Positions 1 to 64,000 of a stretch of DNA of 64,000 bases are shown here, piece after piece; within the stretch, counting starts at the first letter, position 1; the number at the start of each line of letters is the position of its first letter. The translations under genes and the position numbers were made by a program. Origin of the DNA: Methylobacter marinus A45 (GTDB lineage: Bacteria; Pseudomonadota; Gammaproteobacteria; Methylococcales; Methylomonadaceae); the NCBI RefSeq assembly GCF_000383855.1, contig NZ_KB912877.1:4525226-4589225 (forward strand). Reading direction: 5' to 3'. The notes beneath the pieces were generated by a model. The model had not been told where the DNA came from, made no database searches, and saw nothing but the letters and a program-made list of their open reading frames with translations.

Positions 1-547
1 TCTCCTGAATGGTGTAAACGGTCGCGCCATGCCATAAATAATTGGAGCGCTGATCCCATACCGAATTGCCAAAAAACTGATCGAGCGGTTTGACGATTGA
101 GGTCGGTTCATAAACCAGGGTAATGCTGAACAAAAGTACGACCAGACTGGCGAGATAGGAACTCCAGTGGCGCATGCTGAAGTTGTACAGCAACAGGCTG
201 GCAATGGCGGCCAACGGCACAGCCGCGGCAAAAAACCGCCATCCGTCAAGAATCAGCAACAGGGAACGTAATGCATAAATATCATCCGGCATGATCGGGC
301 CGCCGAAAAAGGATATTTTTATGGCATTACCGACATACAGTATGCCCATCACCAGGGACTGAATCACCAAAAAAATCCACAGGCTTTTTGAGAAGGCAAA
401 AAGCAGATAGGCGATAATAATTTGCAGAAGATAATCGTACGGCACCGCCTTAAAGTGGATCTGCACATCGAATTTGAAGACACTGATCAGGTAATACAAC
501 GCATACAATACCGTTGTGGAAATAACGGGCAATAATTTTGATAACAT
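1..547 (-). CDS. LTA synthase/MdoB-like membrane phosphoglycerol transferase, N-terminal part (runs off the window)
   Basis: An open frame on the minus strand starts at ATG 547 and is still open at base 1, giving the first 182 residues. The translation is strongly hydrophobic, with about five membrane segments. It contains the stretch FFGGPIMPDDIYALRSL, which I recognise from the membrane part of lipoteichoic-acid synthase/phosphoglycerol transferase (sulfatase-superfamily) proteins. In that family the N-terminal helices anchor a periplasmic alkaline-phosphatase-like domain that transfers phosphoglycerol or phosphoethanolamine to glycans. That catalytic domain would lie outside the window, so the substrate cannot be judged. 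The next in-frame stop upstream of the ATG is about 12 codons away. A TTG at about 556 is an alternative start. Confidence 0.6.
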   Translation of the reverse strand, partial: MLSKLLPVISTTVLYALYYLISVFKFDVQIHFKAVPYDYLLQIIIAYLLFAFSKSLWIFLVIQSLVMGILYVGNAIKISFFGGPIMPDDIYALRSLLLILDGWRFFAAAVPLAAIASLLLYNFSMRHWSSYLASLVVLLFSITLVYEPTSIVKPLDQFFGNSVWDQRSNYLWHGATVYTIQE

Positions 548-621
548 GGCTAACAATGATATTCCAGAAAACAGTCAAATCAGGGTGGCGAACCGATTTA
601 GTTTATCACAACCGTTCTTGC

Positions 622-651
622 TGCCTGCCCTGCCCGCAGGCATTTATTTTT
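622..651 (+). terminator. terminator-like hairpin in the leader of the fae paralog
   Basis: TGCCTGC (622-628) and GCAGGCA (636-642) form a perfect 7-bp stem with a 7-nt loop, followed directly by TTTATTTTT on the plus strand. No plus-strand gene lies to its left inside the window. It may be an attenuator in the leader of the gene at 730, or it may end a transcript coming from elsewhere. This is a sequence observation only. Confidence 0.4.
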
Positions 652-729
652 CATCATCCTCTACTATTGCCCGCCGCGCTTTATCCAGCATAGAATGCCT
701 GTCTCTTTCACTTATTTTGGGGCTTCACA

Positions 730-1281
730 ATGTCAGATAAAATTTGGTTCAGAACCGGCGAAGCGACGGTATTTTCCAGCGAAGGCCAAGGCACGGACGC
801 CATGCCTGAAATACTCATAGGCGATGTCAAGGGCCCCGCGGGGCATGCCTTCGCCAATCTGATGGGGCAAACCGAAGGCCATACGCGCATGTTCGCCATT
901 CGCGCCTGCAACCAGCAGGTACGCCCCGCCACCATCATGGTTCCGAAAGTCACGATCAAATCCAGTGCCTATGTGAATTTATTCGGCGGCCCCGTGCAAT
1001 CCGCCGTCGCCGATGCGGTGCTGGATAGTGTGATAGACGGTGTGATTCCGGCCGATCAGGCCAATGATTTGTGTATTATCGCGATGATCTGGATTGCACC
1101 TGAATGTGCAACGGACCCGGATCTGGATCGCAAGGATTTATACCGTACCAATTATGAAGCCATGAAACTGGCGATTTCACGCGCCATGAGCAATTCACCC
1201 GGCATTGAGGAACTGATTGCCAACCGCAAGAAAATCGTCCATGAAATGTACGACCCGGAAACCGGCGAATCCCAGTGGTAA
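730..1281 (+). CDS. formaldehyde-activating enzyme family protein (Fae paralog)
   Basis: 183 residues. Fae condenses formaldehyde with tetrahydromethanopterin to methylene-H4MPT in the cytoplasm of methylotrophs. The family fold is clear: ILIGDVKGPAGHAFANL near residues 28-44, then VPKVTIKS, FGGPVQSAVADAV, GVIPADQAND and NYEAMKLAISRAM. Compared with canonical Fae, the N-terminus is rearranged. The position of the catalytic histidine (the AHID segment; His17 in Methylobacterium Fae) is occupied by Met25 in DAMPEILIG. The protein therefore looks like one of the Fae homologues of uncertain function rather than the main enzyme. A GGGG run precedes the ATG by about 10 bases. It stands alone between two terminator-like hairpins. 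Family membership is secure; activity is not. Confidence 0.85.
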   Translation: MSDKIWFRTGEATVFSSEGQGTDAMPEILIGDVKGPAGHAFANLMGQTEGHTRMFAIRACNQQVRPATIMVPKVTIKSSAYVNLFGGPVQSAVADAVLDSVIDGVIPADQANDLCIIAMIWIAPECATDPDLDRKDLYRTNYEAMKLAISRAMSNSPGIEELIANRKKIVHEMYDPETGESQW

Positions 1282-1300
1282 TTTTGCAGTAATATTCCCG

Positions 1301-1334
1301 ACGCCCGGCCAGGGTATCCAGGCCGGGCGTTTTG
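1301..1334 (+). terminator. rho-independent terminator after the fae paralog
   Basis: ACGCCCGGCC (1301-1310) pairs perfectly with GGCCGGGCGT (1321-1330) around a 10-nt loop, followed by a short T run. It lies 20 bases after the stop codon. Confidence 0.75.
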
Positions 1335-1384
1335 CCTCTTAAGCCAATCCCGCCAGACCTCCCGACCATCCTTACCGCTGACGC

Positions 1385-1413
1385 CCTGCTGAGCGTCCGG
1401 GCAGGTTTTTATT
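1385..1413 (+). terminator. second, weaker terminator hairpin
   Basis: CCTGC (1385-1389) and GCAGG (1401-1405) form a 5-bp stem, followed by TTTTTATTT. It probably backs up the stronger terminator at 1301 and separates the fae paralog from the pqi operon. Confidence 0.45.
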
Positions 1414-1501
1414 TGCTCATGTCCGCTTAAGGTTCATGGTATATTTTAATGAACGAGACCTCTGCTATAACTCAATTTACCCGCATAACAACAGTTGGAC
1501 C

Positions 1502-2131
1502 ATGAGTAGAATTGAACTTGATGCCTGCGCCGAATGTGATTTATTGCTCACCCCGGCCCGGCCTGCTGTCGGCGACAAGGCGCGCTGCCCCCGCTGCGGC
1601 TATCTGCTCCAGCGTCCGCGCAAGCAAAGCGTTGCCCGCACGTTTGCCTTGTCCCTCACCGGCTTGATACTGATCCTGCCGGCCAATTTGTTGCCGCTGG
1701 TCGGCATCAAAGTGTTGGGCAATACCCGCGACGGTACATTATGGTCCGGCGTGTTGACGTTATACCGGGAAGACATGTGGGCGATCGCCATACTGGTGTT
1801 TTTATCCAGCATTCTGGTCCCCTTGATCAATATTGTTTTATCCGTACTGGTCAGCGGCCATCTTTATTTTCGGCGGCCAAACCGGTATTTGCCCTACTGG
1901 ATGCGCTGGTTGCAACACCTTGAAGAATGGGCCATGCTCGAGGTTTATATGCTGGGCATTATCGTCGCCTGCGTTAAGCTGGCATCGATGGCTGATCTCC
2001 GGTTCGGCTTCGGTTTGTATGCCTTTATTGCCTTATTGATCGTAAACGCCCTGCTGGCCAGTTGTCTGGATCCTTACCTGTTCTGGCGCCGCATCGAGCA
2101 ATTGCAGCATAACCATCGCCATGAAAACTGA
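1502..2131 (+). CDS. pqiA: paraquat-inducible protein A, first half-length subunit
   Basis: 209 residues from the ATG at 1502 (MSRIELDACAECD). An upstream in-frame ATG at 1436 would add 22 residues that do not look like the family. PqiA/LetA-type inner-membrane proteins work with MCE-domain proteins in lipid transport between the membranes. The N-terminus carries a zinc-ribbon-like pair, CAEC and CPRC (residues about 9-12 and 30-33). Four hydrophobic segments follow. The motif ILPANLLPL matches the family. E. coli PqiA (about 417 residues) contains two such halves in one chain; here this gene holds only the first half. It overlaps the next gene by 11 bases, so translation is probably coupled. 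Confidence 0.85.
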   Translation: MSRIELDACAECDLLLTPARPAVGDKARCPRCGYLLQRPRKQSVARTFALSLTGLILILPANLLPLVGIKVLGNTRDGTLWSGVLTLYREDMWAIAILVFLSSILVPLINIVLSVLVSGHLYFRRPNRYLPYWMRWLQHLEEWAMLEVYMLGIIVACVKLASMADLRFGFGLYAFIALLIVNALLASCLDPYLFWRRIEQLQHNHRHEN

Positions 2132-2738
2132 AATGAACGCGCTGGCACAAGGGTTTGTCCGCTGTCATGATTGCGGCTGTTTAACAAAAATCCCGGCGGC
2201 AAACCGTCCCCGGCATTGCCGGCTTTGCGGCAGCCCGCTGCATGCGCGACAGGCGAACAGCCTGCAGCGCACACTGGCCCTACTCATTAGCGCATTCCTG
2301 CTTTACATTCCGGCCAACCTTTACCCTATCATGACGGTCACGCAATTAACCGCCGGCGAACCGCATACGATCATCGGCGGCATTATTGAACTGATTAAAG
2401 GCGACATGCTGCCGATCGCGATACTGGTCCTGGTTGCCAGTATTCTGGTGCCGCTGCTGAAACTGCTGGGCATCGCCTTATTACTGCTGTGCGTGCATTA
2501 CCGCTGGCAGGTCGACGCCCACAAATGGACGGTCATGTACCGCATTATCGCCTTTGTCGGCCGCTGGTCCATGCTCGATATTTTCATGATTTCCATCCTT
2601 GTTTCCCTGGTCGATCTGGGCGGCATTGCCCGCGTTATTGCCGGGCCCGCGGCCACAGCCTTCGCCGCCGTCGTGGTTCTCACAATGTTTGCGGCCAAAA
2701 GTTTCGATCCACGCCTTATCTGGGACAACCAACGCTAA
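2121..2738 (+). CDS. pqiA: paraquat-inducible protein A, second half-length subunit
   Basis: 205 residues. This is the second PqiA domain as a separate polypeptide. It has an N-terminal CHDC...CRLC zinc-ribbon-like motif (residues about 15-37), then four membrane segments with LYIPANLYPIM and, near the end, AAKSFDPRLIWD. It overlaps the preceding half by 11 bases and the MCE gene starts 2 bases after its stop, so the four genes form one operon. The two halves presumably assemble into the equivalent of one full-length PqiA. Confidence 0.85.
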   Translation: MKTEMNALAQGFVRCHDCGCLTKIPAANRPRHCRLCGSPLHARQANSLQRTLALLISAFLLYIPANLYPIMTVTQLTAGEPHTIIGGIIELIKGDMLPIAILVLVASILVPLLKLLGIALLLLCVHYRWQVDAHKWTVMYRIIAFVGRWSMLDIFMISILVSLVDLGGIARVIAGPAATAFAAVVVLTMFAAKSFDPRLIWDNQR

Positions 2739-2740
2739 GT

Positions 2741-4324
2741 ATGAACAATTTCAACGACTCTTACGACGCCGCAGACGTAGCGCTCCATCAAAAATCCGAA
2801 TTGCCGCTGGTCTGGTTCTTGCCCATCATTGCGCTGCTGGTCAGCGGTTGGCTGATCTATAAAGCCAGCATGGAAAAAGGTCCGGTCATCACCATCACCT
2901 TCCCGACGGCGGAAGGACTGGAAGTCGATAAAACCAAGATCCGCTACCTGGATGTCGAGGTCGGCAAAGTGACGGCCATTTCCATTAACGACGACAACAA
3001 GACCATTCGCGTGACAGCCCGGATGAACAGTACGGCCGCCGGTTACCTGAAGGAAAACACCAGTTTCTGGGTCGTGCGCCCGCAAGTCGGCCTGGGCGGC
3101 GTTTCGGGGCTCGGCACCTTGCTATCGGGCCCCTATATCGGCATAAAGCCCGGCGATGGCCGCAAGCAGGAGCATTTTACCGGTCTCATTGCGCCGCCGC
3201 CGTTGAAAACCGATGTCGAAGGCACGCAATTCATATTGGAAACCAGCAACCTGGGTTCGATGCGCCCCGGCACGCCGATTAATTTCCACGGCATTATCGT
3301 CGGCGAAGTGCTCAGCCATGAGTTGTCCGCCGAGGCCAATGCCATACATTTGACGATCTTCATTAACGCCCCTTACGACCAGTTTGTCAGGAAAAACACC
3401 CGCTTCTGGATAGACAGCGGCGTCGATTTATCGGCCGGCGTCAATGGCTTTAAAGTCAGAACCGGGCCGCTGATCTCGTTGTTAAGCGGCGGCATCGCTT
3501 TTCGGGCATCGGCTCATGATACAGCCGCCGACATCCAGCCTGAAAACACGCTTTTTCAGTTATACGATACCTATGAGCAATCGACCCAGACGGTCTACGC
3601 CCATACCTTGAAATATGTCATGTATTTCCAGGGCTCACTACGCGGCCTGACCGAAGGTGCACCGGTGCATTTGCGCGGCATCCCGATCGGCAAGGTCACC
3701 AGCATCCGCCTGGAATTGGACAAAAAAACAGCGGAAATTCGTGTGCCGGTCATCGTGGAACTGGAGCCGGATCGCATAAAGAAAGTGAACAACCAGGCCG
3801 GCGTCAGCGATAAATCGATGCTCGAAAGGCTGATCGATAAAGGCTTGCGTGCGCAATTACAAACGGGCAGCCTGCTGACCGGGCAGCTGCTGGTCGACCT
3901 GGATTTTTATCCGGACACTGAAGTTATCCTGAGCGCCAACACGACGCCTTACCCCCAGTTTCCGACCACGGCCAGTTCCCTGGACCAGTTTACCCATGCG
4001 GCCAATATCATCATGGACAAGGTTGCCAAACTGCCATTGGACAAACTGAGCCAGGACATCGACGCCACGCTGGTATCATTGCAGGGCACGTCCAACGCGG
4101 CGACCGACATGCTCCATTCAGCGAAAGGCACGCTGGGGCATGCCGACAATACGATCAGTTCGGCCCAGCAAGTGTTAAACACCTTTGAGCCCGGCTCCAC
4201 GACCCACTACGAACTGGAACAACTGCTCCGGGAGCTGACCCAAACGGCGAAATCGGTCAAACAACTGTCCGATTATCTCGAACAGCATCCGGATTCATTG
4301 ATTCGCGGTAAAGAAGAGGAATAA
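2741..4324 (+). CDS. pqiB: MCE-domain lipid transport protein PqiB
   Basis: 527 residues from the ATG at 2741; the open frame extends upstream but only inside the pqiA frame. A single membrane anchor lies near residues 19-46. Three MCE modules follow, at roughly 46-130, 160-250 and 285-390, recognisable by repeated patterns such as YLDVEVGKVTAI, FHGIIVGEVLS and LRGIPIGKVTSI. A C-terminal helical stretch with coiled-coil character (about 430-520) follows. PqiB of E. coli has the same three-MCE design (546 residues) and forms a hexameric tube spanning the periplasm for lipid traffic. It sits between the pqiA halves and the pqiC lipoprotein, the standard operon order. Confidence 0.92.
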   Translation: MNNFNDSYDAADVALHQKSELPLVWFLPIIALLVSGWLIYKASMEKGPVITITFPTAEGLEVDKTKIRYLDVEVGKVTAISINDDNKTIRVTARMNSTAAGYLKENTSFWVVRPQVGLGGVSGLGTLLSGPYIGIKPGDGRKQEHFTGLIAPPPLKTDVEGTQFILETSNLGSMRPGTPINFHGIIVGEVLSHELSAEANAIHLTIFINAPYDQFVRKNTRFWIDSGVDLSAGVNGFKVRTGPLISLLSGGIAFRASAHDTAADIQPENTLFQLYDTYEQSTQTVYAHTLKYVMYFQGSLRGLTEGAPVHLRGIPIGKVTSIRLELDKKTAEIRVPVIVELEPDRIKKVNNQAGVSDKSMLERLIDKGLRAQLQTGSLLTGQLLVDLDFYPDTEVILSANTTPYPQFPTTASSLDQFTHAANIIMDKVAKLPLDKLSQDIDATLVSLQGTSNAATDMLHSAKGTLGHADNTISSAQQVLNTFEPGSTTHYELEQLLRELTQTAKSVKQLSDYLEQHPDSLIRGKEEE

Positions 4325-4330
4325 ACACGC

Positions 4331-4915
4331 ATGCAATTTTCAAAATGGATAATCGTTGCCAGTCTGCTGCTGTCGGGCTGCGCGTCGACGCCGCCGACGC
4401 AGTTTTATGTGTTGGAACCGTTAGACGAGTCCGCGCCAGCGACAACAGGCGCAGTCAAAAAACAGTTGATCGGCGTTGGTCCCCTCTCCATCCCGGCCCT
4501 GATAGACCGCCAGAAAATAGTGACCCGCACCCCGGCCAACACCATAGAAATCGCCGCGTTTCACCAATGGGCCGCACCGTTAAAAGACGACATGACCCGG
4601 GTATTAACGCATAATCTTTCCCTGCTGCTGCCGGCCGATATCGTTCGCTCCTATCCCTGGGGCGCATTCGGCTCGGTCGACTATCGCGTGATTATCGATG
4701 TGGTCCGGTTCGATACGCGGCCCGGTCAATCCGCCAACCTGGAAGCCGGTTGGGCCATCATGAATGAACAAAACCACCAAATCCTGACCCATGGCCGCTC
4801 CAAAATCGAACAGCCGCTCGCTGACACCTCGCATGCCGGCACGGTCAAGGCATTGAGCGCGCTGCTCGCCGAATTCAGCCGCGAACTCTCCCTGGCGCTG
4901 GCCGAGTTAAACTAA
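4331..4915 (+). CDS. pqiC: outer-membrane lipoprotein PqiC (ABC-type transport auxiliary, DUF330)
   Basis: 194 residues. An N-terminal signal ends in the lipobox LLSGC (Cys17), followed by CASTPPTQFYVLEPL, the usual opening of the PqiC/DUF330 family. Other family-like segments are IGVGPLSIPALIDRQKIVTR and FHQWAAPLKDDMTRVL. PqiC is thought to dock the PqiB tube at the outer membrane. It starts 6 bases after pqiB. Its stop codon (4913-4915) directly abuts the stop of the convergent transglycosylase gene at 4916, with no room for a separate terminator. Confidence 0.88.
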   Translation: MQFSKWIIVASLLLSGCASTPPTQFYVLEPLDESAPATTGAVKKQLIGVGPLSIPALIDRQKIVTRTPANTIEIAAFHQWAAPLKDDMTRVLTHNLSLLLPADIVRSYPWGAFGSVDYRVIIDVVRFDTRPGQSANLEAGWAIMNEQNHQILTHGRSKIEQPLADTSHAGTVKALSALLAEFSRELSLALAELN

Positions 4916-5812
4916 TCAACCATCAGCCGCCGGCCTGTCCTGAACGACGGCCTGATGCAACGGAAGCGGTTTGCCGACTTGCCTTACGGGTATCGGATGC
5001 ATTCTTTTCTTATACCGGGACAGGATACGTTTGACATAATTTTGGGTTTCTTCATAAGGCGGCACGCCATGGTAGCGTTCGACCGCGCCTTCGCCCGCGT
5101 TATAGGCGGCCAATACCAGCTCTACATTGCCGGAGAAATGGTGGATCAGCCAGTTAAGATAGGCCGTGCCGCCTTTGATATTCTGAACCGGGTTCCAGGC
5201 ATCCCTGACGCCGAAGCGTTCAGCCGTCGCCGGGATCAGTTGCATCAGTCCCTGAGCGTTTTTATTGGATAAAGCCCTGGGATTGAAGGCTGATTCAGCC
5301 TGGATGACAGCCAGTACCAACTTGGGATCGATGCCGTATGCCGGTGCTATTTTATTAACCCAGGACTCGACAATTTTGCGCTTGGCATGGCTGGCATACG
5401 GCCGGCGCGCCACCCTCGACTCCGGGTCACAGGCCGAGTCGTAAACGGGCTTGACATGTTTATGGTGTTTTACCATGCGCTGGGAATAAGCATCCCCTTT
5501 GTCGGCGGATTGGCGGAACCAATACATTGAAAGCGACAGGTCGCGCGGCACGCCGCGCCCGTAAAAATACATGAAACCGAGATGATAGGACGCGATCGCA
5601 TCGCCCCTGTAGGCGGCCCGGCAGTAATACTTGAAAGCTTTTCTGTAATCTTTTTTAACGCCGCGGCCATGCTCGTAGGCTACAGCCATTTTTCGGATGC
5701 TTGCCGCCTTATGGTCAACCTTGGCTGCTTGCGCCCAAAAAGAACAAAGGGTTAGCAGTACGACGATCATTACTGTGTTCCAACTCATGCCACTCTCCAC
5801 TCTGTGTTGCAC
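4916..5812 (-). CDS. Sel1-repeat lytic transglycosylase
   Basis: 298 residues, or 290 if the ATG of MSWNTV is used. A signal peptide (to about residue 30, AQAA) precedes two Sel1-like repeats (about 40-115: AYEHGRGVKKDYRKAFKYYC and FMYFYGRGVPRDLSLSMYWF). A soluble lytic transglycosylase (SLT) domain follows at about 150-270, with catalytic Glu173 in VIQAESAFNPRA, then GLMQLIPATAERFGV and AAYNAGEGAV. Such enzymes cleave the MurNAc-GlcNAc bond of peptidoglycan in the periplasm. The Sel1 part probably binds a protein partner. The gene is a single transcription unit. Its 291-bp upstream region has only hairpins of unclear meaning (5898-5926). Confidence 0.88.
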   Translation of the reverse strand: MQHRVESGMSWNTVMIVVLLTLCSFWAQAAKVDHKAASIRKMAVAYEHGRGVKKDYRKAFKYYCRAAYRGDAIASYHLGFMYFYGRGVPRDLSLSMYWFRQSADKGDAYSQRMVKHHKHVKPVYDSACDPESRVARRPYASHAKRKIVESWVNKIAPAYGIDPKLVLAVIQAESAFNPRALSNKNAQGLMQLIPATAERFGVRDAWNPVQNIKGGTAYLNWLIHHFSGNVELVLAAYNAGEGAVERYHGVPPYEETQNYVKRILSRYKKRMHPIPVRQVGKPLPLHQAVVQDRPAADG

Positions 5813-6103
5813 GAGATTGATTTAGAGCATGTTGCGTGCCAGAACTGTAATTGCCTTATTTTCTATAATGTTGAGGCTGAACCCTGCCGACCGCTTATCG
5901 GTAAGTGTAAAATTTACCGACACTTAAGCTCATATATCGCCTGACAAAGATTATTTAGTTCTTTGATTATATATACTTTTAGCTACAAGACCTGATTTGG
6001 CAACCCGATCTCACGTTGCGCCTCATGCACGGGCAACCACCCCGCTTACAACCCTTATTTACTTGATTATTAACAGCTTTTACCAAGCACATCAGGTGTA
6101 AAA

Positions 6104-6703
6104 TTATTTGACCCACTTCTGCCTAAGCTGCTCTCTGTGTAAAGCCAGCCACTGAATGGCAACAATGGGAATGGCGGATTCAATCAATCGGTCCTCCAGC
6201 ATCTGATAGACCTCGTCAAAATGCACGGCGCGCACCATAATATCCTCGTGCTCATGATCCAGGCCATGAATACCGCCGACATGGGTACTGTCGACCTTGC
6301 CGCAAAACAGGGTGATCCATTCGGAAGAACCGCCCGGCGTGGTATAGAATTCATTAATGACCATCAATTCCTGAATTTCACAACCGGCTTCTTCCATCGA
6401 CTCGCGGTAAGCGACTTCCTCGGCCGTCTCGCCCTCCTCCATGGCGCCGGCGACAATTTCCAGCATCCAGGCTTTCTCGGGGCGCATAAGGCTGCCTACC
6501 CGGAACTGCTCGATCAAGACGACTTTATCGGCATCAGGGTCGTATAACAAAACCGCGACACAATTGCCGCGCATGAACAGCTCGCGCTCTATCTCGGCGC
6601 TCCAGCCGCCGGCGAACAAGGTATGTTTCAAGCGGTATTTTTCCAGCCTGAAGAACCCTTGGTAACCAACTTCCCTGTCAATAATCTCAAATTGTTTTTT
6701 CAT
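6104..6703 (-). CDS. nudF: NUDIX hydrolase, ADP-ribose pyrophosphatase type
   Basis: 199 residues. The Nudix box is complete, from GAMEEGE through REsmEEAG (about residues 95-117), fitting G-x5-E-x7-RE-x2-EE-x-G. The N-terminal part (FRLEKYRLKHTLFAGGWS, VLLYDPDADKVVLIEQFR) is typical of NudF/ADP-ribose pyrophosphatase, which splits ADP-ribose to AMP and ribose 5-phosphate. The gene is followed 19 bases upstream by the end of the next minus-strand gene, so the two may be cotranscribed. Substrate specificity within the NUDIX family is inferred from overall resemblance only. Confidence 0.88.
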   Translation of the reverse strand: MKKQFEIIDREVGYQGFFRLEKYRLKHTLFAGGWSAEIERELFMRGNCVAVLLYDPDADKVVLIEQFRVGSLMRPEKAWMLEIVAGAMEEGETAEEVAYRESMEEAGCEIQELMVINEFYTTPGGSSEWITLFCGKVDSTHVGGIHGLDHEHEDIMVRAVHFDEVYQMLEDRLIESAIPIVAIQWLALHREQLRQKWVK

Positions 6704-6722
6704 TCCGTTTACCTGATACGGG

Positions 6723-7841
6723 TTATTTTTTATAGTTCACTCGATAGATGACGCCCAGCTCATCATCGCTGATCAAGACACTGCCATCCGGCATTTCCAG
6801 TACATCCACGGGGCGCCCGAGCACCTTGTCTTCTTTGGTCAGCCAACCGCTGACAAACGGTGCTTCCGAGACTGGCTTGCCCTCCCTGAATTTTATCAGC
6901 ACCACGCGATAGCCATGCGGCTTGCTGCGATTCCAGGAACCGTGCTGCGCGACGAACAATTGGTTTTTAAAGTCGGCCGGAAACAGATCGCCCTGATAAA
7001 AACGCATGCCCAGAGCCGCCATATGCGCTTTGATTTTCCAGACCGGCGCCGTGAATTCCCGGCATTTTCTGTCGCCGGCAAACTCGGGATCCGGTATATC
7101 GCCGCCATGGCAATACGGATAGCCGAAATGTTCGCCTTTAACAGACCATTGGTTGATTTCGTCGGGCGGCCTGTCATCGCCCATGTAGTCGCGGCCGTTT
7201 TCTGAAAAATACAAGGTTTTCGAAACCGGCTCCCAGTCAAAACCGACGGTATTCCGGATGCCGCGGCCGATAATCTCAAAGTCGCTGCCATCTGGATTCA
7301 GCCGCACCAGCGAGGCGTAGATCTCTTTTTCAGGGTTACAGATATTACAAGGCGCGCCGACCGCTGTATAGAGTTTGTTGTCAGGTCCAAAGCGCAGGTA
7401 TTTCCAGCCGTGATGCTGATCCGAGGGCAATTTATCGTAGACCGTGACCGGCTTGGGGGGATTATTCAGGCGCTTGTTGATGTCATCGAAACGAATGATG
7501 CGATTGACTTCCGCCACATAAAGCGCGCCATCCTTATAGGCCACGCCATTGGGCATATATAAATCCCTGGCGATGACATGCCGTTTGTCGGCGACACCGT
7601 CGCCATTGGTATCCTGCACGGCATAAACAGCGCCCTGGCGCATCGTGCCGACAAAAACCGTGCCGTTATCGCCTAATGCCAGCGACCGGGCATTGGGAAC
7701 ATTGTCGGCAAAAATAGAAATATGGAATCCGGCCGGCAACTGCAATTGCTCGATGACATCCTGATGCCGGCCCGGTTGTGAAAAAGCCGGACCGGCACTG
7801 AACAGCAGCAGGCCGGACACTATTATTTTGTTAAAAAACAT
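6723..7841 (-). CDS. periplasmic PQQ-dependent sugar/sorbosone dehydrogenase-like beta-propeller protein
   Basis: 372 residues from the ATG at 7841. The ATG 15 bases upstream overlaps the ribosome binding site GGAGGG, so the inner start is preferred. A signal peptide (FFNKIIVSGLLLFSAGPAFS) is followed by a six-bladed propeller of the soluble glucose/L-sorbosone dehydrogenase family: LPAGFHISIFADNVPNARSL, VFVGTMRQGAVYAV, HHGWKYLRFGPDNKLY, GIRNTVGFDWEP, and VAQHGSWNRSKP with the conserved His and Arg. Members bind PQQ and oxidise sugars or aldehydes in the periplasm. Others in the family have no known enzymatic role. PQQ use fits a methylotroph, but the substrate is unknown. Confidence 0.8.
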   Translation of the reverse strand: MFFNKIIVSGLLLFSAGPAFSQPGRHQDVIEQLQLPAGFHISIFADNVPNARSLALGDNGTVFVGTMRQGAVYAVQDTNGDGVADKRHVIARDLYMPNGVAYKDGALYVAEVNRIIRFDDINKRLNNPPKPVTVYDKLPSDQHHGWKYLRFGPDNKLYTAVGAPCNICNPEKEIYASLVRLNPDGSDFEIIGRGIRNTVGFDWEPVSKTLYFSENGRDYMGDDRPPDEINQWSVKGEHFGYPYCHGGDIPDPEFAGDRKCREFTAPVWKIKAHMAALGMRFYQGDLFPADFKNQLFVAQHGSWNRSKPHGYRVVLIKFREGKPVSEAPFVSGWLTKEDKVLGRPVDVLEMPDGSVLISDDELGVIYRVNYKK

Positions 7842-7889
7842 GACGATGCCCTCCATAAATAAATTTTTATATTATCACCGCGGAACGCT

Positions 7890-7917
7890 ATTGAATTAAT
7901 TTGATTCATACCCATAT
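7890..7917 (+). promoter_or_regulatory. sigma-32 (heat-shock)-like promoter of htpX
   Basis: ATTGAA (7890-7895), a 14-base spacer, and ACCCATAT (7910-7917) closely match the sigma-32 elements CTTGAA and CCCCATNT. It ends 36 bases before the htpX start codon. htpX is a heat-shock gene in E. coli, so the match makes biological sense. Confidence 0.5.
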
Positions 7918-7953
7918 CCTTGGAAAATTTCCCATACTTACAGGTCATAAATT

Positions 7954-8826
7954 ATGATGCGTATTTTTCTTTTCCTTGCTACCAACGTGGCGATACTGGT
8001 TGTCATCAGTATCGTTTTCAATGTCCTGGGTTTAAGCGGCATGCTGGATGCTCAGGGCGTGGATCTTAACCTGAACGCCTTGTTGATCATTTCGGCAGTC
8101 ATCGGCATGACAGGTTCAATAATTTCACTGGCCATGTCCAAATGGTCCGCTAAAAACGCGATGGGCGTGCACGTAATCGAATCTCCGCAGAACCGGACCG
8201 AACAATGGCTGGTCGATACCGTCGCCAAATTGGCGCAACAAGCCGGCATCGGCATGCCGGAAGTCGGTATTTTCCAGACCCCGGAACCGAATGCCTTTGC
8301 TACGGGCATGAACAAAAACAGCGCCCTGGTCGCTGTCAGCACCGGCCTGCTGCAAAACATGAATGCCGATGAGGTGGAAGCGGTCGTCGGCCACGAAATC
8401 AGCCATGTCGCCAATGGCGATATGGTGACGATGGCGTTGATGCAGGGCGTGGTAAACACCTTCGTTTACTTTTTCGCCACCGTGATCGGCCATGTGGTCG
8501 ACCGCACGGTGTTCAAAACCGAAGAGGGGTACGGACCGGCTTATTTCATCGTGCAGATGGTTGCGCAAATTGCCCTGGGCTTTCTGGCCACGATGCTGGT
8601 CATGTGGTTCTCGCGCTACAGGGAATTCAGAGCTGACGCCGGCGGCGCCAATCTGGCCGGGCGCCAAAAAATGATCGGCGCGCTGCGTGCCCTGCAGCGC
8701 GGACAAGCCGAGGACCTGCCCGGCCAGTTTGCGGCTTTCGGCATCAACGGCGGCGGCGTGCGAAAACTGTTTATGAGCCATCCTCCGCTGGAAGAGCGCA
8801 TTGCCGCCCTGCAAAGCCAACATTAA
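7954..8826 (+). CDS. htpX: membrane zinc metalloprotease HtpX
   Basis: 290 residues (E. coli 293). Two N-terminal membrane segments (about 5-25 and 40-62) are followed by the zinc motif HEISH (147-151), with FRADAGGANLAG downstream carrying the third ligand Glu. Two further hydrophobic stretches lie between them. HtpX degrades misfolded inner-membrane proteins alongside FtsH. A sigma-32-like promoter lies just upstream. It is transcribed away from the sugar-dehydrogenase-like gene. Confidence 0.96.
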   Translation: MMRIFLFLATNVAILVVISIVFNVLGLSGMLDAQGVDLNLNALLIISAVIGMTGSIISLAMSKWSAKNAMGVHVIESPQNRTEQWLVDTVAKLAQQAGIGMPEVGIFQTPEPNAFATGMNKNSALVAVSTGLLQNMNADEVEAVVGHEISHVANGDMVTMALMQGVVNTFVYFFATVIGHVVDRTVFKTEEGYGPAYFIVQMVAQIALGFLATMLVMWFSRYREFRADAGGANLAGRQKMIGALRALQRGQAEDLPGQFAAFGINGGGVRKLFMSHPPLEERIAALQSQH

Positions 8827-8871
8827 TCTATCCACAAGCCGGGCAGTCCGCTGCCCGGCTTTCCTGAGTCC

Positions 8872-9102
8872 ATGCCTCAACACCAGTTCATCCGCTTTTC
8901 TCTCAGCCTTTCCCGCGAGCAATGCCTTAAGGTTTATCAAGGTCTTGCCAAAAACATTTCCGTGCTTGCCGACGACGGCAGAAGAATCGCTTTTCCCGCC
9001 GGCAATATTCAGCCGTTTCTGACTCGCCAGGGCATCAACGGCTATTTTGAAATGGAACTGACCGCTGAAAACAAATTCGTCCGTCTGCATCGATTGCGAT
9101 GA
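8872..9102 (+). CDS. DUF2835 family protein
   Basis: 76 residues. The sequence FIRFSLSLSREQCLKVYQG, then DDGRRIAFPAGNIQPFLT, then GINGYFEMELTAENKFVRL matches my recollection of the DUF2835 family (small proteins of proteobacteria, function unknown). It lies 45 bases after htpX on the same strand and may be cotranscribed. There is no signal peptide or membrane segment, so it should be cytoplasmic. Confidence 0.75.
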   Translation: MPQHQFIRFSLSLSREQCLKVYQGLAKNISVLADDGRRIAFPAGNIQPFLTRQGINGYFEMELTAENKFVRLHRLR

Positions 9103-9155
9103 GCGCCGAAGACAAAGCTGTTTTGGGATTTTCGCGTACCTTACCGGCCTTTTCG

Positions 9156-9656
9156 CTACGGCATGGTTTTGCATAGCTGATCCACTTTCTTCAGCAGCGT
9201 CGGTATCCTGTACGGGCCGTGCATGGATCTAATGTGCTGTTTGGCGTCTGTAAGCGGCATGCCGGCACTGGTGACATAGAGCGGCTTTTTACTCGCCCCT
9301 CTGTAGAGTTCGCATTCCCTGGCTATGCCTTTAAATGGTTTTTTAGCGACACCCAGCACGCTGATTTTTTCGTGCAAGGCGTCATACAGATATTTGCCCA
9401 GGCCCGGTCTTGATTTACCGTCCAGATAAACAAAGCCATCGATGATAATGGCATCGGGCACGATTTGGTGCTCTTCAATGAGTTTCAGTATGCAAGGCAG
9501 CTCCCTGCGATAAAACTGCCCGGGCCTGTACGCCTTAATGTTTCCGAGCTGGCTTCTGAACACGTTTTGTTCACTGGCATCCTGCCAGTTTTCAAAAGCA
9601 ATGCCGGCAATGAACGCATGGGCGTCCCGATAGTCAACATCGACAGCCAATAGCAT
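9156..9656 (-). CDS. endonuclease V-like protein
   Basis: 166 residues. It has the core pattern of endonuclease V: AVDVDYRD at the N-terminus (Asp6), YRPGQFYRRELP (Glu52), IIIDGFVYLDG (Asp73), GLGKYL, and VLGVAKKPF. Endonuclease V nicks DNA or RNA next to inosine using Asp-Glu-Asp metal ligands, and all three equivalents are present. The protein is shorter than typical EndoV (about 220 residues) and lacks its N-terminal extension. Its ATG overlaps the fdhD stop (ATGA at 9656), giving an apparent mobA-fdhD-endoV operon. What links nuclease and molybdoenzyme maturation is not evident. Confidence 0.75.
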   Translation of the reverse strand: MLLAVDVDYRDAHAFIAGIAFENWQDASEQNVFRSQLGNIKAYRPGQFYRRELPCILKLIEEHQIVPDAIIIDGFVYLDGKSRPGLGKYLYDALHEKISVLGVAKKPFKGIARECELYRGASKKPLYVTSAGMPLTDAKQHIRSMHGPYRIPTLLKKVDQLCKTMP

Positions 9657-10483
9657 CAGTCGGCTTTAACGGCATCAAACTCGATGTTTTCAGCGCCGTT
9701 CAAAACCAGAAAATGCTTGCCTTTGGCTCTGGAGATCAGGGTAACGCCCGATTGCCGGGCCATTTCCAAACCCATCTGCGTGGCGCCGGAACGCGACAAT
9801 AAAACCGGCACGCCCATTTGCGAAACCTTGATCACCATTTCCGAGGTCAGGCGCCCGGTGGTATAAAAAATCTTGTTTTCGCCGGAAATCCCGTTCAGCC
9901 ACATATAGCCGGCGATGGCATCGACGGCATTATGCCGACCGACGTCTTCGACAAAAAAATCGATATGGCTGCCGCTGCACAGGGCGCAGCCGTGGACGGC
10001 GCCGGCCTTCTTGTAAATCTCGTTGTACTGCCTTAGGCTATCGAGCATGCCGTAGAGGGTCGATTGCCTGATTGAGCTTTCCGGCACTCTGATCCGTTTT
10101 AATTTTTCCATCAGACGGCCGAACACGGTACCCTGCCCGCACCCGGTTGTGACGGTACGTTGCGCCATCTGCTCGGAAAAATCGCTGTGTCTGTGGTCAG
10201 TGACCACGGCTACCGCCTCAGTCTCCCAATCCACCTGCACTACCTTGATTTCCCGGATGTCTTCGAAAAAACCCTGGTTTTTCAGGTAGCCCAATGTCAG
10301 CAACTCGGGATGCGTGCCGATGGTCATCAGCGTGACGATTTCCTGTTTATCGACATAAATCGTCAGCGCCCGCTCGCCGACCAGTTCAATCTCTCTCGAC
10401 TCGCCGTGTTCATCGATGGCAACCGCCGGCCTGGAAAAACTCAGGCCCGCGTCGGTCATTGACGGCTGATAGGATTCAGTCAT
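9656..10483 (-). CDS. fdhD: formate dehydrogenase accessory sulfurtransferase FdhD
   Basis: 275 residues. FdhD passes sulfur from a cysteine desulfurase to the molybdenum cofactor of formate dehydrogenase. Diagnostic segments are EIELVGERALTIYVD, TIGTHPELLTLGYL, EDVGRHNAVDAIAGY, FYTTGRLTSEMVIKVSQMG and PVLLSRSGAT. The usual CxxC pair is reduced to Cys115 in TTGCGQGTV, the second Cys being Gly. Two other cysteines occur at 166 and 169 (HGCALCSG), where many family members have alanines. It overlaps mobA by 8 bases upstream and the EndoV-like gene by 1 base downstream. The client is presumably FdsBA, encoded at 15.7-20.2 kb. Confidence 0.93.
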   Translation of the reverse strand: MTESYQPSMTDAGLSFSRPAVAIDEHGESREIELVGERALTIYVDKQEIVTLMTIGTHPELLTLGYLKNQGFFEDIREIKVVQVDWETEAVAVVTDHRHSDFSEQMAQRTVTTGCGQGTVFGRLMEKLKRIRVPESSIRQSTLYGMLDSLRQYNEIYKKAGAVHGCALCSGSHIDFFVEDVGRHNAVDAIAGYMWLNGISGENKIFYTTGRLTSEMVIKVSQMGVPVLLSRSGATQMGLEMARQSGVTLISRAKGKHFLVLNGAENIEFDAVKAD

Positions 10484-11072
10484 TATCGTCGGCCTCCAGC
10501 GCGGTCAATTCATTCATGGTATTGATGTTCATAAAGATCTCGGGCGTATCGCTGAAGTCCGCTTTCACCATATTCTGCCGCTCCAGCCACAGATCGATTT
10601 TACGCTGGCCGCTGGCCAGGTAGGCTTCAAGGCTGTTTTTCAGCGTGCTCTTGATAGCCAGAAAAACCGGATGCAGGCGCTCGCCATCAAAGGCGACGGC
10701 CACGTCGGCATTTTGTTCGGCGCGCGTTGACAGCAGTTTTTCTAAATGTTCAGTCGTAACCAGCGGCGAATCGCACGGCATGACAACCAGTACGTCGGCA
10801 TTGGCATAAATCATAGCCGTCAACACCCCCGCCAGAGGTCCGTCGAAACTGTCGGTTTGATCGGCAACGACGGGCAGGCCAAACTGGCGGTACTGCTCCA
10901 TGTTACGATTGGCATTGATGATCAGCTGATCAACCATGGGCGACAGCGCGGCAATGGCATAGCTGATCATCGGCCGGCCTTTGAAGTTCACCAATCCTTT
11001 GTCCTGGTTATTCATGCGCCGGGCCAGACCACCGGCGAGAATAACGCCTGTTACTTTTGTTTGACTGTTCAT
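10476..11072 (-). CDS. mobA: molybdenum cofactor guanylyltransferase MobA
   Basis: 198 residues. The nucleotidyltransferase signature GVILAGGLARRMNNQDKGL is at residues 9-27, followed by LINANRN, PVVADQ, GPLAGVLTAM and VMPCDSPL. MobA joins GMP to molybdopterin to make the MGD cofactor used by bis-MGD enzymes such as formate dehydrogenase. It is first in the operon with fdhD (8-base overlap), which fits a role in maturing the Fds formate dehydrogenase. A 40-base gap separates it from the divergent lipoprotein gene. Confidence 0.93.
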   Translation of the reverse strand: MNSQTKVTGVILAGGLARRMNNQDKGLVNFKGRPMISYAIAALSPMVDQLIINANRNMEQYRQFGLPVVADQTDSFDGPLAGVLTAMIYANADVLVVMPCDSPLVTTEHLEKLLSTRAEQNADVAVAFDGERLHPVFLAIKSTLKNSLEAYLASGQRKIDLWLERQNMVKADFSDTPEIFMNINTMNELTALEADDND

Positions 11073-11112
11073 AATGCTAAGCTTGTTTAATCTTGAATGA
11101 TGTGACCTGTAG

Positions 11113-11568
11113 ATGATCCGACAATTCGTTGCCTTCAGTTGCCTGTTATTGATTACCGGATGCGCACCGCAACCGCCGGGCGAGTTTATCCCGTATTACC
11201 AGGTGGAAACAAGCAAACCCTATGATGAGGTCCTGGCTGAACTGGAAGTCGCGATCGCCGAGAACAATTTCAGAATAACCGGGCACAGCCGCATCGGCAA
11301 AGTCATACGCGATCGGGGCACCAAGGATTTTCCCGATTACGACACCATCCAGTTCTGCAATTTAACGCACGCGAAGACCCTGTTGTTAATGTCCCCGCAT
11401 TCAGTCAGGCACATGCCCTGCAATGTGGTCATGTATACTTTCCGGGACAAAACCATCGTATCAACGCATTTATTGCCTACTGACACGGAGAACCCGGAAC
11501 TGAACCAATTCTCGACTGAAATGAACACGTTATTAAAACAAATTGTTGATTTTGCCGTTGAGCAATAA
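11113..11568 (+). CDS. DUF302-like lipoprotein
   Basis: 151 residues. A lipoprotein signal ends at Cys17 (LLLITGCAPQPPG). The mature part (VETSKPYDEVLAELEVAIAE, NNFRITGHSRIGKVIRDRG, TIQFCNLTHAKTLLLMSP, MPCNVVMYTFRD) resembles the DUF302 fold: a split pattern with FCN and a late MPCNV segment. The function of the domain is unknown; some members sit beside sulfur or C1 oxidation genes. It heads a three-gene run on the plus strand (gaps of 14 and 10 bases). Confidence 0.65.
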   Translation: MIRQFVAFSCLLLITGCAPQPPGEFIPYYQVETSKPYDEVLAELEVAIAENNFRITGHSRIGKVIRDRGTKDFPDYDTIQFCNLTHAKTLLLMSPHSVRHMPCNVVMYTFRDKTIVSTHLLPTDTENPELNQFSTEMNTLLKQIVDFAVEQ

Positions 11569-11582
11569 GCCAATAGAACATT

Positions 11583-12140
11583 ATGACAAAGACGGTCAAC
11601 AAGCAAGCCAGCTACCAGGATATCATCGACCTGCCGGAAAACATGGTCGGTGAAATCATTCACGGCCGTCTGGAAATGCGCCCAAAATCCGCGACCCGAT
11701 ACGCTTTGGCTTCTTCATCGCTGAGTGCTGAACTGGTTTCGTCCTTTCAACAAGGCCAGGACGGGGCTGGCGGCTGGTGGATTATTGACGAACCCGTATG
11801 CCACCTGGATTCGCATGTACTTGTCCCGGACCTGGTCGGCTGGCGCCGTCAGCGGATGCCGGCACTGCCAAAAACGGCATGTTTTAAAACACCTCCTGAC
11901 TGGATTTGCGAAATACTGTCGCCGACGACCACACGCATTGACAGAATTGTTAAAATGCCGATCTATGCGGAACTGGGCATCAATCATCTATGGCTGGTCG
12001 ACCCGGTTCTGCGAACACTGGAAGCGTATGAACTGCATGATGGGCACTGGCTGTTGACGGGCGCGCACGCCGACAACGAATCAATCGCCATCGCTCCTTT
12101 CGCCGAGCATACTTTTTCACTTACTGACTTATGGGAATAA
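11583..12140 (+). CDS. Uma2 family (DUF820) putative endonuclease
   Basis: 185 residues. The PD-(D/E)xK-type core is visible: IIHGRLEMRPKSATRYA, VLVPDLVGWRRQRMP (acidic residue of the motif), PPDWICEILSPTTTRIDRIVKMPIY, and GINHLWLVDP. The Uma2 family is abundant in cyanobacteria and found in some proteobacteria. A nuclease role is predicted from the fold and no in vivo function is established. It lies between two lipoprotein genes in the same orientation. Nothing suggests mobility here. Confidence 0.8.
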   Translation: MTKTVNKQASYQDIIDLPENMVGEIIHGRLEMRPKSATRYALASSSLSAELVSSFQQGQDGAGGWWIIDEPVCHLDSHVLVPDLVGWRRQRMPALPKTACFKTPPDWICEILSPTTTRIDRIVKMPIYAELGINHLWLVDPVLRTLEAYELHDGHWLLTGAHADNESIAIAPFAEHTFSLTDLWE

Positions 12141-12150
12141 GATTACTTCA

Positions 12151-12552
12151 ATGAAACGTAACTATATAAACTCAATTTTAACCATTGCCTTACTCGCCGC
12201 CATAACCGCCTGCACCACGGCACAGGAAAAAGCCGACGAGCCGGCTGCGGCCGAACAGGCGCCTAGGGTCAATGATTTTCCCACGCGGGATCGCGTCGAG
12301 TATGTTCTGAACTGCGTAGCCAAGCACGGCGGCCTGAATTACATCACCCAATACGCCTGCGGCTGTAAAATCGATAAAATTGCCGAGAAACTGACATTCG
12401 AGGAATACGAAGCCGCGCAAACCGTTACATACCTGCAAAAAATGCCCGGCGAGAGCGGCGGCGCTTTCCGCGATCCGGCCCGAGGCAAGGATCTGCGCCA
12501 ACGGCTTAAGGAAGCCGAGAAATACGCTGAAAAAAGCTGTTTCGTCAAATAG
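12151..12552 (+). CDS. small cysteine-containing lipoprotein, function unknown
   Basis: 133 residues. The signal ends in a probable lipobox (AAITAC, Cys21). A low-complexity linker rich in Ala and Glu is followed by a domain with four cysteines (LNCVAKHGG, YACGCKID, KSCF), probably forming disulfides in the periplasm. I do not recognise the family with certainty. It lies next to the convergent quinoprotein-relay genes and may belong functionally with them, but that is a neighbourhood guess. Confidence 0.6.
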   Translation: MKRNYINSILTIALLAAITACTTAQEKADEPAAAEQAPRVNDFPTRDRVEYVLNCVAKHGGLNYITQYACGCKIDKIAEKLTFEEYEAAQTVTYLQKMPGESGGAFRDPARGKDLRQRLKEAEKYAEKSCFVK

Positions 12553-12602
12553 CGGGGTCAAGCGGCGATGACTGGCCGCACTGCAGTTAACTTGACATAA
12601 CA

Positions 12603-12671
12603 CCACGAAGAGCACGGAGTCCATGAAGTTTCTTTACATGAGTTTCTTCGTGAACTCCGTGTCCTTCGTGG
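12603..12671. repeat. palindromic dispersed repeat (CCACGAAG type) between convergent genes
   Basis: The arm CCACGAAGAGCACGGAGT (12603-12620) is matched in inverted order by ACTCCGTGTCCTTCGTGG (12654-12671), 16 of 18 bases complementary, with further partial pairing inside. A related half-site, CTTCGCGTTCTTCGCGG, occurs at 59270-59286, also between convergent genes. It may act as a bidirectional terminator or be a REP-like repeat. Confidence 0.6.
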
Positions 12672-12700
12672 TTAATCAACAATCCACCAATAGCTCAAAA

Positions 12701-13534
12701 TCAGGGATTGAGCGTATAGGTTTCACTAAAACTGTTACCGGCCGTGCAGGCGTCGCGACTGGTCGGGCTTTCACATGAGGTGTCGGCAACCTCGGCCTTC
12801 AACACACCGGCTTTGTCCGGCACAAAATAAAACCGGAAATTAGGGTCGGCGCTGATCGCGATATCGGTTTTGGCGGTCAGGATCGGCTTGTCATTGAAAG
12901 AAATCCGCATTTCCTTGATGAAATGGGACTTTTTCACAAACCGCGTGACCTGGTCCATTTGCATGCCGGTAATATTCGGGTGGCTGATCAATAACTGCGC
13001 CTGGGTCGGTTCGCCGATTTTAGCGCCGTCATCGAGCCTGAATTTCATTTTGCCTAAACGCTGCATGGCCGCGTCGAGATCGGCGCCTATCGGTGCCGAG
13101 CAGCCGCCGCTGGCTTTGACGAACTTCTTGGTCATGATCAGTCGGCCGTCATTCATTTCGGCGATCGCACGGATGTTGCTGTAGGTATTGACGCGGATCC
13201 GCATTGCCAGATCGGCCTTGCCGCTTTCCGGCGTGAATTCAAACTCGCCGACAAACGGAAACGGGTTTTTATCAACCAGCACCAGAATTTTTTTGATGTA
13301 GCTGTCCCGGGTCTGAGGCACCTTGCTGACGATCTTTATGGGCACCAGAGCCGGATCCTCGGCCCGGTACGGCGCATCGATTTCGATGACATCACTGGAT
13401 TCCTCAATCGATTTGCCGGCAAAATACTGATCTTTCAACTTGTTGGTCCAGTCGGCGTCATCGTTGGCGGCCAAAGCCAGAGCCGGCGCCAGCAACAGAA
13501 CCAAAATCCAGGATTTAATTGTTTCTATCTTCAT
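12701..13534 (-). CDS. quinoprotein dehydrogenase-associated SoxYZ-like carrier
   Basis: 277 residues with a signal peptide ending AALA near residue 22. The first part resembles SoxY (IDAPYRAEDPALVPIKIVSKV, YIKKILVLVDKNPFP, KFVKASGGCSAP with a conserved Cys). The second resembles SoxZ (GEPTQAQLLISHPNITGMQ, FIKEMRISFNDKPIL, and a C-terminal Ig-like end). This fused SoxYZ-like architecture is known from the quinoprotein relay family found beside PQQ dehydrogenases in methylotrophs. It lacks the sulfur-binding C-terminal GGCGG arm of true SoxY. It is 65 bases upstream of the metallohydrolase below and is transcribed after it. Confidence 0.85.
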   Translation of the reverse strand: MKIETIKSWILVLLLAPALALAANDDADWTNKLKDQYFAGKSIEESSDVIEIDAPYRAEDPALVPIKIVSKVPQTRDSYIKKILVLVDKNPFPFVGEFEFTPESGKADLAMRIRVNTYSNIRAIAEMNDGRLIMTKKFVKASGGCSAPIGADLDAAMQRLGKMKFRLDDGAKIGEPTQAQLLISHPNITGMQMDQVTRFVKKSHFIKEMRISFNDKPILTAKTDIAISADPNFRFYFVPDKAGVLKAEVADTSCESPTSRDACTAGNSFSETYTLNP

Positions 13535-13599
13535 GTTATTAAAGCTCCAATCGTTAAAGAAATCGCCGGCAACTGCTCAGCCCTGCCGGCGACATAAAT

Positions 13600-14517
13600 T
13601 CAATTTTCCCATTCCAGCTCGGCAAAGGCGGTCGTGACGTTCTTACGGTGAAACTCGTCAAACAACCGCCATTGTCCCCTGGCCGAATAACCGACGGTTT
13701 CCACGGCTTCTTCCATGTATTTGCCTTGCTTGATCATGTCCCTGATTTCCGTCAGCAGCATTTCCAGATAGGCTTTTTCAGGCTGCATGCTTTTCGGCCA
13801 ATCCGTGACTATCGGCCCGTGGCCCGGTATCACGGTTTTATAAGCATGGCTTTCCAATGTTTTGAGCTCGGCCAGCCAGCCTTTCAGACTGCCGTCTATC
13901 ACGGGCAAGTGCTCGATAAACAATAAATCGGATATCCACAGCGTATCGGTCCGCTCGTCATAAACGGTCAGGTCATTATCGGTGTGGGCCGCGCGATGGG
14001 CGGTCAACTTCAGTGTACGCCCGCCCAGATCGAGGTCCAGATGATCCTTAACGGCTATATCCGGCGGAATAATATCGTCGGCGGTTAGTTTGACATCGAG
14101 CTGGTCGGCCGCCTTGTCGATATAATAAAGGCCTCGTGTCGCCATGGCCCTGGCCAGTTTCTGGTGGCCGACGAACTGAACCCCGGGCGCTTTGAAAGCC
14201 TTATTGCCGTAGATGTGATCCGGGTGGACGTGCGTATTGATGACATAGCAAACCGGCTTGGATGTCGTATGTTCGATCGCCAGTTTCAGGGATTTGCCCT
14301 GCCGCGGATTGCCCCCCGTATCAATAACCGCCACACAGCGCTCGCCGACGATAAACCCGATATTGGCGATAGCGCCATGATTTTTTGTATCGGGCAATTC
14401 ATGCACGCCCAAATGCACGTACACGCCCGGTGCGACTTCCGTCACCGACAGTACCGGCGCGGCCGACATGGAACCGCTAGCCAGCGACAGAATTAAAGCA
14501 AACAACAACCTCATCAC
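13600..14517 (-). CDS. quinoprotein relay system zinc metallohydrolase (metallo-beta-lactamase fold)
   Basis: 305 residues with a signal peptide (FALILSLASGSMSAAP). The metallo-beta-lactamase motif is THVHPDH (HxHxDH), followed by HTDNDLTVY, DLLFIEHLPVIDGS and PGHGPIV. This matches the metallohydrolases paired with SoxYZ-like carriers in PQQ-dehydrogenase neighbourhoods. The role suggested for the family is helping periplasmic quinoprotein oxidation systems, but the reaction is not known. In this window the pair stands without a quinoprotein next to it; the nearest candidate is the propeller protein at 6.7 kb. Confidence 0.85.
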   Translation of the reverse strand: MMRLLFALILSLASGSMSAAPVLSVTEVAPGVYVHLGVHELPDTKNHGAIANIGFIVGERCVAVIDTGGNPRQGKSLKLAIEHTTSKPVCYVINTHVHPDHIYGNKAFKAPGVQFVGHQKLARAMATRGLYYIDKAADQLDVKLTADDIIPPDIAVKDHLDLDLGGRTLKLTAHRAAHTDNDLTVYDERTDTLWISDLLFIEHLPVIDGSLKGWLAELKTLESHAYKTVIPGHGPIVTDWPKSMQPEKAYLEMLLTEIRDMIKQGKYMEEAVETVGYSARGQWRLFDEFHRKNVTTAFAELEWEN

Positions 14518-14546
14518 TTACCTCGAATAAAAAACCTGAAACTAAC

Positions 14547-15431
14547 TCAGCCAAGGCATAATTCCAGAAATGCCTTGGCCACCCGGGACTGAAGAACCTG
14601 CTTGGGCGCGATAATATTCAAATGCCAGATCAAGCCATCCGGCGGATTGATGCGCCGTGCCACCAGGCCTTTAGCCTCATTGCGCAACGCCTGAAAAGAA
14701 GAAAAGCCGATACCCAGACCAGCCCTGACCGACTCTTTAATGCCCGAAACCCCGGTCACTTCGATGCTGACAGGCGCGACGATACCGGCCGCCGCCAAGG
14801 CCTGTTCGATGACATCCCTGGCACCCGAACCGGGCTCGCGCCAGATCACCGGATACTCGGTAAAAACGTCCAGAGGCACACTCTCGGGATAGGTCTGCGC
14901 CAGGCAATGATCTTCCGGCAGCACCAGCACGATTTCATCATTCTGCCAGGGAATGACGACATAATTGCCCGGCAACTCACCCTCGTCAACCGGCCCTTCG
15001 ATAAACCCCAGATCCAGATCCCCCAGATTGCGAATGATTTCCGCGCTATCCCAGGTTTTCATGAAAACCTGAACACCCGGATACAGCGTCTGCAATTGCA
15101 CAACGTGCCGGGGCAGATAAAAACTCGCGATCGTGGTCGTGGAACCCAAGCGCAGAAAACCGGTGTTGATCTGTTGCAAACAGCGCACATAATCGATTGC
15201 CTGATTGTAATCGGTGTCCATCTTCTGGGCATATTCCAATAAGCCCTTGCCTGCGGGCGTCAATTCGATATGATGACCTTTACGCTCGTATAACGCCTCT
15301 CCGACCGCGCCTTGCAGCAACTTTAACTGCCCCGAGACAGCAGGCTGCCCCAGATGCAGATGTTGCGCGGCCAGCGTGATGCTTCTGAAACGGGCAACGA
15401 CGGCGAAAGTAAGTAAATGATTGGGATTCAA
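14547..15431 (-). CDS. LysR-family regulator, probable regulator of the fds genes
   Basis: 294 residues from a TTG at 15431, preceded by AGGAA 7 bases upstream and giving the usual LysR opening NPNHLLTFAVVARF. An upstream TTG at 15482 would add 17 atypical residues. The winged helix-turn-helix lies in the first 60 residues (SITLAAQHLHLGQPAVSGQL), followed by a substrate-binding domain with GSTTTIASFYLP and GLGIGFSSF. It is divergent from fdsB, the arrangement seen for fds/formate dehydrogenase regulators, so formate-linked control is likely. The inducer is not deducible. Confidence 0.88.
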   Translation of the reverse strand: MNPNHLLTFAVVARFRSITLAAQHLHLGQPAVSGQLKLLQGAVGEALYERKGHHIELTPAGKGLLEYAQKMDTDYNQAIDYVRCLQQINTGFLRLGSTTTIASFYLPRHVVQLQTLYPGVQVFMKTWDSAEIIRNLGDLDLGFIEGPVDEGELPGNYVVIPWQNDEIVLVLPEDHCLAQTYPESVPLDVFTEYPVIWREPGSGARDVIEQALAAAGIVAPVSIEVTGVSGIKESVRAGLGIGFSSFQALRNEAKGLVARRINPPDGLIWHLNIIAPKQVLQSRVAKAFLELCLG

Positions 15432-15556
15432 CGCAATTTCCTGATAATTTTGCTCAAGTATTTTATAATGACGCGCATTCAAGGGAGGATACGAACATTA
15501 GTATTTGATAATATCACCGTTTTTGATGTTTACCCTAATAAATGATGACTTGATAG

Positions 15557-15590
15557 AAATATTACAGCTACGTTAAAGTGCGTAATATTT
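15557..15590. promoter_or_regulatory. inverted repeat in the lysR-fdsB intergenic region (candidate operator)
   Basis: AAATATTAC (15557-15565) and GTAATATTT (15582-15590) form a perfect 9-bp inverted repeat around 16 bases, in the 267-bp divergent region. It lies about 109 bases before the fdsB start and about 126 before the regulator start. Position and symmetry fit a LysR-type binding site, although its spacing is longer than the classic T-N11-A box. Confidence 0.4.
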
Positions 15591-15698
15591 TTTGCCGTGT
15601 GCCCGAGGCATGATTGCAAACCTATTCCTTGAGCCGAACTAAATCAAATAAATTTGGCTCTAAGCTCTAATTTACCGGATAACCTGGAGGAAATACGT

Positions 15699-17393
15699 GT
15701 GGCAGTTATAAAGATATCGCCAGAACAAATCACCACTAAAAAACGCAAAGGCCCGAAAGGCCATGCAGTGGATCTGGCATCCTTGGAAGAGGTAAGAAAC
15801 CTCCTGGGCGATGAATCCCGCCAAAGAGACTTATTGATCGAACATTTGCATAAAATTCAGGATCATTATCACCACATTCCCTCTAAACATCTCGTCGCAC
15901 TTGCCCATGAGATGAATCTTTCTACTGCCGAGGTTTACGAAGTAGCTTCTTTCTACCATCATTTCGATGTCGTTAAAGAAGGCCAGACCCCGCCTCCATC
16001 ATTGACCGTCCGCGTTTGCGAATCCCTGGCCTGCGACATGGCCGGCGCTCATGATTTGCTGCATGCCCTGGAAAGTGGCCTGGGAGATAAAGTCCGGGTC
16101 CAGAAAGTCCCCTGCGTCGGCCGTTGCCAGCACGCTCCTGTCGCCGTAGTCGGCCAGAATCCGATAGATCAGGCAACCGCGCCTGCCGTCTTCGAAGCGG
16201 TTGAAAATAACGCTGTCAAAGCTAAAGTCACCGATTACATCAGCCTGGAACGCTACACAGCCGAAGGCGGCTATCAAACGCTGAAAGGCGTCCTCGAAGG
16301 CGAGATCAGCGCCGAAAGCATTATCGAAAAAATGGAAAGCTCCGGCCTGCGCGGTCTGGGCGGCGCGGGTTTTCCGGCCGGCAGGAAATGGCGCATCGTC
16401 AAGGGTTTTAAAGGCCCGCGCCTGATGGCCGTCAACATCGACGAAGGCGAACCGGGCACATTCAAGGACCGCCACTACCTGGAAAAAGACCCGCACCGTT
16501 TCCTCGAAGGCATGGTTATCGCGGCCCTGACCGTCGGCTGTGATGAAATCTACGTCTATCTGCGCGACGAGTATGCCGGCTGCCGAGAAATTCTGACCCA
16601 GGAAATCGCCAACCTGCAACACAATCCGCCTTCCAAAGCGCAAAAACTGCCGCCTATCCATCTGCGCCGCGGCGCCGGCGCTTATATCTGCGGCGAGGAA
16701 TCGGCCATGGTCGAATCCATCGAAGGCAAGCGCGGCATGCCGCGGTTAAGGCCGCCGTTCCTGGCCGAAGTCGGCTTGTTCGGTCGCCCTACGCTGGAAC
16801 ACAACATGGAAACCTGCTACTGGGTCAGAGACATTGTCGAGAAAGGTCCTGAATGGTTCTCCTCGTTCGGTCGCCATGAACGCAAAGGCCTGCGCTCGTT
16901 TTCCGTCTCGGGCCGCGTCAACAAACCAGGCGTGCACCTGGCCCCGGCCGGCATCACCGTACGCGAACTGATCGACGAATATTGCGGCGGCATGCAGGAA
17001 GGCCACGAATTTTACGGCTACTTCCCGGGCGGCGCATCGGGCGGCATTCTGCCCGCATCGATGGGCGACATTCCGCTGGATTTCGATACGCTCAACCAAT
17101 ACGGCTGCTTCATCGGTTCGGCCGCGGTCGTGATCTTCTCCAACCAGGACAGTGCCCGCGAACTGGCCTTGAACGCCATGAAATTCTTCGAAGAGGAATC
17201 ATGCGGACAATGCACCCCTTGCCGGGTCGGCACCTCCAAAGCGGCAACATTAATGCAGGAAAAGAACTGGGATGCCAGTTTACTGGAAGAATTGTCATCG
17301 GTCATGGTGGACGCCTCCATCTGTGGCCTGGGCCAGGCGGCTCCTAATCCGCTGCGCTGCGTGATGAAATATTTTCCTGATGAATTGAAATAA
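15699..17393 (+). CDS. fdsB: NAD-dependent formate dehydrogenase, diaphorase subunit (NuoE-NuoF fusion)
   Basis: 564 residues from a GTG at 15699, preceded by GGAGGA. The frame stays open upstream to a TTG without such a site. The first 150 residues are NuoE/FdsG-like with 2Fe-2S cysteines (VRVCESLAC, VPCVGRCQ). Residues about 200-564 are NuoF/FdsB-like, with the FMN/NADH motif GLRGLGGAGFPAGRKW, GAGAYICGEESAM and the 4Fe-4S motif CGQCTPCRVGT. It passes electrons from the catalytic subunit to NAD+. The fused form is like the beta subunit of Methylobacterium FDH1, whereas Cupriavidus has separate fdsG and fdsB. fdsA follows after 27 bases. Confidence 0.93.
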   Translation: MAVIKISPEQITTKKRKGPKGHAVDLASLEEVRNLLGDESRQRDLLIEHLHKIQDHYHHIPSKHLVALAHEMNLSTAEVYEVASFYHHFDVVKEGQTPPPSLTVRVCESLACDMAGAHDLLHALESGLGDKVRVQKVPCVGRCQHAPVAVVGQNPIDQATAPAVFEAVENNAVKAKVTDYISLERYTAEGGYQTLKGVLEGEISAESIIEKMESSGLRGLGGAGFPAGRKWRIVKGFKGPRLMAVNIDEGEPGTFKDRHYLEKDPHRFLEGMVIAALTVGCDEIYVYLRDEYAGCREILTQEIANLQHNPPSKAQKLPPIHLRRGAGAYICGEESAMVESIEGKRGMPRLRPPFLAEVGLFGRPTLEHNMETCYWVRDIVEKGPEWFSSFGRHERKGLRSFSVSGRVNKPGVHLAPAGITVRELIDEYCGGMQEGHEFYGYFPGGASGGILPASMGDIPLDFDTLNQYGCFIGSAAVVIFSNQDSARELALNAMKFFEEESCGQCTPCRVGTSKAATLMQEKNWDASLLEELSSVMVDASICGLGQAAPNPLRCVMKYFPDELK

Positions 17394-17420
17394 ATACTGC
17401 TTAAGTTTAGAGAGTCACTC

Positions 17421-20195
17421 ATGGCTGCAAATCCCGAATATATCAACAAACCCACGGTTAATTTCACGCTGGACGGCGAATCCGTGTCAGCATTTCAAGA
17501 CGAAACCATCCTGCAGGTAGCCAAACGGCACGGCAAGGAAATCCCGCATCTGTGCTACAAGGAAGGCTATCGTCCTGACGGCAACTGCCGTGCCTGCGTG
17601 GTGGAAGTCGCCGGCGAGAGAACGCTTGCGCCTTCATGCTGCCGCATGCCGACAGAAGACATGCAAGTTCAGTCGAAAAGCGAGCGCGCCGTCAGATCGC
17701 AGAAAATGGTGCTGGAACTGTTGAAGTCCGACATGCCTGACCAGGGCAATTCCCCGTATAAACTGGATTCCGAGTTGGATATCTGGGCGGAAAAAATGCA
17801 AGTCGGCGCGCCGCGCTTCCCCGGCCGCGCCCAGCCTGCAGCCGACCTGTCGCATCCGGCCATGGCCGTCAATCTGGACGCCTGCATTCAGTGCACCCGC
17901 TGCGTGCGCGCCTGCCGCGAAGAGCAGATGAATGACGTCATCGGTTACGCCAACCGCGGCGCCCGCTCCGAAATCGTCTTCGATATCGCCGATCCCATGG
18001 GCGCCAGCAGCTGCGTGGCCTGCGGAGAATGCGTGCAGGCCTGCCCTACCGGCGCCCTGATGCCGGCCAACAATGTCGGTCTCGAGGTCGCCGATAAAAC
18101 CGTCGACTCAACCTGCCCTTACTGCGGCGTCGGCTGTCTGATCCGATACCATGTCAAGGACAACAAGATCCTGTATACGGAGGGTCGCGACGGTTACACC
18201 AACCATTTCCGCCTCTGCGTTAAAGGCCGCTTCGGTTTTAACTACACCGACAACCCGCTGCGTCTCACCAAGCCCTTGATCCGTCGTGAAGGCGTGGCCA
18301 AAACCACTGACTTGCTCGATCCCAGCGAGATCGACCGCGTGTTCAGGGAAGCTACCTGGGAAGAAGCGCTGGATTTTGCCGCTAACGGCCTGAAAAAGAT
18401 CCGCGATGAGAAAGGCAAAAAAGCCCTGGCCGGTTTGGGGTCGGCCAAAGGCAGCAACGAGGAAGCGTATCTGTTCCAGAAACTGGTGCGTACCGGTTTC
18501 GGCTCCAACAACGTCGACCACTGCACGCGCCTGTGTCATGCCTCATCGGTTGTCGCGCTGCTGGAATGTCTGGGTTCCGGCGCCGTATCGAACCCGGTTT
18601 CCGATGTCAGCAAGGCCGAAGTCATCATCATTATCGGTTCCAACCCGACCGTTAATCATCCGGTCGGCGCGACATTCATGAAGAACGCCGCGGCACGGGG
18701 CACCAAAATCATCCTGATGGACCCGAACCGCACATCGATTGCCAAATACGCCTCTCATGTGCTGCAGTTCCGCCCCGATACCGACGTGGCGCTGCTTAAC
18801 GGCATCATGCACGTCATACTCGAAGAAAACCTGCAGAACGACGAGTATATCGCCAAGTACACGGAAGGCTTCGATCAAATGCGCGCGCATTTGAAAGACT
18901 ACAGCCCGGAACACGTGGCGCCTATCTGCGGCATAGACGCCGACACGATCCGCGAAGTGGCAAGACTGTATGCAACGTCAAAAGGCTCGATGATCCTCTG
19001 GGGCATGGGCGTATCCCAGCATATTCACGGCACCGACAACGCACGCTGTCTGATCTCGCTGGCCTTGATGACCGGCCAGGTGGGAAGACCCGGCACCGGT
19101 CTGCATCCGCTACGCGGCCAGAACAATGTTCAGGGCGCGTCGGATGTCGGTCTGATCCCGATGGTTTATCCTGATTACCAACCTGTCGAAGATCCTGCCA
19201 ATCGGGCCAAATTTGAAACACTGTGGGACACTGAACTGGACCCTGATCGCGGTTTGACGACTGTGGAAATGATCCATGCGATTCTGCACAAGGACGTCTT
19301 CGGCATGTTCATCGAAGGCGAGAACCCGGCCATGTCCGACCCCAACCAGAACCATGCGCGCGAAGCGTTCGCCTCCCTGGAGCATCTGGTGGTGCAGGAT
19401 ATCTTCCTGACCGAAACGGCCGGTTTTGCGGATGTGATTCTGCCGGCATCGGCGTTCTATGAAAAAACCGGTACGTTCTCGAATACCGACCGGCGCGTGC
19501 AGATGGGTCGCCAGGCCGTCAATCCGCCCGGTGATGCCAGACAGGATCTGTGGATCATCCAGGAAATCGCCAACCGTTTGGGTTGCAACTGGAACTACAC
19601 TGGCCCTGAAGATGTGTTCAATGAAATGCGCCAGGCCATGACCAGCATCGCCGGCATGACCTGGGAAAGACTGAACAACGAAGATTCGCTGACTTATCCG
19701 CTGGAACATGTAGGCGATCCGGGCCAGCCGGTTATTTTCACGGACGGTTTCCCGACTCAGTCAGGAAGAGGCAAATTCGTGCCGGCCAAATACATACACG
19801 CCGATGAACTGCCCGATAATGAATATCCTCTGATCTTCATTACCGGCCGTCAGCTTGAACACTGGCATACCGGCAGCATGACGCGTCATTCGCCTACACT
19901 GGATGCGATCGAACCGGATCCGGTTGTTTCCGTCAATCCTGAAGACCTCAGCAAACTGGGCGTCGAACCCGGCGGACTGATTACGATCGAGTCGCGTCGC
20001 GGCAAGATTACGGCTTATGCGCGTGCTGACATGGGCATCCAGAAAGGCAGCATATTCATGGCTTTCTGCTATAACGAAGCCAGCGCCAACCTGATTACCA
20101 ATGAGGCTCTCGATCCGGCGGCGAAAATCCCGGAATTCAAGTTCTGTGCCGTTAATGCCACGCCGGGCGGAACTCTCGGCACAAGAATTAACTAA
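17421..20195 (+). CDS. fdsA: NAD-dependent formate dehydrogenase, catalytic molybdopterin (or tungstopterin) subunit
   Basis: 924 residues. An N-terminal 2Fe-2S ferredoxin domain (cysteines at 45, 56, 59 and 73 among others) is followed by a NuoG-like 4Fe-4S segment, two more clusters around 155-165 and 198-208 (CIQCTRCVRAC, CVACGECVQACP), and the FdhF-type domain starting CPYCGVGC (232). The probable metal ligand is Cys372, followed by His373, in RLCHASSV. The enzyme oxidises formate to CO2, the last step of C1 dissimilation, supplying NADH. Whether Mo or W is used cannot be told. No fdsC or fdsD follows; fdhD and mobA lie at 9.7-11 kb. A terminator lies 16 bases downstream. Confidence 0.95.
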   Translation: MAANPEYINKPTVNFTLDGESVSAFQDETILQVAKRHGKEIPHLCYKEGYRPDGNCRACVVEVAGERTLAPSCCRMPTEDMQVQSKSERAVRSQKMVLELLKSDMPDQGNSPYKLDSELDIWAEKMQVGAPRFPGRAQPAADLSHPAMAVNLDACIQCTRCVRACREEQMNDVIGYANRGARSEIVFDIADPMGASSCVACGECVQACPTGALMPANNVGLEVADKTVDSTCPYCGVGCLIRYHVKDNKILYTEGRDGYTNHFRLCVKGRFGFNYTDNPLRLTKPLIRREGVAKTTDLLDPSEIDRVFREATWEEALDFAANGLKKIRDEKGKKALAGLGSAKGSNEEAYLFQKLVRTGFGSNNVDHCTRLCHASSVVALLECLGSGAVSNPVSDVSKAEVIIIIGSNPTVNHPVGATFMKNAAARGTKIILMDPNRTSIAKYASHVLQFRPDTDVALLNGIMHVILEENLQNDEYIAKYTEGFDQMRAHLKDYSPEHVAPICGIDADTIREVARLYATSKGSMILWGMGVSQHIHGTDNARCLISLALMTGQVGRPGTGLHPLRGQNNVQGASDVGLIPMVYPDYQPVEDPANRAKFETLWDTELDPDRGLTTVEMIHAILHKDVFGMFIEGENPAMSDPNQNHAREAFASLEHLVVQDIFLTETAGFADVILPASAFYEKTGTFSNTDRRVQMGRQAVNPPGDARQDLWIIQEIANRLGCNWNYTGPEDVFNEMRQAMTSIAGMTWERLNNEDSLTYPLEHVGDPGQPVIFTDGFPTQSGRGKFVPAKYIHADELPDNEYPLIFITGRQLEHWHTGSMTRHSPTLDAIEPDPVVSVNPEDLSKLGVEPGGLITIESRRGKITAYARADMGIQKGSIFMAFCYNEASANLITNEALDPAAKIPEFKFCAVNATPGGTLGTRIN

Positions 20196-20211
20196 GCTTC
20201 GTATTTCGTTT

Positions 20212-20250
20212 AGCGCTGACAGAGTTTAAAATTTCGTCAGCGCTTTCTTG
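20212..20250 (+). terminator. rho-independent terminator after fdsA
   Basis: AGCGCTGAC (20212-20220) pairs with GTCAGCGCT (20236-20244), a perfect 9-bp stem with a 15-nt loop, followed by TTCTTGTTT. It closes the fdsBA transcript. Confidence 0.7.
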
Positions 20251-20308
20251 TTTCAAAACCCCAACTTAAAGCTCTTCAAAATAATGCGAAAATGATGAGT
20301 CAAATCTG

Positions 20309-21115
20309 ATGCCGCCGGTAAAAATTAAAGTCTTGATAGCATGCATTAGCCATCGGCATATCAAGATTTTGATTTTATCCGCATTCATTCTGATCGGACT
20401 CAATGGTTGCGCCTCATTATTTGTCGCAATGGGTAAGCAGAATCAGGAAAATTACTGGCAATACGACTTAATACAGAATACCAGTGCCTTTCTAAGCCAA
20501 GACGATTTATTGACCGTCTGCTTTACCGGCTTTAACACAGCGACCCGGGAGCATAAGCCTATCTCATTTGACCTATCGGTCAGGCCCAACGAATCACATG
20601 ATATTACCGGTAAAAATTTTAAACATCTGGTAGGCGATGAAACTTACGGTGAATATATAAGAATACCGAGTACTCTCATTCATTCCGACTGCAGCAATAC
20701 ATCAAGGAAATCGACTGTTCCGGTTATTACTTTCAATTTCTCATACTGCACGTCAATTCCTGATCACACAGATCATCTGAACTTACCCATCGACGCCTGT
20801 CCTGAACTACAGCAGAATTTCCTGGCTCTGCATCTTAAAGACAAATCGATACTGCATGCGCTATATCAAATCAAAAGATCCAGCCCGGAGATAAACAGCG
20901 CAACAGTGATCGAAGACGACATCGATATGATGGCTTTCGTTTCCGTATCAGGCGTGGAAAACAAACCAAACAAGCTACTGTTTTTCCCGGAATCCCGGAA
21001 GGCGCGTGTCAGACCAAGCATCAATCATGAGGAACCGCTCGCGCTTGTTTTTGATATTGCAACCTTGCCTTTACAAATGCTGATGCTGGGAATAATTACC
21101 TGGATGAATGACTAA
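20309..21115 (+). CDS. hypothetical lipoprotein
   Basis: 268 residues. A long basic N-terminus precedes a hydrophobic stretch ending at the lipobox GLNGC (Cys34), so it is probably membrane-anchored and periplasmic. The rest shows no motif I recognise. It has several cysteines (VCFTGFN, SDCSN, YCTSIP, DACPEL) that could form disulfides, and a hydrophobic C-terminal end. Codon use and base composition are somewhat more AT-rich than in the neighbours. It is a single gene between the fdsA terminator and the convergent def. Confidence 0.6.
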   Translation: MPPVKIKVLIACISHRHIKILILSAFILIGLNGCASLFVAMGKQNQENYWQYDLIQNTSAFLSQDDLLTVCFTGFNTATREHKPISFDLSVRPNESHDITGKNFKHLVGDETYGEYIRIPSTLIHSDCSNTSRKSTVPVITFNFSYCTSIPDHTDHLNLPIDACPELQQNFLALHLKDKSILHALYQIKRSSPEINSATVIEDDIDMMAFVSVSGVENKPNKLLFFPESRKARVRPSINHEEPLALVFDIATLPLQMLMLGIITWMND

Positions 21116-21173
21116 ATATGGCTAAGCCTGTGCTTTTGACAGCATTGGATTTCCAGACTGCAGCAGAATGCGT

Positions 21174-21707
21174 TCAATGGCTTTGGATGTCCATCAGCTT
21201 GAAATATTCACTCTCGGAAACAATATCCCGATTATCCTCAACGCTGTCCAGATACACCCTGCCCTCCAGATGATCGTATTCGTGCTGAAAAATCCGGGCG
21301 ACAAAGCCGTCCAGCCGTAACTCCAGCCATTCACCCCGCTGATCGGTATAACGGATAAGGATCTCCCGATACCTCGGCACCCGCGCCCGTATGCCCGGAA
21401 TGCTCAAGCAGCCTTCCCAATCCTTCTCCTTATGATCCGACAAGGGTTCAAACTCAGGGTTGATCATGACCGTCGGCGCCATTTGCGGCGCATGGGGATA
21501 ACGCGGCGTGGGCCTTGATGCCACAATCATGATCCGTCTTGACTCGCTGATCTGGGGCGCGGCGATGCCGACACCCTGCGTGCCGGCCAGGGTGGCCTGC
21601 ATATCCGCTATGATTTGCCGAATCTCGGCGACGTGCACATCCGCAACCGCTTCAGCCTTTTGTCTTAGCACCTCGGCACCTAACTGGGCAATCTCGCGCA
21701 TAGTCAT
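21174..21707 (-). CDS. def: peptide deformylase
   Basis: 177 residues. All three family motifs are present: GVGIAAPQ (about 47-54), EGCLS (about 98-102, metal-ligand Cys) and HEYDHLEG (about 138-145). It removes the N-formyl group from new proteins. The C-terminus and the PRYPHAPQ insertion suggest the second-type deformylase often found besides the fmt-linked def. It lies 4 bases after ppk on the same strand, so the two are probably cotranscribed. Confidence 0.93.
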   Translation of the reverse strand: MTMREIAQLGAEVLRQKAEAVADVHVAEIRQIIADMQATLAGTQGVGIAAPQISESRRIMIVASRPTPRYPHAPQMAPTVMINPEFEPLSDHKEKDWEGCLSIPGIRARVPRYREILIRYTDQRGEWLELRLDGFVARIFQHEYDHLEGRVYLDSVEDNRDIVSESEYFKLMDIQSH

Positions 21708-21711
21708 TCCT

Positions 21712-23802
21712 CTAGGTCAACAGTTCATTCAGCAGTATCGCCTGGGCTTGTACCGGCTCTTCATTCTCGACTTTGGTATAGCGCTGGTAGCTGCCGTCAG
21801 GCTGCAGTATCCAGGCCTGCGTGTTATCCCGCAGATACAATTCCAGGTCATGCAAAATCCGGTTGTGCAGCCTTTTATTTTCAACAGGGAAACAGGTTTC
21901 AACGCGGCGGAACATGTTGCGATTCATCAAATCGGCGCTGGAGGCATAAACTTCCCAGTTACCGTCATTCTCGAATGCATATACGCGCCCATGCTCCAGA
22001 AAACGCCCGATAATGGACCGTACCTCGATGTTTTCGGAGACGCCGGGGATTCCGGGCCTTAAACAACAGACGCCCCTGACGATCAATTTAACGACAACCC
22101 CGGCCTGAGACGCGCGGTAAAGAGCCTGAATCGATTGTTCCTCAACAATGGCGTTCACTTTGATGATGATTTTTGCCGGCTTGCCGTTTTGGGCATGGCG
22201 TATTTCGCGTTCGATCTTGCTGATCAGTCCGCTATGCAAGGTAAACGGCGATTGCAGCAATTTATTCAGCTTGGTCACTTTACCCAGACTGGTCAGCTGG
22301 GCAAATACGCGCCGGACATCCTCGCCTAATTCCTTATCGCTGGAAAACAGGCCGTAATCGGTATAAATCCGCGCCGTTTTAGGATGATAATTGCCGGTCC
22401 CCAAGTGCACGTAATTGCACAGTTGAGAGCCTTCTCTTCTCAGCACCAGACACATCTTGGCATGCGTTTTATAGCCAACCACGCCATAAACCACATGCAC
22501 GGCCGCTTCCTGCAGCTTGGACGCCAGATTGATGTTGGCTTTTTCATCGAAGCGCGCCCGCAGTTCGATAACGACCGTCACTTCCTTGCCGGCCCTGGCC
22601 GCCTTGACCAGGGCGCTGACGATGGGTGAATCCGCGCCGGTGCGGTACAGCGTCTGTTTGATCGCCAGCACGTCCGGATCGACAGCCGCCTGGCGCAGAA
22701 ACTCGACGACCGGCGAGAACGATTCGAAGGGATGGTGCAGCAGAATGTCGTGGCGCTTGATCGCGGCGAATATGTCCTTGTTGCGTGCCAGTTGCGGCGG
22801 CACGCCGGGTTTGAAGGGCGCGAACTTGAGATCGGGCCGTTCAACCAGATCAATAATTTCCTGCAGCCGGTTCAGATTGACCGGCCCATCCACCAGGTAC
22901 AGGCGGTCGCGGGTCATATCGAAGCGGCCCAACAGAAAATTCACGGTTTCCTCAGGACACTTGGCATCGATTTCCAGCCGCACTTCATCGCCGTAATTGC
23001 GCATGGCCAGTTCGCCTTCCACGGCCAGCAGCAAATCATCTATGGCGTCGTCGTCAACGAAAAAGTCGCTGTTGCGCGTCACGCGGAACTGGTAACAGCC
23101 CTTCACCGTCATGCCGGTGAACAATTCGTTGACAAAGGCATGGATGATCGACGATAAAAACACAAAATCGGCCGGACCGCTGCCGGTTTCCTCGGCAGGC
23201 AATTTAACGATGCGCGGCAAGGATCGCGGCGCCTGCAGAATCGCCCTGCCGCTGTTGCGGCCGAACGCATCCTTGCCGGTCAGGGAAATAATAAAATTCA
23301 AGCTCTTGTTGAGTATGCGGGGGAACGGATGGGCGGAATCGAGGCCCACCGGCGTTAAAATCGGCATCAATTCATCATTGAAATAATTTTCCAGCCATTT
23401 GTGCTGCGCTTCCGTCCACTTGCTGCGGCGGATGAAATGAATATTCTGCTCGCAGAGCTGCGGAATCAGAATGTCGTTCAGAACGCTATACTGCTCGTCG
23501 ACCAGTTGATGGGCATTGACCGCAATCTGCTCCAGCTGTTCATGGGGCGTCAAGCCATCCGATCCGATCGCCTTGGGATCCATGGTCGCCATTTGCAACA
23601 CACTGGCCACCCGGACCTCGAAAAACTCATCCAGATTGGAACAGGAGATGCACAGATAATTGAGCCGTTCCAGCAACGGCACATTTTCATCTTTCGCCTG
23701 TGCCAAAACCCGTTTATTAAACTCCAGCAAACTCAATTCGCGATTGATATACAGCTCAGGTTTTTGAAGATCTATTATTTCGTCTGTTTCGTTTATGTCC
23801 AT
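21712..23802 (-). CDS. ppk: polyphosphate kinase 1
   Basis: 696 residues from the ATG of MDINETDEII at 23802. A start at 23853 would overlap the upstream gene by 29 bases and add 17 residues. Family segments: YINRELSLLEFNKRVLAQA at the N-terminus, RFDEKANINLASKLQEAAVHVVYG, THAKMCLV with the autophosphorylated-type His, and HLGTGNYHPKTARIYTDYGL. It makes polyphosphate from ATP, a phosphate and energy store. It follows the methyltransferase gene by 22 bases and precedes def by 4, so these minus-strand genes probably form one unit. Confidence 0.95.
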   Translation of the reverse strand: MDINETDEIIDLQKPELYINRELSLLEFNKRVLAQAKDENVPLLERLNYLCISCSNLDEFFEVRVASVLQMATMDPKAIGSDGLTPHEQLEQIAVNAHQLVDEQYSVLNDILIPQLCEQNIHFIRRSKWTEAQHKWLENYFNDELMPILTPVGLDSAHPFPRILNKSLNFIISLTGKDAFGRNSGRAILQAPRSLPRIVKLPAEETGSGPADFVFLSSIIHAFVNELFTGMTVKGCYQFRVTRNSDFFVDDDAIDDLLLAVEGELAMRNYGDEVRLEIDAKCPEETVNFLLGRFDMTRDRLYLVDGPVNLNRLQEIIDLVERPDLKFAPFKPGVPPQLARNKDIFAAIKRHDILLHHPFESFSPVVEFLRQAAVDPDVLAIKQTLYRTGADSPIVSALVKAARAGKEVTVVIELRARFDEKANINLASKLQEAAVHVVYGVVGYKTHAKMCLVLRREGSQLCNYVHLGTGNYHPKTARIYTDYGLFSSDKELGEDVRRVFAQLTSLGKVTKLNKLLQSPFTLHSGLISKIEREIRHAQNGKPAKIIIKVNAIVEEQSIQALYRASQAGVVVKLIVRGVCCLRPGIPGVSENIEVRSIIGRFLEHGRVYAFENDGNWEVYASSADLMNRNMFRRVETCFPVENKRLHNRILHDLELYLRDNTQAWILQPDGSYQRYTKVENEEPVQAQAILLNELLT

Positions 23803-23824
23803 TTTGTACCCATACCTAAAGCCG

Positions 23825-24484
23825 TCAGGATGTAACGCCTGTGATAAAAACATGTCGGTCGCTGATTTGTTCGATATCGAGATTCAAACCAGCCTGTGCT
23901 ATTTGTCCGGCGATTTCTTCCATGCGAAATGCCGCCAGTAAGGATTGATAAAAATCCCGTTTGAGAACGTCAGGTTCATCAGCCGCATAAGCCCGCACCA
24001 TTGCCCGCGCCTCGTCAATGCTCGCCGGACGCAATAAATCCATGATCACGACCCGCGCGCCCGGTCCCGCGTAGTGTTTAATGACCTGCCAAAGCACCAT
24101 GGGATCAGGCAAGTGATGCAGCAGGCTATTGCTGAAGATAATGTCATAGTTGGCTTGCGGCAAGCTTACAGCGGGTAACAAACCATGGATAAAATTTATC
24201 CGCGGCCTCAACTCATCAGCTGTCGATAACTTACCATAATTTATCATAGCCGCCGAACCATCGACAGCATGCACCCTGGACAAGGGATACGCCCTGGCAA
24301 AACGGCGGCTGATGTCGCCGGGACCGCATCCTAAGTCCAGCGCCGTACCGCTGAAATCAGGTTCATCAACAAAGGCCCGCAGGCGCTCGATAAACTGGCT
24401 GTGCGGCGCCTCGAAGTCCCCTTCGGCATAAGCCTTGACCTGCGCTTCATCTTCCATCAATTCAGGTTCCAGTACTCTTTTCAT
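23825..24484 (-). CDS. class I SAM-dependent methyltransferase
   Basis: 219 residues. The SAM-binding motif ALDLGCGPGDISRRFA is near residues 48-63, followed by the acidic residue in VHAVDGS, then DIIFSNSLLHHLPDP and ARVVIMDLLRP. This is a Rossmann methyltransferase of the UbiE/biotin-synthesis-like superfamily; the substrate cannot be inferred. Its ATG overlaps the stop of the upstream desulfhydrase-like gene by 4 bases (ATGA), pointing to coupled translation. Confidence 0.8.
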   Translation of the reverse strand: MKRVLEPELMEDEAQVKAYAEGDFEAPHSQFIERLRAFVDEPDFSGTALDLGCGPGDISRRFARAYPLSRVHAVDGSAAMINYGKLSTADELRPRINFIHGLLPAVSLPQANYDIIFSNSLLHHLPDPMVLWQVIKHYAGPGARVVIMDLLRPASIDEARAMVRAYAADEPDVLKRDFYQSLLAAFRMEEIAGQIAQAGLNLDIEQISDRHVFITGVTS

Positions 24485-25386
24485 CGGTCAAACCCCCGTT
24501 TCCCCTGTAGACCGCCGGTGTGAACGGCAATAATACGCTGCCCGGGTTTAAAACAGCCCCGGGCCATCAAATCGTAAAGCCCGTACAGCATCTTACCCGT
24601 ATAGACAGGCTCCAGCGGCACTTGTGTTTTTAACTCGAAAGCATCGATAAAGGCCGTCAATTCGTCAGTGACTTGCGCGAATCCGCCGAAATGATAATCC
24701 AGATTGACCTGCCAGTTAGCGCGCGGCCCGCTCAGCAGCCGCTCAATATCGGCCGTTAAAAAGCGCGCGTTTTTCAGCGCCGCAAAGCCTATGACCGATG
24801 CCGGCTCCGGAGCCGCTTCAATGATGCCGGCCAGCGTGGCGCCGGTCCCACAGGGCGCGCAGATGACATCGTAAGACAACTTGATCTCCAGGGCCAGTTC
24901 CATTACGCCTTTCAACGCCAGGGCCTGTGCCCCGCCTTCCGGCAGCCAGAATTGCCCGGCACCGATGCCGGGCAAATCCTGCCAGCCTTTATACTGCCGG
25001 AGTGATCTGTAATCGGAACGCGATACGAACCTCAGCTCCATGCCCCAGTGTTGCATGTCGGCCAGCGTCGGATTTAACGTGTCCGGCCGCTCGCCGCGAA
25101 CCAGTCCTATCGTTTTCATTCCCAGCGCACGCCCGACAAAAGCCAGCGCATGCAGATGATTGGAATAGGCGCCGCCCATGCTGATCAGCGTATGCGCGCC
25201 TGATGATAACGCATGGTCCAGAATATATTTGAGCTTGCGCCATTTATTGCCGGAAATAACCGGATGCAGCAAATCGTCGCGCTTGATCCATAGCTCGACC
25301 CCGCAGCGGTCAAACAAGGGATCAGGAATCCTTGATAGAATAGAACGGTCGAAAGTTTTTTCCAGTTGAATCAGTTCCGGGTGCAT
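24481..25386 (-). CDS. PLP-dependent D-cysteine desulfhydrase / ACC deaminase family enzyme
   Basis: 301 residues. Fold type II PLP enzyme: the Schiff-base lysine lies in ISGNKWRKLKY (about 45-55), followed by SMGGAYSNHLHALA (phosphate and substrate loop), APCGTGATLAGI, and a C-terminal VHTGGLQG. The family covers D-cysteine desulfhydrase and ACC deaminase. The first is the more usual assignment for gammaproteobacteria, but the substrate is not proven. The start codon is only 2 bases from that of the divergent SRAP gene. Confidence 0.8.
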   Translation of the reverse strand: MHPELIQLEKTFDRSILSRIPDPLFDRCGVELWIKRDDLLHPVISGNKWRKLKYILDHALSSGAHTLISMGGAYSNHLHALAFVGRALGMKTIGLVRGERPDTLNPTLADMQHWGMELRFVSRSDYRSLRQYKGWQDLPGIGAGQFWLPEGGAQALALKGVMELALEIKLSYDVICAPCGTGATLAGIIEAAPEPASVIGFAALKNARFLTADIERLLSGPRANWQVNLDYHFGGFAQVTDELTAFIDAFELKTQVPLEPVYTGKMLYGLYDLMARGCFKPGQRIIAVHTGGLQGKRGFDR

Positions 25387-25388
25387 TT

Positions 25389-26042
25389 ATGTGTGGACGT
25401 TATGTATTGATCGCGACAGAGCAGCAGATTATTGACCATTTCAGTCTGCGGCGCCTGGCTAATTATCAGCCTGACTATAACATTCCGCCAGGACAAAAAA
25501 TCCTCAACGTCGTGCAGTTGGAAGACGGTAGCAATAAAGCCGTCTACCTGCATTGGGGACTGATTCCATCCTGGTCCAAAGACCGCGGCATCGGCAACCG
25601 GTTGATCAATGCCCGGGCCGAAACGCTGGCAGAAAAGCCATCGTTCAGAACGGCCTACCGCAAACGCCGTTGCCTGATTCCGGCAACCGGTTTTTATGAG
25701 TGGCACCGTACCGAGTCCGGCAAACAGCCCTATCACATCCATTATCCCGACAACCGACTGTTCGCTTTTGCCGGTCTTTGGGAACACTGGGAAAACGAGA
25801 CGGAAACCGTCTATTCCTGCACCATCGTCACGACCGGCGCCGACGCCAAAATCGCCTCGATACACGACCGCATGCCCGTCGTCATCAGGCCCGAACAATA
25901 CCTTGACTGGCTGGATAAAAAATCCGAAGCGGTTGATGTTTTGTCTTTTGACCAGTCGGCGGCTTACCGCGATATGCGGCTGACGCCGGTCAGCAGCCGG
26001 GTCAATAATCCGGCGCATAATGATGCGGACTGTTTGTCTTGA
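25389..26042 (+). CDS. SRAP (YedK/HMCES) abasic-site crosslinking protein
   Basis: 217 residues. The protein begins MCGRYV, so Cys2 is exposed after Met removal, as required for covalent capture of abasic sites in single-stranded DNA. Other conserved parts: NIPPGQKI, HWGLIPSW, NARAETLAEKPSFR, CLIPATGFYEWH (catalytic Glu), and HDRMPVVI (His). The role is shielding abasic sites during replication. With only 2 bases between its ATG and that of the divergent gene, each promoter must lie inside the other coding region. Confidence 0.93.
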   Translation: MCGRYVLIATEQQIIDHFSLRRLANYQPDYNIPPGQKILNVVQLEDGSNKAVYLHWGLIPSWSKDRGIGNRLINARAETLAEKPSFRTAYRKRRCLIPATGFYEWHRTESGKQPYHIHYPDNRLFAFAGLWEHWENETETVYSCTIVTTGADAKIASIHDRMPVVIRPEQYLDWLDKKSEAVDVLSFDQSAAYRDMRLTPVSSRVNNPAHNDADCLS

Positions 26043-26055
26043 AGGAATGATTCGG

Positions 26056-26086
26056 AAAAAAGCCGTCTCGAAGTATAACTTCCGGC
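26056..26086 (-). terminator. probable terminator of the tRNA-Val transcript
   Basis: Read on the minus strand, GCCG and GAAG (26086 downwards) pair with CTTC and CGGC around a small loop, with a 4-base bulge, and are followed by six T residues (26061-26056). It lies just past the tRNA 3' end. Confidence 0.45.
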
Positions 26087-26108
26087 CGATATGAATGTAT
26101 TTTAAGTC

Positions 26109-26184
26109 TGGTGGGTGCTGAGGGGTTCGAACCCCCGACCCTCGCCTTGTAAGGGCGATGCTCTCCCAGCTGAGCTAAGCACCC
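26109..26184 (-). tRNA. tRNA-Val (anticodon UAC)
   Basis: 76 bases including the encoded 3' CCA (26109-26111). The acceptor arms GGGTGCT and AGCACCC pair fully. The D-loop region reads AGCTCAGCTGGGAGAGC. The anticodon loop is CTTACAA with anticodon TAC. The T arm GGGGGTTCGAACCCC is perfect. Its wobble U34 is the kind of base modified to cmo5U and mcmo5U by CmoA/CmoB/CmoM, and cmoM is the gene immediately upstream. Confidence 0.97.
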
Positions 26185-26200
26185 GACTTTGAGTCGCGCT

Positions 26201-26228
26201 ATTCTAAAGGATGAAAAATAAAATGCAA
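26201..26228 (-). promoter_or_regulatory. sigma-70 promoter of tRNA-Val
   Basis: On the minus strand TTGCAT (26228-26223), a 16-base spacer and TAGAAT (26206-26201) are followed by a GC-rich discriminator (GCGCGAC) before the mature 5' end at 26184. GC-rich discriminators are usual for stable-RNA promoters. Confidence 0.65.
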
Positions 26229-26275
26229 ATCTTTTTATAGGGATATGTCGATAACTTAAACTATTTTTAAGGAAA

Positions 26276-27040
26276 TCAGTCACGCCGTGCGAGCAAATGG
26301 ATATAGCGCCCCATATCGCGATAAGTCGGTATCCGGCAATAGCGGTATTCCAGCTCAAACAACTCGTCCAGATCGCTTTGCTCCCGAATGGCACGGGTCA
26401 GATAGTCATGGAACACGCGAATGCCGGTATGGACCGTTACGCTAAACCCCCATTGCCGAAGCTGCCCGATGACCTCATGGGGATACTGCGGATTGGGCGG
26501 GGTCAGATTCTTGCCCTTGCCCATATAACTGCCGTCCAGCAGATGCTTCCAGCGCCATTCCCCTTTCAGGGCATTGGTGTAGACCATGGCATTACGGTTA
26601 TAAAACAGCAGCGACAGCGAGCCGCCCGGTTTGACCCGATCGGCTATCACCTGTAAGGAAGGCATGGGATCGGCCAGCCATTCCAGCACGGCATGAAACA
26701 GTACCAGATCAAACTGCGGCAGTTGCGGCGCCAGCGTTTGCGCGGCCGCATGGTGAAACCGCGCCGTCAAGCCGGCATCGGCGAACAGCCCTTGCGCCCG
26801 CGCCAGCATTTTTTCCGACAAATCGCACAGCGTCAACTGGTGTCCCTGTCCGGCCAGCCACAGACCGATCTGCGCAAACCCGCACCCGGCATCCCATACC
26901 GTCAGCGGTTCATCCTTGCAAAAAACCTCAAGGTCCTCCTTGAGCAGCTTTAGCCGCCAATCGCCCTTGCGTGTGTCGTAGATTCTTTGCTCGAATTTTT
27001 CGATCAGGGAGTCAAAATTTCGGTCTTGTTGCGGTTTCAT
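26276..27040 (-). CDS. cmoM: tRNA 5-carboxymethoxyuridine methyltransferase CmoM
   Basis: 254 residues. The N-terminus QDRNFDSLIEKFEQRIYDTRKGDWR is close to E. coli CmoM (formerly SmtA). The SAM motif WDAGCGFAQIGLWLA follows at about 50-64, then FDLVLFHAVLEWLADP, LLFYNRNA and PYRDMGRY-like text near the end. CmoM methylates cmo5U34 to mcmo5U in tRNAs for Ala, Ser, Pro, Thr and similar boxes, and the tRNA-Val(UAC) next door carries a cmo5U-type wobble base. cmoA is at 35.0 kb; cmoB is not in the window. Confidence 0.92.
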   Translation of the reverse strand: MKPQQDRNFDSLIEKFEQRIYDTRKGDWRLKLLKEDLEVFCKDEPLTVWDAGCGFAQIGLWLAGQGHQLTLCDLSEKMLARAQGLFADAGLTARFHHAAAQTLAPQLPQFDLVLFHAVLEWLADPMPSLQVIADRVKPGGSLSLLFYNRNAMVYTNALKGEWRWKHLLDGSYMGKGKNLTPPNPQYPHEVIGQLRQWGFSVTVHTGIRVFHDYLTRAIREQSDLDELFELEYRYCRIPTYRDMGRYIHLLARRD

Positions 27041-27069
27041 TCAAAAACCAATGGTACGCGTTGCGCACC

Positions 27070-27462
27070 CTACAAATTTTCAATGGAAGAACGCTTGAAC
27101 CATTGGCGAAGCTCTTCTTCGGAAAGCTCACCCGCGGCTAACTGCTCAATGATAATGACCGTCTCCGGCTCGGAAGCATTAAATGAAAAACCATTGATCT
27201 CCAGAAAAATGGCTGCGACGGTAAAAGCCACTCGCTTGTTACCATCAATAAAAGGATGATGCTTAGCGATACCGAAGCAATAGGAGGCGGTCAGATCAAA
27301 TAACGAGGCATCAGGCTCATAGTCATGCCGTTGCTTCGGTCTAGCTAAAGCGGATTCCAGTAACGCCTTATCCCGAATCCCCAGACTCCCGCCATGCTCT
27401 GCCAGAAGCATTTGATGAACAGAGATAACAACCTCATCCAGAACCCGCTTCGGTTCAATCAT
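27070..27462 (-). CDS. doc: Doc (death-on-curing) family toxin
   Basis: 130 residues. The Fic/Doc motif is HPFIDGNKR (about 69-77), complete for the kinase-type Doc subfamily that phosphorylates elongation factor Tu. The preceding FGIAKHHPF and the N-terminal LGIRDKALLESALARP are typical. The toxin ATG overlaps the antitoxin stop by 4 bases. The stop codon lies inside a dispersed-type repeat (27049-27072: ACGCGTTGCGCACCCTAC), so the last residues may have been reset by that repeat. Confidence 0.9.
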   Translation of the reverse strand: MIEPKRVLDEVVISVHQMLLAEHGGSLGIRDKALLESALARPKQRHDYEPDASLFDLTASYCFGIAKHHPFIDGNKRVAFTVAAIFLEINGFSFNASEPETVIIIEQLAAGELSEEELRQWFKRSSIENL

Positions 27463-27683
27463 TTAGCCAGCTCATGCAAGGCATTGCGATACTTTTTCAT
27501 GATTTTTTCGGCCGCTTTCATCTGGGATTCAAAGTCTTGCTGATAAGGAGTCAGCGTATAACCTTCGGGGCTATCGACAAGGTAAAGCGTATCGCCTTTC
27601 TCGGCATTAAGTTTATTAAGTGCCTCTTTGGGCAGAACGATGCCCATGGAATTTCCAATCGCGGTAATTTTGACCTTTAACAT
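27459..27683 (-). CDS. AbrB/MazE-type antitoxin of the Doc module
   Basis: 74 residues from the ATG at 27683, which has AAGG at the right distance. The longer frame (start 27710) would put 9 odd residues in front. A swapped-hairpin SpoVT-AbrB DNA-binding domain is at the N-terminus (KVKITAIGNSMGIVLPKEAL) and a helical toxin-binding tail at the C-terminus (QMKAAEKIMKKYRNALHELA). It would neutralise Doc and repress its own promoter. Direct repeats that may be its operator lie just upstream. Confidence 0.88.
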   Translation of the reverse strand: MLKVKITAIGNSMGIVLPKEALNKLNAEKGDTLYLVDSPEGYTLTPYQQDFESQMKAAEKIMKKYRNALHELAK

Positions 27684-27697
27684 AACGGCGACCTTAT

Positions 27698-27718
27698 AGT
27701 TATTACACAAGTTATTAC
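27698..27718. promoter_or_regulatory. direct repeats, candidate antitoxin operator
   Basis: AGTTATTAC occurs at 27698-27706 and again at 27710-27718, a 12-base period, between the -10 element and the start codon of the antitoxin. A repressor bound here would block transcription, as expected for autoregulated toxin-antitoxin modules. Confidence 0.45.
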
Positions 27719-27725
27719 TTCACCG

Positions 27726-27754
27726 AGTATAATTGCGCTTAAAAGTCACGTCAA
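27726..27754 (-). promoter_or_regulatory. sigma-70 promoter of the toxin-antitoxin operon
   Basis: On the minus strand TTGACG (27754-27749), a 17-base spacer and TATACT (27731-27726) form a near-consensus promoter. It ends 42 bases before the antitoxin ATG. Confidence 0.75.
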
Positions 27755-27762
27755 TTCGAGAT

Positions 27763-28587
27763 CTATCCACTACTCTGCCTGATCGCCCAAGCCACATCCG
27801 CCGCCTGGCGGTTTTCCCTGACATCATGCACGCGAAACATCTGTATGCCCGCCATGATGCCCAAGGCCGTGGTCACGGCGGTGGCGGTCACCAGTTCAGA
27901 CGGCTCCGTTACCGCGCAGATGGCGCCCATGAAGCGCTTGCGGCTGGTGCCCAGCAGCACCGGATAGCCCGTGGCGACAAACGCATCAAGATGCGCCAGC
28001 AGGTCGATATTGTCCTGCTTGCGTTTGCCGAAGCCGATGCCCGGATCGATGGCTATCCGCTCTTTTTTGATGCCGGCCTTCAGTGCCGCATCGATTTGCC
28101 GGTGCAGCGCAGCCAGCACTTCCCGCACGACATCGTCATAATAGGGCTTGTCCTGCATGGTTTTCGGCGCGCCCTGGCTGTGCATCAGGATGATCGGCGC
28201 CCCGGTTTCGGCGGCCAGCGCCAGTATGGCTTCGTCATCACGGCCCGCCGAGATATCGTTGATGATATCGGCGCCAGCCGCCAGGGCCGCCCTGGCGACT
28301 TCGCTTAAGGTCGTATCGATACTGATAGGAATATCGGCCGATACCTGTTGCCTGATCGCGGTAATGACCGGCGCCACGCGCCGTATTTGTTCATCGGCGG
28401 CAACCGGTTCGGAGCCCGGCCGTGTCGATTCGCCGCCGATATCGATAATATCGGCGCCTTCGACCAGCATGCGCCTGGCCTGCCGGACGGCGGCATCGAT
28501 GTCCGAATACCGGCCGCCGTCGGAAAAACTGTCCGGCGTGACATTTAAAATCCCCATAATGAGCGGTTTGTCGATATGACCGAACAT
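27763..28587 (-). CDS. folP: dihydropteroate synthase
   Basis: 274 residues (E. coli 282). Both DHPS signatures are present: MGILNVTPDSFSDGG at the N-terminus and IIDIGGESTRPGSE (about 46-59), followed by PISIDTT, IINDISAG, MHSQGAPKTMQ, AIDPGIGFGK, LLGTSRKRFMG and FRVHDV. It joins pterin pyrophosphate and p-aminobenzoate in folate synthesis. It is divergent from the H4MPT/methylofuran operon, whose second gene is a distant DHPS homologue. The 89 bases between them must hold both promoters. Confidence 0.95.
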   Translation of the reverse strand: MFGHIDKPLIMGILNVTPDSFSDGGRYSDIDAAVRQARRMLVEGADIIDIGGESTRPGSEPVAADEQIRRVAPVITAIRQQVSADIPISIDTTLSEVARAALAAGADIINDISAGRDDEAILALAAETGAPIILMHSQGAPKTMQDKPYYDDVVREVLAALHRQIDAALKAGIKKERIAIDPGIGFGKRKQDNIDLLAHLDAFVATGYPVLLGTSRKRFMGAICAVTEPSELVTATAVTTALGIMAGIQMFRVHDVRENRQAADVAWAIRQSSG

Positions 28588-28626
28588 GCTTAAGCTCCTG
28601 TGCGCATTGCTGTGTATTTATTCGGG

Positions 28627-28632
28627 TATAAT
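28627..28632 (+). promoter_or_regulatory. candidate -10 element of the cofactor operon
   Basis: A perfect TATAAT lies 44 bases before the first start codon of the operon at 28677. No convincing -35 element stands 16-18 bases upstream, so it may need an activator or be coincidental. Confidence 0.35.
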
Positions 28633-28676
28633 AGAGAAATTTATTGATTATAACGAAATCCATCCGCCCCCGAATA

Positions 28677-29213
28677 ATGAATAAACCCCGTTTAGCCTGG
28701 GCCATCACCGGCTCCGGCCATTATATAGAAGAATGCCTGAATTTCCTGCTGACCCTGGACGACGTCGATTTATACATCAGCCAGGCCGGCGAGGAAGTGC
28801 TGAAAATGTACAGCATCGACCTGAGTGAAATTCGTGCCAGAATGCCGGTCTATCGCGATAAAGCCGCCTCGGCGCCGCCGGTCGGGCATTTTTACAAGGG
28901 CCATTATCATACCTTTGTCATGGCGCCGGCCACGTCCAACACGGTGGCCAAGTGCGTGCTGGGGATCGCCGATTCCCTGGTCACCAATTTATATTCGCAG
29001 GCCGGGAAATGCCGGGTGCCCAGCATTGTCTATCCTTGCGATACGGCACCGGAAATGGAGACGACGGCGCCGGGCGGAAAAGTCATGGTTTATCCGCGCA
29101 AGATCGATCTGGAAGGTACCGCCAAGCTGCGCACCTTCGAATACACGACAGTCGTTGAAAGCGTCGACGAACTGATCCTTAAAGTGAACGAACGGCTTGA
29201 ATCCTTAAAATGA
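28677..29213 (+). CDS. flavoprotein related to dihydromethanopterin reductase DmrB / archaeoflavoprotein AfpA
   Basis: 178 residues from the ATG at 28677; the open frame begins 11 codons earlier but the MNKPRLAWAITGSGHY opening is typical. It has the flavodoxin-like FMN fold of phosphopantothenoylcysteine-decarboxylase-type flavoproteins: ITGSGHYIEE, MAPATSNTVAKCVLGIADSL, NLYSQAGKCRVPSIVYPCD. In methylotrophs such genes lie in H4MPT clusters and are thought to reduce dihydromethanopterin to H4MPT, as shown for archaeal DmrB. That role is inferred here. It overlaps the next gene by 4 bases. Confidence 0.8.
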   Translation: MNKPRLAWAITGSGHYIEECLNFLLTLDDVDLYISQAGEEVLKMYSIDLSEIRARMPVYRDKAASAPPVGHFYKGHYHTFVMAPATSNTVAKCVLGIADSLVTNLYSQAGKCRVPSIVYPCDTAPEMETTAPGGKVMVYPRKIDLEGTAKLRTFEYTTVVESVDELILKVNERLESLK

Positions 29214-30598
29214 GCGAACACATACTCTTTCTGACCGGCCGGTTGGCGGAAAAACAGCTGCGCGCGATTCTCGAAAAAATGCAGCCCGAATTCACCTATA
29301 CCGTGCATGAACTGGGCCTTAAAGTCGCCGCCCTGATGACCGCCGACATGATAGCCCGGCGCCTGACCGATACCTTCGGCGCCGACCGCATTCTGGTGCC
29401 GGGGCGTTGCCGCGGCGACCTGGAGGCGTTATCGCAGGATTTGGGCCTGCCGGTGGAGCGCGGTCCCGAAGAGCTGAAAGACTTGCCCCAATTCTTCGGC
29501 CAGGCGGCGCAGCAAATCGATCTGAACCGCTACAGCGTCAAAATCTTCGCCGAAATTACCGATGCGCCGCACGTTACCGTGGAAGAAGTCGTCAAACGCG
29601 CTTATTACTATCAACAGAACGGCGCCGACGTCATCGACATAGGCTGCCTGCCGAGCACCGATTTTCCGCACATGGAAGCCGTCATCGGCACGCTGAAACA
29701 GGAGGGCTTCACGGTCAGCCTCGATTCTCTCGAAAACGACGATCTGCTCCGGGGCGGCAAAGCCGGCGCGGACTATCTGCTCAGCCTGCACGAAAGTAGC
29801 CTCTGGATCGCCGACGAAGTGGAATCGACGCCGATTCTGATTCCGGAAAAACACGAAGATCTGGCGTCTCTGGACCGCGCTATTCAAGGCATGCAGGCCA
29901 AACACCGCGCCTTTATCGTCGATCCGATCCTGGATCCCCTGCACTTCGGCTTTACCGCCTCGATCGTGCGCTATCACGAAGTCAGGAAAAAATACCCCGA
30001 CATTGAAATGATGCTGGGTGTCGGCAATATCACCGAGCTCACGCACGCCGACACCCTGGGCATGAACGCCCTGCTGCTGGGCATCTGCTCGGAACTCAAC
30101 ATCAACAGCATTCTGACCACCGAAGTCAGCAAGCATGCCTGCCGCGCGGTCAAGGAAGCCGACCTGGCGCGGCGCATCATGTTCGCCGCCAAGGAGCACA
30201 ACATGCTGCCCAAGCATATCGATCCGGGCCTGATGGCCCTGCATGAGATTTCGCCATTTCCGTATCAACTGGAAGAGATCAAGGAACTGGCGGCCGAGAT
30301 CCGCGACCCCAGCTTCCGCGTCCAGATCAGCGCCGAAGGCCTGCATATATTCAACCGCGACGGTTTCCACAGCGCCACCGATCCGTTTGATCTGTATCCC
30401 GCATTGCAGGTCGAAAACGACGGCGGTCACGCCTTTTACCTGGGCGTCGAACTGGCGCGCGCCGAAATCGCCTGGCAGCTCGGCAAGCGTTTCAACCAGG
30501 ACCAGCCCCTGACCTGGGGTTGCGCCGCCAACACGACCGAATCCACCGTCGACCTGCACACCTTCAAACCGGCAGGCTCCACCTTGCAAAAAAAATAA
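29210..30598 (+). CDS. dihydropteroate synthase-like protein of H4MPT biosynthesis
   Basis: 462 residues. The central part is a TIM barrel of the pterin-binding family (ADVIDIGCLPSTDFPHM, VSLDSLENDDLLRGGKAG, FIVDPILDPLHFGF, MMLGVGNITELTHAD, GICSELNINSILTTEVS). It differs strongly from FolP and carries an extra N-terminal domain (about 1-130). It matches the archaeal/methylotroph DHPS-related family always found in H4MPT gene clusters. The probable reaction is the condensation making the arylamine-pterin bond of the cofactor, or a related step; this is not proven. It is overlapped by both neighbours (4 bases upstream, 1 base downstream as TAATG). Confidence 0.85.
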   Translation: MSEHILFLTGRLAEKQLRAILEKMQPEFTYTVHELGLKVAALMTADMIARRLTDTFGADRILVPGRCRGDLEALSQDLGLPVERGPEELKDLPQFFGQAAQQIDLNRYSVKIFAEITDAPHVTVEEVVKRAYYYQQNGADVIDIGCLPSTDFPHMEAVIGTLKQEGFTVSLDSLENDDLLRGGKAGADYLLSLHESSLWIADEVESTPILIPEKHEDLASLDRAIQGMQAKHRAFIVDPILDPLHFGFTASIVRYHEVRKKYPDIEMMLGVGNITELTHADTLGMNALLLGICSELNINSILTTEVSKHACRAVKEADLARRIMFAAKEHNMLPKHIDPGLMALHEISPFPYQLEEIKELAAEIRDPSFRVQISAEGLHIFNRDGFHSATDPFDLYPALQVENDGGHAFYLGVELARAEIAWQLGKRFNQDQPLTWGCAANTTESTVDLHTFKPAGSTLQKK

Positions 30599-31185
30599 TG
30601 ATCCAAGAAACCATAGTCACAACCGTCAACAATTCGGGCACCCCCCACATCGCCCCCATGGGTATTCATGCCAAAAGTCCTTCAGGCACGGGCGCGCCGG
30701 CCGATGAACTGATCATCCTGCCGTTCCGCCCGTCAACGACGCTCGACAATCTGCTATCCCGCCGGACCGCCGTGATCAACTATTGCGACGACGTGCGCAT
30801 TTTCGCGGGCTGCCTGACCGGCCGGCGCGACTGGCCGTTAAAACCGGCCGAAAAAATCGACGGTCGGGTGCTGGACGCGGCGTTGGCCCATGCCGAAGTG
30901 GAACTGGTCCGCGTGGAAGAAGACCCGATCCGGCCAAAATTGTTCTGCAGAACCGTTCATAGCGTCAATCACGCACCGTTTCAGGGTTTTAATCGCGCCC
31001 AATTTTCGGTGCTGGAAGCGGCGATCCTGATCAGCCGATTAAACATGCTCCCGCTGGAGAAAATTGAATCCGAATTCGATTATCTGCGCATCGGCCTCGA
31101 GAAAACCGCCGGCGACCGGGAACGGGAAGCCTGGGGCTGGCTGATGGCCGTGATCGACGCGCATAAAAACAAGGTGACCGCATGA
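30598..31185 (+). CDS. DUF447 flavin-binding-fold protein of the H4MPT cluster
   Basis: 195 residues from the ATG at 30598, which overlaps the previous stop (TAATG). It begins MIQETIVTTVNNSGTPHIAPMG, with GIHAKSP, ILPFRPSTTLDNLL and HSVNHAPFQGFNRAQFSVLEA. These fit DUF447, a split-barrel (flavin reductase-like) family shared by methanogens and methylotrophs and repeatedly clustered with H4MPT genes. No activity is established. Its stop overlaps the mfnB start by 4 bases. Confidence 0.85.
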   Translation: MIQETIVTTVNNSGTPHIAPMGIHAKSPSGTGAPADELIILPFRPSTTLDNLLSRRTAVINYCDDVRIFAGCLTGRRDWPLKPAEKIDGRVLDAALAHAEVELVRVEEDPIRPKLFCRTVHSVNHAPFQGFNRAQFSVLEAAILISRLNMLPLEKIESEFDYLRIGLEKTAGDREREAWGWLMAVIDAHKNKVTA

Positions 31186-31862
31186 CCGGAATGCTTGCCA
31201 GTGTGAATAGCCTGGACGAAGCCGAGCAAGTGCTGGGCGCGCAGGTGGACATCATTGATCTGAAGCAACCCGAGCAAGGCGCCCTGGGCGCGTTGGAAAC
31301 CGAGCTCGTGAGACAGATCGTGGCCGCCATCGACGGGCGCTGTCCTGTCAGTGCGACGGTCGGCGATCTGCCCATGCAACCGACGCTTGTTTTCGACGCC
31401 GTCCGGGCGATGGCTGACACCGGCGTCGATTATGTAAAGATCGGTTTTTTCCCCGGTGGCGACTGGCCTGGCACACTCGCCAAACTAGGAGCGTTAACTG
31501 GCCAACATGACTTGATCGCGGTATTATTCGCCGATACCCAACCTCATCTGTCCATCATCGCCTCGCTGAAAAACGCCGGCTTCAAAGGCGTCATGCTCGA
31601 TACCATGGACAAGCAAAAAGGCTCATTAACACAAGTCATGAATACAACCACTATCAGGCGGTTTTCCGAACAAGCCAAGGCCCATCAATTGCTGTGCGGG
31701 CTTGCAGGCTCCCTCAGGCTGCCGGACATCGCCAATCTGATGCCTTACCGGCCGGATTATCTGGGCTTTAGAGGCGCTTTATGCCGGCTGCACGACCGGA
31801 CCGCGGCGTTGGACATGCAGGCGATCGTCCGGATCAAACAGGCTATTATTGATGCCGCATAA
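31182..31862 (+). CDS. mfnB: (5-formylfuran-3-yl)methyl phosphate synthase MfnB
   Basis: 226 residues. MfnB makes the furan ring of methanofuran/methylofuran from two molecules of glyceraldehyde 3-phosphate. TIM-barrel features: MLASVNSLDEAEQVLGAQVDIIDLKQPEQGALGA in two parts, with a Schiff-base-type Lys28 in IIDLKQP, VDYVKIGFF (a second conserved Lys), LDTMDKQKGSL, LCGLAGSLRLPDI and LGFRGALC. Methylofuran carries the formyl group in the Fhc complex of methylotrophs, so the gene fits the formaldehyde oxidation route. It overlaps DUF447 by 4 bases and the symporter by 11. Confidence 0.9.
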   Translation: MTGMLASVNSLDEAEQVLGAQVDIIDLKQPEQGALGALETELVRQIVAAIDGRCPVSATVGDLPMQPTLVFDAVRAMADTGVDYVKIGFFPGGDWPGTLAKLGALTGQHDLIAVLFADTQPHLSIIASLKNAGFKGVMLDTMDKQKGSLTQVMNTTTIRRFSEQAKAHQLLCGLAGSLRLPDIANLMPYRPDYLGFRGALCRLHDRTAALDMQAIVRIKQAIIDAA

Positions 31863-33156
31863 AACCACCATTACCACCAAAATCCTGATCGCGATGGTCA
31901 TCGGCCTGCTGTCGGGCAGCCTGATCAACGCCTTCGGCCAGGATGTCGCTGTTATCCAGACTTATCTGGTCAACGGCTTGTTCTATATTATCGGCGCCGC
32001 CTTCGTGAATGCGCTGAAAATGCTGGTCGTTCCGTTGGTCACTTTTTCGCTGATCTGCGGTGTCTGCGGCATAGGCGATGTCAGCGTCCTGGGCCGGGTC
32101 GGCATTAAAGCGCTAGGGCTTTTTATCCTGACTACCGCGATTGCGATTACACTGGCGCTCGGCGTCGCGGCCCTGATCGGTCCCGGCAAGGATTTTGCCA
32201 ACGCGCAGTCCTTGTCCGACTTCACGCCGCCGCCGGCACCGCCTATCACTGAGGTCTTCATCAATATCGTGCCTGGCAATCCCGTTCAGGCTTTTGCTGA
32301 AGGCAACATGCTGCAAATCATTTTCTTCGTCATTGTGTTTGCCATTGCCATGCTGATGACCGGCGATGTGGGCCGGCAATTGGCTCAATCGGCTGAAAAA
32401 TTGAATGAAGTCATGATGAAAGTCGTGACGCTGGTCATGGATTTTGCCCCGATCGGTGTGTTTTTCCTGATGGCCAGGACTTTTTCCGAGCAAGGCATCG
32501 GTCTGGTTATGCCGATGATCGGCTATTTTTCAGCAGTCATCGTATGCCTGCTGCTGCATTTTTTCGGCACATTCAGTTTGCTGATAGCCTTGATGGCAAA
32601 ACTGAATCCCGTGATGTTCATTCAAAAAATGCGTTCCGCGCATATTTTCGCGTTCAGCACGGCCAGTTCCAATGCCACGATCCCGATTAATTTGCAGGTC
32701 GCTGAAAAGCGTCTTGGCGTCGATAACTCTATCGCCGCCTTCACCATCCCTTTGGGCGCCACCATCAACATGGACGGCACCGCGATCATGCAGGGCGTTG
32801 CCACGGTTTTTATCGCCAACGTCTATGCCATCGACCTGAGCCTGAGCCAATATGTCATCGTGATCGGCATGGCGACGCTGGCATCGATCGGCACGGCCGG
32901 CGTGCCCGGCGTCGGCCTTATCATGCTGGCCATGGTATTTAATCAGGTCGGATTGCCCGTGGAAGGCATCGGTTTGATTATGGGGGTGGACCGGGTGCTG
33001 GACATGCTGCGCACGGTACTCAATGTTACCGGCGACGCCACAGTCACCTGCATCATAGCGCGCGGTGAAAATGCGCTGGATGACAGTATCTTCAATGACC
33101 CTGAAGCCGGCTCCGTCACCGAGATTGAGTTGCCTCACAAGAAGGCCCGCCTGTAA
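31852..33156 (+). CDS. dicarboxylate/amino acid:cation symporter (DAACS family)
   Basis: 434 residues from the ATG at 31852. About eight to ten membrane segments and two re-entrant loops are visible. Family motifs: NALKMLVVPLVTFSLICGV, a serine-rich AFSTASSNATIPI hairpin, GATINMDGTAIMQG and GTAGVPGVGLIMLAMVF. It imports glutamate, aspartate or C4-dicarboxylates with Na+ or H+. The start lies 11 bases inside mfnB, so it is translated with the cofactor operon. That is unusual and is discussed in the findings. Its stop lies 1 base from the convergent yihY stop. Confidence 0.92.
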   Translation: MPHKTTITTKILIAMVIGLLSGSLINAFGQDVAVIQTYLVNGLFYIIGAAFVNALKMLVVPLVTFSLICGVCGIGDVSVLGRVGIKALGLFILTTAIAITLALGVAALIGPGKDFANAQSLSDFTPPPAPPITEVFINIVPGNPVQAFAEGNMLQIIFFVIVFAIAMLMTGDVGRQLAQSAEKLNEVMMKVVTLVMDFAPIGVFFLMARTFSEQGIGLVMPMIGYFSAVIVCLLLHFFGTFSLLIALMAKLNPVMFIQKMRSAHIFAFSTASSNATIPINLQVAEKRLGVDNSIAAFTIPLGATINMDGTAIMQGVATVFIANVYAIDLSLSQYVIVIGMATLASIGTAGVPGVGLIMLAMVFNQVGLPVEGIGLIMGVDRVLDMLRTVLNVTGDATVTCIIARGENALDDSIFNDPEAGSVTEIELPHKKARL

Positions 33157-33157
33157 G

Positions 33158-34471
33158 CTAAACGTCTTTTAACAGACGGTTTTGCTCGGCGTTTTCAATC
33201 AGTTGCCTGAATTCCTTGACCACCTTCATAAATTGCTCTTCCTCAGCGAGATCCGGCAGTTGATTCTGCCCTCTCTGCTCCAGCGCATTGATGACATAAG
33301 CGATTGTCATTTTATTGATATCCATGGCGGGCAGATAAACCTCATCGGCATCATCCTCTGTTTTAGCCTGAACGATCATTTCGCCCTGCATCAGTTCCGA
33401 TAAAACGTTGTGGACAACATAAGCCGGGATAGCCAGTCTTGACGCAATTTCAATAACGCTTAAAGGCTCCTGTTGCTCAACAAAATGCTTGATGATTAAA
33501 TGCATGGCCTGCAAGGCGATGATTTTTTTAAGAAAAAAGCTTAAATCGACGATCTTGTGCTTGCCTCGATAATCCCCGTAATTTTGCAGATAGAAATTGA
33601 TCTCGCAACCGAACAGGACAATCATCCAGCCGATCTGGATCCAGACGATAAGCAAAGGCAATGCGGCAAAACTGCCGTAGATGGCATTATATTCCGATAC
33701 ACCGATTTGCAGGCTCAGATAAGCCCATTGCGCCATATGATACAGGACGGCCGAAATCACCCCGGCGATAATGCCCGCCTTATAATCCACTTTAAGGTTA
33801 GGTATAAAAATAAAGGTAAAGGCAAACAGCGCGGAAAGAATGACGACCGGTAATAAACCCAGTGCTCTAAGCACCAGCCAGGTGCCTGCGTCCGGCAGAT
33901 TAATGGCATCTATCAGCCAGGTGACCTGGGTTTTCAGAAATACGGTAATGCCATTGGAGGCAATCAATAAAACAGGGGCCAGCAGCATGACCGACAGATA
34001 ATCGCTTATTTTGCGCCCCAGCGTCCTACCCTGGTTTATTTTCCAGATATGATTGAATGATCGCTCGATATGGCCGATCAGTTTGATGATGGTCCAGAAC
34101 AAGACGATGATACCGATACCGGCCACCACCTCGCCTTGCGTCGTGGCCAGCATGTTTTCCGCGAAATCGATCAGTTTCAGCACCAGCGTGTCCTGGCTGG
34201 GTATTTGTTCGAGCAGTTGCTGTTTTAATATCTTTTCATAACCGAAACCCTTGGCGATACCGAACAACAAGGCGATAACCGGCACAATCGCCAACAATGA
34301 ATAAAGCGTCAGGGCGGATGCTCTTAACGGCCCCATATCACGGTCGAACCCTTCCACGGACAGGAGAATGATCTTGGTGGATTTCAGCACTGCCGCCTTG
34401 AAAGGCGAAAGATGTTGTGTGCGCTGTAACCAGATGTCTTCTTTAAAATAATCGATGATATTGAGATTCAT
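33158..34471 (-). CDS. YihY/BrkB family inner-membrane protein
   Basis: 437 residues. Six hydrophobic segments with family text: GPLRASALTLYSLLAIVPVIALLFGIAKGFG, AGIGIIVLFWTIIKLIGHIERSFNHIW, and the middle NLKVDYKAGIIAGVISAVLYHMAQWAY. A soluble C-terminal winged-helix-like domain (about 320-437) is also common in the longer family members. The function is unknown; an old RNase BN label for the family was wrong. It is convergent with the symporter gene, the two stops being separated by a single base. Confidence 0.9.
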   Translation of the reverse strand: MNLNIIDYFKEDIWLQRTQHLSPFKAAVLKSTKIILLSVEGFDRDMGPLRASALTLYSLLAIVPVIALLFGIAKGFGYEKILKQQLLEQIPSQDTLVLKLIDFAENMLATTQGEVVAGIGIIVLFWTIIKLIGHIERSFNHIWKINQGRTLGRKISDYLSVMLLAPVLLIASNGITVFLKTQVTWLIDAINLPDAGTWLVLRALGLLPVVILSALFAFTFIFIPNLKVDYKAGIIAGVISAVLYHMAQWAYLSLQIGVSEYNAIYGSFAALPLLIVWIQIGWMIVLFGCEINFYLQNYGDYRGKHKIVDLSFFLKKIIALQAMHLIIKHFVEQQEPLSVIEIASRLAIPAYVVHNVLSELMQGEMIVQAKTEDDADEVYLPAMDINKMTIAYVINALEQRGQNQLPDLAEEEQFMKVVKEFRQLIENAEQNRLLKDV

Positions 34472-35021
34472 AAGCCGGTCCCATGCTGTCGAATTTCGTT
34501 AATAGACTGCCTGAAATGCCTGAAATTCAAACTAATGCCCTACAGTCATTCCGGCCATCAAGGCGTATTTTTACCGCTGTAAAGGGTGTCTACCAAGGTC
34601 TTGAACCATAGCGGCCTGAACAGCACGATAAACAATCCCAAGCCGGCTGTAATTGGAATCGGGCCGATATCCAGTATCATCAGCAGCAGCAATATAAAAA
34701 TACATTTCATTTTCACAGCTAGGCGACGATTGTTCATGGAGCACCCGATTGAAATAGAAGCCGGCGGATTGAAAAAATTGTAAGGCAATGCATCTGCCTA
34801 CAGAAGCTATAACCAACCAGGCCATTTAGCGTAAAATAGACGAATCAAGCGGCTGTAGCGCGGCATGCGTTCATCCCCCGGACTTAGCAAGCATTAAGCC
34901 CGGATTGAATTCAGTCCCGCGCCACCGAGTAAACGACAATCCGTTTTGCCGGCATTTTAGCCTATTACTCGCCGGCTGACGCATAATACTGAAAAAATGA
35001 CATCAGGATAAAACCGAACAG
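34472..35021. other. gene-poor region between yihY and cmoA
   Basis: 550 bases. The only supported gene is the small membrane protein at 34558-34737. The part from 34800 to 35021 holds the divergent promoter region of cmoA and GC-rich short inverted stretches around 34878-34915. I see no RNA gene or mobile-element end. Confidence 0.5.
34558..34737 (-). CDS. small hydrophobic protein, function unknown
   Basis: 59 residues from the ATG at 34737; an ATG at 34710 would give 50. The hydrophobic core ILLLLMILDIGPIPITAGLGLFIVLF suggests two membrane-embedded helices joined by a turn (GPIPITAG), and the C-terminus is polar with YSGKNTP. Short proteins of this look, with GPIPIT and RPLWFK, are familiar to me from proteobacteria, but I cannot name a family. 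Start and expression are uncertain. Confidence 0.55.
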   Translation of the reverse strand: MNNRRLAVKMKCIFILLLLMILDIGPIPITAGLGLFIVLFRPLWFKTLVDTLYSGKNTP

Positions 35022-35762
35022 ATGACAGAGGAAGACAGATTATTTCAACAAACAGGCCGTGCGGAAGATTTCGCGTTTGACGAGCGCGTGGCCAGGGTAT
35101 TCGACAATATGGTCTCCAGAAGCGTGCCTTTTTATAGTGAGATTCAACGCATCCAGTCCGATATCACCATGGATTTTCTGCCGGAGGACTCAGGTGTCGT
35201 CTGCGACCTGGGCTGTTCGACAGGTACCACTATCAAGCACATCGCGACGCACCCGAAATGCCCGCAGACCGTGCATTTTATCGGCTATGACAATTCCGAA
35301 CCCATGCTGGATAAAGCCCGCGCCAAACTGGCCGACGAAATACAGGCCGGAAAAGTGTCGCTGCTGACCGCCGACTTGAGCCACCTGCCCGCACTGCCGG
35401 AGTGCAACGTTATCATTATGAATTGGACCCTGCAGTTCGTGCGCCCGATCGAGCGGGATCATTTGCTGAAGAATATTTATTCCGCGCTCAGGCCGGGGGG
35501 CGTGTTGTTTTTATCGGAAAAAATCCTCGGCAACGATTCCGTGCTGAACCGCCTGTATATTGACCATTATTTGCAATTCAAAAAATCCCAAAGCGGCTAT
35601 ACCGACGCCGAAAACCAGCGCAAACGCGAGGCACTGGAAAACGTACTGATTCCTTATCACCTCGATGAGAACTATGCACTGCTGGAGCGGGCGGGCTTCA
35701 AGCATATCGACACCTATTTCCGCTGGTTCAATTTCGCCTGCATTATCGCGGTCAAATCATAA
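35022..35762 (+). CDS. cmoA: carboxy-SAM synthase CmoA
   Basis: 246 residues (E. coli 247). FAFDERVARVFDNMVSRSVPFY, VVCDLGCSTGTTIKHI, IGYDNSEPMLDKAR, IIMNWTLQFVRP and GGVLFLSEKI match CmoA. It converts SAM and prephenate to carboxy-SAM, the donor used by CmoB to build cmo5U34. cmoB usually follows cmoA but here a gamma-glutamylcyclotransferase gene follows instead. The later-step enzyme CmoM is 8 kb away, so the pathway genes are dispersed. Confidence 0.95.
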   Translation: MTEEDRLFQQTGRAEDFAFDERVARVFDNMVSRSVPFYSEIQRIQSDITMDFLPEDSGVVCDLGCSTGTTIKHIATHPKCPQTVHFIGYDNSEPMLDKARAKLADEIQAGKVSLLTADLSHLPALPECNVIIMNWTLQFVRPIERDHLLKNIYSALRPGGVLFLSEKILGNDSVLNRLYIDHYLQFKKSQSGYTDAENQRKREALENVLIPYHLDENYALLERAGFKHIDTYFRWFNFACIIAVKS

Positions 35763-35768
35763 ATAGCC

Positions 35769-36206
35769 ATGTCGGATGAATATCTATTTGTCTACGGCAC
35801 ATTACGGCAGGCTTTTGCACTGCCCGTGCATGACGTGATGATGCGGCACTGCCAGTTTCTCGCCCTGGGCACCCTGCGCGGCCGGCTTTATCAGGTCGAC
35901 GGTTACCCCGGCGTCGTCGAACTGCCTCATTGCCGCGGCCGTGTGGCTGGAGAACTCTACCGCATCATCGACAAAAAGGAGCTTTTTAAGCTGCTCGACG
36001 ACTATGAACAGTGCTCGGCAAAGTATCCCGAGCCGCATGAATTCATCAGAAAGCAGGCTGACATATCCACATATGACGGCGTTGTCTGTCAGGCATGGGT
36101 TTATTTTTACAACCGCGCCGTATCCGGGCTGGTTCGCATTTCATCGGGAGATTATGTCTGCCATATGCGCGATTTAAGAAAAATTCGCTACAATATCGCC
36201 CGCTAA
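35769..36206 (+). CDS. gamma-glutamylcyclotransferase-like (YtfP/AIG2) protein
   Basis: 145 residues. The opening EYLFVYGTLRQAF is the family signature, followed by GTLRGRLYQVDGYPGVVE, VAGELYRIIDKKELFKLLDDYE (probable catalytic Glu) and AWVYFYNRAVSG. Members release 5-oxoproline from gamma-glutamyl amines or act as related cyclotransferases; the substrate is not known. It starts 6 bases after cmoA and is probably cotranscribed. Confidence 0.85.
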   Translation: MSDEYLFVYGTLRQAFALPVHDVMMRHCQFLALGTLRGRLYQVDGYPGVVELPHCRGRVAGELYRIIDKKELFKLLDDYEQCSAKYPEPHEFIRKQADISTYDGVVCQAWVYFYNRAVSGLVRISSGDYVCHMRDLRKIRYNIAR

Positions 36207-36237
36207 ACCAAAATCCACTTTCCCTTGACTTGTTCCG

Positions 36238-36780
36238 GTGATCTTTTTGATTATCAAAATCCCTTTTCTACTGTTTCTTTCTTCATTGCCCGTCTTTGTT
36301 CTGGCGGCAGTGTTGCTGCGGCTGAAAATCCCCGGTTTGTCTGAATTGGTCGCGCACCTGGGCTCAGCCATGTTGTTAAGCGCCTTGGCCCTGCTGATCG
36401 TCACCGCATTGCTGGGCATGCCTGGCATAATCGCGCGTTCCGTTTTGTTTTACTTTTCAGCCGGACAGCGCCTGCAGCGCCGATTGCTGTATATTCAGGC
36501 GCAACAGGCCCGAATTACCCAGCTGTTTCATTTCAAGACATTGAAAATAAAATACTTGAATGAACTGCACAGAAAACACCTGCTAAAGGCAAACAACCGC
36601 AAGCATATCCGGTCTTTATCGAAAGCCATCCATAAAGACCTGTTGGCGATTAAGAAAAACCTGCCCAAAAGCACTTTCAGGCAGTTGCAACAGGAGCATC
36701 TTCGCTATCGCAAGCAGATGGACACTGAAGCCCTGTTAAAGCTGCAGCAAAAAATCGCCACCGTCGTCCTGCGTTCATGA
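36238..36780 (+). CDS. membrane protein with a basic coiled-coil tail, function unknown
   Basis: 180 residues from a GTG at 36238. Two N-terminal membrane helices (about 3-27 and 38-65, LSALALLIVTALLGMPGII) are followed by a long, Lys/Arg/Gln-rich helical region (about 72-175), probably a cytoplasmic coiled coil. I do not recognise a family. Its stop overlaps the ATG of the next gene (ATGA), so the two proteins are made together and may interact through their helices. Confidence 0.6.
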   Translation: MIFLIIKIPFLLFLSSLPVFVLAAVLLRLKIPGLSELVAHLGSAMLLSALALLIVTALLGMPGIIARSVLFYFSAGQRLQRRLLYIQAQQARITQLFHFKTLKIKYLNELHRKHLLKANNRKHIRSLSKAIHKDLLAIKKNLPKSTFRQLQQEHLRYRKQMDTEALLKLQQKIATVVLRS

Positions 36781-37313
36781 GTGTTTTTAAAAACTGGGTG
36801 CTTAACCTGGTCAATCTTTTTCATATAGTCAAAAAAGAGAATCTTGACTGGCAAGAGGCCAATCAGGACCAGGGAGCCAGGCTCAGGCATACCCGGGTAT
36901 TGGCCGAAAAAGCGCTGGAAGCCGATCTGAAAAAACGCAGCGAGCAGCTGGCGCATGAAATTGCCTTGCTCAAAACCCGGCATGATGCCGAACTGGCCAT
37001 GTTTAAGGTCAAATGCAAACAGGATATCAAGGATTACAAACAGTATCTGGACTCGCTTGACCAGCTGAAAGCATCGATCCGCGCCAGCTATACGCATCTG
37101 CCCGAGGCCGTCGCGTTCACGATTCATCATCATGCCAAACACCTGCTCAACCAGATGTGGGAAGCGGAGGATTTTGAAGAAAAAATGCAGCACGAGATGC
37201 GCCTGATCAAATTCATGACCACCGTGCATGAAGATGCACGATTGCATCTGGAGGAAGGGGCTGCGGCCGGTAAAATGCCCGAGAAAACGCTGAGGCTGAT
37301 TCAGGATCGGTAA
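36777..37313 (+). CDS. coiled-coil protein, function unknown
   Basis: 178 residues with no signal peptide. Much of the chain (about 25-120) is helical and charged (ALEADLKKRSEQLAHEIALL, FKVKCKQDIKDYKQYLDSLDQL), followed by a His-rich short stretch (TIHHHAKHLL). It is translationally coupled to the preceding membrane protein. It is bordered downstream by a decayed phage gene on the opposite strand. No family recognised. Confidence 0.6.
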   Translation: MSVFKNWVLNLVNLFHIVKKENLDWQEANQDQGARLRHTRVLAEKALEADLKKRSEQLAHEIALLKTRHDAELAMFKVKCKQDIKDYKQYLDSLDQLKASIRASYTHLPEAVAFTIHHHAKHLLNQMWEAEDFEEKMQHEMRLIKFMTTVHEDARLHLEEGAAAGKMPEKTLRLIQDR

Positions 37314-37320
37314 ATATTCG

Positions 37321-37635
37321 TTATAAGAATTCATTAGCCTGGCGCAGCGGAATAAAATGATGGATGATCTGCTCGGCCGGCACCCGGGTCAGTTCGTTAT
37401 AGGTCCAACCGCCCTTCTCCGCCGGATGCTTCTTATGCATCCAATACGCGACGCGCTTGCCGATGGCGTTGAATTCGATGCCGGAAACGATGTCGTTGCC
37501 GTTGGGTGCTTTTTGGTTCATGCTGACCGGGCAGAAATCGGCCTCCAGCACCTGAAACTGAACCGGTACCGGCAAGCCGTCTTCGGGCCGGCGCTGACGG
37601 ATGCGGATGAAGACCTCTCCGGCTTCCTTGCGTGC
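37321..37635 (-). pseudogene. fragment of a lambda-family phage portal protein gene
   Basis: An open frame of 104 codons bounded by stops (upstream TAG at 37638-37636, downstream stop at 37321) with no good start. The translation EAGEVFIRIRQRRPEDGLPV, then VQFQVLEADFCP, GIEFNAIGKRVAYWMHKKHP and TRVPAEQIIHHFIPLRQ corresponds to an internal part of lambda gpB-type portal proteins. It breaks off after PLRQ, where intact portals continue with RG-V. Both ends are missing and no other phage gene is nearby, so it is a relic. Confidence 0.75.
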
Positions 37636-37756
37636 CTAGAATCTGATGATCAAGGGCAATAAGGTCACTGGCTGGTTTTTGGTTGAATGTCGCATTTATT
37701 GTCGCAATCTGGAACATTGAGTTCAGGGATAATCATAAAATCAATTAATTACCAAT

Positions 37757-37826
37757 AGACAACTGGAGTTATACGACATATGCCTCAGATTATTAGACAT
37801 TTTATGTCGTATACATCACGTTAGCT
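37757..37826 (+). other. candidate attC-like site (70 bp), left edge of the cassette island
   Basis: It has the order of an integron attC: AGACAAC (37757-37763), 6 bases, arm TATACGACATA (37770-37780), 22-base loop, perfectly complementary arm TATGTCGTATA (37803-37813), 6 bases, and GTTAGCT (37820-37826). The outer boxes match in inverted order at 5 of 7 positions. It lacks the extrahelical bases of typical attC arms, so it may be a decayed site. The AraC-type gene begins 12 bases later. Confidence 0.5.
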
Positions 37827-37838
37827 TCCAGAGACAAA

Positions 37839-38798
37839 ATGAACAATCTATCCCGAATGAGAAAGGCCACCGGTAATCGCTATGTTGAGCGCGTCAATCT
37901 GGCATTGCGTTTCATTCATGAGAACCTAAACCGCCCGATTGATTTGAAGGAAATTGCAAAAGCCAGCAATTTTTCGATCTATCACTTTCATCGAATATTT
38001 CTTGCTTTGGTAGGAGAGACGGTTAATGACTATGTCGGCCGTAAACGACTTGAGCGCGCTGCCAACCTGCTCGTTTTTAAGAAGGAGCTGAGCATCACCG
38101 AAATTGCCATTATCACCGGCTTCTCTTCTAGCGCTAACTTTGCGAAAGCGTTTAAATTGTATTTCGGGGTTAGTCCGAGCCAGACAAGAAAGCCTGTAGG
38201 CACGGAAAACAGCAAGATTGGAAAGATATTTAGCAAGTATGGAAAGGCTTTCAATCCCAATGACTTATATCCTCAAGTTGTCACCAATCGGGTGACATAT
38301 AACCCAGGACAATTTGAGGAAATGCTTATGAATGTGAACGTAGTAGAAATCAAAGAAGAAGTAGCCTGCGCGCTGACGTCACCGGCAGGTTATGAGTCCG
38401 CGTCTTTGCTCAAGACGTGGGATAAGTTGATAGCATGGGCACGCAGCTACGGCATTGAGGATCTGAAACAGAGGCGCTTTGCTCTCTGCCATGATAATCC
38501 GGCGATTACGCCTACTGAAAAGTGCAAATACGAGGCGGCTGTTGTCGTAAGTCCTGACGCTAGGATTGTGGAACCGTTTTTCAAAGTAGTCATCCCGTCG
38601 GGACAATATGCTGTTGCACACTACAAAGGCGCACCAGAAGGAACTAGTAGCTTTCACATGTCGCTGTATTCGAATTGGTTCCCAAATAGTGGATTTGAAC
38701 CTGATGATTTTCCGCTAATGGAACACTATCTCAATGACATGAGGAAAGATGGTTATGTGGAGATGGAGGTTTACATTAAGCTGAAAGACGTCGTATAG
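37839..38798 (+). CDS. AraC-family regulator with GyrI-like effector domain
   Basis: 319 residues. The AraC-type double helix-turn-helix lies at the N-terminus (about 15-115: YVERVNLALRFIHENLNRPI, NFSIYHFHRIFLALVGETVNDYV, SITEIAIITGFSSSANFAKAFK). A GyrI-like small-molecule-binding domain (about 165-319: VVEIKEEVACALTSPAGYES, FKVVIPSGQYAVAHYKG) follows. This is the Rob/SoxS-like arrangement with reversed order found in drug- or stress-responsive regulators. Base composition is more AT-rich than in the flanking core genes. It is the first of three genes separated by attC-like sites. Confidence 0.85.
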   Translation: MNNLSRMRKATGNRYVERVNLALRFIHENLNRPIDLKEIAKASNFSIYHFHRIFLALVGETVNDYVGRKRLERAANLLVFKKELSITEIAIITGFSSSANFAKAFKLYFGVSPSQTRKPVGTENSKIGKIFSKYGKAFNPNDLYPQVVTNRVTYNPGQFEEMLMNVNVVEIKEEVACALTSPAGYESASLLKTWDKLIAWARSYGIEDLKQRRFALCHDNPAITPTEKCKYEAAVVVSPDARIVEPFFKVVIPSGQYAVAHYKGAPEGTSSFHMSLYSNWFPNSGFEPDDFPLMEHYLNDMRKDGYVEMEVYIKLKDVV

Positions 38799-38826
38799 AA
38801 CGTGCTGGTGTTCATGGCGACTAGAA

Positions 38827-38890
38827 GGCTAACACGGCGTTCGAGAGGGACACGCCCAAAAGCGGCGCGCCCCTCAACTTTGCGTTAGAG
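38827..38890 (+). other. integron attC-like recombination site (64 bp)
   Basis: GGCTAAC (38827-38833) and GTTAGAG (38884-38890) are complementary outer boxes. Inside, 6-base spacers flank arms that pair with small bulges (TTCGAGAGGG against CCCCTCAA), and the stem continues into ACACGCC against GGCGCG. This is the bulged-hairpin architecture of attC (59-base) elements. It sits between the stop of the AraC gene and the ATG of the next gene 3 bases after the right box. Confidence 0.7.
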
Positions 38891-38893
38891 CGC

Positions 38894-39310
38894 ATGAAAC
38901 TCCATGCCCAAGGCCTGCTGATTGAACTACGTCCAAGACAATTGGTGGACGATGAAGATTGGGTCCGCGTCCAAGTTCTGGTCGAAACCAATGGCTTTGT
39001 TGGTGACTTTGAAGCTTGGCTTCAATTGGGTGATCTTGAGCGTTTCGCAAACGAGATTGGTGCCATGTACGAGTCGGTAGAGAAATCAAGCACCGCAGTC
39101 CTTGTTAGTGCTGAGCCAGATATCCAGATTAACTTGGCAATGCAGTCGCTCGGCGGTATTGTCGGTACTTATGCGCTCGAAAGCGAAAGACCGGATGGCA
39201 TACCTACGGTTCTGTCAGGAGGGTTCAATATCGATCAAAGCTTCTTACCAAGTCTCCGTCAGAGCATCTACTCTCTCATTGCAGACCTGGGCGGAAAACA
39301 TGTGCGCTAA
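38894..39310 (+). CDS. small protein resembling the WapI immunity-protein family
   Basis: 138 residues with no signal or membrane segment. The pattern WVRVQVLVETNGFVGDFEAWLQLGDLERFANEIGAMYES in two parts, then a beta-rich region and a late NIDQSFLPSLRQSIYSLIADL, resembles WapI-like immunity proteins. The resemblance is from memory and weak. The TAA stop is embedded in the left box (CGCTAAC) of the following attC-like sequence, a compact layout seen in gene cassettes. Such cassettes often encode orphan immunity-like proteins. Confidence 0.65.
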   Translation: MKLHAQGLLIELRPRQLVDDEDWVRVQVLVETNGFVGDFEAWLQLGDLERFANEIGAMYESVEKSSTAVLVSAEPDIQINLAMQSLGGIVGTYALESERPDGIPTVLSGGFNIDQSFLPSLRQSIYSLIADLGGKHVR

Positions 39311-39337
39311 CATGAGCCCTTTGATCTTACGTTATGC
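39305..39337 (+). other. partial attC-like site
   Basis: The left box CGCTAAC (39305-39311) and right box GTTATGC (39331-39337) are only 19 bases apart, too short for a complete attC. The sequence CCCTTTGAT in between is complementary to ATCAAAGGG in the site at 39689. It looks like a site that lost its middle. Confidence 0.4.
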
Positions 39338-39352
39338 ACCAAAAAGCTATTC

Positions 39353-39694
39353 ATGAATTTATTATTTGTATGTAGCGAAAATAGACTCCGTAGCCCTACA
39401 GGTGAAGAAGTCTTTTCACAATATGATGGGATCAATGCAATTGGCTGCGGCACAAATTCAGATGCGGCGACGCCAATAAGCGGTGACTTGATTGAGTGGG
39501 CTGATATCATATTTGTTATGGAAAAAAGCCATAGAAACAAGGTATCGAAAAAATTCAAGAACCTATTGAAAGGCAAGCGCATGATTTGCCTTGATATTCC
39601 TGATGAATATGAACGAATGGACCCCATACTTATTCGGTTGCTGGAAAGTCGCGTTTTAAGATATATACATAATAATGTACGCAAAAGCACATAA
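39353..39694 (+). CDS. low-molecular-weight protein tyrosine phosphatase-like protein
   Basis: 113 residues. The P-loop VCSENRLRSPT carries the CX5R signature (Cys7, Arg13). ADIIFVMEKSHRNKVSKKF and CLDIPDEYERMDP (the Asp-Pro acid) complete the phosphatase family pattern. This short variant is one I know as a frequent passenger of integron cassettes. The TAA stop is part of the left box (ACATAAC) of the next attC-like sequence. The gene is AT-rich relative to the chromosome here. The substrate is unknown. Confidence 0.85.
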   Translation: MNLLFVCSENRLRSPTGEEVFSQYDGINAIGCGTNSDAATPISGDLIEWADIIFVMEKSHRNKVSKKFKNLLKGKRMICLDIPDEYERMDPILIRLLESRVLRYIHNNVRKST

Positions 39695-39722
39695 CACAGC
39701 GCTAAAATCAAAGGGGTTGTAC
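39689..39722 (+). other. left half of an attC-like site, right edge of the island
   Basis: ACATAAC (39689-39695) is followed by a 6-base spacer and an arm containing ATCAAAGGGG. No matching right arm and GTT box could be found in the 50 bases that follow, so the site seems truncated where core sequence resumes before 39773. Confidence 0.4.
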
Positions 39723-39772
39723 TTACGCTTCGGTTCAATGCGGAAGGCATTAATCAATCGCGGTGGCACAAC

Positions 39773-40123
39773 ATGATCTATACGATCATCAAAGTGGTCA
39801 TTACCAGCCTGTTGGTCGTGGCGATAGCCGAGCTATCGAAACGCAATTCATTGATCGGCGCCTTGCTGGCCTCGCTGCCGCTCACCTCCGTGCTGGCCAT
39901 GTTCTGGCTTTATATCGATACTCACGATGCCGGGAAAGTGGCGGATCTGGCAACCGGGATTTTCTGGCTGGTCATGCCTTCCCTGGTTTTCTTCGTCAGC
40001 TTGTCTTTATTGCTTAGAGCGGGAATTAACTTCTATCTGAGCATGGGGGTTTCCCTGACGGCGACGGCCGGCTGTTATTCCATCATGGTCCTGATCCTGA
40101 AGCACTGTGGCGTCAAACTGTAG
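39773..40123 (+). CDS. DUF3147 family membrane protein
   Basis: 116 residues with four membrane helices. The text IAELSKRNSLIGALLASLPLTSVLAMFWLYIDTHD in two parts and FWLVMPSLVFF matches DUF3147, small inner-membrane proteins of unknown function. It marks the return to core-type sequence after the cassette island. The next gene starts 42 bases on. Confidence 0.8.
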   Translation: MIYTIIKVVITSLLVVAIAELSKRNSLIGALLASLPLTSVLAMFWLYIDTHDAGKVADLATGIFWLVMPSLVFFVSLSLLLRAGINFYLSMGVSLTATAGCYSIMVLILKHCGVKL

Positions 40124-40165
40124 CCATAACCTTATTCCACTCACTTGCAAGAGGGTTTTTAAACG

Positions 40166-40867
40166 ATGACATTTGCAAAACGACGGTCCGCCTGGCTTAT
40201 GGGCTTGCCGTTCCTGTTATTTCTGCTGAGCCCCGGCGTTCTGGCGCATGGCGTCGATGCCAATACCAAGCATTTTTTGCTGGCCAACCAGGGCGTCGCT
40301 ATCGGGCCGTTTCTGTATATCGGCGCCAAACACATGGTGACCGGCTACGATCACCTGCTGTTCCTGCTTGGCGTGATTTTCTTTCTGTTCCGCACTCGGG
40401 ACGTACTGTTGTATGTCAGCCTGTTCACCTTGGGGCATAGCGTGACGCTGTTGTTCGGCGTGCTGAGCAACGTGACGGTCAATCCGTTCCTGATCGATGC
40501 CATCATTGGGCTTTCCGTGGTCTACAAAGGCTTCGATAACCTGGGGGGTTTTCGCCGATTGTTCGGCTTTCAGCCCAACACCAAACTCGCCGTGATGGTA
40601 TTCGGCCTGTTTCATGGCTTTGGCCTGGCCACCAAATTGCAGGACTTTTCCTTGCCTCAAGAGGGGTTATGGAAGAACCTGTTAGCCTTCAATGTCGGGG
40701 TGGAGATAGGCCAGTTTGTGGCGTTGCTGTTTATCCTGATTGCACTCGACTTCTGGCGCAGGCACCGAAGTTTTTATGCCTTTTCGACCGCGACCAATAC
40801 GCTGTTGATGACAGGCGGCCTGATTCTGTTCGGCTACCAGTTAACCGGTTATTTAATTAACGTATAA
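40166..40867 (+). CDS. HupE/UreJ-type membrane protein
   Basis: 233 residues. A signal-like N-terminus ending VLAHG is followed by about six membrane helices. Histidine-rich transporter motifs: GAKHMVTGYDHLLFLLGVIFF, LFTLGHSVTLL and GLFHGFGLA. Members of this branch resemble the HupE/UreJ nickel/cobalt permeases, but many stand alone without hydrogenase or urease genes and their cargo is not known. Here it is followed after 4 bases by a membrane anchor protein that commonly accompanies it. Confidence 0.85.
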   Translation: MTFAKRRSAWLMGLPFLLFLLSPGVLAHGVDANTKHFLLANQGVAIGPFLYIGAKHMVTGYDHLLFLLGVIFFLFRTRDVLLYVSLFTLGHSVTLLFGVLSNVTVNPFLIDAIIGLSVVYKGFDNLGGFRRLFGFQPNTKLAVMVFGLFHGFGLATKLQDFSLPQEGLWKNLLAFNVGVEIGQFVALLFILIALDFWRRHRSFYAFSTATNTLLMTGGLILFGYQLTGYLINV

Positions 40868-40871
40868 ACTC

Positions 40872-41507
40872 ATGAATGACATTAATCCTTCCGTTCCCTC
40901 ACTGAAATCGCTTCTCATCGCCACGGCTTCTGCCACGGTATTGGCCAGTACTATTTTAATAACGGCGGTACTGCCTGCCGAATACGGCATTGACCCGACC
41001 GGCTTAGGAAAAATGATGGGGTTGACCGCTTTATCATCGGTGCAGACTAAAGCCGCCAGCCAGCCGCTCGCCATCACCTGTCCGAGGCTGCCGCAGCAAG
41101 TGGCTGAAACAAGCGGCCAGAACCAGAAACAGGCCGTCAAGCCCTCTGCCGGCTCGACTGAAACCACGCAAAAGCAACCCCAGCCCCAGTGGCAGGATTC
41201 GGTCAAAATACGAGTGCCTGCCGGTGAAGGTCTGGAATATAAATTCCATCTGGTAAAAGGCGCATCCCTGGAGTACTCGTGGGCGACCGACGGGGCCAAG
41301 CTCTATTTTGATTTTCATGGCGAACCCCAAGGCGATAAGACCGGGTACTTCAAAAGCTTTAAAGAGAGCACCGACAATCGATCCAGCGGTACTTTAACAG
41401 CGCCGTTCGAAGGCCCTCACGGCTGGTACTGGGAAAACAAAACCTCATCACCGGTGACGATCATTTTGAATACCAAAGGTTCTTACCGGATTTTGGGCAT
41501 AATGTAA
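40872..41507 (+). CDS. membrane-anchored protein accompanying the HupE-type protein
   Basis: 211 residues. A single N-terminal membrane helix is followed by LPAEYGIDPTGLGKMMGLT, a Pro/Gln/Ser-rich linker (about 70-105) and a beta-rich periplasmic domain (about 108-211: VKIRVPAGEGLEYKFHLVKG, EGPHGWYWENKT). This architecture, usually called transmembrane anchor protein, recurs next to HupE-like genes. Function unknown. Confidence 0.75.
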   Translation: MNDINPSVPSLKSLLIATASATVLASTILITAVLPAEYGIDPTGLGKMMGLTALSSVQTKAASQPLAITCPRLPQQVAETSGQNQKQAVKPSAGSTETTQKQPQPQWQDSVKIRVPAGEGLEYKFHLVKGASLEYSWATDGAKLYFDFHGEPQGDKTGYFKSFKESTDNRSSGTLTAPFEGPHGWYWENKTSSPVTIILNTKGSYRILGIM

Positions 41508-41588
41508 TGGCATGTGACTATCATTGCGCAAGCCGGGTTTATTCATAGTTCAGGAGGTGGAATGGAATCTCTGGCACATCACTAGCCG

Positions 41589-41740
41589 CTAGGAGCCTGT
41601 CGAATTTAAAAATCAACAAAAACATAAGACATTGATTTTGAAAAAATAAATTTTTTAACTGCGTTTTGTTAGGAAAATATTTTTCAAATTATTTCAATGC
41701 TTTACTAATCCTGACGAATCATAATCCGACAGTCTCCTAG
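41589..41740. mobile_element. MITE-like element with IS5-type target site
   Basis: 152 bases, markedly AT-rich. Ends CTAGGAGCCTGTCG (41589-41602) and CGACAGTCTCCTAG (41727-41740) are inverted repeats with one mismatch. The outermost CTAG on each side may be a 4-base target duplication (YTAR targets are known for IS5-family elements), leaving 10-11 bp terminal repeats. There is no open reading frame, so mobilisation would need a transposase supplied from elsewhere. Confidence 0.6.
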
Positions 41741-41924
41741 ACCGCCAGGACAATGCCATCAGCGAATAGAGGTTAACGTACAATTTTTTCTAATTCTGTA
41801 TTTGCCCCTATTTCATTCCCGTCCCTTGGCATGCAGAAATTCAGCCTGGAAAGGCACGCACCGCGTCCCCTACGGCTTCCGGCTCAAGCCGGACGGGACA
41901 ACCTGCCTCCGTCCGGCCGCGCCT

Positions 41925-41944
41925 GGGCCGAATGAATTCGGCCC
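41925..41944. repeat. perfect 9-bp-arm palindrome near the proS stop
   Basis: GGGCCGAAT and ATTCGGCCC are separated by GA. In RNA from proS (minus strand) it would form a strong hairpin, but the following T run is short. It may serve as terminator or be a REP-type repeat. Confidence 0.5.
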
Positions 41945-41973
41945 TACAGTTAATTTTTTTCTTGTCCAGTCAA

Positions 41974-43689
41974 TTATCGATTCAATCTGGCTTTTAAGAA
42001 GTCGATGGCTTCCGCAAACGGTATTTCGATGCTCTCCTGCTCCGTTCTGGCCTTGTATTCGACCGTGCCCGCGTCCAGGCCGCGGTCGCTGACCACGAGG
42101 CGATGCGGAATGCCGATCAGTTCCATATCGGAGAACATGAAGCCGGCGCGGACTTTACGATCATCGAACAACACGTCGATGCCGGCTTGCCGCAGGTCCT
42201 GATACAGCTTTTCGGTCGCTTCCTTCAGGCGTTCGGATTTGTGCATGTTCATTGGACACAGTGCAACCTGGAACGGCGCCAGGCTGTCCGACCAGATAAT
42301 GCCCTTGTCGTCGTGATTTTGCTCGATGGCCGCCGCCACCACGCGCGAAATGCCGATGCCGTAGCAGCCCATGATCATGGTCTGGTTTTTACCGGCTTCG
42401 TTGATGATATCGGCTTTCATCGCGGCACTGTATTTGGTGCCCAGTTGGAAGATATGGCCGACTTCAATGCCGCGCGCCAGCGTGATCGTGCCTTGCCCGT
42501 CCGGGCTGGCATCGCCTTCGACGACAGTGCGCAGGTCTTCGATTTGCTCAGGGATAGGCAGATCGCGCTCCCAGTTGACGCCCTGATAATGCTTGCCGTC
42601 CTGGTTGGCGCCGCAGACGAAATCGGACATCAGGACCACACCGCGGTCGGCGATAATTTTTATCTCCAGCCCCATCGGACCGATAGAGCCCGGCTTGCAG
42701 CGGCAGGCGCTGTAAACCTCCTCATCGCTGGCAAAAGTCAGTGGCGAAGCGATGCCGTCGATTTTTTCCGCCTTGATCGCGTTCAGCTCGTGATCGCCTC
42801 TTAACAGCAGCGCCACCAGCGTGCCTTCTTCCTCGCCTTTCACGATCAGGGTTTTCAGGCATTGCTCAGGCAAAATATTGAAAAAGCGGCTGACCTCTTC
42901 AATGCTATGCTGATCGGGCGTATCGACCAGTGTTAATGCCGCCGTCGGCTGAACGCGCGATCCGGCCGGCATGACCGCTTCGGCTTTTTCGATATTGGCG
43001 GCATAGTCGCTGCCGGTCGAGAAGGCGATGGCGTCCTCGCCGGAATCGGCCAGCACGTGGAATTCATGCGAAACGGCGCCGCCGATGGAGCCGGAGTCGG
43101 CGATAACGGCGCGGAACTTCAGGCCCAGCCGGTTGAAGATATTGCTGTAGGCCTGATACATGACCTCGTAGGTTTCCTGCAGCGATGCCTGATCGAGATG
43201 AAATGAATAGGCATCCTTCATGACGAATTCGCGCGAGCGCATAATGCCGAAGCGCGGACGGATTTCATCGCGGAATTTGGTTTGCACCTGATAATAGGTG
43301 ATGGGCAATTGCTTGTAGCTTTTGATTTCATTGCGCGCCAGATCGGTAATGATTTCCTCATGTGTGGGTCCGAGACAGAAATCACGGTCGTGACGGTCTT
43401 TCAAACGCGCCAGCTCGGGGCCGTACTGTTCCCAACGGCCGGTTTCCTGCCATAACTCGGCAGGCTGAAGCGCCGGCATCAGAACTTCCAGCGCGCCGGC
43501 TTTTTCCATTTCCTCGCGCGTTATTTTTTCCACTTTGCGCAATACCCGCAACCCCAACGGTAACCAGGTGTAAAGACCGGCGGCCAGTTTACGGATAAGT
43601 CCGGCGCGTATCATCAGTTGATGACTGGCGATTTCGGCATCGGCCGGGGTTTCTTTAATGGTATTGAGCGGAAATTGAGTAGTACGCAT
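41974..43689 (-). CDS. proS: prolyl-tRNA synthetase
   Basis: 571 residues (E. coli 572). Bacterial-type Pro[22 protein letters not shown], the class II motifs in [46 protein letters not shown] in two parts, the editing insertion (INS) domain at about 220-410, and [14 protein letters not shown]. It charges tRNA-Pro and corrects Ala-tRNA-Pro through the INS domain. It is a single gene flanked by repeat elements on both sides. Confidence 0.97.
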
Positions 43690-44316
43690 TCTGTTTTTGA
43701 AAGATGAAAAAATTGAAAAATGCTATTTTACCGATTTAATACGGGTTTAGTCATCACGTTATCTCAGCTTGCCCGTCCGGCCATAAAAAAACAGATTGGC
43801 CGCCTGCTTTTTAAGTTAGGAATGGGAATGAAATAAGACCCGCAAATGAGGCAGGATTTCTGTTCATATTCAAGGCGCGCAAACAGGCGCATGGCAAGCC
43901 ATGTAACTGTTTGCGCAACGCCGAAGATGGACGGAAAGACAAGTCATTTGCGGGAATTATAAAATTCACGTTCCTTAGCTTTAATATTCAACCCATGCGC
44001 GGCTGATTATTCCATCAGCCGCGCACCAGAACCCCTAAAGCAGGATGCAATTGGCTTTTTATTCAAGCCGCGATCAACGCCTTGAGGATGTCACCGGTGC
44101 CAGGGAGCGTGAATTTTATTAACTTGCGCGATTGACTTGTCTTATCGTTCATTCCATGCATGCAGTCATTGAACAGGAACGGAAATAATGCCTCAATCGC
44201 GGGTCTTACTTCATTCCTGTTCCTAATAGTCGCCGCGTAACGGCACTTTATTGCATCAACCTAAATCCAAGCAACTGCCTGGACGGTTCCTGTTAAAACT
44301 AAACAACCGCTTATCA
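43690..44316. other. intergenic region between proS and the GGDEF-EAL gene
   Basis: About 630 bases without a supported gene. It consists largely of the 411-bp inverted-repeat element at 43816-44226. The remaining edges should contain the divergent promoters of proS and the GGDEF-EAL gene. Confidence 0.6.
43816..44226. mobile_element. 411-bp non-coding element with long inverted ends
   Basis: The left end (43816-43843, TTAGGAATGGGAATGAAATA onward) is complementary to the right end (44199-44226) at 25 of 28 bases, and weaker complementarity continues to roughly 55 bases on each side. Inside the left half is a nested hairpin with GCGCAAACAG (43877-43886) and CTGTTTGCGC (43907-43916), its loop again containing CATGGC and GCCATG. 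A further inner pair is ATAAAATTCACG (about 43958) and GTGAATTTTAT (about 44110). There is no open frame of note. It could be a MITE, or a structured repeat family acting at the RNA or DNA level. Confidence 0.6.
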
Positions 44317-47300
44317 ATGAGACCGATGACCTCTGTGAAGATTTTAGTTAAAAGTTGGCTGCCTATCATTACGACGACTGTCATTTTTTATCTGGTCGGC
44401 CGGTTGACGCTGCCATTATCATTGCCGCCCAGTTACGCTACGACCATCTGGCCGCCGGCCGGCATCGGCCTGGCCGCTGTTTTGTTATGGGGTAACCGGG
44501 TTTTGCCGGGGATATTCGCGGCTGAATGGCTGATTCATTATGAAGTTTATGATATATCGGCATTACTGGCATCGCCGCCGGAACTGGCGGTTGCGTTTCT
44601 TAATCCGCTTAATAGCGTGCTGAGGGCCTGGCTGGGCAAAGTTCTGGTCAACAAATACGCAGGATTTCCGAACTGCCTGATTTCAACCCGGCTGATTTTT
44701 CTGTTTTTCCTGCTCGCGGGCCCTGTAGCCACCTTGTTGCCGGCCATGCTGAGCGTGTATTCGTTATTTCTGGCCGGCGTTATCATCGGACAGGATCTGT
44801 TTTTTTCCTTTTTAACCTGGTGGCTGGGCGATTGCACCGGCATAGCCGTCTTTACCCCGCTGTTTTTCATTATTTTTAATCGCTCCCATAGAATCTGGCG
44901 CCAACGGTTGCTCCCCCTGGGCGTGCCGTTAGTCGGCATTTTCATAGTGCTTGCGGTCGGCTATTTAGTCGCGCGGCAAAAAGAGGTTGAACACCTGCAT
45001 AAAGTGATTGATCTTCAATCCACGATTATCCGGGATGATTTGCAAACCGGACTGCGCCAGCACCTGATGACGCTGCAACTGATCAAAGACTCGGTTGACT
45101 TGCCGAAGCCGGTATCGAAGAATGATTTTAAAACTTTTGGACGTTCGCTCTTTAATCAGCATCCCGATATTACGCGGCTTGAATGGCTTGAGGCCGCCGG
45201 CAATGCTGAAGGCCATCGCTTAATCAGCAAATACCGGGCCATTACCGAAGAGACGGCCGAATTTAAATCCGTGGCGGAAACAGCGAACGGGTTGACAATC
45301 GGTGACCGGGAAATAATCGTGACCGGCAAACACGAATTCATGGTTTTACTGCCCGTGTTTCAAACCGATACCGAGCTGAAAGGCGTTGTCGCCGAGGTTG
45401 TCAATATTGAGGACTTTGTCAGACAGACCATCAACAGGGCAAATTTTCCGCATGTCATCATCAAGCTTTTCGACGGCGCAAACGCGCCTTTGCAATCCAC
45501 CCTGTTCCAATCGAGTGGCAATCAGCCCTTATCCGACCCGCTGAACCTGACTGTCCTCGGCGCCGTCAATCTGGCTGATCAGCAATGGTTTCTGGAGATT
45601 GCGCCCGATAAGGAATTTCTCAGTGAGCATTATTCCTGGTCTGTTTCGCAAATGCTTGCCGTAGGCATGGTATTGACCGGCTTTATGAGCATCGGCTTGC
45701 TGGTACTGACCGGCCATACCGAAACCATCAGGTCCGAAGTCGACAAGCGCACCGAGGAACTCAGGCAAAGCAATATAAAACTGGCGGCCAACGAACAGCA
45801 ATTCAGAAAACTGGTGCAAACGCAATCGGCCATCGTCTGGCGCGCGGATCCCGCGTCATTCAGATTCCTGTTTGTCAGTGACGAGGCGGAAAGCATACTG
45901 GGTTATCCGGTCGACAGATGGCTGAATGAAGCGGATTTCTGGCGCCGGCATCTTCATAAAGAGGACCGGGCAACGGCGGCGGCCTATCGCCTGGAAGAAA
46001 CCCGGAACCTTCGCAATCATGAATTTGAATATCGCATGGTCGCCGCGGACGGCCGTTGCGTCTGGCTGCGCGATGTGGTTCACCTGATGATTAATAACGG
46101 CAGGGTTACGGAAATAGTCGGCTTCATGATCGACATCACCAGACAAAAGAAAGCCGAGGAACAATTGCGCCTGGCCGCAACCACTTTCGAAAGTCTGCAA
46201 GGCATCATGATCACCGACAAGAACGCCAGGATCCTGCGCGTGAACAAAGCTTTTACCCAAATCACCGGTTATTCGGCTGAACAAGTCGAAGGGCAAAGCG
46301 CCAGCATCCTGAAATCGGGCTATCATGACCCGGCCTTTTACGAGGACTTCCGGTTCCAACTGCAAACCTCCGGCAAATTTGAAGGCGAGATATGGAACCG
46401 GCGCAGGAATGGAGAGATCTATCCGGCATGGCAAACGGTCACGGCCGTTAAAAACGATTTCGATGAGGTCAGCCATTATATAAGCGTTTTCTCGGATATC
46501 ACCGCGCAAAAAGAAGCCGCCGACAAAATCCATACCATGGCTTTTTTTGACGCGTTAACGGCCTTGCCCAATCGCCGGTTATTGCTGGACCGGTTCGAAC
46601 ACGCCCTGGCGGTGGCCAAAAGGCATCACAAGTATGGCGCCGTTATTTTTCTGGACCTGGATCATTTTAAATTACTGAACGACTCCCTGGGTCATGCGGT
46701 AGGAGATGAATTGCTGATACAGGTTGCGGCGCGTCTGACTTCGGTGCTCAGAAAAGAGGATACTCCGGCCCGCCTCGGCGGAGATGAGTTTGTGGTATTG
46801 CTGCATCCCGATCTGGACAGCTTGACGGTCGCGGCGGATCATGCCATCGCGGCCGCCGAAAAAATCAGGTCCGCGTTAAACCAGGCTTTTTTTCTTAATG
46901 ATTACCAGCATCAAATATCGACGAGCATCGGCATCGCCTTGTTTCCCGATAACCATGTCGGCACCGATATCATTCTGCAACAAGCCGATACCGCGATGTA
47001 CCGTTCAAAAGCCAGCGGCCGCAATAGCATCAGTTTTTATCACCCAAGCATGCAGGAAGCGGCCGATGTACGTATCAAGATGGAAAACAATCTGCGCATT
47101 GCCGTCGAGCGGAACCAATTTACGCTTTACTATCAGCCGCTGGTCGATAGCGAAGGCGTTGTATTGAGCGCGGAAGCGCTGATTCGATGGCCGCAACCGG
47201 GCAAAAACATGATGCAGCCAGCGGAATTTATTGCCGTTGCCGAAGAAAGCAATTTGATTTTAGCGGTTGGTCAATGGGTACTGATGGAGGCGTGCCGTCA

Positions 47301-47853
47301 AATCAAAGCCTGGCAAACGGCGGGCATCAATTTGCCGCATATTTCCGTCAATGTCAGCTCCCGTCAATTCCGTCAGCCTGATTTCGTCGACCAGGTCCGG
47401 CTGGCCCTGACCCGCAGCGGCATTGCGCCGTATCTGCTTGGTATTGAATTGACCGAAGGCGTGATGATTGATGATTTAAACGATACCGTTTCTAAAATGA
47501 AGGCCTTAAAGGCCTTGGGGATTTCGATAGCCGTGGATGATTTCGGCACCGGTTACTCGTCTCTGGCCTATCTGAAAAAACTGCCGATCGATATATTAAA
47601 AATAGACCGGAGTTTCGTCAGGGACATTTTAACCGATATGAATGATGCCGTGATTGTGCAGGCCATCCTCGGCATGGCCAAACACCTGGGCTTGCACGTC
47701 ATTGCCGAAGGCGTGGAAACGGCGCAGCAATTCGATCTTCTGAAACAGCAGGAGTGTCCGAGTTTTCAGGGCCATTATTTCAGCCATCCCCTGCCGGCAA
47801 AGCAGTTTGCGGAAAAATACTACAGCTTGTGGCGGCGATCCATGAGCTTTTAG
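44317..47853 (+). CDS. MASE1-CHASE-PAS-PAS-GGDEF-EAL c-di-GMP signalling protein
   Basis: 1178 residues from the ATG at 44317; the frame extends back to a TTG at 44251. Order: MASE1 membrane sensor with about eight helices (about 10-230, TIWPPAGIGLAAVLLWG), a CHASE-like periplasmic domain (about 245-440), a last membrane helix, PAS (about 500-620), PAS (about 625-740), GGDEF with intact GGDEF at 821-825, and EAL with intact EALIRW at 953-958 and DDFGTGYSSLAYLKKLPID. Both catalytic halves look complete, so it could make or break c-di-GMP. The histidine kinase at 49.5 kb has the same MASE1-CHASE input. Its stop overlaps the convergent porin stop by 4 bases. Confidence 0.93.
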   Translation: MRPMTSVKILVKSWLPIITTTVIFYLVGRLTLPLSLPPSYATTIWPPAGIGLAAVLLWGNRVLPGIFAAEWLIHYEVYDISALLASPPELAVAFLNPLNSVLRAWLGKVLVNKYAGFPNCLISTRLIFLFFLLAGPVATLLPAMLSVYSLFLAGVIIGQDLFFSFLTWWLGDCTGIAVFTPLFFIIFNRSHRIWRQRLLPLGVPLVGIFIVLAVGYLVARQKEVEHLHKVIDLQSTIIRDDLQTGLRQHLMTLQLIKDSVDLPKPVSKNDFKTFGRSLFNQHPDITRLEWLEAAGNAEGHRLISKYRAITEETAEFKSVAETANGLTIGDREIIVTGKHEFMVLLPVFQTDTELKGVVAEVVNIEDFVRQTINRANFPHVIIKLFDGANAPLQSTLFQSSGNQPLSDPLNLTVLGAVNLADQQWFLEIAPDKEFLSEHYSWSVSQMLAVGMVLTGFMSIGLLVLTGHTETIRSEVDKRTEELRQSNIKLAANEQQFRKLVQTQSAIVWRADPASFRFLFVSDEAESILGYPVDRWLNEADFWRRHLHKEDRATAAAYRLEETRNLRNHEFEYRMVAADGRCVWLRDVVHLMINNGRVTEIVGFMIDITRQKKAEEQLRLAATTFESLQGIMITDKNARILRVNKAFTQITGYSAEQVEGQSASILKSGYHDPAFYEDFRFQLQTSGKFEGEIWNRRRNGEIYPAWQTVTAVKNDFDEVSHYISVFSDITAQKEAADKIHTMAFFDALTALPNRRLLLDRFEHALAVAKRHHKYGAVIFLDLDHFKLLNDSLGHAVGDELLIQVAARLTSVLRKEDTPARLGGDEFVVLLHPDLDSLTVAADHAIAAAEKIRSALNQAFFLNDYQHQISTSIGIALFPDNHVGTDIILQQADTAMYRSKASGRNSISFYHPSMQEAADVRIKMENNLRIAVERNQFTLYYQPLVDSEGVVLSAEALIRWPQPGKNMMQPAEFIAVAEESNLILAVGQWVLMEACRQIKAWQTAGINLPHISVNVSSRQFRQPDFVDQVRLALTRSGIAPYLLGIELTEGVMIDDLNDTVSKMKALKALGISIAVDDFGTGYSSLAYLKKLPIDILKIDRSFVRDILTDMNDAVIVQAILGMAKHLGLHVIAEGVETAQQFDLLKQQECPSFQGHYFSHPLPAKQFAEKYYSLWRRSMSF

Positions 47854-48596
47854 AAAAACCCGATCGCCATGGCCTGAACCACGGATTCATCGACGCCTCT
47901 TACGCCAAATTTGTTGTGCCAGTAAGAATATTCGGTGCCGACAAAAACCTTGTCGCTTTTCCAGCCGAACAAATCGCCCACATCCAGCAGCAGTTGCGGC
48001 TGCGCGAGAATGTGAAAAGTACCTGTAGCATTGGTATTGCCGGTACGAAAATCGGTAAAGCCCCTGAACTTGAACTTCGTCGAGGCGATTTGAAAAGGCA
48101 AGCTCCATACAGGCGTAATCTGCATACCGTATTTATTGCTGACGCTGTCGTCTTTATAAGCGGCGATATCCAGCTGCAGATAATCAAACAGGGAATTGGA
48201 CAGATCCAGGCTGAATCCCAGCAAATAGGCTTTGAAGTTATCCTGCTCAGGCTTGTTGCTGATGTTTAAACCGGCCATCAGGGATATATCCTTAACCGGA
48301 CCTGCAGACCAATCCAGACCGGTCACCTTGTTCATGCTCAGGTAAGAGTAAACTTCGGCATAAATTTCAACGCCGATATCATTGCGGTCGGCAAGATCGA
48401 CGAAAAAGAAATTTGTGCCATGCCGCCAGCCATGCGCATGCTCCACGGTCACGGTGGTTCTTTCATCATCACCGAATTCAAAGTCATTGCCGTACAGCAA
48501 TTGAATATTACTGGCCGTCCAGTCAACTGCGTTGGCTGTCGGCATGACCATTCCCTGCCAGCATAGCAGAAGAATGGCCCTGTTTATGTTTGGCAT
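47850..48596 (-). CDS. Tsx/OmpK-like outer-membrane channel protein
   Basis: 248 residues. A signal peptide ends at PTANA before VDWTASNIQLLYG. The mature chain alternates beta-strands (FFFVDLADRNDIGVEIYAEVY, GFSLDLSN, FKFRGFTDFRTG, FVGTEYSYWHNKFG) and ends in Phe, as outer-membrane barrels do. It belongs to the Tsx/OmpK nucleoside-channel superfamily; the ligand is not deducible. The cytochrome c gene lies immediately upstream (5 bases), so the two are cotranscribed. Confidence 0.8.
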   Translation of the reverse strand: MPNINRAILLLCWQGMVMPTANAVDWTASNIQLLYGNDFEFGDDERTTVTVEHAHGWRHGTNFFFVDLADRNDIGVEIYAEVYSYLSMNKVTGLDWSAGPVKDISLMAGLNISNKPEQDNFKAYLLGFSLDLSNSLFDYLQLDIAAYKDDSVSNKYGMQITPVWSLPFQIASTKFKFRGFTDFRTGNTNATGTFHILAQPQLLLDVGDLFGWKSDKVFVGTEYSYWHNKFGVRGVDESVVQAMAIGFF

Positions 48597-48601
48597 CGAG
48601 T

Positions 48602-49402
48602 TTACTGCGCTTTTTCCAGCTTCATTTGCTTCAGATAATGCACGATATCCTGTGCGTCATCAGGCGTTATAAGGTTCTCAAATGTGGGCATTTTCGTGCC
48701 GGCACGATACGCGCTCGCATTGCGTATGAATTGGGGCAGTGCCTGTTCCTGAAAATATTCGGTAATGTTTTTCGGAACATTCAGTTCCGGGCCGACATCG
48801 CCGCCGGAAAGATTGACTGAATGGCAACGAATGCAATAGCGGCTGAACAATTCGAATCCGTTGCTGATCCGGTCATCGGTTTTAGCGGGCGCCGCGGCGC
48901 CGAAATACGCTTTGGCGGGCTGCAATGACAGCGAAACCAACTGAAACGGCCAGGGATAGCGCCATTCGTCCAGGCCTTCTTTCGGCCAAACCAGATAAAA
49001 CGGCGCGGGCGTTATGGTCTGTTTGCCGAACTTAAATTCCAGCCATTTTTTAGATTCGGGAACGGCTTTATCCCTGAAAGCGATAAAGCCCTGCTCGGCC
49101 ATGGCGTCCTGATAAGCCATGGACACGTTATATCCGTCGGCGGCTGTAAACACGAGCACCAGTTCATCCGGTTTCGACGAGGGCGGCATGGGGATTTTAT
49201 TCAGGATTTCCGACAACGGATAAGCCTCGTATTCCTTTGCCGACTTGTAGACGGGGTCGTGGCTGATTTTTACCGTCTCCGGCCGGGGCAACCGCGCGGG
49301 CTCGGCTTTAACCAGATTGAACTCCGGCCAGTCCGCCGCCCGGCTTAGCGGCGACATTAATAATATCAATATAAAGCCAAGCGATAGTTTGATAGTTGTC
49401 AT
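48602..49402 (-). CDS. periplasmic mono-heme cytochrome c family protein
   Basis: 266 residues with a signal peptide ending at SRA (about residue 22). The first 160 residues form a domain with AADGYNVSMAYQDAMAEQGF, somewhat like the moco-free sulfite-oxidase-type domains fused to cytochromes. The C-terminal domain has one heme site, CIRCH (190-194), and a possible axial Met in GTKMPTF. Probably an electron-transfer protein whose partner is not encoded here. It is transcribed with the Tsx-like porin. Confidence 0.85.
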   Translation of the reverse strand: MTTIKLSLGFILILLMSPLSRAADWPEFNLVKAEPARLPRPETVKISHDPVYKSAKEYEAYPLSEILNKIPMPPSSKPDELVLVFTAADGYNVSMAYQDAMAEQGFIAFRDKAVPESKKWLEFKFGKQTITPAPFYLVWPKEGLDEWRYPWPFQLVSLSLQPAKAYFGAAAPAKTDDRISNGFELFSRYCIRCHSVNLSGGDVGPELNVPKNITEYFQEQALPQFIRNASAYRAGTKMPTFENLITPDDAQDIVHYLKQMKLEKAQ

Positions 49403-49484
49403 GATGCAAGCTCTTGTAGTTCTTGTTACGCGGTTTTTTGAAAAGCGTCTGTAAATTCCAGTTTATATTTGCGAACTTTATATA

Positions 49485-52130
49485 TCAGCCGGACATAGGC
49501 AGAAAAGGGCTTTTCTGAATCATTTCGGGCTTGATGTCATCCCTCTCCTTCTCTTGCCGCGCAATATCCTTCAACATCTTGAGTAAATAAGCTTCATCGA
49601 GCGGCTTGGTTAAATAATAATCAAACCCGGCATTCAATGCTTCTGTTATTTTATTCTCATCGGCATAGGCGCTGATGGCCGCGATGATTAATGGATTGTT
49701 CTGGCTTCTTATTGTTTTCACCAGTTCCAGACCGGTCATGACCGGCATGTTGAGATCGATAAGCGCCATCTGATAATGTTGTTCGCTTATCAATTGCAGC
49801 GCTTCCTTGCCATTCTTGGCTGAGTCGACGATACAACCGTGTTGCTCAAGCATATTAGCCAGTAACAGCAAATTGATCTCGCTGTCATCGGCAATCAAGA
49901 CCCGGTTGCAATCATTGTGGCCGACTTCGACCCGATGCTGCCGGCTTCCGTCATACTGATTTCTTATACTGACCGGCAAGGGCAAAGTCACCGTAAAAAC
50001 ACTGCCTCTGCCGGGCTGGCTATCGACGGTAATTTCGCCCCCCATGAAGCCGACCAGTTCGCGTGTAATGGCCAAGCCAAGACCCACGCCTTCCCTGACA
50101 AAATCGGTGGTACTAATTTGCACAAAGGGAGAAAAAATCTGTTCCAGATCTTTTTTAGCGATGCCGCAGCCCGTGTCTTCAACAGAGACGATTAGATTGC
50201 AGTCATGGTAGCTCGCGGTGATGGTCACACTGCCATAATCGGTGTATTTAATGGCATTGCTGAGCAGATTGATAAGAATTTGCCGGATACGGGTTTCATC
50301 GCCGATCAAGTGATGGGGAATGACTTCGTTGTTGACGATGAGCACCAGTTGTTTTTCATCGGCTTGCAGCCTGAAAACCTCAATCAGATTGGATAACAGT
50401 GCATCAAAGTCAAAGTCGCCGATATCGATTTTGATTTTATTGGACTCAATCGCTGAAATATCGAGGATATCGGTAATCAGCGTTAACAGATTATCGCTAC
50501 ATTGCTTGATGATGTTTACCTGCTTTTTAACATCCTCAGGCAAATAGGATTTTTTCTGCAACAGTTGCGTAAACCCCAATATGCCATTCAACGGGGTGCG
50601 CAGCTCATGACTGATATTGGCCAGAAACTGGTTTTTGGCATTATTGGCGGTCTCAGCGGCATTTTTTGCCTGCAGCAATGCCGCCGTCCGTTCTTCAATA
50701 ATGGATTCAGTCTGGAAATAGCGCCCGGTCAGTATCAACAGCCCGAGGCCAAGCAAGCAGGTGAACAGCAGCCCGCTGACTAAAACCCACCACATGGGCC
50801 AGTAAATACGCGAATTCTCCAGGATCGAATCGTGGACAAAACTCAAGCGCAGCTGCTGGTCGGCGACCGGGAACACATAATACTCGGAAGCATTAACCGT
50901 CTGATGACCGGCATCGGAATATATAATTTTTTTCTCGTACTTCGGGCCTTTGGACATGGTGACAGTCAGGAAGCTGCCCGACGTATTCAGCTCGCTAAAC
51001 GCCCGGCGCACCAGTTCATCAATGGAAATGGCAGCTAAAATAATCCCCCGACGCAGTTTTTCTTCAGTTTCCGCTTCTTTAAACACGGGCATCACCAGAT
51101 ATAGCTTATTTCCCTCGACCAGCACATAGCCGAACTCGGAAGAAGTAAAATCGCCCTTGAGCAGATCGTTTGGATTTGCCGGAAATGCCCGTCCGGCGTT
51201 TGAGTAGCCGGTTATCCGCTTGTTCAGTATGGATATGAATTCGACATTGGCGGTTCCGGACGGCGATTCGCTGATCCACATCAGCGAATCGATCTCCTTA
51301 AAAGGAGACAGCGCCTGCCTGGTAAATAATGCAAATTCCTTGCTTTCAATCTGGCTCGACCCCATAAAAAAAGTTCTGGCGCTGTTAATGGCGTGCAGGT
51401 CGCCATAAATACGATTTTTTAAGGCGCGCGACAAGGTAATCACCTGATTTTTGAATTTTTGCTGGCGCTGTTGTTGATCCGCCTCCCGGACATACGAGAA
51501 AAATATAATCACTAATACAAACGTAAAAACCAGCGGGACGCCGACTGAAACCATACGCTTGCGCCAGATCTGCCGCGGCTGGGCGAAAACCATCAGCATC
51601 AACGGCGTGAATACCAGAACGCCCATGGTGTCGCCGGCCCACCAGCTGATCCAGTTGACGGGAATTTCAGAGACCGAGATGATGCCGCTCAAATACATGG
51701 CGATCATGGCGATCGTTGCCGGTAACAGACAGCTTAAGGGGCCTCCAAGCAGCATAAAAAGCAGAATGCTTTTATCATCCACCAGCGGGTTCGGAAAACC
51801 GACGAAACATCTTATCAGGTGGCTGCCGACTAAAGCACAGGAGGTGGCTCCAAAACCGGTTATTACATAAATGGGCAACGATTCCTCGTTAAAGCCAAAG
51901 GCCCAGGCACTGATACAGAAATTGCCGATGAATATACCGGGCCAAATCCGCTTGCCCAGCAACAGCATCGCCGCCAGCGAAATGCCGGAAGGCGGCCACA
52001 GCGCACCGGCGTTACTGGGCGGTACTTTAAGCATCTGGCCTAATAAACCCGAGGTAAAATAGACGCTGGCAATAAGACCGATTAAAAATAGGTATTTTGA
52101 TGTACGGATCATTGCTAAACCGGAAGTCAT
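49485..52130 (-). CDS. MASE1-CHASE hybrid sensor histidine kinase
   Basis: 881 residues. Order: MASE1 (about 10-220, ALWPPSGISLAAMLLLG), a CHASE-like periplasmic domain (about 235-420), a helix, a HisKA dimerisation domain with phospho-acceptor His508 in NISHELRTPLNG, an HATPase domain (NAIKYTDYGS, DTGCGIAKKDL, GVGLGLAI), and a C-terminal receiver with Asp792 in LIDLNMPVMTG. No DNA-binding partner is adjacent. The input region parallels that of the GGDEF-EAL protein, so both may read the same signal. Confidence 0.92.
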   Translation of the reverse strand: MTSGLAMIRTSKYLFLIGLIASVYFTSGLLGQMLKVPPSNAGALWPPSGISLAAMLLLGKRIWPGIFIGNFCISAWAFGFNEESLPIYVITGFGATSCALVGSHLIRCFVGFPNPLVDDKSILLFMLLGGPLSCLLPATIAMIAMYLSGIISVSEIPVNWISWWAGDTMGVLVFTPLMLMVFAQPRQIWRKRMVSVGVPLVFTFVLVIIFFSYVREADQQQRQQKFKNQVITLSRALKNRIYGDLHAINSARTFFMGSSQIESKEFALFTRQALSPFKEIDSLMWISESPSGTANVEFISILNKRITGYSNAGRAFPANPNDLLKGDFTSSEFGYVLVEGNKLYLVMPVFKEAETEEKLRRGIILAAISIDELVRRAFSELNTSGSFLTVTMSKGPKYEKKIIYSDAGHQTVNASEYYVFPVADQQLRLSFVHDSILENSRIYWPMWWVLVSGLLFTCLLGLGLLILTGRYFQTESIIEERTAALLQAKNAAETANNAKNQFLANISHELRTPLNGILGFTQLLQKKSYLPEDVKKQVNIIKQCSDNLLTLITDILDISAIESNKIKIDIGDFDFDALLSNLIEVFRLQADEKQLVLIVNNEVIPHHLIGDETRIRQILINLLSNAIKYTDYGSVTITASYHDCNLIVSVEDTGCGIAKKDLEQIFSPFVQISTTDFVREGVGLGLAITRELVGFMGGEITVDSQPGRGSVFTVTLPLPVSIRNQYDGSRQHRVEVGHNDCNRVLIADDSEINLLLLANMLEQHGCIVDSAKNGKEALQLISEQHYQMALIDLNMPVMTGLELVKTIRSQNNPLIIAAISAYADENKITEALNAGFDYYLTKPLDEAYLLKMLKDIARQEKERDDIKPEMIQKSPFLPMSG

Positions 52131-52325
52131 GTTCTGGATTTTATTAATGTAAAATGGTTTCGTTTTACTCTATACCCGGCTTTTTGGAATATCAAAAGCA
52201 TAACAGAATAAAAGCGTCTGAATAGCTACTAACAAGAAAAATATCATTACGGTAGAATATACCCGTCCCATCAAGCTGACCGGCATATACACGGACTTTA
52301 GCCAAAGTCCCCTCGGAATAATTAC

Positions 52326-53936
52326 ATGTTGAGAATCACTGAACTTAAACTCCCTCTCGATCATCCGGAAAGCATGATCAAAACCGCCATTCTCGATCGA
52401 CTCGGTCTCAGCGCGGAACACCGTGTGAATTATACGATATTTCGTCGCGGTATTGATGCCCGCAATCGAAGTTCGATTTTCCTTATTTATAGCCTCGATG
52501 TCGAAATCGACAATGAGCAGGCCATCCTGCAGCGCCTGCACGATGACCCGCATGTTTCCCTGACGCCGGATACGACTTACCGTTTTGTAGCCCGGGCGCC
52601 TGAACACCTGGCTACCCGGCCGGTCGTGATCGGCACCGGGCCCTGCGGACTGTTCGCGGCGTTGATTCTGGCCCAGATGGGTTTTCGTCCGATCATCCTG
52701 GAGCGCGGCAAGGAAGTGCGCGAGCGCACGAAGGATACGTTCGGCCTCTGGCGCAAGCGCCAGTTCAATCCGGAATCGAACGTACAGTTCGGCGAAGGCG
52801 GCGCCGGCACTTTTTCCGACGGCAAGCTTCATACCCAGATCAAGGACCCCAATCATTACGGCCGGAAGGTCCTGACGGAGTTCGTCAAAGCCGGCGCGCC
52901 CGCCGAAATCCTCTACGTCAGCAAGCCGCACATAGGCACTTTCAAGCTGGTTTCGATGGTAGAACAAATACGCGCGACCATCGAGTCATTGGGCGGCGAA
53001 ATACGCTTTCAGAGCCGTGTGGACGATATTATTATCGATAACGGGCAGGTTCATGGGGTCAAGCTCGCCAACGGCGAAACGATCCTCGGCAATCACGTCG
53101 TGCTGGCCGTCGGTCACAGCGCGCGGGACACCTTCAAAATGCTTTATGACCGCGGCGTTTATATTGAGGCCAAGCCTTTTTCCGTCGGCTTCCGCATAGA
53201 GCATCCCCAGTCGCTGATCGACACCTGCCGCTTCGGTAACTATGCCGGCCACCCTTTACTCGGCGCCGCTGATTACAAACTGGTCCATCACTGCCGCAAC
53301 GGGCGCTCCGTCTACAGCTTCTGCATGTGTCCCGGCGGTACGGTCGTGGCGGCCACGTCCGAGGCCGGCCATGTCGTCACCAACGGCATGAGCCAGTATT
53401 CGCGCAATGAGCGCAATGCCAACAGCGGCATTGTTGTCGGCATCACGCCTGACGATTATCCGGGCCATCCGTTGGCCGGCATCGAATTCCAGCGCCGGTT
53501 GGAAGCCCGGGCATTTGAACTGGGCGGCGGCACCTATGAAGCGCCGGGGCAACTGGTAGGCGATTTCCTGGAAAAGCGCCCTTCGGTTGCGCTGGGCACG
53601 GTACAGCCCTCCTATACGCCGGGCGTGCATTTGTGCGATCTGAGCTCCGCCCTGCCCGACTATGCCATAGAAGCGATACGGGAAGCCTTGCCGGCATTTG
53701 ATAGAAAAATAAAAGGATTTGCCATGCACGACGCCGTGCTGACCGGCGTTGAGACGCGAACCTCATCACCGATTCGCATCAAGCGCAATGCCGATTATCA
53801 GAGCCTGAATACCCGGGGTCTGTATCCGGCGGGAGAAGGCGCGGGCTATGCGGGCGGCATTCTATCCGCAGCCGTGGACGGCATTAAAGTAGCCGAGGCA
53901 CTGGCTTTGGATTGGGTCCGCGGCCAGCAGGCATAG
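52326..53936 (+). CDS. FAD-dependent dehydrogenase (COG2509 type)
   Basis: 536 residues. An N-terminal extension of about 95 residues (LRITELKLPLDHPESMIKTA) precedes the FAD-binding motif VVIGTGPCGLFAALILAQMG, followed by NVQFGEGGAGTFSDGKL, VVLAVGHSARDTF, and a C-terminal GLYPAGEGAGYAGGI. This is the widespread family of uncharacterised flavin dehydrogenases; no substrate is known. It is a single gene after a 195-base intergenic region. Confidence 0.85.
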   Translation: MLRITELKLPLDHPESMIKTAILDRLGLSAEHRVNYTIFRRGIDARNRSSIFLIYSLDVEIDNEQAILQRLHDDPHVSLTPDTTYRFVARAPEHLATRPVVIGTGPCGLFAALILAQMGFRPIILERGKEVRERTKDTFGLWRKRQFNPESNVQFGEGGAGTFSDGKLHTQIKDPNHYGRKVLTEFVKAGAPAEILYVSKPHIGTFKLVSMVEQIRATIESLGGEIRFQSRVDDIIIDNGQVHGVKLANGETILGNHVVLAVGHSARDTFKMLYDRGVYIEAKPFSVGFRIEHPQSLIDTCRFGNYAGHPLLGAADYKLVHHCRNGRSVYSFCMCPGGTVVAATSEAGHVVTNGMSQYSRNERNANSGIVVGITPDDYPGHPLAGIEFQRRLEARAFELGGGTYEAPGQLVGDFLEKRPSVALGTVQPSYTPGVHLCDLSSALPDYAIEAIREALPAFDRKIKGFAMHDAVLTGVETRTSSPIRIKRNADYQSLNTRGLYPAGEGAGYAGGILSAAVDGIKVAEALALDWVRGQQA

Positions 53937-53988
53937 TTTGTAAAACCGATGAGACAGGGAGGTTCCTTTCAGCGCGCCCCTGACCGGT

Positions 53989-54345
53989 CTATTTGGATCG
54001 TTTGGTCGTATTGAAGACAAATGAGGACACGACGCCGTGCTTGTCAAAGCGAATGAGCAGATCTTCCGTACTGGCATCATCGAACAGACTGTAATGATAG
54101 ATACCGTACGTCCAGGTTCTCAGGCCGTCTTCGATTCCAGTCCTCCAGGGATTGCCAAAAATGGAGCGTATTTCGTTCTGGGTGGTTTCGCCTATTTTGA
54201 TCGTCGAAACCTGGCCGGCCGGGAACTCATGCCCGACAGTAGCGCATCCCGCAATAGAGAAAAGCGCCATAACCATGACCAGGCCAGCGGCCGCCTTCCT
54301 TAATAATCCCGTTGATACCACGGCATATACAACATCAATTTTCAT
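53989..54345 (-). CDS. BamE/SmpA-like lipoprotein
   Basis: 118 residues. The signal ends in the lipobox SIAGC (Cys34), preceded by an unusually long N-terminus; a start at the internal MVMALF could be the real one. The mature part IKIGETTQNEIRSIFGNPWRTG is the BamE/SmpA-OmlA domain signature, followed by WTYGIYHYS. It may assist outer-membrane assembly, but it is a paralog-like short form. It is convergent with the FAD-dehydrogenase gene. Confidence 0.75.
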   Translation of the reverse strand: MKIDVVYAVVSTGLLRKAAAGLVMVMALFSIAGCATVGHEFPAGQVSTIKIGETTQNEIRSIFGNPWRTGIEDGLRTWTYGIYHYSLFDDASTEDLLIRFDKHGVVSSFVFNTTKRSK

Positions 54346-54547
54346 TATTATCCGATATCGATTTTAAAAATCCGTTATCCTGATATTAAAATAAAAGACT
54401 GTCAAATCCACGGTCTATATATGTGAATAAACGTATTTTTTTATTATGTACAGCTTAGTTATAAGAAACCCGGAAAAGCTTATTGCATGGACTTCATTTT
54501 AATTTAAACTCCGATAAATTCCTTACAGATAATCCGAGATTTTATTT

Positions 54548-55615
54548 GTGCAAAATCTGCCATCGAACATGACGGACACCATGTCTTTTTTACCCACCTA
54601 TAATGCACCGCCTGAACAGCACCGGGAGTATCTGCGGCAAAGTTTACCGTTGATGATAAAGAATAATATTCCAACGGACCCCATAAACTATGCCATCTGG
54701 TACGAATATGTCACCGGTAATAACCTGCAGCTGAATCAGGAAGTCGATACATTAATCCGCGACAAAAAAACATTTGACCCCGAAACCAGCTTAAATCTTT
54801 ATAAAACGCATATCTGTAATGCATCGGCTGAGTCTTTTGAAAAAATTAACCACCAACTGCGGCAGCTGATCGAACAAACAGTACTGGCCGTCAATCTTGC
54901 CAGTGAAAAAGCATCGGTCGCCGGCGATCATCTCACGGTTAACTCCCAGACCTTGCAAACAACCGAAGCGCCAACCGATCTGCGCGTCATCCTGGCTGAA
55001 ATTATCCAGGAAACCAGGCAACTCGCCGAAGCCAGTAACGCTTTAAAAGCCCAGCTGAACGAAACTCACAAGGAAATGGAACTGCTTCGGAACGAACTTG
55101 CCCAGGTGCGCGAGATCGCTAAAACCGATGCCCTGACAGGGCTGTTGAATCGGCGGGCTTTTGATAACGCCTTAACCGCATTCGTAGCCAGTCCGACCTG
55201 TCAACACGGCTGCCTGGCATTATTGGACCTGGATCACTTCAAGCAAGTCAACGATAGCCATGGCCATTTAGTCGGTGATAAAGTATTGCGGTTTTTCGCC
55301 TCGCTGTTGAAAAAATATATCGCCGGCCATCATCATGCCGCGCGCTATGGCGGCGAGGAAATGGCCATTATCATGCCGGATACGGCATTGACCGAGGCCC
55401 TGGATATTATCGACCACATCAGAAAAATCATGGAAAGCACCCGCCTGACACGCAAGGACAATACCGAAACCATCGGCAAGGTTACGGTCTCTTCGGGTAT
55501 TGCGATACTGCGGGCCGGCGATACGATGGAAAGCATTATCGACCGGGCCGATGCCGCCCTTTACCGGGCCAAGGAGACCGGGCGCAACAAAATTGTCGTT
55601 GAAAACACGCCTTGA
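54548..55615 (+). CDS. diguanylate cyclase (GGDEF) protein
   Basis: 355 residues from a GTG at 54548; ATG codons at 54569 and 54581 are alternatives. The N-terminal 160 residues are helical (PTDPINYAIWYEYVTGNN), a short coiled coil (about 155-190) links to the GGDEF domain (about 195-350: KTDALTGLLNRRAFDNAL, LDLDHFKQVND). The active-site loop reads GGEEM rather than GGEEF. There is no membrane segment, so it is cytoplasmic. It would make c-di-GMP if the Met is tolerated. The mtgA frame begins close behind. Confidence 0.85.
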   Translation: MQNLPSNMTDTMSFLPTYNAPPEQHREYLRQSLPLMIKNNIPTDPINYAIWYEYVTGNNLQLNQEVDTLIRDKKTFDPETSLNLYKTHICNASAESFEKINHQLRQLIEQTVLAVNLASEKASVAGDHLTVNSQTLQTTEAPTDLRVILAEIIQETRQLAEASNALKAQLNETHKEMELLRNELAQVREIAKTDALTGLLNRRAFDNALTAFVASPTCQHGCLALLDLDHFKQVNDSHGHLVGDKVLRFFASLLKKYIAGHHHAARYGGEEMAIIMPDTALTEALDIIDHIRKIMESTRLTRKDNTETIGKVTVSSGIAILRAGDTMESIIDRADAALYRAKETGRNKIVVENTP

Positions 55616-55718
55616 TTTATCGCCCAAATTTAACCCCGAAGCCGTTCCGCTTGATGACGCCGCATCGGTTCGAACCCATAGAAAAAACTTTATCGATTTT
55701 ACAAAACAAGCCCGTTCC

Positions 55719-56441
55719 TTGAGAAAACGCACTTCCCGCTCATTGCCACTGAAACTTAAACTACGAAACGCGGCGCTTTATTTGCTGCTGACTTTTGTGG
55801 TTACATCCGTTGGCCTGTGCGCCTTATTACGCTGGCTTCCCGCGCCAACCTCGGCATTTATGATGTACCGGCATTTTGAGGACTTGGCCGATAATCAGCC
55901 ATTCCAAGCCATCGACTATACCTGGGTCGGCGCCGACAAAATCTCCCCCAATGCCTCGGCGGCCGTTATTGCCTCCGAAGACCAGCGTTTTTTCCGGCAC
56001 TCCGGGTTTGATCTGAACGCCATACAGTCCTCAATCGATGTGTATATGGGCGGCGGCAAGCTGAGGGGAGCCAGCACGATTTCCCAGCAAGTCGCCAAAA
56101 ACCTGTTCCTGATCCCGTCAAAAAGTTTCTTGCGCAAGGGAGTGGAAGCCTGGTTTACGCTGTTGATTGAATTACTGTGGAGCAAGGAACGGATATTGGT
56201 GATGTATCTGAACATAGCCGAATTCGGTGATCATTTATTCGGCATAGAAGCGGCCAGCCGCCACTATTTCGGCATTGCCGCAAAACATCTCAGCCGTTCC
56301 CAGGCGGCGCTGCTGGCCGCCACGCTACCCAACCCGATCACCCTGCACGCAAAACATCCCTCGAATTATGTGCTCAAGCGCCAGCACTGGATTCTCAGGC
56401 AAATGAAAAACCTCGGCTACCCATCCATCAAGAATCGGTAA
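55719..56441 (+). CDS. mtgA: monofunctional peptidoglycan transglycosylase MtgA
   Basis: About 240 residues from a TTG at 55719 (TTG AGA AAA CGC), chosen because it puts a basic stretch directly before the single membrane helix. The frame is open back to 55500 inside the cyclase gene and there is no ATG, so the start is uncertain. The GT51 domain has the catalytic Glu in IASEDQRFFRHSGFD, GASTISQQVAKNLFL, and ILVMYLNIAEFGDHLFGIEAA. It polymerises lipid II into glycan strands at the inner membrane. Confidence 0.88.
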   Translation: MRKRTSRSLPLKLKLRNAALYLLLTFVVTSVGLCALLRWLPAPTSAFMMYRHFEDLADNQPFQAIDYTWVGADKISPNASAAVIASEDQRFFRHSGFDLNAIQSSIDVYMGGGKLRGASTISQQVAKNLFLIPSKSFLRKGVEAWFTLLIELLWSKERILVMYLNIAEFGDHLFGIEAASRHYFGIAAKHLSRSQAALLAATLPNPITLHAKHPSNYVLKRQHWILRQMKNLGYPSIKNR

Positions 56442-56586
56442 TATTATTAACCATAGCCGGCACGATACAATAAATTTCAGGCAAATCTGGCATTAACCGC
56501 CTGATCAAATTAAAATAGCGGAAATTATTATCTTATCGATCCCGCTCGATAAATATACCGTGGTACTCACTCCTGACGGATTATTA

Positions 56587-57495
56587 ATGACTGATTATAA
56601 ACTGACCCACCTCAAACAGCTGGAAGCTGAAAGTATTCATATTATTCGTGAAGTAGCCGCCGAATTTGAACGCCCGGTGATGTTGTATTCCATCGGCAAG
56701 GATTCAGCCGTCATGTTGCATCTGACCATGAAGGCTTTTCATCCTGGCAAACCGCCCTTCCCTCTGATGCACGTCGACACGACCTGGAAATTCAAGGAAA
56801 TGATCGAGTTTCGCGACCGCATGGTCAAGGACCTGGGCCTTGACCTGCTGGTCCATGTCAACCAGGACGGCGTCGAGCAGGGCATCGGGCCGTTTACCCA
56901 TGGCAGTAAAAAACATACCGATGTCATGAAAACCGAAGGTCTCAAGCAGGCGCTGAACAAATATCAGTTCGACGCTGCTTTCGGCGGCGCCCGGCGCGAC
57001 GAGGAAAAATCCCGCGCGAAAGAACGTGTCTATTCCTTCCGCGACAAGAATCATCGCTGGGACCCCAAGAATCAGCGGCCTGAATTATGGAACATCTATA
57101 ACGGCAGAATCGACAAGGGCGAAAGCATTCGCGTGTTCCCGCTTTCCAACTGGACCGAACTGGACATCTGGCAATACATTCATCTGGAAAACATCCCGAT
57201 TGTGCCGCTGTATTTCGCCAAGGAACGCCCCGTCGTCAACAAGGACGGCATGCTGATCATGGTCGACGACGACCGCATGCCGATCGAGCCGGGCGACAAG
57301 GTGGAAATGAAAATGGTCCGCTTCCGCACCCTGGGCTGCTATCCACTGACAGGCGCCGTCGAATCGACCGCCACCACGCTGCCTGAAATCATTCAGGAAA
57401 TGCTGTTGACCACAACCTCTGAACGCCAGGGGCGACTGATCGATCACGACCAGGCCGGCTCCATGGAGCAGAAAAAGCGCGAAGGGTATTTCTAA
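56587..57495 (+). CDS. cysD: sulfate adenylyltransferase subunit 2 (CysD)
   Basis: 302 residues from the ATG at 56587, exactly the E. coli length, preceded by GGA at a suitable distance. PP-loop motif [13 protein letters not shown], then [31 protein letters not shown] and [13 protein letters not shown]. CysD and CysN make APS from sulfate and ATP, the entry to sulfate assimilation. cysN follows 48 bases downstream. Confidence 0.97.
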
Positions 57496-57543
57496 CGATA
57501 CCCGCCACTGCAACATATAACAGGAATTCAGAGAAACAACACT

Positions 57544-59172
57544 ATGTCACACCAATCCGATTTAATCAGTTCCGACATCAATGCTTATCTGGCGCAGCAT
57601 GAACGCAAGGAATTGTTACGATTCTTGACCTGCGGCAATGTCGACGACGGCAAAAGCACGCTGATCGGCCGCCTGCTGCATGATTCCAAGATGATCTACG
57701 AAGACCAGCTGGCCGCGGTTCAGGCCGACAGCGTCAAATCCGGCACCACGGGCGCCGGTAAGATCGATCTGGCCTTGCTGGTTGACGGCTTGCAGGCGGA
57801 ACGCGAACAGGGCATTACAATCGATGTCGCTTATCGCTATTTCTCCACCGCTACCCGCAAATTCATCATTGCCGACACCCCGGGCCATGAGCAATACACG
57901 CGCAACATGGCCACGGGCGCCTCGACCTGCGATCTGGCCGTCATCCTGATCGACGCGCGTTACGGCGTGCAAACCCAGACCAAGCGTCACAGTTTCATCG
58001 CCTCGTTGCTGGGCATCAGACATATCATCGTCGCGGTCAACAAAATGGACCTGGTCGATTATAACGAAGCAACCTTCAATCAAATCAAGGCCGATTACCT
58101 GGCATTTACCCAGACGCTGGATCTGCACGACATTACCTTTATCCCGATGTCGGCATTGGACGGCGACAACGTGGTCAACCGCAGCGACAACATGCCCTGG
58201 TTTACCGGCGTGCCGATGATGGAAGCGCTGAACACCATTGAAATCGCCAACGACCGCAATTTCGACGACGCACGCTTCCCCGTCCAGTATGTCAACCGTC
58301 CCAACCTTGACTTCCGCGGTTTCTGCGGCACGGTGGCATCAGGCATTTTCCGCAAGGGCGACCGCGTTACCGCCCTGCCCTCGGGTAAAAGCAGCAAAAT
58401 CAAGTCAATCGTGACTTACGACGGCGATCTTGATCAGGCGTTTCCGCCGATGGCCGTGACATTGACGCTGGAAGACGAAATCGACATCAGCCGCGGCGAC
58501 ATGATTGTCGGCACGGAGAAAGCCCCGGCCACGGTCGCCGATAAATTCAAGGCCAGCATCGTCTGGATGGCCGAGCAAGCCATGACGCCCGGCCGCCAGT
58601 ACATTATCAAGCTGGCCACCCGCAGCGTACCCGGCTCCATCTCGATGATCCATCACCGTATCGATGTCAATACCCTGGAACATCACGACGCCAGCGAATT
58701 GAAGCTCAACGAGATCGGCACCTGCACGGTTTCAGTCAACGCCCCCGTGGTATTCGACCCCTACAAGCGCACTAAGGGCACGGGCTCGTTCATTATCATC
58801 GACCGCCTGACCAACGGCACGGTCGGCGCCGGCATGATCACCGGCCATACGGAAGATGAAATTCAGCAACCGGTCAGCATAGCGGAACGGGCGGCGCGAT
58901 TCAGTCAGACGGCCACGGCTATCGCCTTGACCGGCGCCAATGGCAAGGACATGGCGTATCAACTGGAACGGAAATTATTCGACACCGGCCATGCCACAAC
59001 CATCCTGGAAGCCGAAGACGCGGCGCCGCTTATTCAGGCCGTCAAAAATGCCGGCCTGATCTGCTTGTGCGTGAACAGCAATGCCGAGCTGTCGGACATC
59101 GCGTTTGACAGCGATAATCAATCGATTGACGATATCTACGCGGCTTTGAAGGATCAAAAAATCATTTATTGA
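57544..59172 (+). CDS. cysN: sulfate adenylyltransferase subunit 1 (CysN) with a degenerate C-terminal APS-kinase-like tail
   Basis: 542 residues. GTPase motifs: GNVDDGKST (31-39), DTPGHEQY and NKMDL, followed by the EF-Tu-like barrels to about residue 450. E. coli CysN stops at 475; CysNC fusions have a full APS kinase (about 630 in total). Here residues about 455-542 ([42 protein letters not shown]) look like a shortened CysC domain whose P-loop GxSGSGKST is lost. APS kinase activity is therefore not expected from this protein. A strong terminator follows. Confidence 0.95.
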
Positions 59173-59183
59173 TCCTGCAGACA

Positions 59184-59213
59184 AAAAAAGAGGCGCTCAG
59201 GCGCCTCTTTTTT
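59184..59213. terminator. bidirectional terminator between cysN and lon
   Basis: AAAAAAGAGGCGC (59184-59196) and GCGCCTCTTTTTT (59201-59213) form a perfect 13-bp stem with a 4-base loop. T runs occur on both strands, so it can end cysDN and readthrough from lon. Confidence 0.9.
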
Positions 59214-59269
59214 GCTGTTCAACATTTCCAACCGTAGAGCGCGTGCCGCTGTTCCTCGACCCTGCAACA

Positions 59270-59286
59270 CTTCGCGTTCTTCGCGG
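59270..59286. repeat. second copy of the CCGCGAAG/CCACGAAG-type dispersed repeat
   Basis: CTTCGCGTTCTTCGCGG, followed by a T run, resembles the right arm of the palindromic repeat at 12654-12671. Here only one arm is present. Confidence 0.4.
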
Positions 59287-59327
59287 TTTTTTATGCCCTT
59301 GATTGATGCAGGCGCTTCTGCCTTGTA

Positions 59328-61766
59328 TCATGTCGGTTCAGGACTGTTCTCATCCTCCTTTTCCACGGCAACCTCCAGCGCATCGTCAACATTCTCCAGC
59401 CAGACAAACTGGAGCTGATCCCGGACCGCTTTCGGGATTTCCTCAAAATCCCTTTGATTGCGCGCCGGCAGCATGACCGTTTTGATGCCGGCACGCGCCG
59501 CGGCAATGACTTTTTCCTTGATGCCGCCGACCGGCAGAACCAGCCCGCGCAAACTGATTTCCCCGGTCATGGCCACGTCGTTTTGCACAATACGCTCCGA
59601 GAATGCCGAATACAAGGCCACGAATATCGCCACGCCGGCGCTGGGGCCATCCTTGGGAATGGCCCCGGCCGGCACATGCACATGAATGTCGGTCTTTTCG
59701 AATAGATCCAGACTCAAACCGAATTCAATCGCCCGAAATTTGACTAGGCTCAATGCCGCCTGCGCGCTTTCCTTCATGACGTCGCCGAGCTGCCCGGTCA
59801 GGATCAACTTGCCGGTGCCGGGTATGCGGGTCGCTTCGATAAACAGGATGTCGCCGCCGACGGGCGTCCAGGCAAGTCCTGTCGCGACGCCCGGCACGCT
59901 GGTGCGCATGGCGACATCGTTCTCAAATTTTCTCGGCCCCAGAATAGCCGGGATTTGCTCGGCATCAATATGCGCCTGAGTCACATCGCCTTCGGCAATG
60001 CGCATGGCAACATGCCGGAACACAGCGCCTATTTCGCGTTCCAGATTCCGGCAACCGGCTTCACGCGTGTATTCCTGGATAATGGTCCGTATCGCCTGAT
60101 CGGTAATGGAGCATTGCTCGGACGTCAACCCGTTCGCGACCAGTTGCCTGCCGACCAGATAACGCTTGGCGATCTGCTCCTTTTCATCGGCCGTATAGCC
60201 GGACAGTTCTATCACTTCCATGCGGTCGCGCAGGGGAATGGGAATATTGTCCAGGACATTGGCCGTTCCGATGAACATGACATGACTCAGATCAAACGGG
60301 ACCGCCAGATAATTATCGCGAAAAGTCGAGTTCTGTTCCGGATCCAGCACTTCCAGCAGCGCCGCGGAAGGATCACCCTGAAACCCCGCGCCGATCTTGT
60401 CCATTTCATCGAGCATGAACACTGGATTGTTGGTGCCGGCCTTTCGGATGGACTGAATGATAATACCGGGCAGCGCGCCCAGATAAGTGCGCCGGTGCCC
60501 TCTGATCTCGGCTTCATCATGCAGGCCGCCCAGGCTGGTGCGCACGAATTCGCGTTCTATCGCTCGGGCAATACTGCGTCCCAGTGAGGTTTTGCCGACG
60601 CCAGGGGGCCCGACAAAGCAAAGTATCGGGCTCTTGCCTTCCGGATTCAGCTTGCGCACGGCCAGATATTCCAGAATGCGCTGCTTGATCTTGTCCAGGC
60701 CGTAATGATCCTCGTTGAGAATCTCGCGTGCCTTACTGATATCGATATCCCCCGTGCTGGCGACCGACCAGGGTATTTCAACCAGCCAGTCCAGATAGCT
60801 GCGCAGCATGGAGTACTCGCCGGCTGCCTCGGGCATTTGCCGCAGGCGGTTCAATTCCTTGCGGGCATGCTTTTCCACCTCTTCAGGCATTTTGGCTGCC
60901 GCGATGGCGTTGCTGATTTCCTCGATCTCGACCGCGCCTTCCTCGCCCTCGCCCAGTTCCTTTTGGATGGCTTTCAATTGTTCTCTCAGCACGAACTCAC
61001 GCTGGCGCTGTCCCATCGTTTCCTGGGTCTGCTCATTAATTTGATTGGAAAGCTTCAATACTTCAATCCTGTAATTGAGCATCTCCAATATCTTATCGAT
61101 ACGTTTCTGAACATCGAACAGCCCCAGAATCTGCTGTTTCTCTTCCGCTTTCGTGATCAGATAGCTGGAAACCAGATCCGCCAGCATGGGCGCCGAATTG
61201 ATCAGCTGAACGGCGCTCACCAGTTCATCCGGCACTTGCTTTGATAAATTCAACACCTCCAGCGCTTTCCGCTTAAGCGTGACAACGCGCGCCTCGATAT
61301 CCTTGGTTGTTTCTTCAGGTTCCTGGTGCTCCTCCCAACGCGCCACCAGAAAAGGATACCCGGACAGGAACTCCTTGACCCGGAAGCGTTGGAGTCCCTG
61401 GCAGACAATATGATGATTACCGTCCGGGGCGGTCAGGTATCGCAATATTTCCGCCACGGTGCCGACCGTATAGAGATCATCGGGGGCAGGATCCTCATCC
61501 CGGTCATCGCGCCGCAGCAGCAAGCCGATCGGCTTTTCGGAACGCACCGCATACTGCACGGCCGCGATCGACTGTTTTCGGCCAATCACCAACGGCAGGA
61601 CGACCTGAGGAAACAATACGGTACCGAGCATGGGCACGATGACCAAGGCATCATCGGGAATGAATAGCCGGGACTGATCATCCTGAGCCTTCCGCATCGC
61701 GGCCGAATCATCGTCAGAATCGCCTTTTGACCCCAGAATTAAGTCTTTAAGGTCCTTGATCCGCAT
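59328..61766 (-). CDS. lon: ATP-dependent protease Lon
   Basis: 812 residues. N-terminal substrate-binding domain (LVIVPMLGTVLFPQVVLPL), a coiled-coil middle, an AAA+ module with Walker A GPPGVGKTSLGRSIA and MLDEMDKIGAGFQGD, and the C-terminal protease domain with catalytic Ser in PKDGPSAGVAI and the Lys downstream in GGIKEKVIAA. It degrades damaged and regulatory proteins. An Hsp20 gene lies 6 bases upstream in the same unit, so Lon here belongs to a stress operon rather than to the usual clpX-lon-hupB arrangement. It may be a second Lon copy. Confidence 0.96.
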   Translation of the reverse strand: MRIKDLKDLILGSKGDSDDDSAAMRKAQDDQSRLFIPDDALVIVPMLGTVLFPQVVLPLVIGRKQSIAAVQYAVRSEKPIGLLLRRDDRDEDPAPDDLYTVGTVAEILRYLTAPDGNHHIVCQGLQRFRVKEFLSGYPFLVARWEEHQEPEETTKDIEARVVTLKRKALEVLNLSKQVPDELVSAVQLINSAPMLADLVSSYLITKAEEKQQILGLFDVQKRIDKILEMLNYRIEVLKLSNQINEQTQETMGQRQREFVLREQLKAIQKELGEGEEGAVEIEEISNAIAAAKMPEEVEKHARKELNRLRQMPEAAGEYSMLRSYLDWLVEIPWSVASTGDIDISKAREILNEDHYGLDKIKQRILEYLAVRKLNPEGKSPILCFVGPPGVGKTSLGRSIARAIEREFVRTSLGGLHDEAEIRGHRRTYLGALPGIIIQSIRKAGTNNPVFMLDEMDKIGAGFQGDPSAALLEVLDPEQNSTFRDNYLAVPFDLSHVMFIGTANVLDNIPIPLRDRMEVIELSGYTADEKEQIAKRYLVGRQLVANGLTSEQCSITDQAIRTIIQEYTREAGCRNLEREIGAVFRHVAMRIAEGDVTQAHIDAEQIPAILGPRKFENDVAMRTSVPGVATGLAWTPVGGDILFIEATRIPGTGKLILTGQLGDVMKESAQAALSLVKFRAIEFGLSLDLFEKTDIHVHVPAGAIPKDGPSAGVAIFVALYSAFSERIVQNDVAMTGEISLRGLVLPVGGIKEKVIAAARAGIKTVMLPARNQRDFEEIPKAVRDQLQFVWLENVDDALEVAVEKEDENSPEPT

Positions 61767-61772
61767 ATGAAG

Positions 61773-62177
61773 TCATCCTATTTTCCGTAGTGAAATTAGT
61801 AGACAGCCATTCATAAACTCGTGCGGGCCCAATTCAAAACGCCCATCGGGAAGCTCTATGCTCCGCTCAAACCGACCATACGGAATCTCCAGCCGTTGAA
61901 TCTCAGCCTCGGCGCCAACCGGCAGGAAACGCCGCCCGCCCACCACCAATAAACCATCCTCAAAGCTTACCTTGATATTTTCCGTTTCCACACCGGGCAG
62001 CGCGACCATAATTGTGAATTCATGCTGAGTTTCATAAATATCGATCGGCGGCTCCCAGATTGGACGCTTGGCATTCATGACGCGAGGTCTGAAAAACCGC
62101 CGATGCAGCCGGTCGGCACGATCCAGCACTTCACAGGCTTCCGCCCACATTGAAAATTCAAAATTACGTAACGGCAT
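61773..62177 (-). CDS. Hsp20/alpha-crystallin family small heat-shock protein
   Basis: 134 residues. Alpha-crystallin domain: IDIYETQHEFTIMVALPGVETENIKVSFEDGLLVVGGRR in parts (about 47-85), then YGRFERSIELPDG. The C-terminal tail is short and lacks a clear IxI motif (LLISLRKIG), so oligomerisation may differ from classical sHSPs. It acts as a holdase. It is cotranscribed with lon (6-base gap). No good ribosome binding site precedes it, which suggests coupling to the small frame upstream. Confidence 0.88.
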   Translation of the reverse strand: MPLRNFEFSMWAEACEVLDRADRLHRRFFRPRVMNAKRPIWEPPIDIYETQHEFTIMVALPGVETENIKVSFEDGLLVVGGRRFLPVGAEAEIQRLEIPYGRFERSIELPDGRFELGPHEFMNGCLLISLRKIG

Positions 62178-62183
62178 AATGTT

Positions 62184-62390
62184 TTATTTCAGATTGTCGG
62201 TATTATTACTTGCATCATGAAGCAAAACAGATAAACCAACGCAGGGCTGGCAGGTTTCACCCAAGACATGACAGAAAGGCCGGCCCGAAAGCTCAGTCTG
62301 AAAAATAATCCATTTGCCCGCTACAACATCATATTTTTCAAGATCATAGGTGCATATTAAACATTCGCTGCTTTGCTGCTTTCGAGCCAA
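62184..62390 (-). CDS. possible 68-residue protein with paired CxxC motifs
   Basis: A frame starting at TTG 62390 and ending 6 bases before hsp20. The translation has two Cys pairs, ECLIC and ETCQPC, with a further Cys in PFCHVLG, suggestive of a zinc-binding or redox module. I do not recognise the family, the start codon is not ATG, and the frame is short, so it may be spurious. Its position directly upstream of hsp20-lon, with no other ribosome site for hsp20, is the main support. Confidence 0.4.
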   Translation of the reverse strand: MARKQQSSECLICTYDLEKYDVVAGKWIIFQTELSGRPFCHVLGETCQPCVGLSVLLHDASNNTDNLK

Positions 62391-62536
62391 AATTAAGTTT
62401 AATCTATAGTATAAACAGCAATAAGATAATCAGTACCATTACTTAGGTAAGTCGCGCTATATCTCAATAGGGCTTTTTCATCGTAGTATGAAACATTATT
62501 ACGAAGAAATAAACTCACCAACGGCAAAGTGAAGCT

Positions 62537-62956
62537 ATGTCGCCTTATTGGGAACATTTTGAACACCAAGCCTATATGGGCATACGCGGAATCGCTCCGA
62601 CGCTCAACCAAAACGTGGAGCAGGCGACGCCGGCCATGACCGCGGTAATAGCCGATCCCGCTCATATTCCGCCATCGGAAGCGATCCGGATACATTGCAC
62701 GGGGTGCGACAACGCATTTCCGTTTCCGGGCTGGATCGACGAACGGGCATGCATCACGGCGGTTAACGGCCTGTTGTTCAACCGGTTCCAGGTGTCCCTT
62801 GATGAGGAAGGCTTGACGGCAACCACCTTTGGCGAGGCCGTGGACCGGCAACAACACCAGCCTGCCGTGAAAATACAAGGCGCCGCGCTGACCGAGCCGC
62901 ATGTTTATCAACAACCGGACGGCCTATGGGTTACCCAATGCGTCGTCGACGTTTAA
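62537..62956 (+). CDS. archease, partner of RtcB
   Basis: 139 residues. It begins SPYWEHFEHQAYMGIRGIAPTL and ends LWVTQCVVDV, the archease (SHS2-type) pattern: HxA-MG-RG at the start and CVxDx at the end. Archease turns RtcB into a multiple-turnover ligase. The metal-ligand Asp of the HxAD(I/M)G motif is Tyr13 here, while the C-terminal Asp is kept. The rtcB ATG follows 9 bases after the stop, so they form an operon. Confidence 0.85.
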   Translation: MSPYWEHFEHQAYMGIRGIAPTLNQNVEQATPAMTAVIADPAHIPPSEAIRIHCTGCDNAFPFPGWIDERACITAVNGLLFNRFQVSLDEEGLTATTFGEAVDRQQHQPAVKIQGAALTEPHVYQQPDGLWVTQCVVDV

Positions 62957-62965
62957 AGGATACTC

Positions 62966-64000
62966 ATGGATATCTCTCAATTCATACAACGCGATGAAAC
63001 CTGCTGGGAAATTCCGTCCCAAGGCGCCATGCGCGTGCCGGCGATCATTTATGCCGATGAACGACTGCTGCGCGATATGGACCAGAAAGTGTACGAACAG
63101 CTTACCAACGTAGCCTCATTGCCCGGCATTGTCGAAGCCGCCTATGCCATGCCCGACGCGCACTGGGGCTACGGCTTCCCTATCGGCGGCGTCGCCGCCT
63201 TCGACCCGGCGCAGGGCGGCGTCATTTCGGCCGGCGGCGTGGGGTTCGACATATCTTGCGGCGTGCGCACCCTGCTCACCGGCCTGGACATGGCCGATTT
63301 ACAGCCTCATCAGCACCAGCTGGCGGATGAGTTGTATCGCGCGATTCCGGCGGGCGTCGGCAGCAAGGGTAAAATCCATCTGAACCATGACGGCATGATA
63401 GCCATGCTCAAAGGCGGCGCCTCATGGGCCGTCGAACAGGGATTCGGCACCGCCCGAGACCTGGCCTTCACCGAGGAACGCGGCTGCATGGCCGGCGCCG
63501 AACCCCAACAGGTCTCCACCAGAGCACGGGAGCGGCAAAAAGACGAAATGGGTACCCTGGGTTCCGGAAACCATTATCTTGAAGTACAGCGGGTCGCCGA
63601 TATTTACAACCCGACCCTGGCCGATGCTTACCGACTCAAGCGCGACGCCATCGTCATCACTATTCACTGCGGCTCCAGAGGTCTGGGCCATCAAATCGGC
63701 ACCGAATTTCTAAAAGACATGGCCCTGGCGGCGCCTCAATACCATATTGCCCTGCCCGACCGGGAACTGGCCTGCGCGCCGCTGGATTCGCCGCTGGGAA
63801 AAAAATACCTGGGCGCCATGCGCGCCGGTATCAACTGCGCCCTGGCCAACCGGCAGATCATCACGCACCTGACCCGCAAAGCCGTGTCGGCGGTGTTTCC
63901 GGGACTCCATCTCGACCTGCTGTACGATGTTTCGCACAACACCTGCAAACTAGAGCCACATGCTATCGACGGCGTGAAAAGAAACCTGTTCGTGCATCGT
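62966..64000 (+). CDS. rtcB: RNA-splicing ligase RtcB (runs off the window)
   Basis: 345 codons from the ATG at 62966, open at the window end, so the C-terminus (including the guanylylated His region) is missing. AGGA precedes the ATG. Recognised parts: AMPDAHWGYGFPIGGVAAFD, GVGFDISCGVRTL (Mn-ligand Cys), GTLGSGNHYLEVQ, HCGSRGLGHQIG. RtcB joins 2',3'-cyclic phosphate and 5'-OH RNA ends using GTP, in RNA repair or tRNA ligation. Archease is immediately upstream. Confidence 0.95.
   Translation, partial: MDISQFIQRDETCWEIPSQGAMRVPAIIYADERLLRDMDQKVYEQLTNVASLPGIVEAAYAMPDAHWGYGFPIGGVAAFDPAQGGVISAGGVGFDISCGVRTLLTGLDMADLQPHQHQLADELYRAIPAGVGSKGKIHLNHDGMIAMLKGGASWAVEQGFGTARDLAFTEERGCMAGAEPQQVSTRARERQKDEMGTLGSGNHYLEVQRVADIYNPTLADAYRLKRDAIVITIHCGSRGLGHQIGTEFLKDMALAAPQYHIALPDRELACAPLDSPLGKKYLGAMRAGINCALANRQIITHLTRKAVSAVFPGLHLDLLYDVSHNTCKLEPHAIDGVKRNLFVHR

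Follow-up and report, generated by a model that had tools for sequence, protein, structure and literature searches.

The 411-bp region at positions 43816–44226 of the window (the whole stretch of 64,000 nucleotides from Methylobacter marinus A45 analysed here) contains a 156-bp hairpin element twice, in inverted orientation; the left copy (unit A) is intact and the right one (unit B) is decayed. The element belongs to a real mobile family, whose status as a family of MITEs is well supported by its copies, its target sites and an empty site. As an explanation of the whole, we consider it probable that a non-autonomous MITE is moved by an IS5/PIF-type transposase acting in trans, while the hairpin of one of its strands is selected, probably as RNA.

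Organisation of the 411-bp region

The region was described in the first-pass annotation as a single non-coding element with inverted ends of roughly 55 bp and further inverted pairs nested inside. The inverted ends are present (43816–43873 with 44169–44226, 58 nt, 83% complementary), 25 of their outermost 28 bases agree as read from the sequence, and inverted-repeat comparison recovers five further pairs within 43816–44226 (Table 1). None of the listed ORFs of at least 60 aa overlaps the region, in line with its description as non-coding and without a transposase. What did not survive is the notion of one element, since the region consists of two separate inverted copies. Taken as a single 411-bp element, its flanking triplets disagree (TTA on the left of A versus TAA on the right of B), whereas unit A alone is flanked by TTA on both sides. 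The far side of unit B reads CTG on B's strand; with TTA on one side and CTG on the other, unit B has no duplication left.

The fold proposed for the whole region is borne out, with one qualification. Folding of the 411 nt yields −202.6 kcal/mol versus −111.4 ± 5.6 in 100 shuffles (z −16.4), but this very low energy is reached largely because the inverted copies A and B pair with each other. Folded alone, unit A gives −77.9 (z −11.8), while unit B barely folds (−30.2, z −2.2). Both units sit between the divergent genes for proline--tRNA ligase and a MASE1-PAS-GGDEF-EAL protein, and the hairpin in the spacer between them is absent from the terminator scan listing.

Table 1. Coordinates of the two units, their inverted pairs and the neighbouring genes, in positions of the window.
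Feature	Position	Strand	Basis or remark
Proline--tRNA ligase	41974..43689	-	NF006625, 851.6 bits; distance from its start codon to unit A, 129 bp
Left target-site triplet TTA of unit A	43816..43818		Sequence; family-wide TWA triplets
Unit A, intact, 156 bp	43819..43974	+	Covariance model R1, 151.2 bits, positions 1-156
Hairpin at the centre of unit A; its GC/AA internal loop is conserved (GGCGCATGGCAAGCCATGTAAC)	43877..43916	+	Inverted pair 43877-43895/43898-43916
Right target-site triplet TTA of unit A	43975..43977		Sequence
Spacer between units A and B	43978..44103		Holds 12-bp hairpin
Perfect 12-bp hairpin in spacer	43996-44007/44014-44025		Inverted pair
Unit B, decayed inverted copy, 120 bp, without central hairpin	44104..44223	-	R1, 36.2 bits
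TAA adjoining unit B (TTA on B's strand)	44224..44226		Sequence
Inverted pair	43927-43964/44115-44152		Inverted-repeat comparison
Inverted pair	43818-43849/43944-43975		Inverted-repeat comparison
Inverted pair	43959-43979/44099-44119		Inverted-repeat comparison
MASE1-PAS-GGDEF-EAL protein	44251..47853	+	Longest ORF from 44251; true start may be further in

Copies, target duplication and the empty site

A genome-wide copy search, one of the checks suggested with the first description, shows that the first 162 bp of the region match many other places in the host genome (4.99 Mb, two contigs) as a unit. Covariance model R1 locates at least 39 places in this genome (51 matches at E ≤ 0.001, 12 of which are the second strand of a place already counted), BLAST adds some more, and near-identical copies are among them. 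With the 162-bp copy as BLAST query, matches are found in 16 of 61 genomes, host included, and in none of the three other genomes of the same genus (0/3). One genome of the same genus (G003) joins the two flanking genes without either unit and so provides the empty site for the comparison; a stretch of about 67 bp on the element's right-hand side is missing there too, which makes the exact target unreadable in this genome.

The ends of the element read GGAA(C/T)G.../...C(A/G)TTCC, in the layout TWA-GGAAC...GTTCC-TWA, and the element makes a 3-bp TWA target duplication. Among the 23 host copies tabulated with their flanks, 17 carry the identical TWA triplet on both sides (9 TTA, 8 TAA), one carries two different TWA triplets and five have TWA on one side only. 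The elements found by R1 at loci that supplied no seed, with both flanks available (n = 65, including two host copies and one place counted twice, L078 = L119), have identical triplets in 24 cases and TWA on both sides in 27, and in 23 of these 27 the two triplets are identical.

The suggestion that the region might represent a family of MITEs is therefore borne out by dispersed copies, 3-bp target duplications and an empty site in a sister genome. At 156 bp the element lies below the upper limit of about 500 bp for MITEs, and it has terminal inverted repeats, a target duplication, no transposase gene and dispersed copies that are absent from the orthologous site; its 3-bp TWA target is of the IS5/PIF type. 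PIF/Harbinger elements likewise target TWA, and IS5 is the related bacterial clade, although the target of the bacterial IS5 elements used in the consulted part of that source is ANT, not TWA (PMC4482050). The hairpin elements differ from PIF/Harbinger as described there (PMC4482050) in being non-autonomous, and no matching transposase was found in the loci searched.

Search for a transposase partner

None of the loci searched yielded an autonomous IS5-type element that shares these ends. The element's ends are absent from 22 PF01609 matches in the host genome, from 30 IS5-like loci in the host's bacterial family, from 24 NF033580 matches in 14 carrier genomes and from 27 PF01609 matches in 10 genomes; nine Bacillota carrier genomes contain no NF033580 match (0/9). 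At the 24 NF033580 and 27 PF01609 loci, the end search covered pairs spaced by 800–2300 bp and flanked by TWA at either end; four of these 51 carrier loci possess weak end pairs, whose ends are unrelated to the element. Family-type ends 600–3000 bp apart occur as six pairs in the loci collected, and each was set aside: two belong to IS5 elements (L282 and L283), another falls between two element families of the host, and three, with larger ORFs between the ends, enclose apparent host proteins, identified by eye as a channel, a VanZ-like protein and a DNA clamp.

IS5 elements of the same bacterial family are also flanked by TWA, with other ends (GAACTTATCC, GAAGCTGTCT and GAGCCTGTTC); as the list of these ends took TWA-flanked pairs only, it is no test of the IS5 target. 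The host itself contains an element named IS5 by NCBIfam (transposase at C1:2065905-2066765), which has the left end GAACTTATCCGTAAATAA and is TWA-flanked.

Relatives in other phyla

Scanning of named genomes for the pattern GGCGCATAGCNNGCTATGNAAC gave at least 120 stretches, and among the matches listed are Methylococcales, Candidatus Venteria ishoeyi (Thiotrichales), SAR324, Lachnospiraceae and other Bacillota, and Bacteroidales. The core shared by the 125 core matches, which were partly read by eye, follows from the search pattern; the GCAGGATTTTT / AAAAAGACAAG loop and stem, the TWA flanks and the length lie outside the pattern and are common nevertheless. Extraction, which demanded TWA and a degree of outer complementarity, gave 82 distinct elements. 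Of these, 51 fall within 150–162 bp, including 42 with a length of exactly 156 or 158 bp; 12 are shorter (several from an inner TWA taken as the end) and 19 are longer.

Two Bacillota carriers are isolates by their record titles: Lachnospiraceae bacterium A4 has members scoring 81 and 79 bits (L206), and a 61-bit member comes from Clostridiaceae strain 1XD21-72 (L143). Phylum-wide R1 searches, which used stricter filters, gave matches in 42 out of 398 genomes from the host's phylum (host included) and in 5 of 299 genomes of the phylum of G483 (this centre genome included). G483 contains at least 10 copies at 147–157 bits, a sign of recent spread. Members from Bacteroidota are weaker, with 34–55 bits under R1 for L103, L116, L129, L131 and L174, and R1 gave no match for L120 from the same phylum. 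No match to a Bacillota element was obtained in plasmid and phage records, nor to unit A in plasmids.

Conserved fold and covariation

The seed alignment A1 comprises 30 sequences (17 from Pseudomonadota, 11 from Bacillota and 2 from SAR324), which were picked for a core with at most three changes, TWA on both sides, outer 18-bp complementarity and a length of 150–162; of 31 sequences picked, one was removed as the opposite strand of a retained sequence. A1 has 21 invariant columns, 12 of which are within the searched pattern. RNAalifold assigns 51 pairs to A1, with two-sided compensatory change in 36 of them. The paired cells amount to 92.1%, versus 73.0 ± 0.7% in shuffled alignments and 41.0–45.7% with slid structures, two-sided change is found in 291 of 1525 cells versus 104.6 ± 7.8 in shuffles, and the covariation score is 0.490 versus 0.158 ± 0.009. 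The observed pairing, two-sided change or score was reached by none of 500 shuffles (0/500), in statistics that take no account of the tree.

The outer helices, flanks and length of the seeds are not independent evidence, because they were used as selection criteria; independent evidence comes from the inner pairs and from the flanks of non-seed elements. Sequences were chosen without regard to complementarity in the 36 inner pairs, 7 of which fall inside the searched pattern, whereas the outer 15 pairs partly reflect that choice; 24 of the inner 36 show two-sided change. Two asymmetric loops, GC/AA inside the search pattern and GCAGGA/GACAAG outside it, are kept by almost every sequence in the cross-phylum alignment. 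Folds of single sequences reach z values of −13.5 for a methanotroph relative and −18.1 for a Bacillota relative.

Compensatory changes beyond the shuffled and slid controls are thus found across phyla, without correction for the tree, and they support the reading as a structured element proposed in the first-pass annotation. A unique sequence with no covariation in relatives, named there as the outcome that would speak against the proposal, was not what was found, as both copies and covariation exist.

Strand asymmetry of the stem

If only the DNA palindrome matters, G-U and A-C are expected in equal numbers, since reading either one on the complementary strand gives the other. An initial rough count was hardly biased (404 G-U versus 356 A-C, p 0.09), and viewed by column it included many A-C cells because a few fixed loop positions supply them. 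In the later count, stem columns were defined regardless of strand and internal-loop columns were separated. The stem columns of 80 elements then contain 242 G-U and 76 A-C, with G-U in excess in 62 elements, the reverse in 10 and 8 ties, so that the strand-specific wobble of a structured RNA is seen here, though hardly in the rough count; this count and those that follow take no account of tree shape. Clustering at 65% identity leaves 95 G-U and 28 A-C (22 versus 3 elements, 3 ties). Elements found by R1 lean to G-U, and the 65% set without them (17 representatives, by subtraction) has 51 G-U and 21 A-C (11 versus 3). R1's own pairs, minus two that are wobble-dominated, give 144 versus 50 in the 60 best-scoring elements (42 versus 11, 7 ties).

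Within single genomes, the distinct states come close to parity, with 16 G-U and 15 A-C in the host (32 and 30 cells) and 12 and 10 in Venteria. The contrast between the within-genome and the between-lineage counts is not clean, as the cells in Venteria number 27 and 16 and the 11 simple host copies alone have three G-U states and one A-C state. Taken together, the between-lineage excess of G-U and the near-parity within genomes suggest that landed copies mostly drift, whereas persisting lineages keep the pairs of one strand. These counts support selection on the fold of one particular strand during spread, followed by drift after landing, and the selected single strand is most likely RNA.

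Proposed mechanism and alternative explanations

In the explanation favoured here, each unit is a non-autonomous DNA transposon (MITE), which an IS5/PIF-type DDE transposase provided in trans would excise and insert at TTA or TAA. One strand of the 156-nt hairpin, with its fixed loops and conserved core, appears to be selected in spreading lineages, as the wobble counts support, and copies that have landed would drift. The selected strand would be an RNA read from the plus strand of the element, and its fold could aid spread, for example through protein binding or through processing out of host transcripts.

The orientation of the host copies bears on the last step. By a rough ORF rule, 16 of the 23 copies lie between tandem neighbouring genes, 8 in the same direction and 8 in the opposite one, while three are between divergent and two between convergent genes, one is inside an ORF and one is unclear. 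The 8:8 ratio does not favour an effect on the transcripts of host genes, and it is accordingly more likely that the element's own RNA has a role than that the element serves as terminator or stabiliser.

The main competing explanation, which we regard as unlikely though still to be reckoned with, is an ordinary MITE whose long palindrome stays matched through template switching or arm-to-arm gene conversion in replication, its structure being functionless. Arm-to-arm copying occurs in other palindromes, and both the distinct states within one genome, which have no clear strand preference, and the unbiased gene orientation (8:8) would suit such an origin. However, arm copying should erase asymmetric loops, yet GC/AA and GCAGGA/GACAAG persist in nearly all rows, and it gives no reason for the excess of G-U over A-C between lineages. 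It is quite improbable that the element is a single-strand DNA hairpin moved by an HUH transposase (IS200/IS605 or RAYT), with the preference reflecting the DNA strand that is moved: a strand preference without bias in gene orientation would be explained, but terminal inverted repeats and a 3-bp duplication mark DDE transposition, and HUH elements are not known to produce a target duplication. A structured RNA gene or regulatory RNA that is inherited with its locus and is not mobile would account for covariation and fixed loops, but it is hardly credible, as it is already contradicted by tens of dispersed similar copies, by their absence from sister genomes, by the empty site and by the target duplications.

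With the selected-hairpin MITE as the preferred reading, the family may tentatively be proposed, at a confidence somewhat short of even, as an undescribed class of mobile structured RNA. In that view, a hairpin about 156 nt long, its core conserved and its internal loops fixed, would ride as a MITE, a single strand of one polarity would be selected during spread, and compensatory changes would have preserved the fold in Pseudomonadota, SAR324, Bacillota and perhaps Bacteroidota. MITEs are usually viewed as remnants of a single insertion sequence within one species group, with an interior not worth keeping. Here the interior is conserved across phyla in its core, its loops and its exact length (the last in about half of the extracted elements), and the stems change in matched pairs; such deep conservation of a structured MITE interior across very distant bacteria is unusual. 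If the fold is selected, a non-autonomous element owns a function that aids its spread. Comparing G-U with A-C counts, inside genomes on the one hand and between lineages on the other, could serve as a simple test of whether the hairpin of any MITE family matters.

Comparison with known systems

No comparable element or explanation was found in searches of open-licence papers. Structured RNAs in Rfam 15 likewise possess conserved helices, compensatory change and fixed loops, but the element itself, both in the window and in the 12 loci tried, scored below the cut-off of every Rfam 15 family. The Bacillota element L106 gave such matches below the cut-off to three microRNA hairpin models, MIR5380 with 60.1 of the 150 bits needed (E 6.8e-10) and, weakly, mir-249 and mir-233; a microRNA identity was rejected on these scores, which were taken as matches to any long hairpin. 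Clostridiales-1 RNA (RF01699, 131 bits) matches positions 726–887 of L143 from Clostridiaceae strain 1XD21-72, beside the family member at 252–411 and not on it, and this identity was dropped because the match is about 300 bp away; the proximity is probably a coincidence.

Correia and ERIC elements duplicate TA, not TWA. They resemble the present element as short palindromic MITEs with folding transcripts, some being cleaved by RNase III or exposing a site for RNase E (RNase III cutting is described for Correia elements), and they differ in range, with Correia in Neisseria and ERIC in Enterobacteriaceae and Vibrionaceae versus a cross-phylum element here, as far as the sections used of a 2024 review of prokaryotic MITEs go (PMC10969869). 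These sections cover stable transcript folds and BOX, and the word 'phyla' is absent from the review (PMC10969869).

The nearest known layouts are those of BOX and BrickBuilt, judged from the consulted parts of the respective sources. BOX of Streptococcus pneumoniae is alike in its outer pieces, its variable number of inner modules, its predicted RNA fold and its multicopy state, and differs in being reported from S. pneumoniae and S. mitis, with related elements in S. suis, a comparison made by description only (PMC3049150). BrickBuilt and other IS5-type MITEs of Porphyromonas gingivalis are alike in having IS5-type ends without a transposase, predicted long stem-loops and internal tandem repeats, the last of which recall a module present seven-fold in one host element (L039, see below); the difference lies in their description from one species and in target duplications stated not to be uniform in length or sequence, and the consulted text mentions no core conserved across phyla (PMC4596501).

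Variant forms and associated elements

Longer forms of the element contain inner pieces inserted at two recurrent spots, near positions 58 and 105. In L039 (host C1:2262233-2263126), an inner piece of about 45 bp is present seven times within one element. Palindromes of about 34 bp in the host consist of only the element's two ends (L235-L240, L242); both ends hold CGGGA(A/G)T, and deletion between such short direct repeats, which would produce these forms, is probably how they arose.

A second host family (L223-L234, about a dozen places examined) has the ends TTAGGAACGCGCATAAAATAA ... TTATTCCATGCCCATTACTTA, an inner GTAGGTGCGAA hairpin and variable modules; it resembles the 156-bp element in layout, but its inner hairpin differs. 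In some methanotroph and related genomes (L085, L126, L128, L137 and L194), the same core hairpin is joined to entirely different arms (TATACTTCGCGCGGTC...), as if this central hairpin were exchangeable between element families.

Two near-identical long-form copies of about 280 bp lie approximately 3.7 kb apart in L045 (host C1:4019361-4024000), where they flank ATPase-like genes (named by eye), the beginning of which recurs downstream of the second copy; this arrangement either arose by tandem duplication between the repeats or is an artefact of the assembly. In a genome of the same family as the host (G009, L366), an IS5-type element with the end TAA-GAGCCTGTTCAAG is inserted at a TAA which adjoins the apparent end of a member of the present hairpin-element family. 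A Blautia bin (L164, 1450-2066) contains three family members within about 620 bp on one strand, the first two being 3 bp apart.
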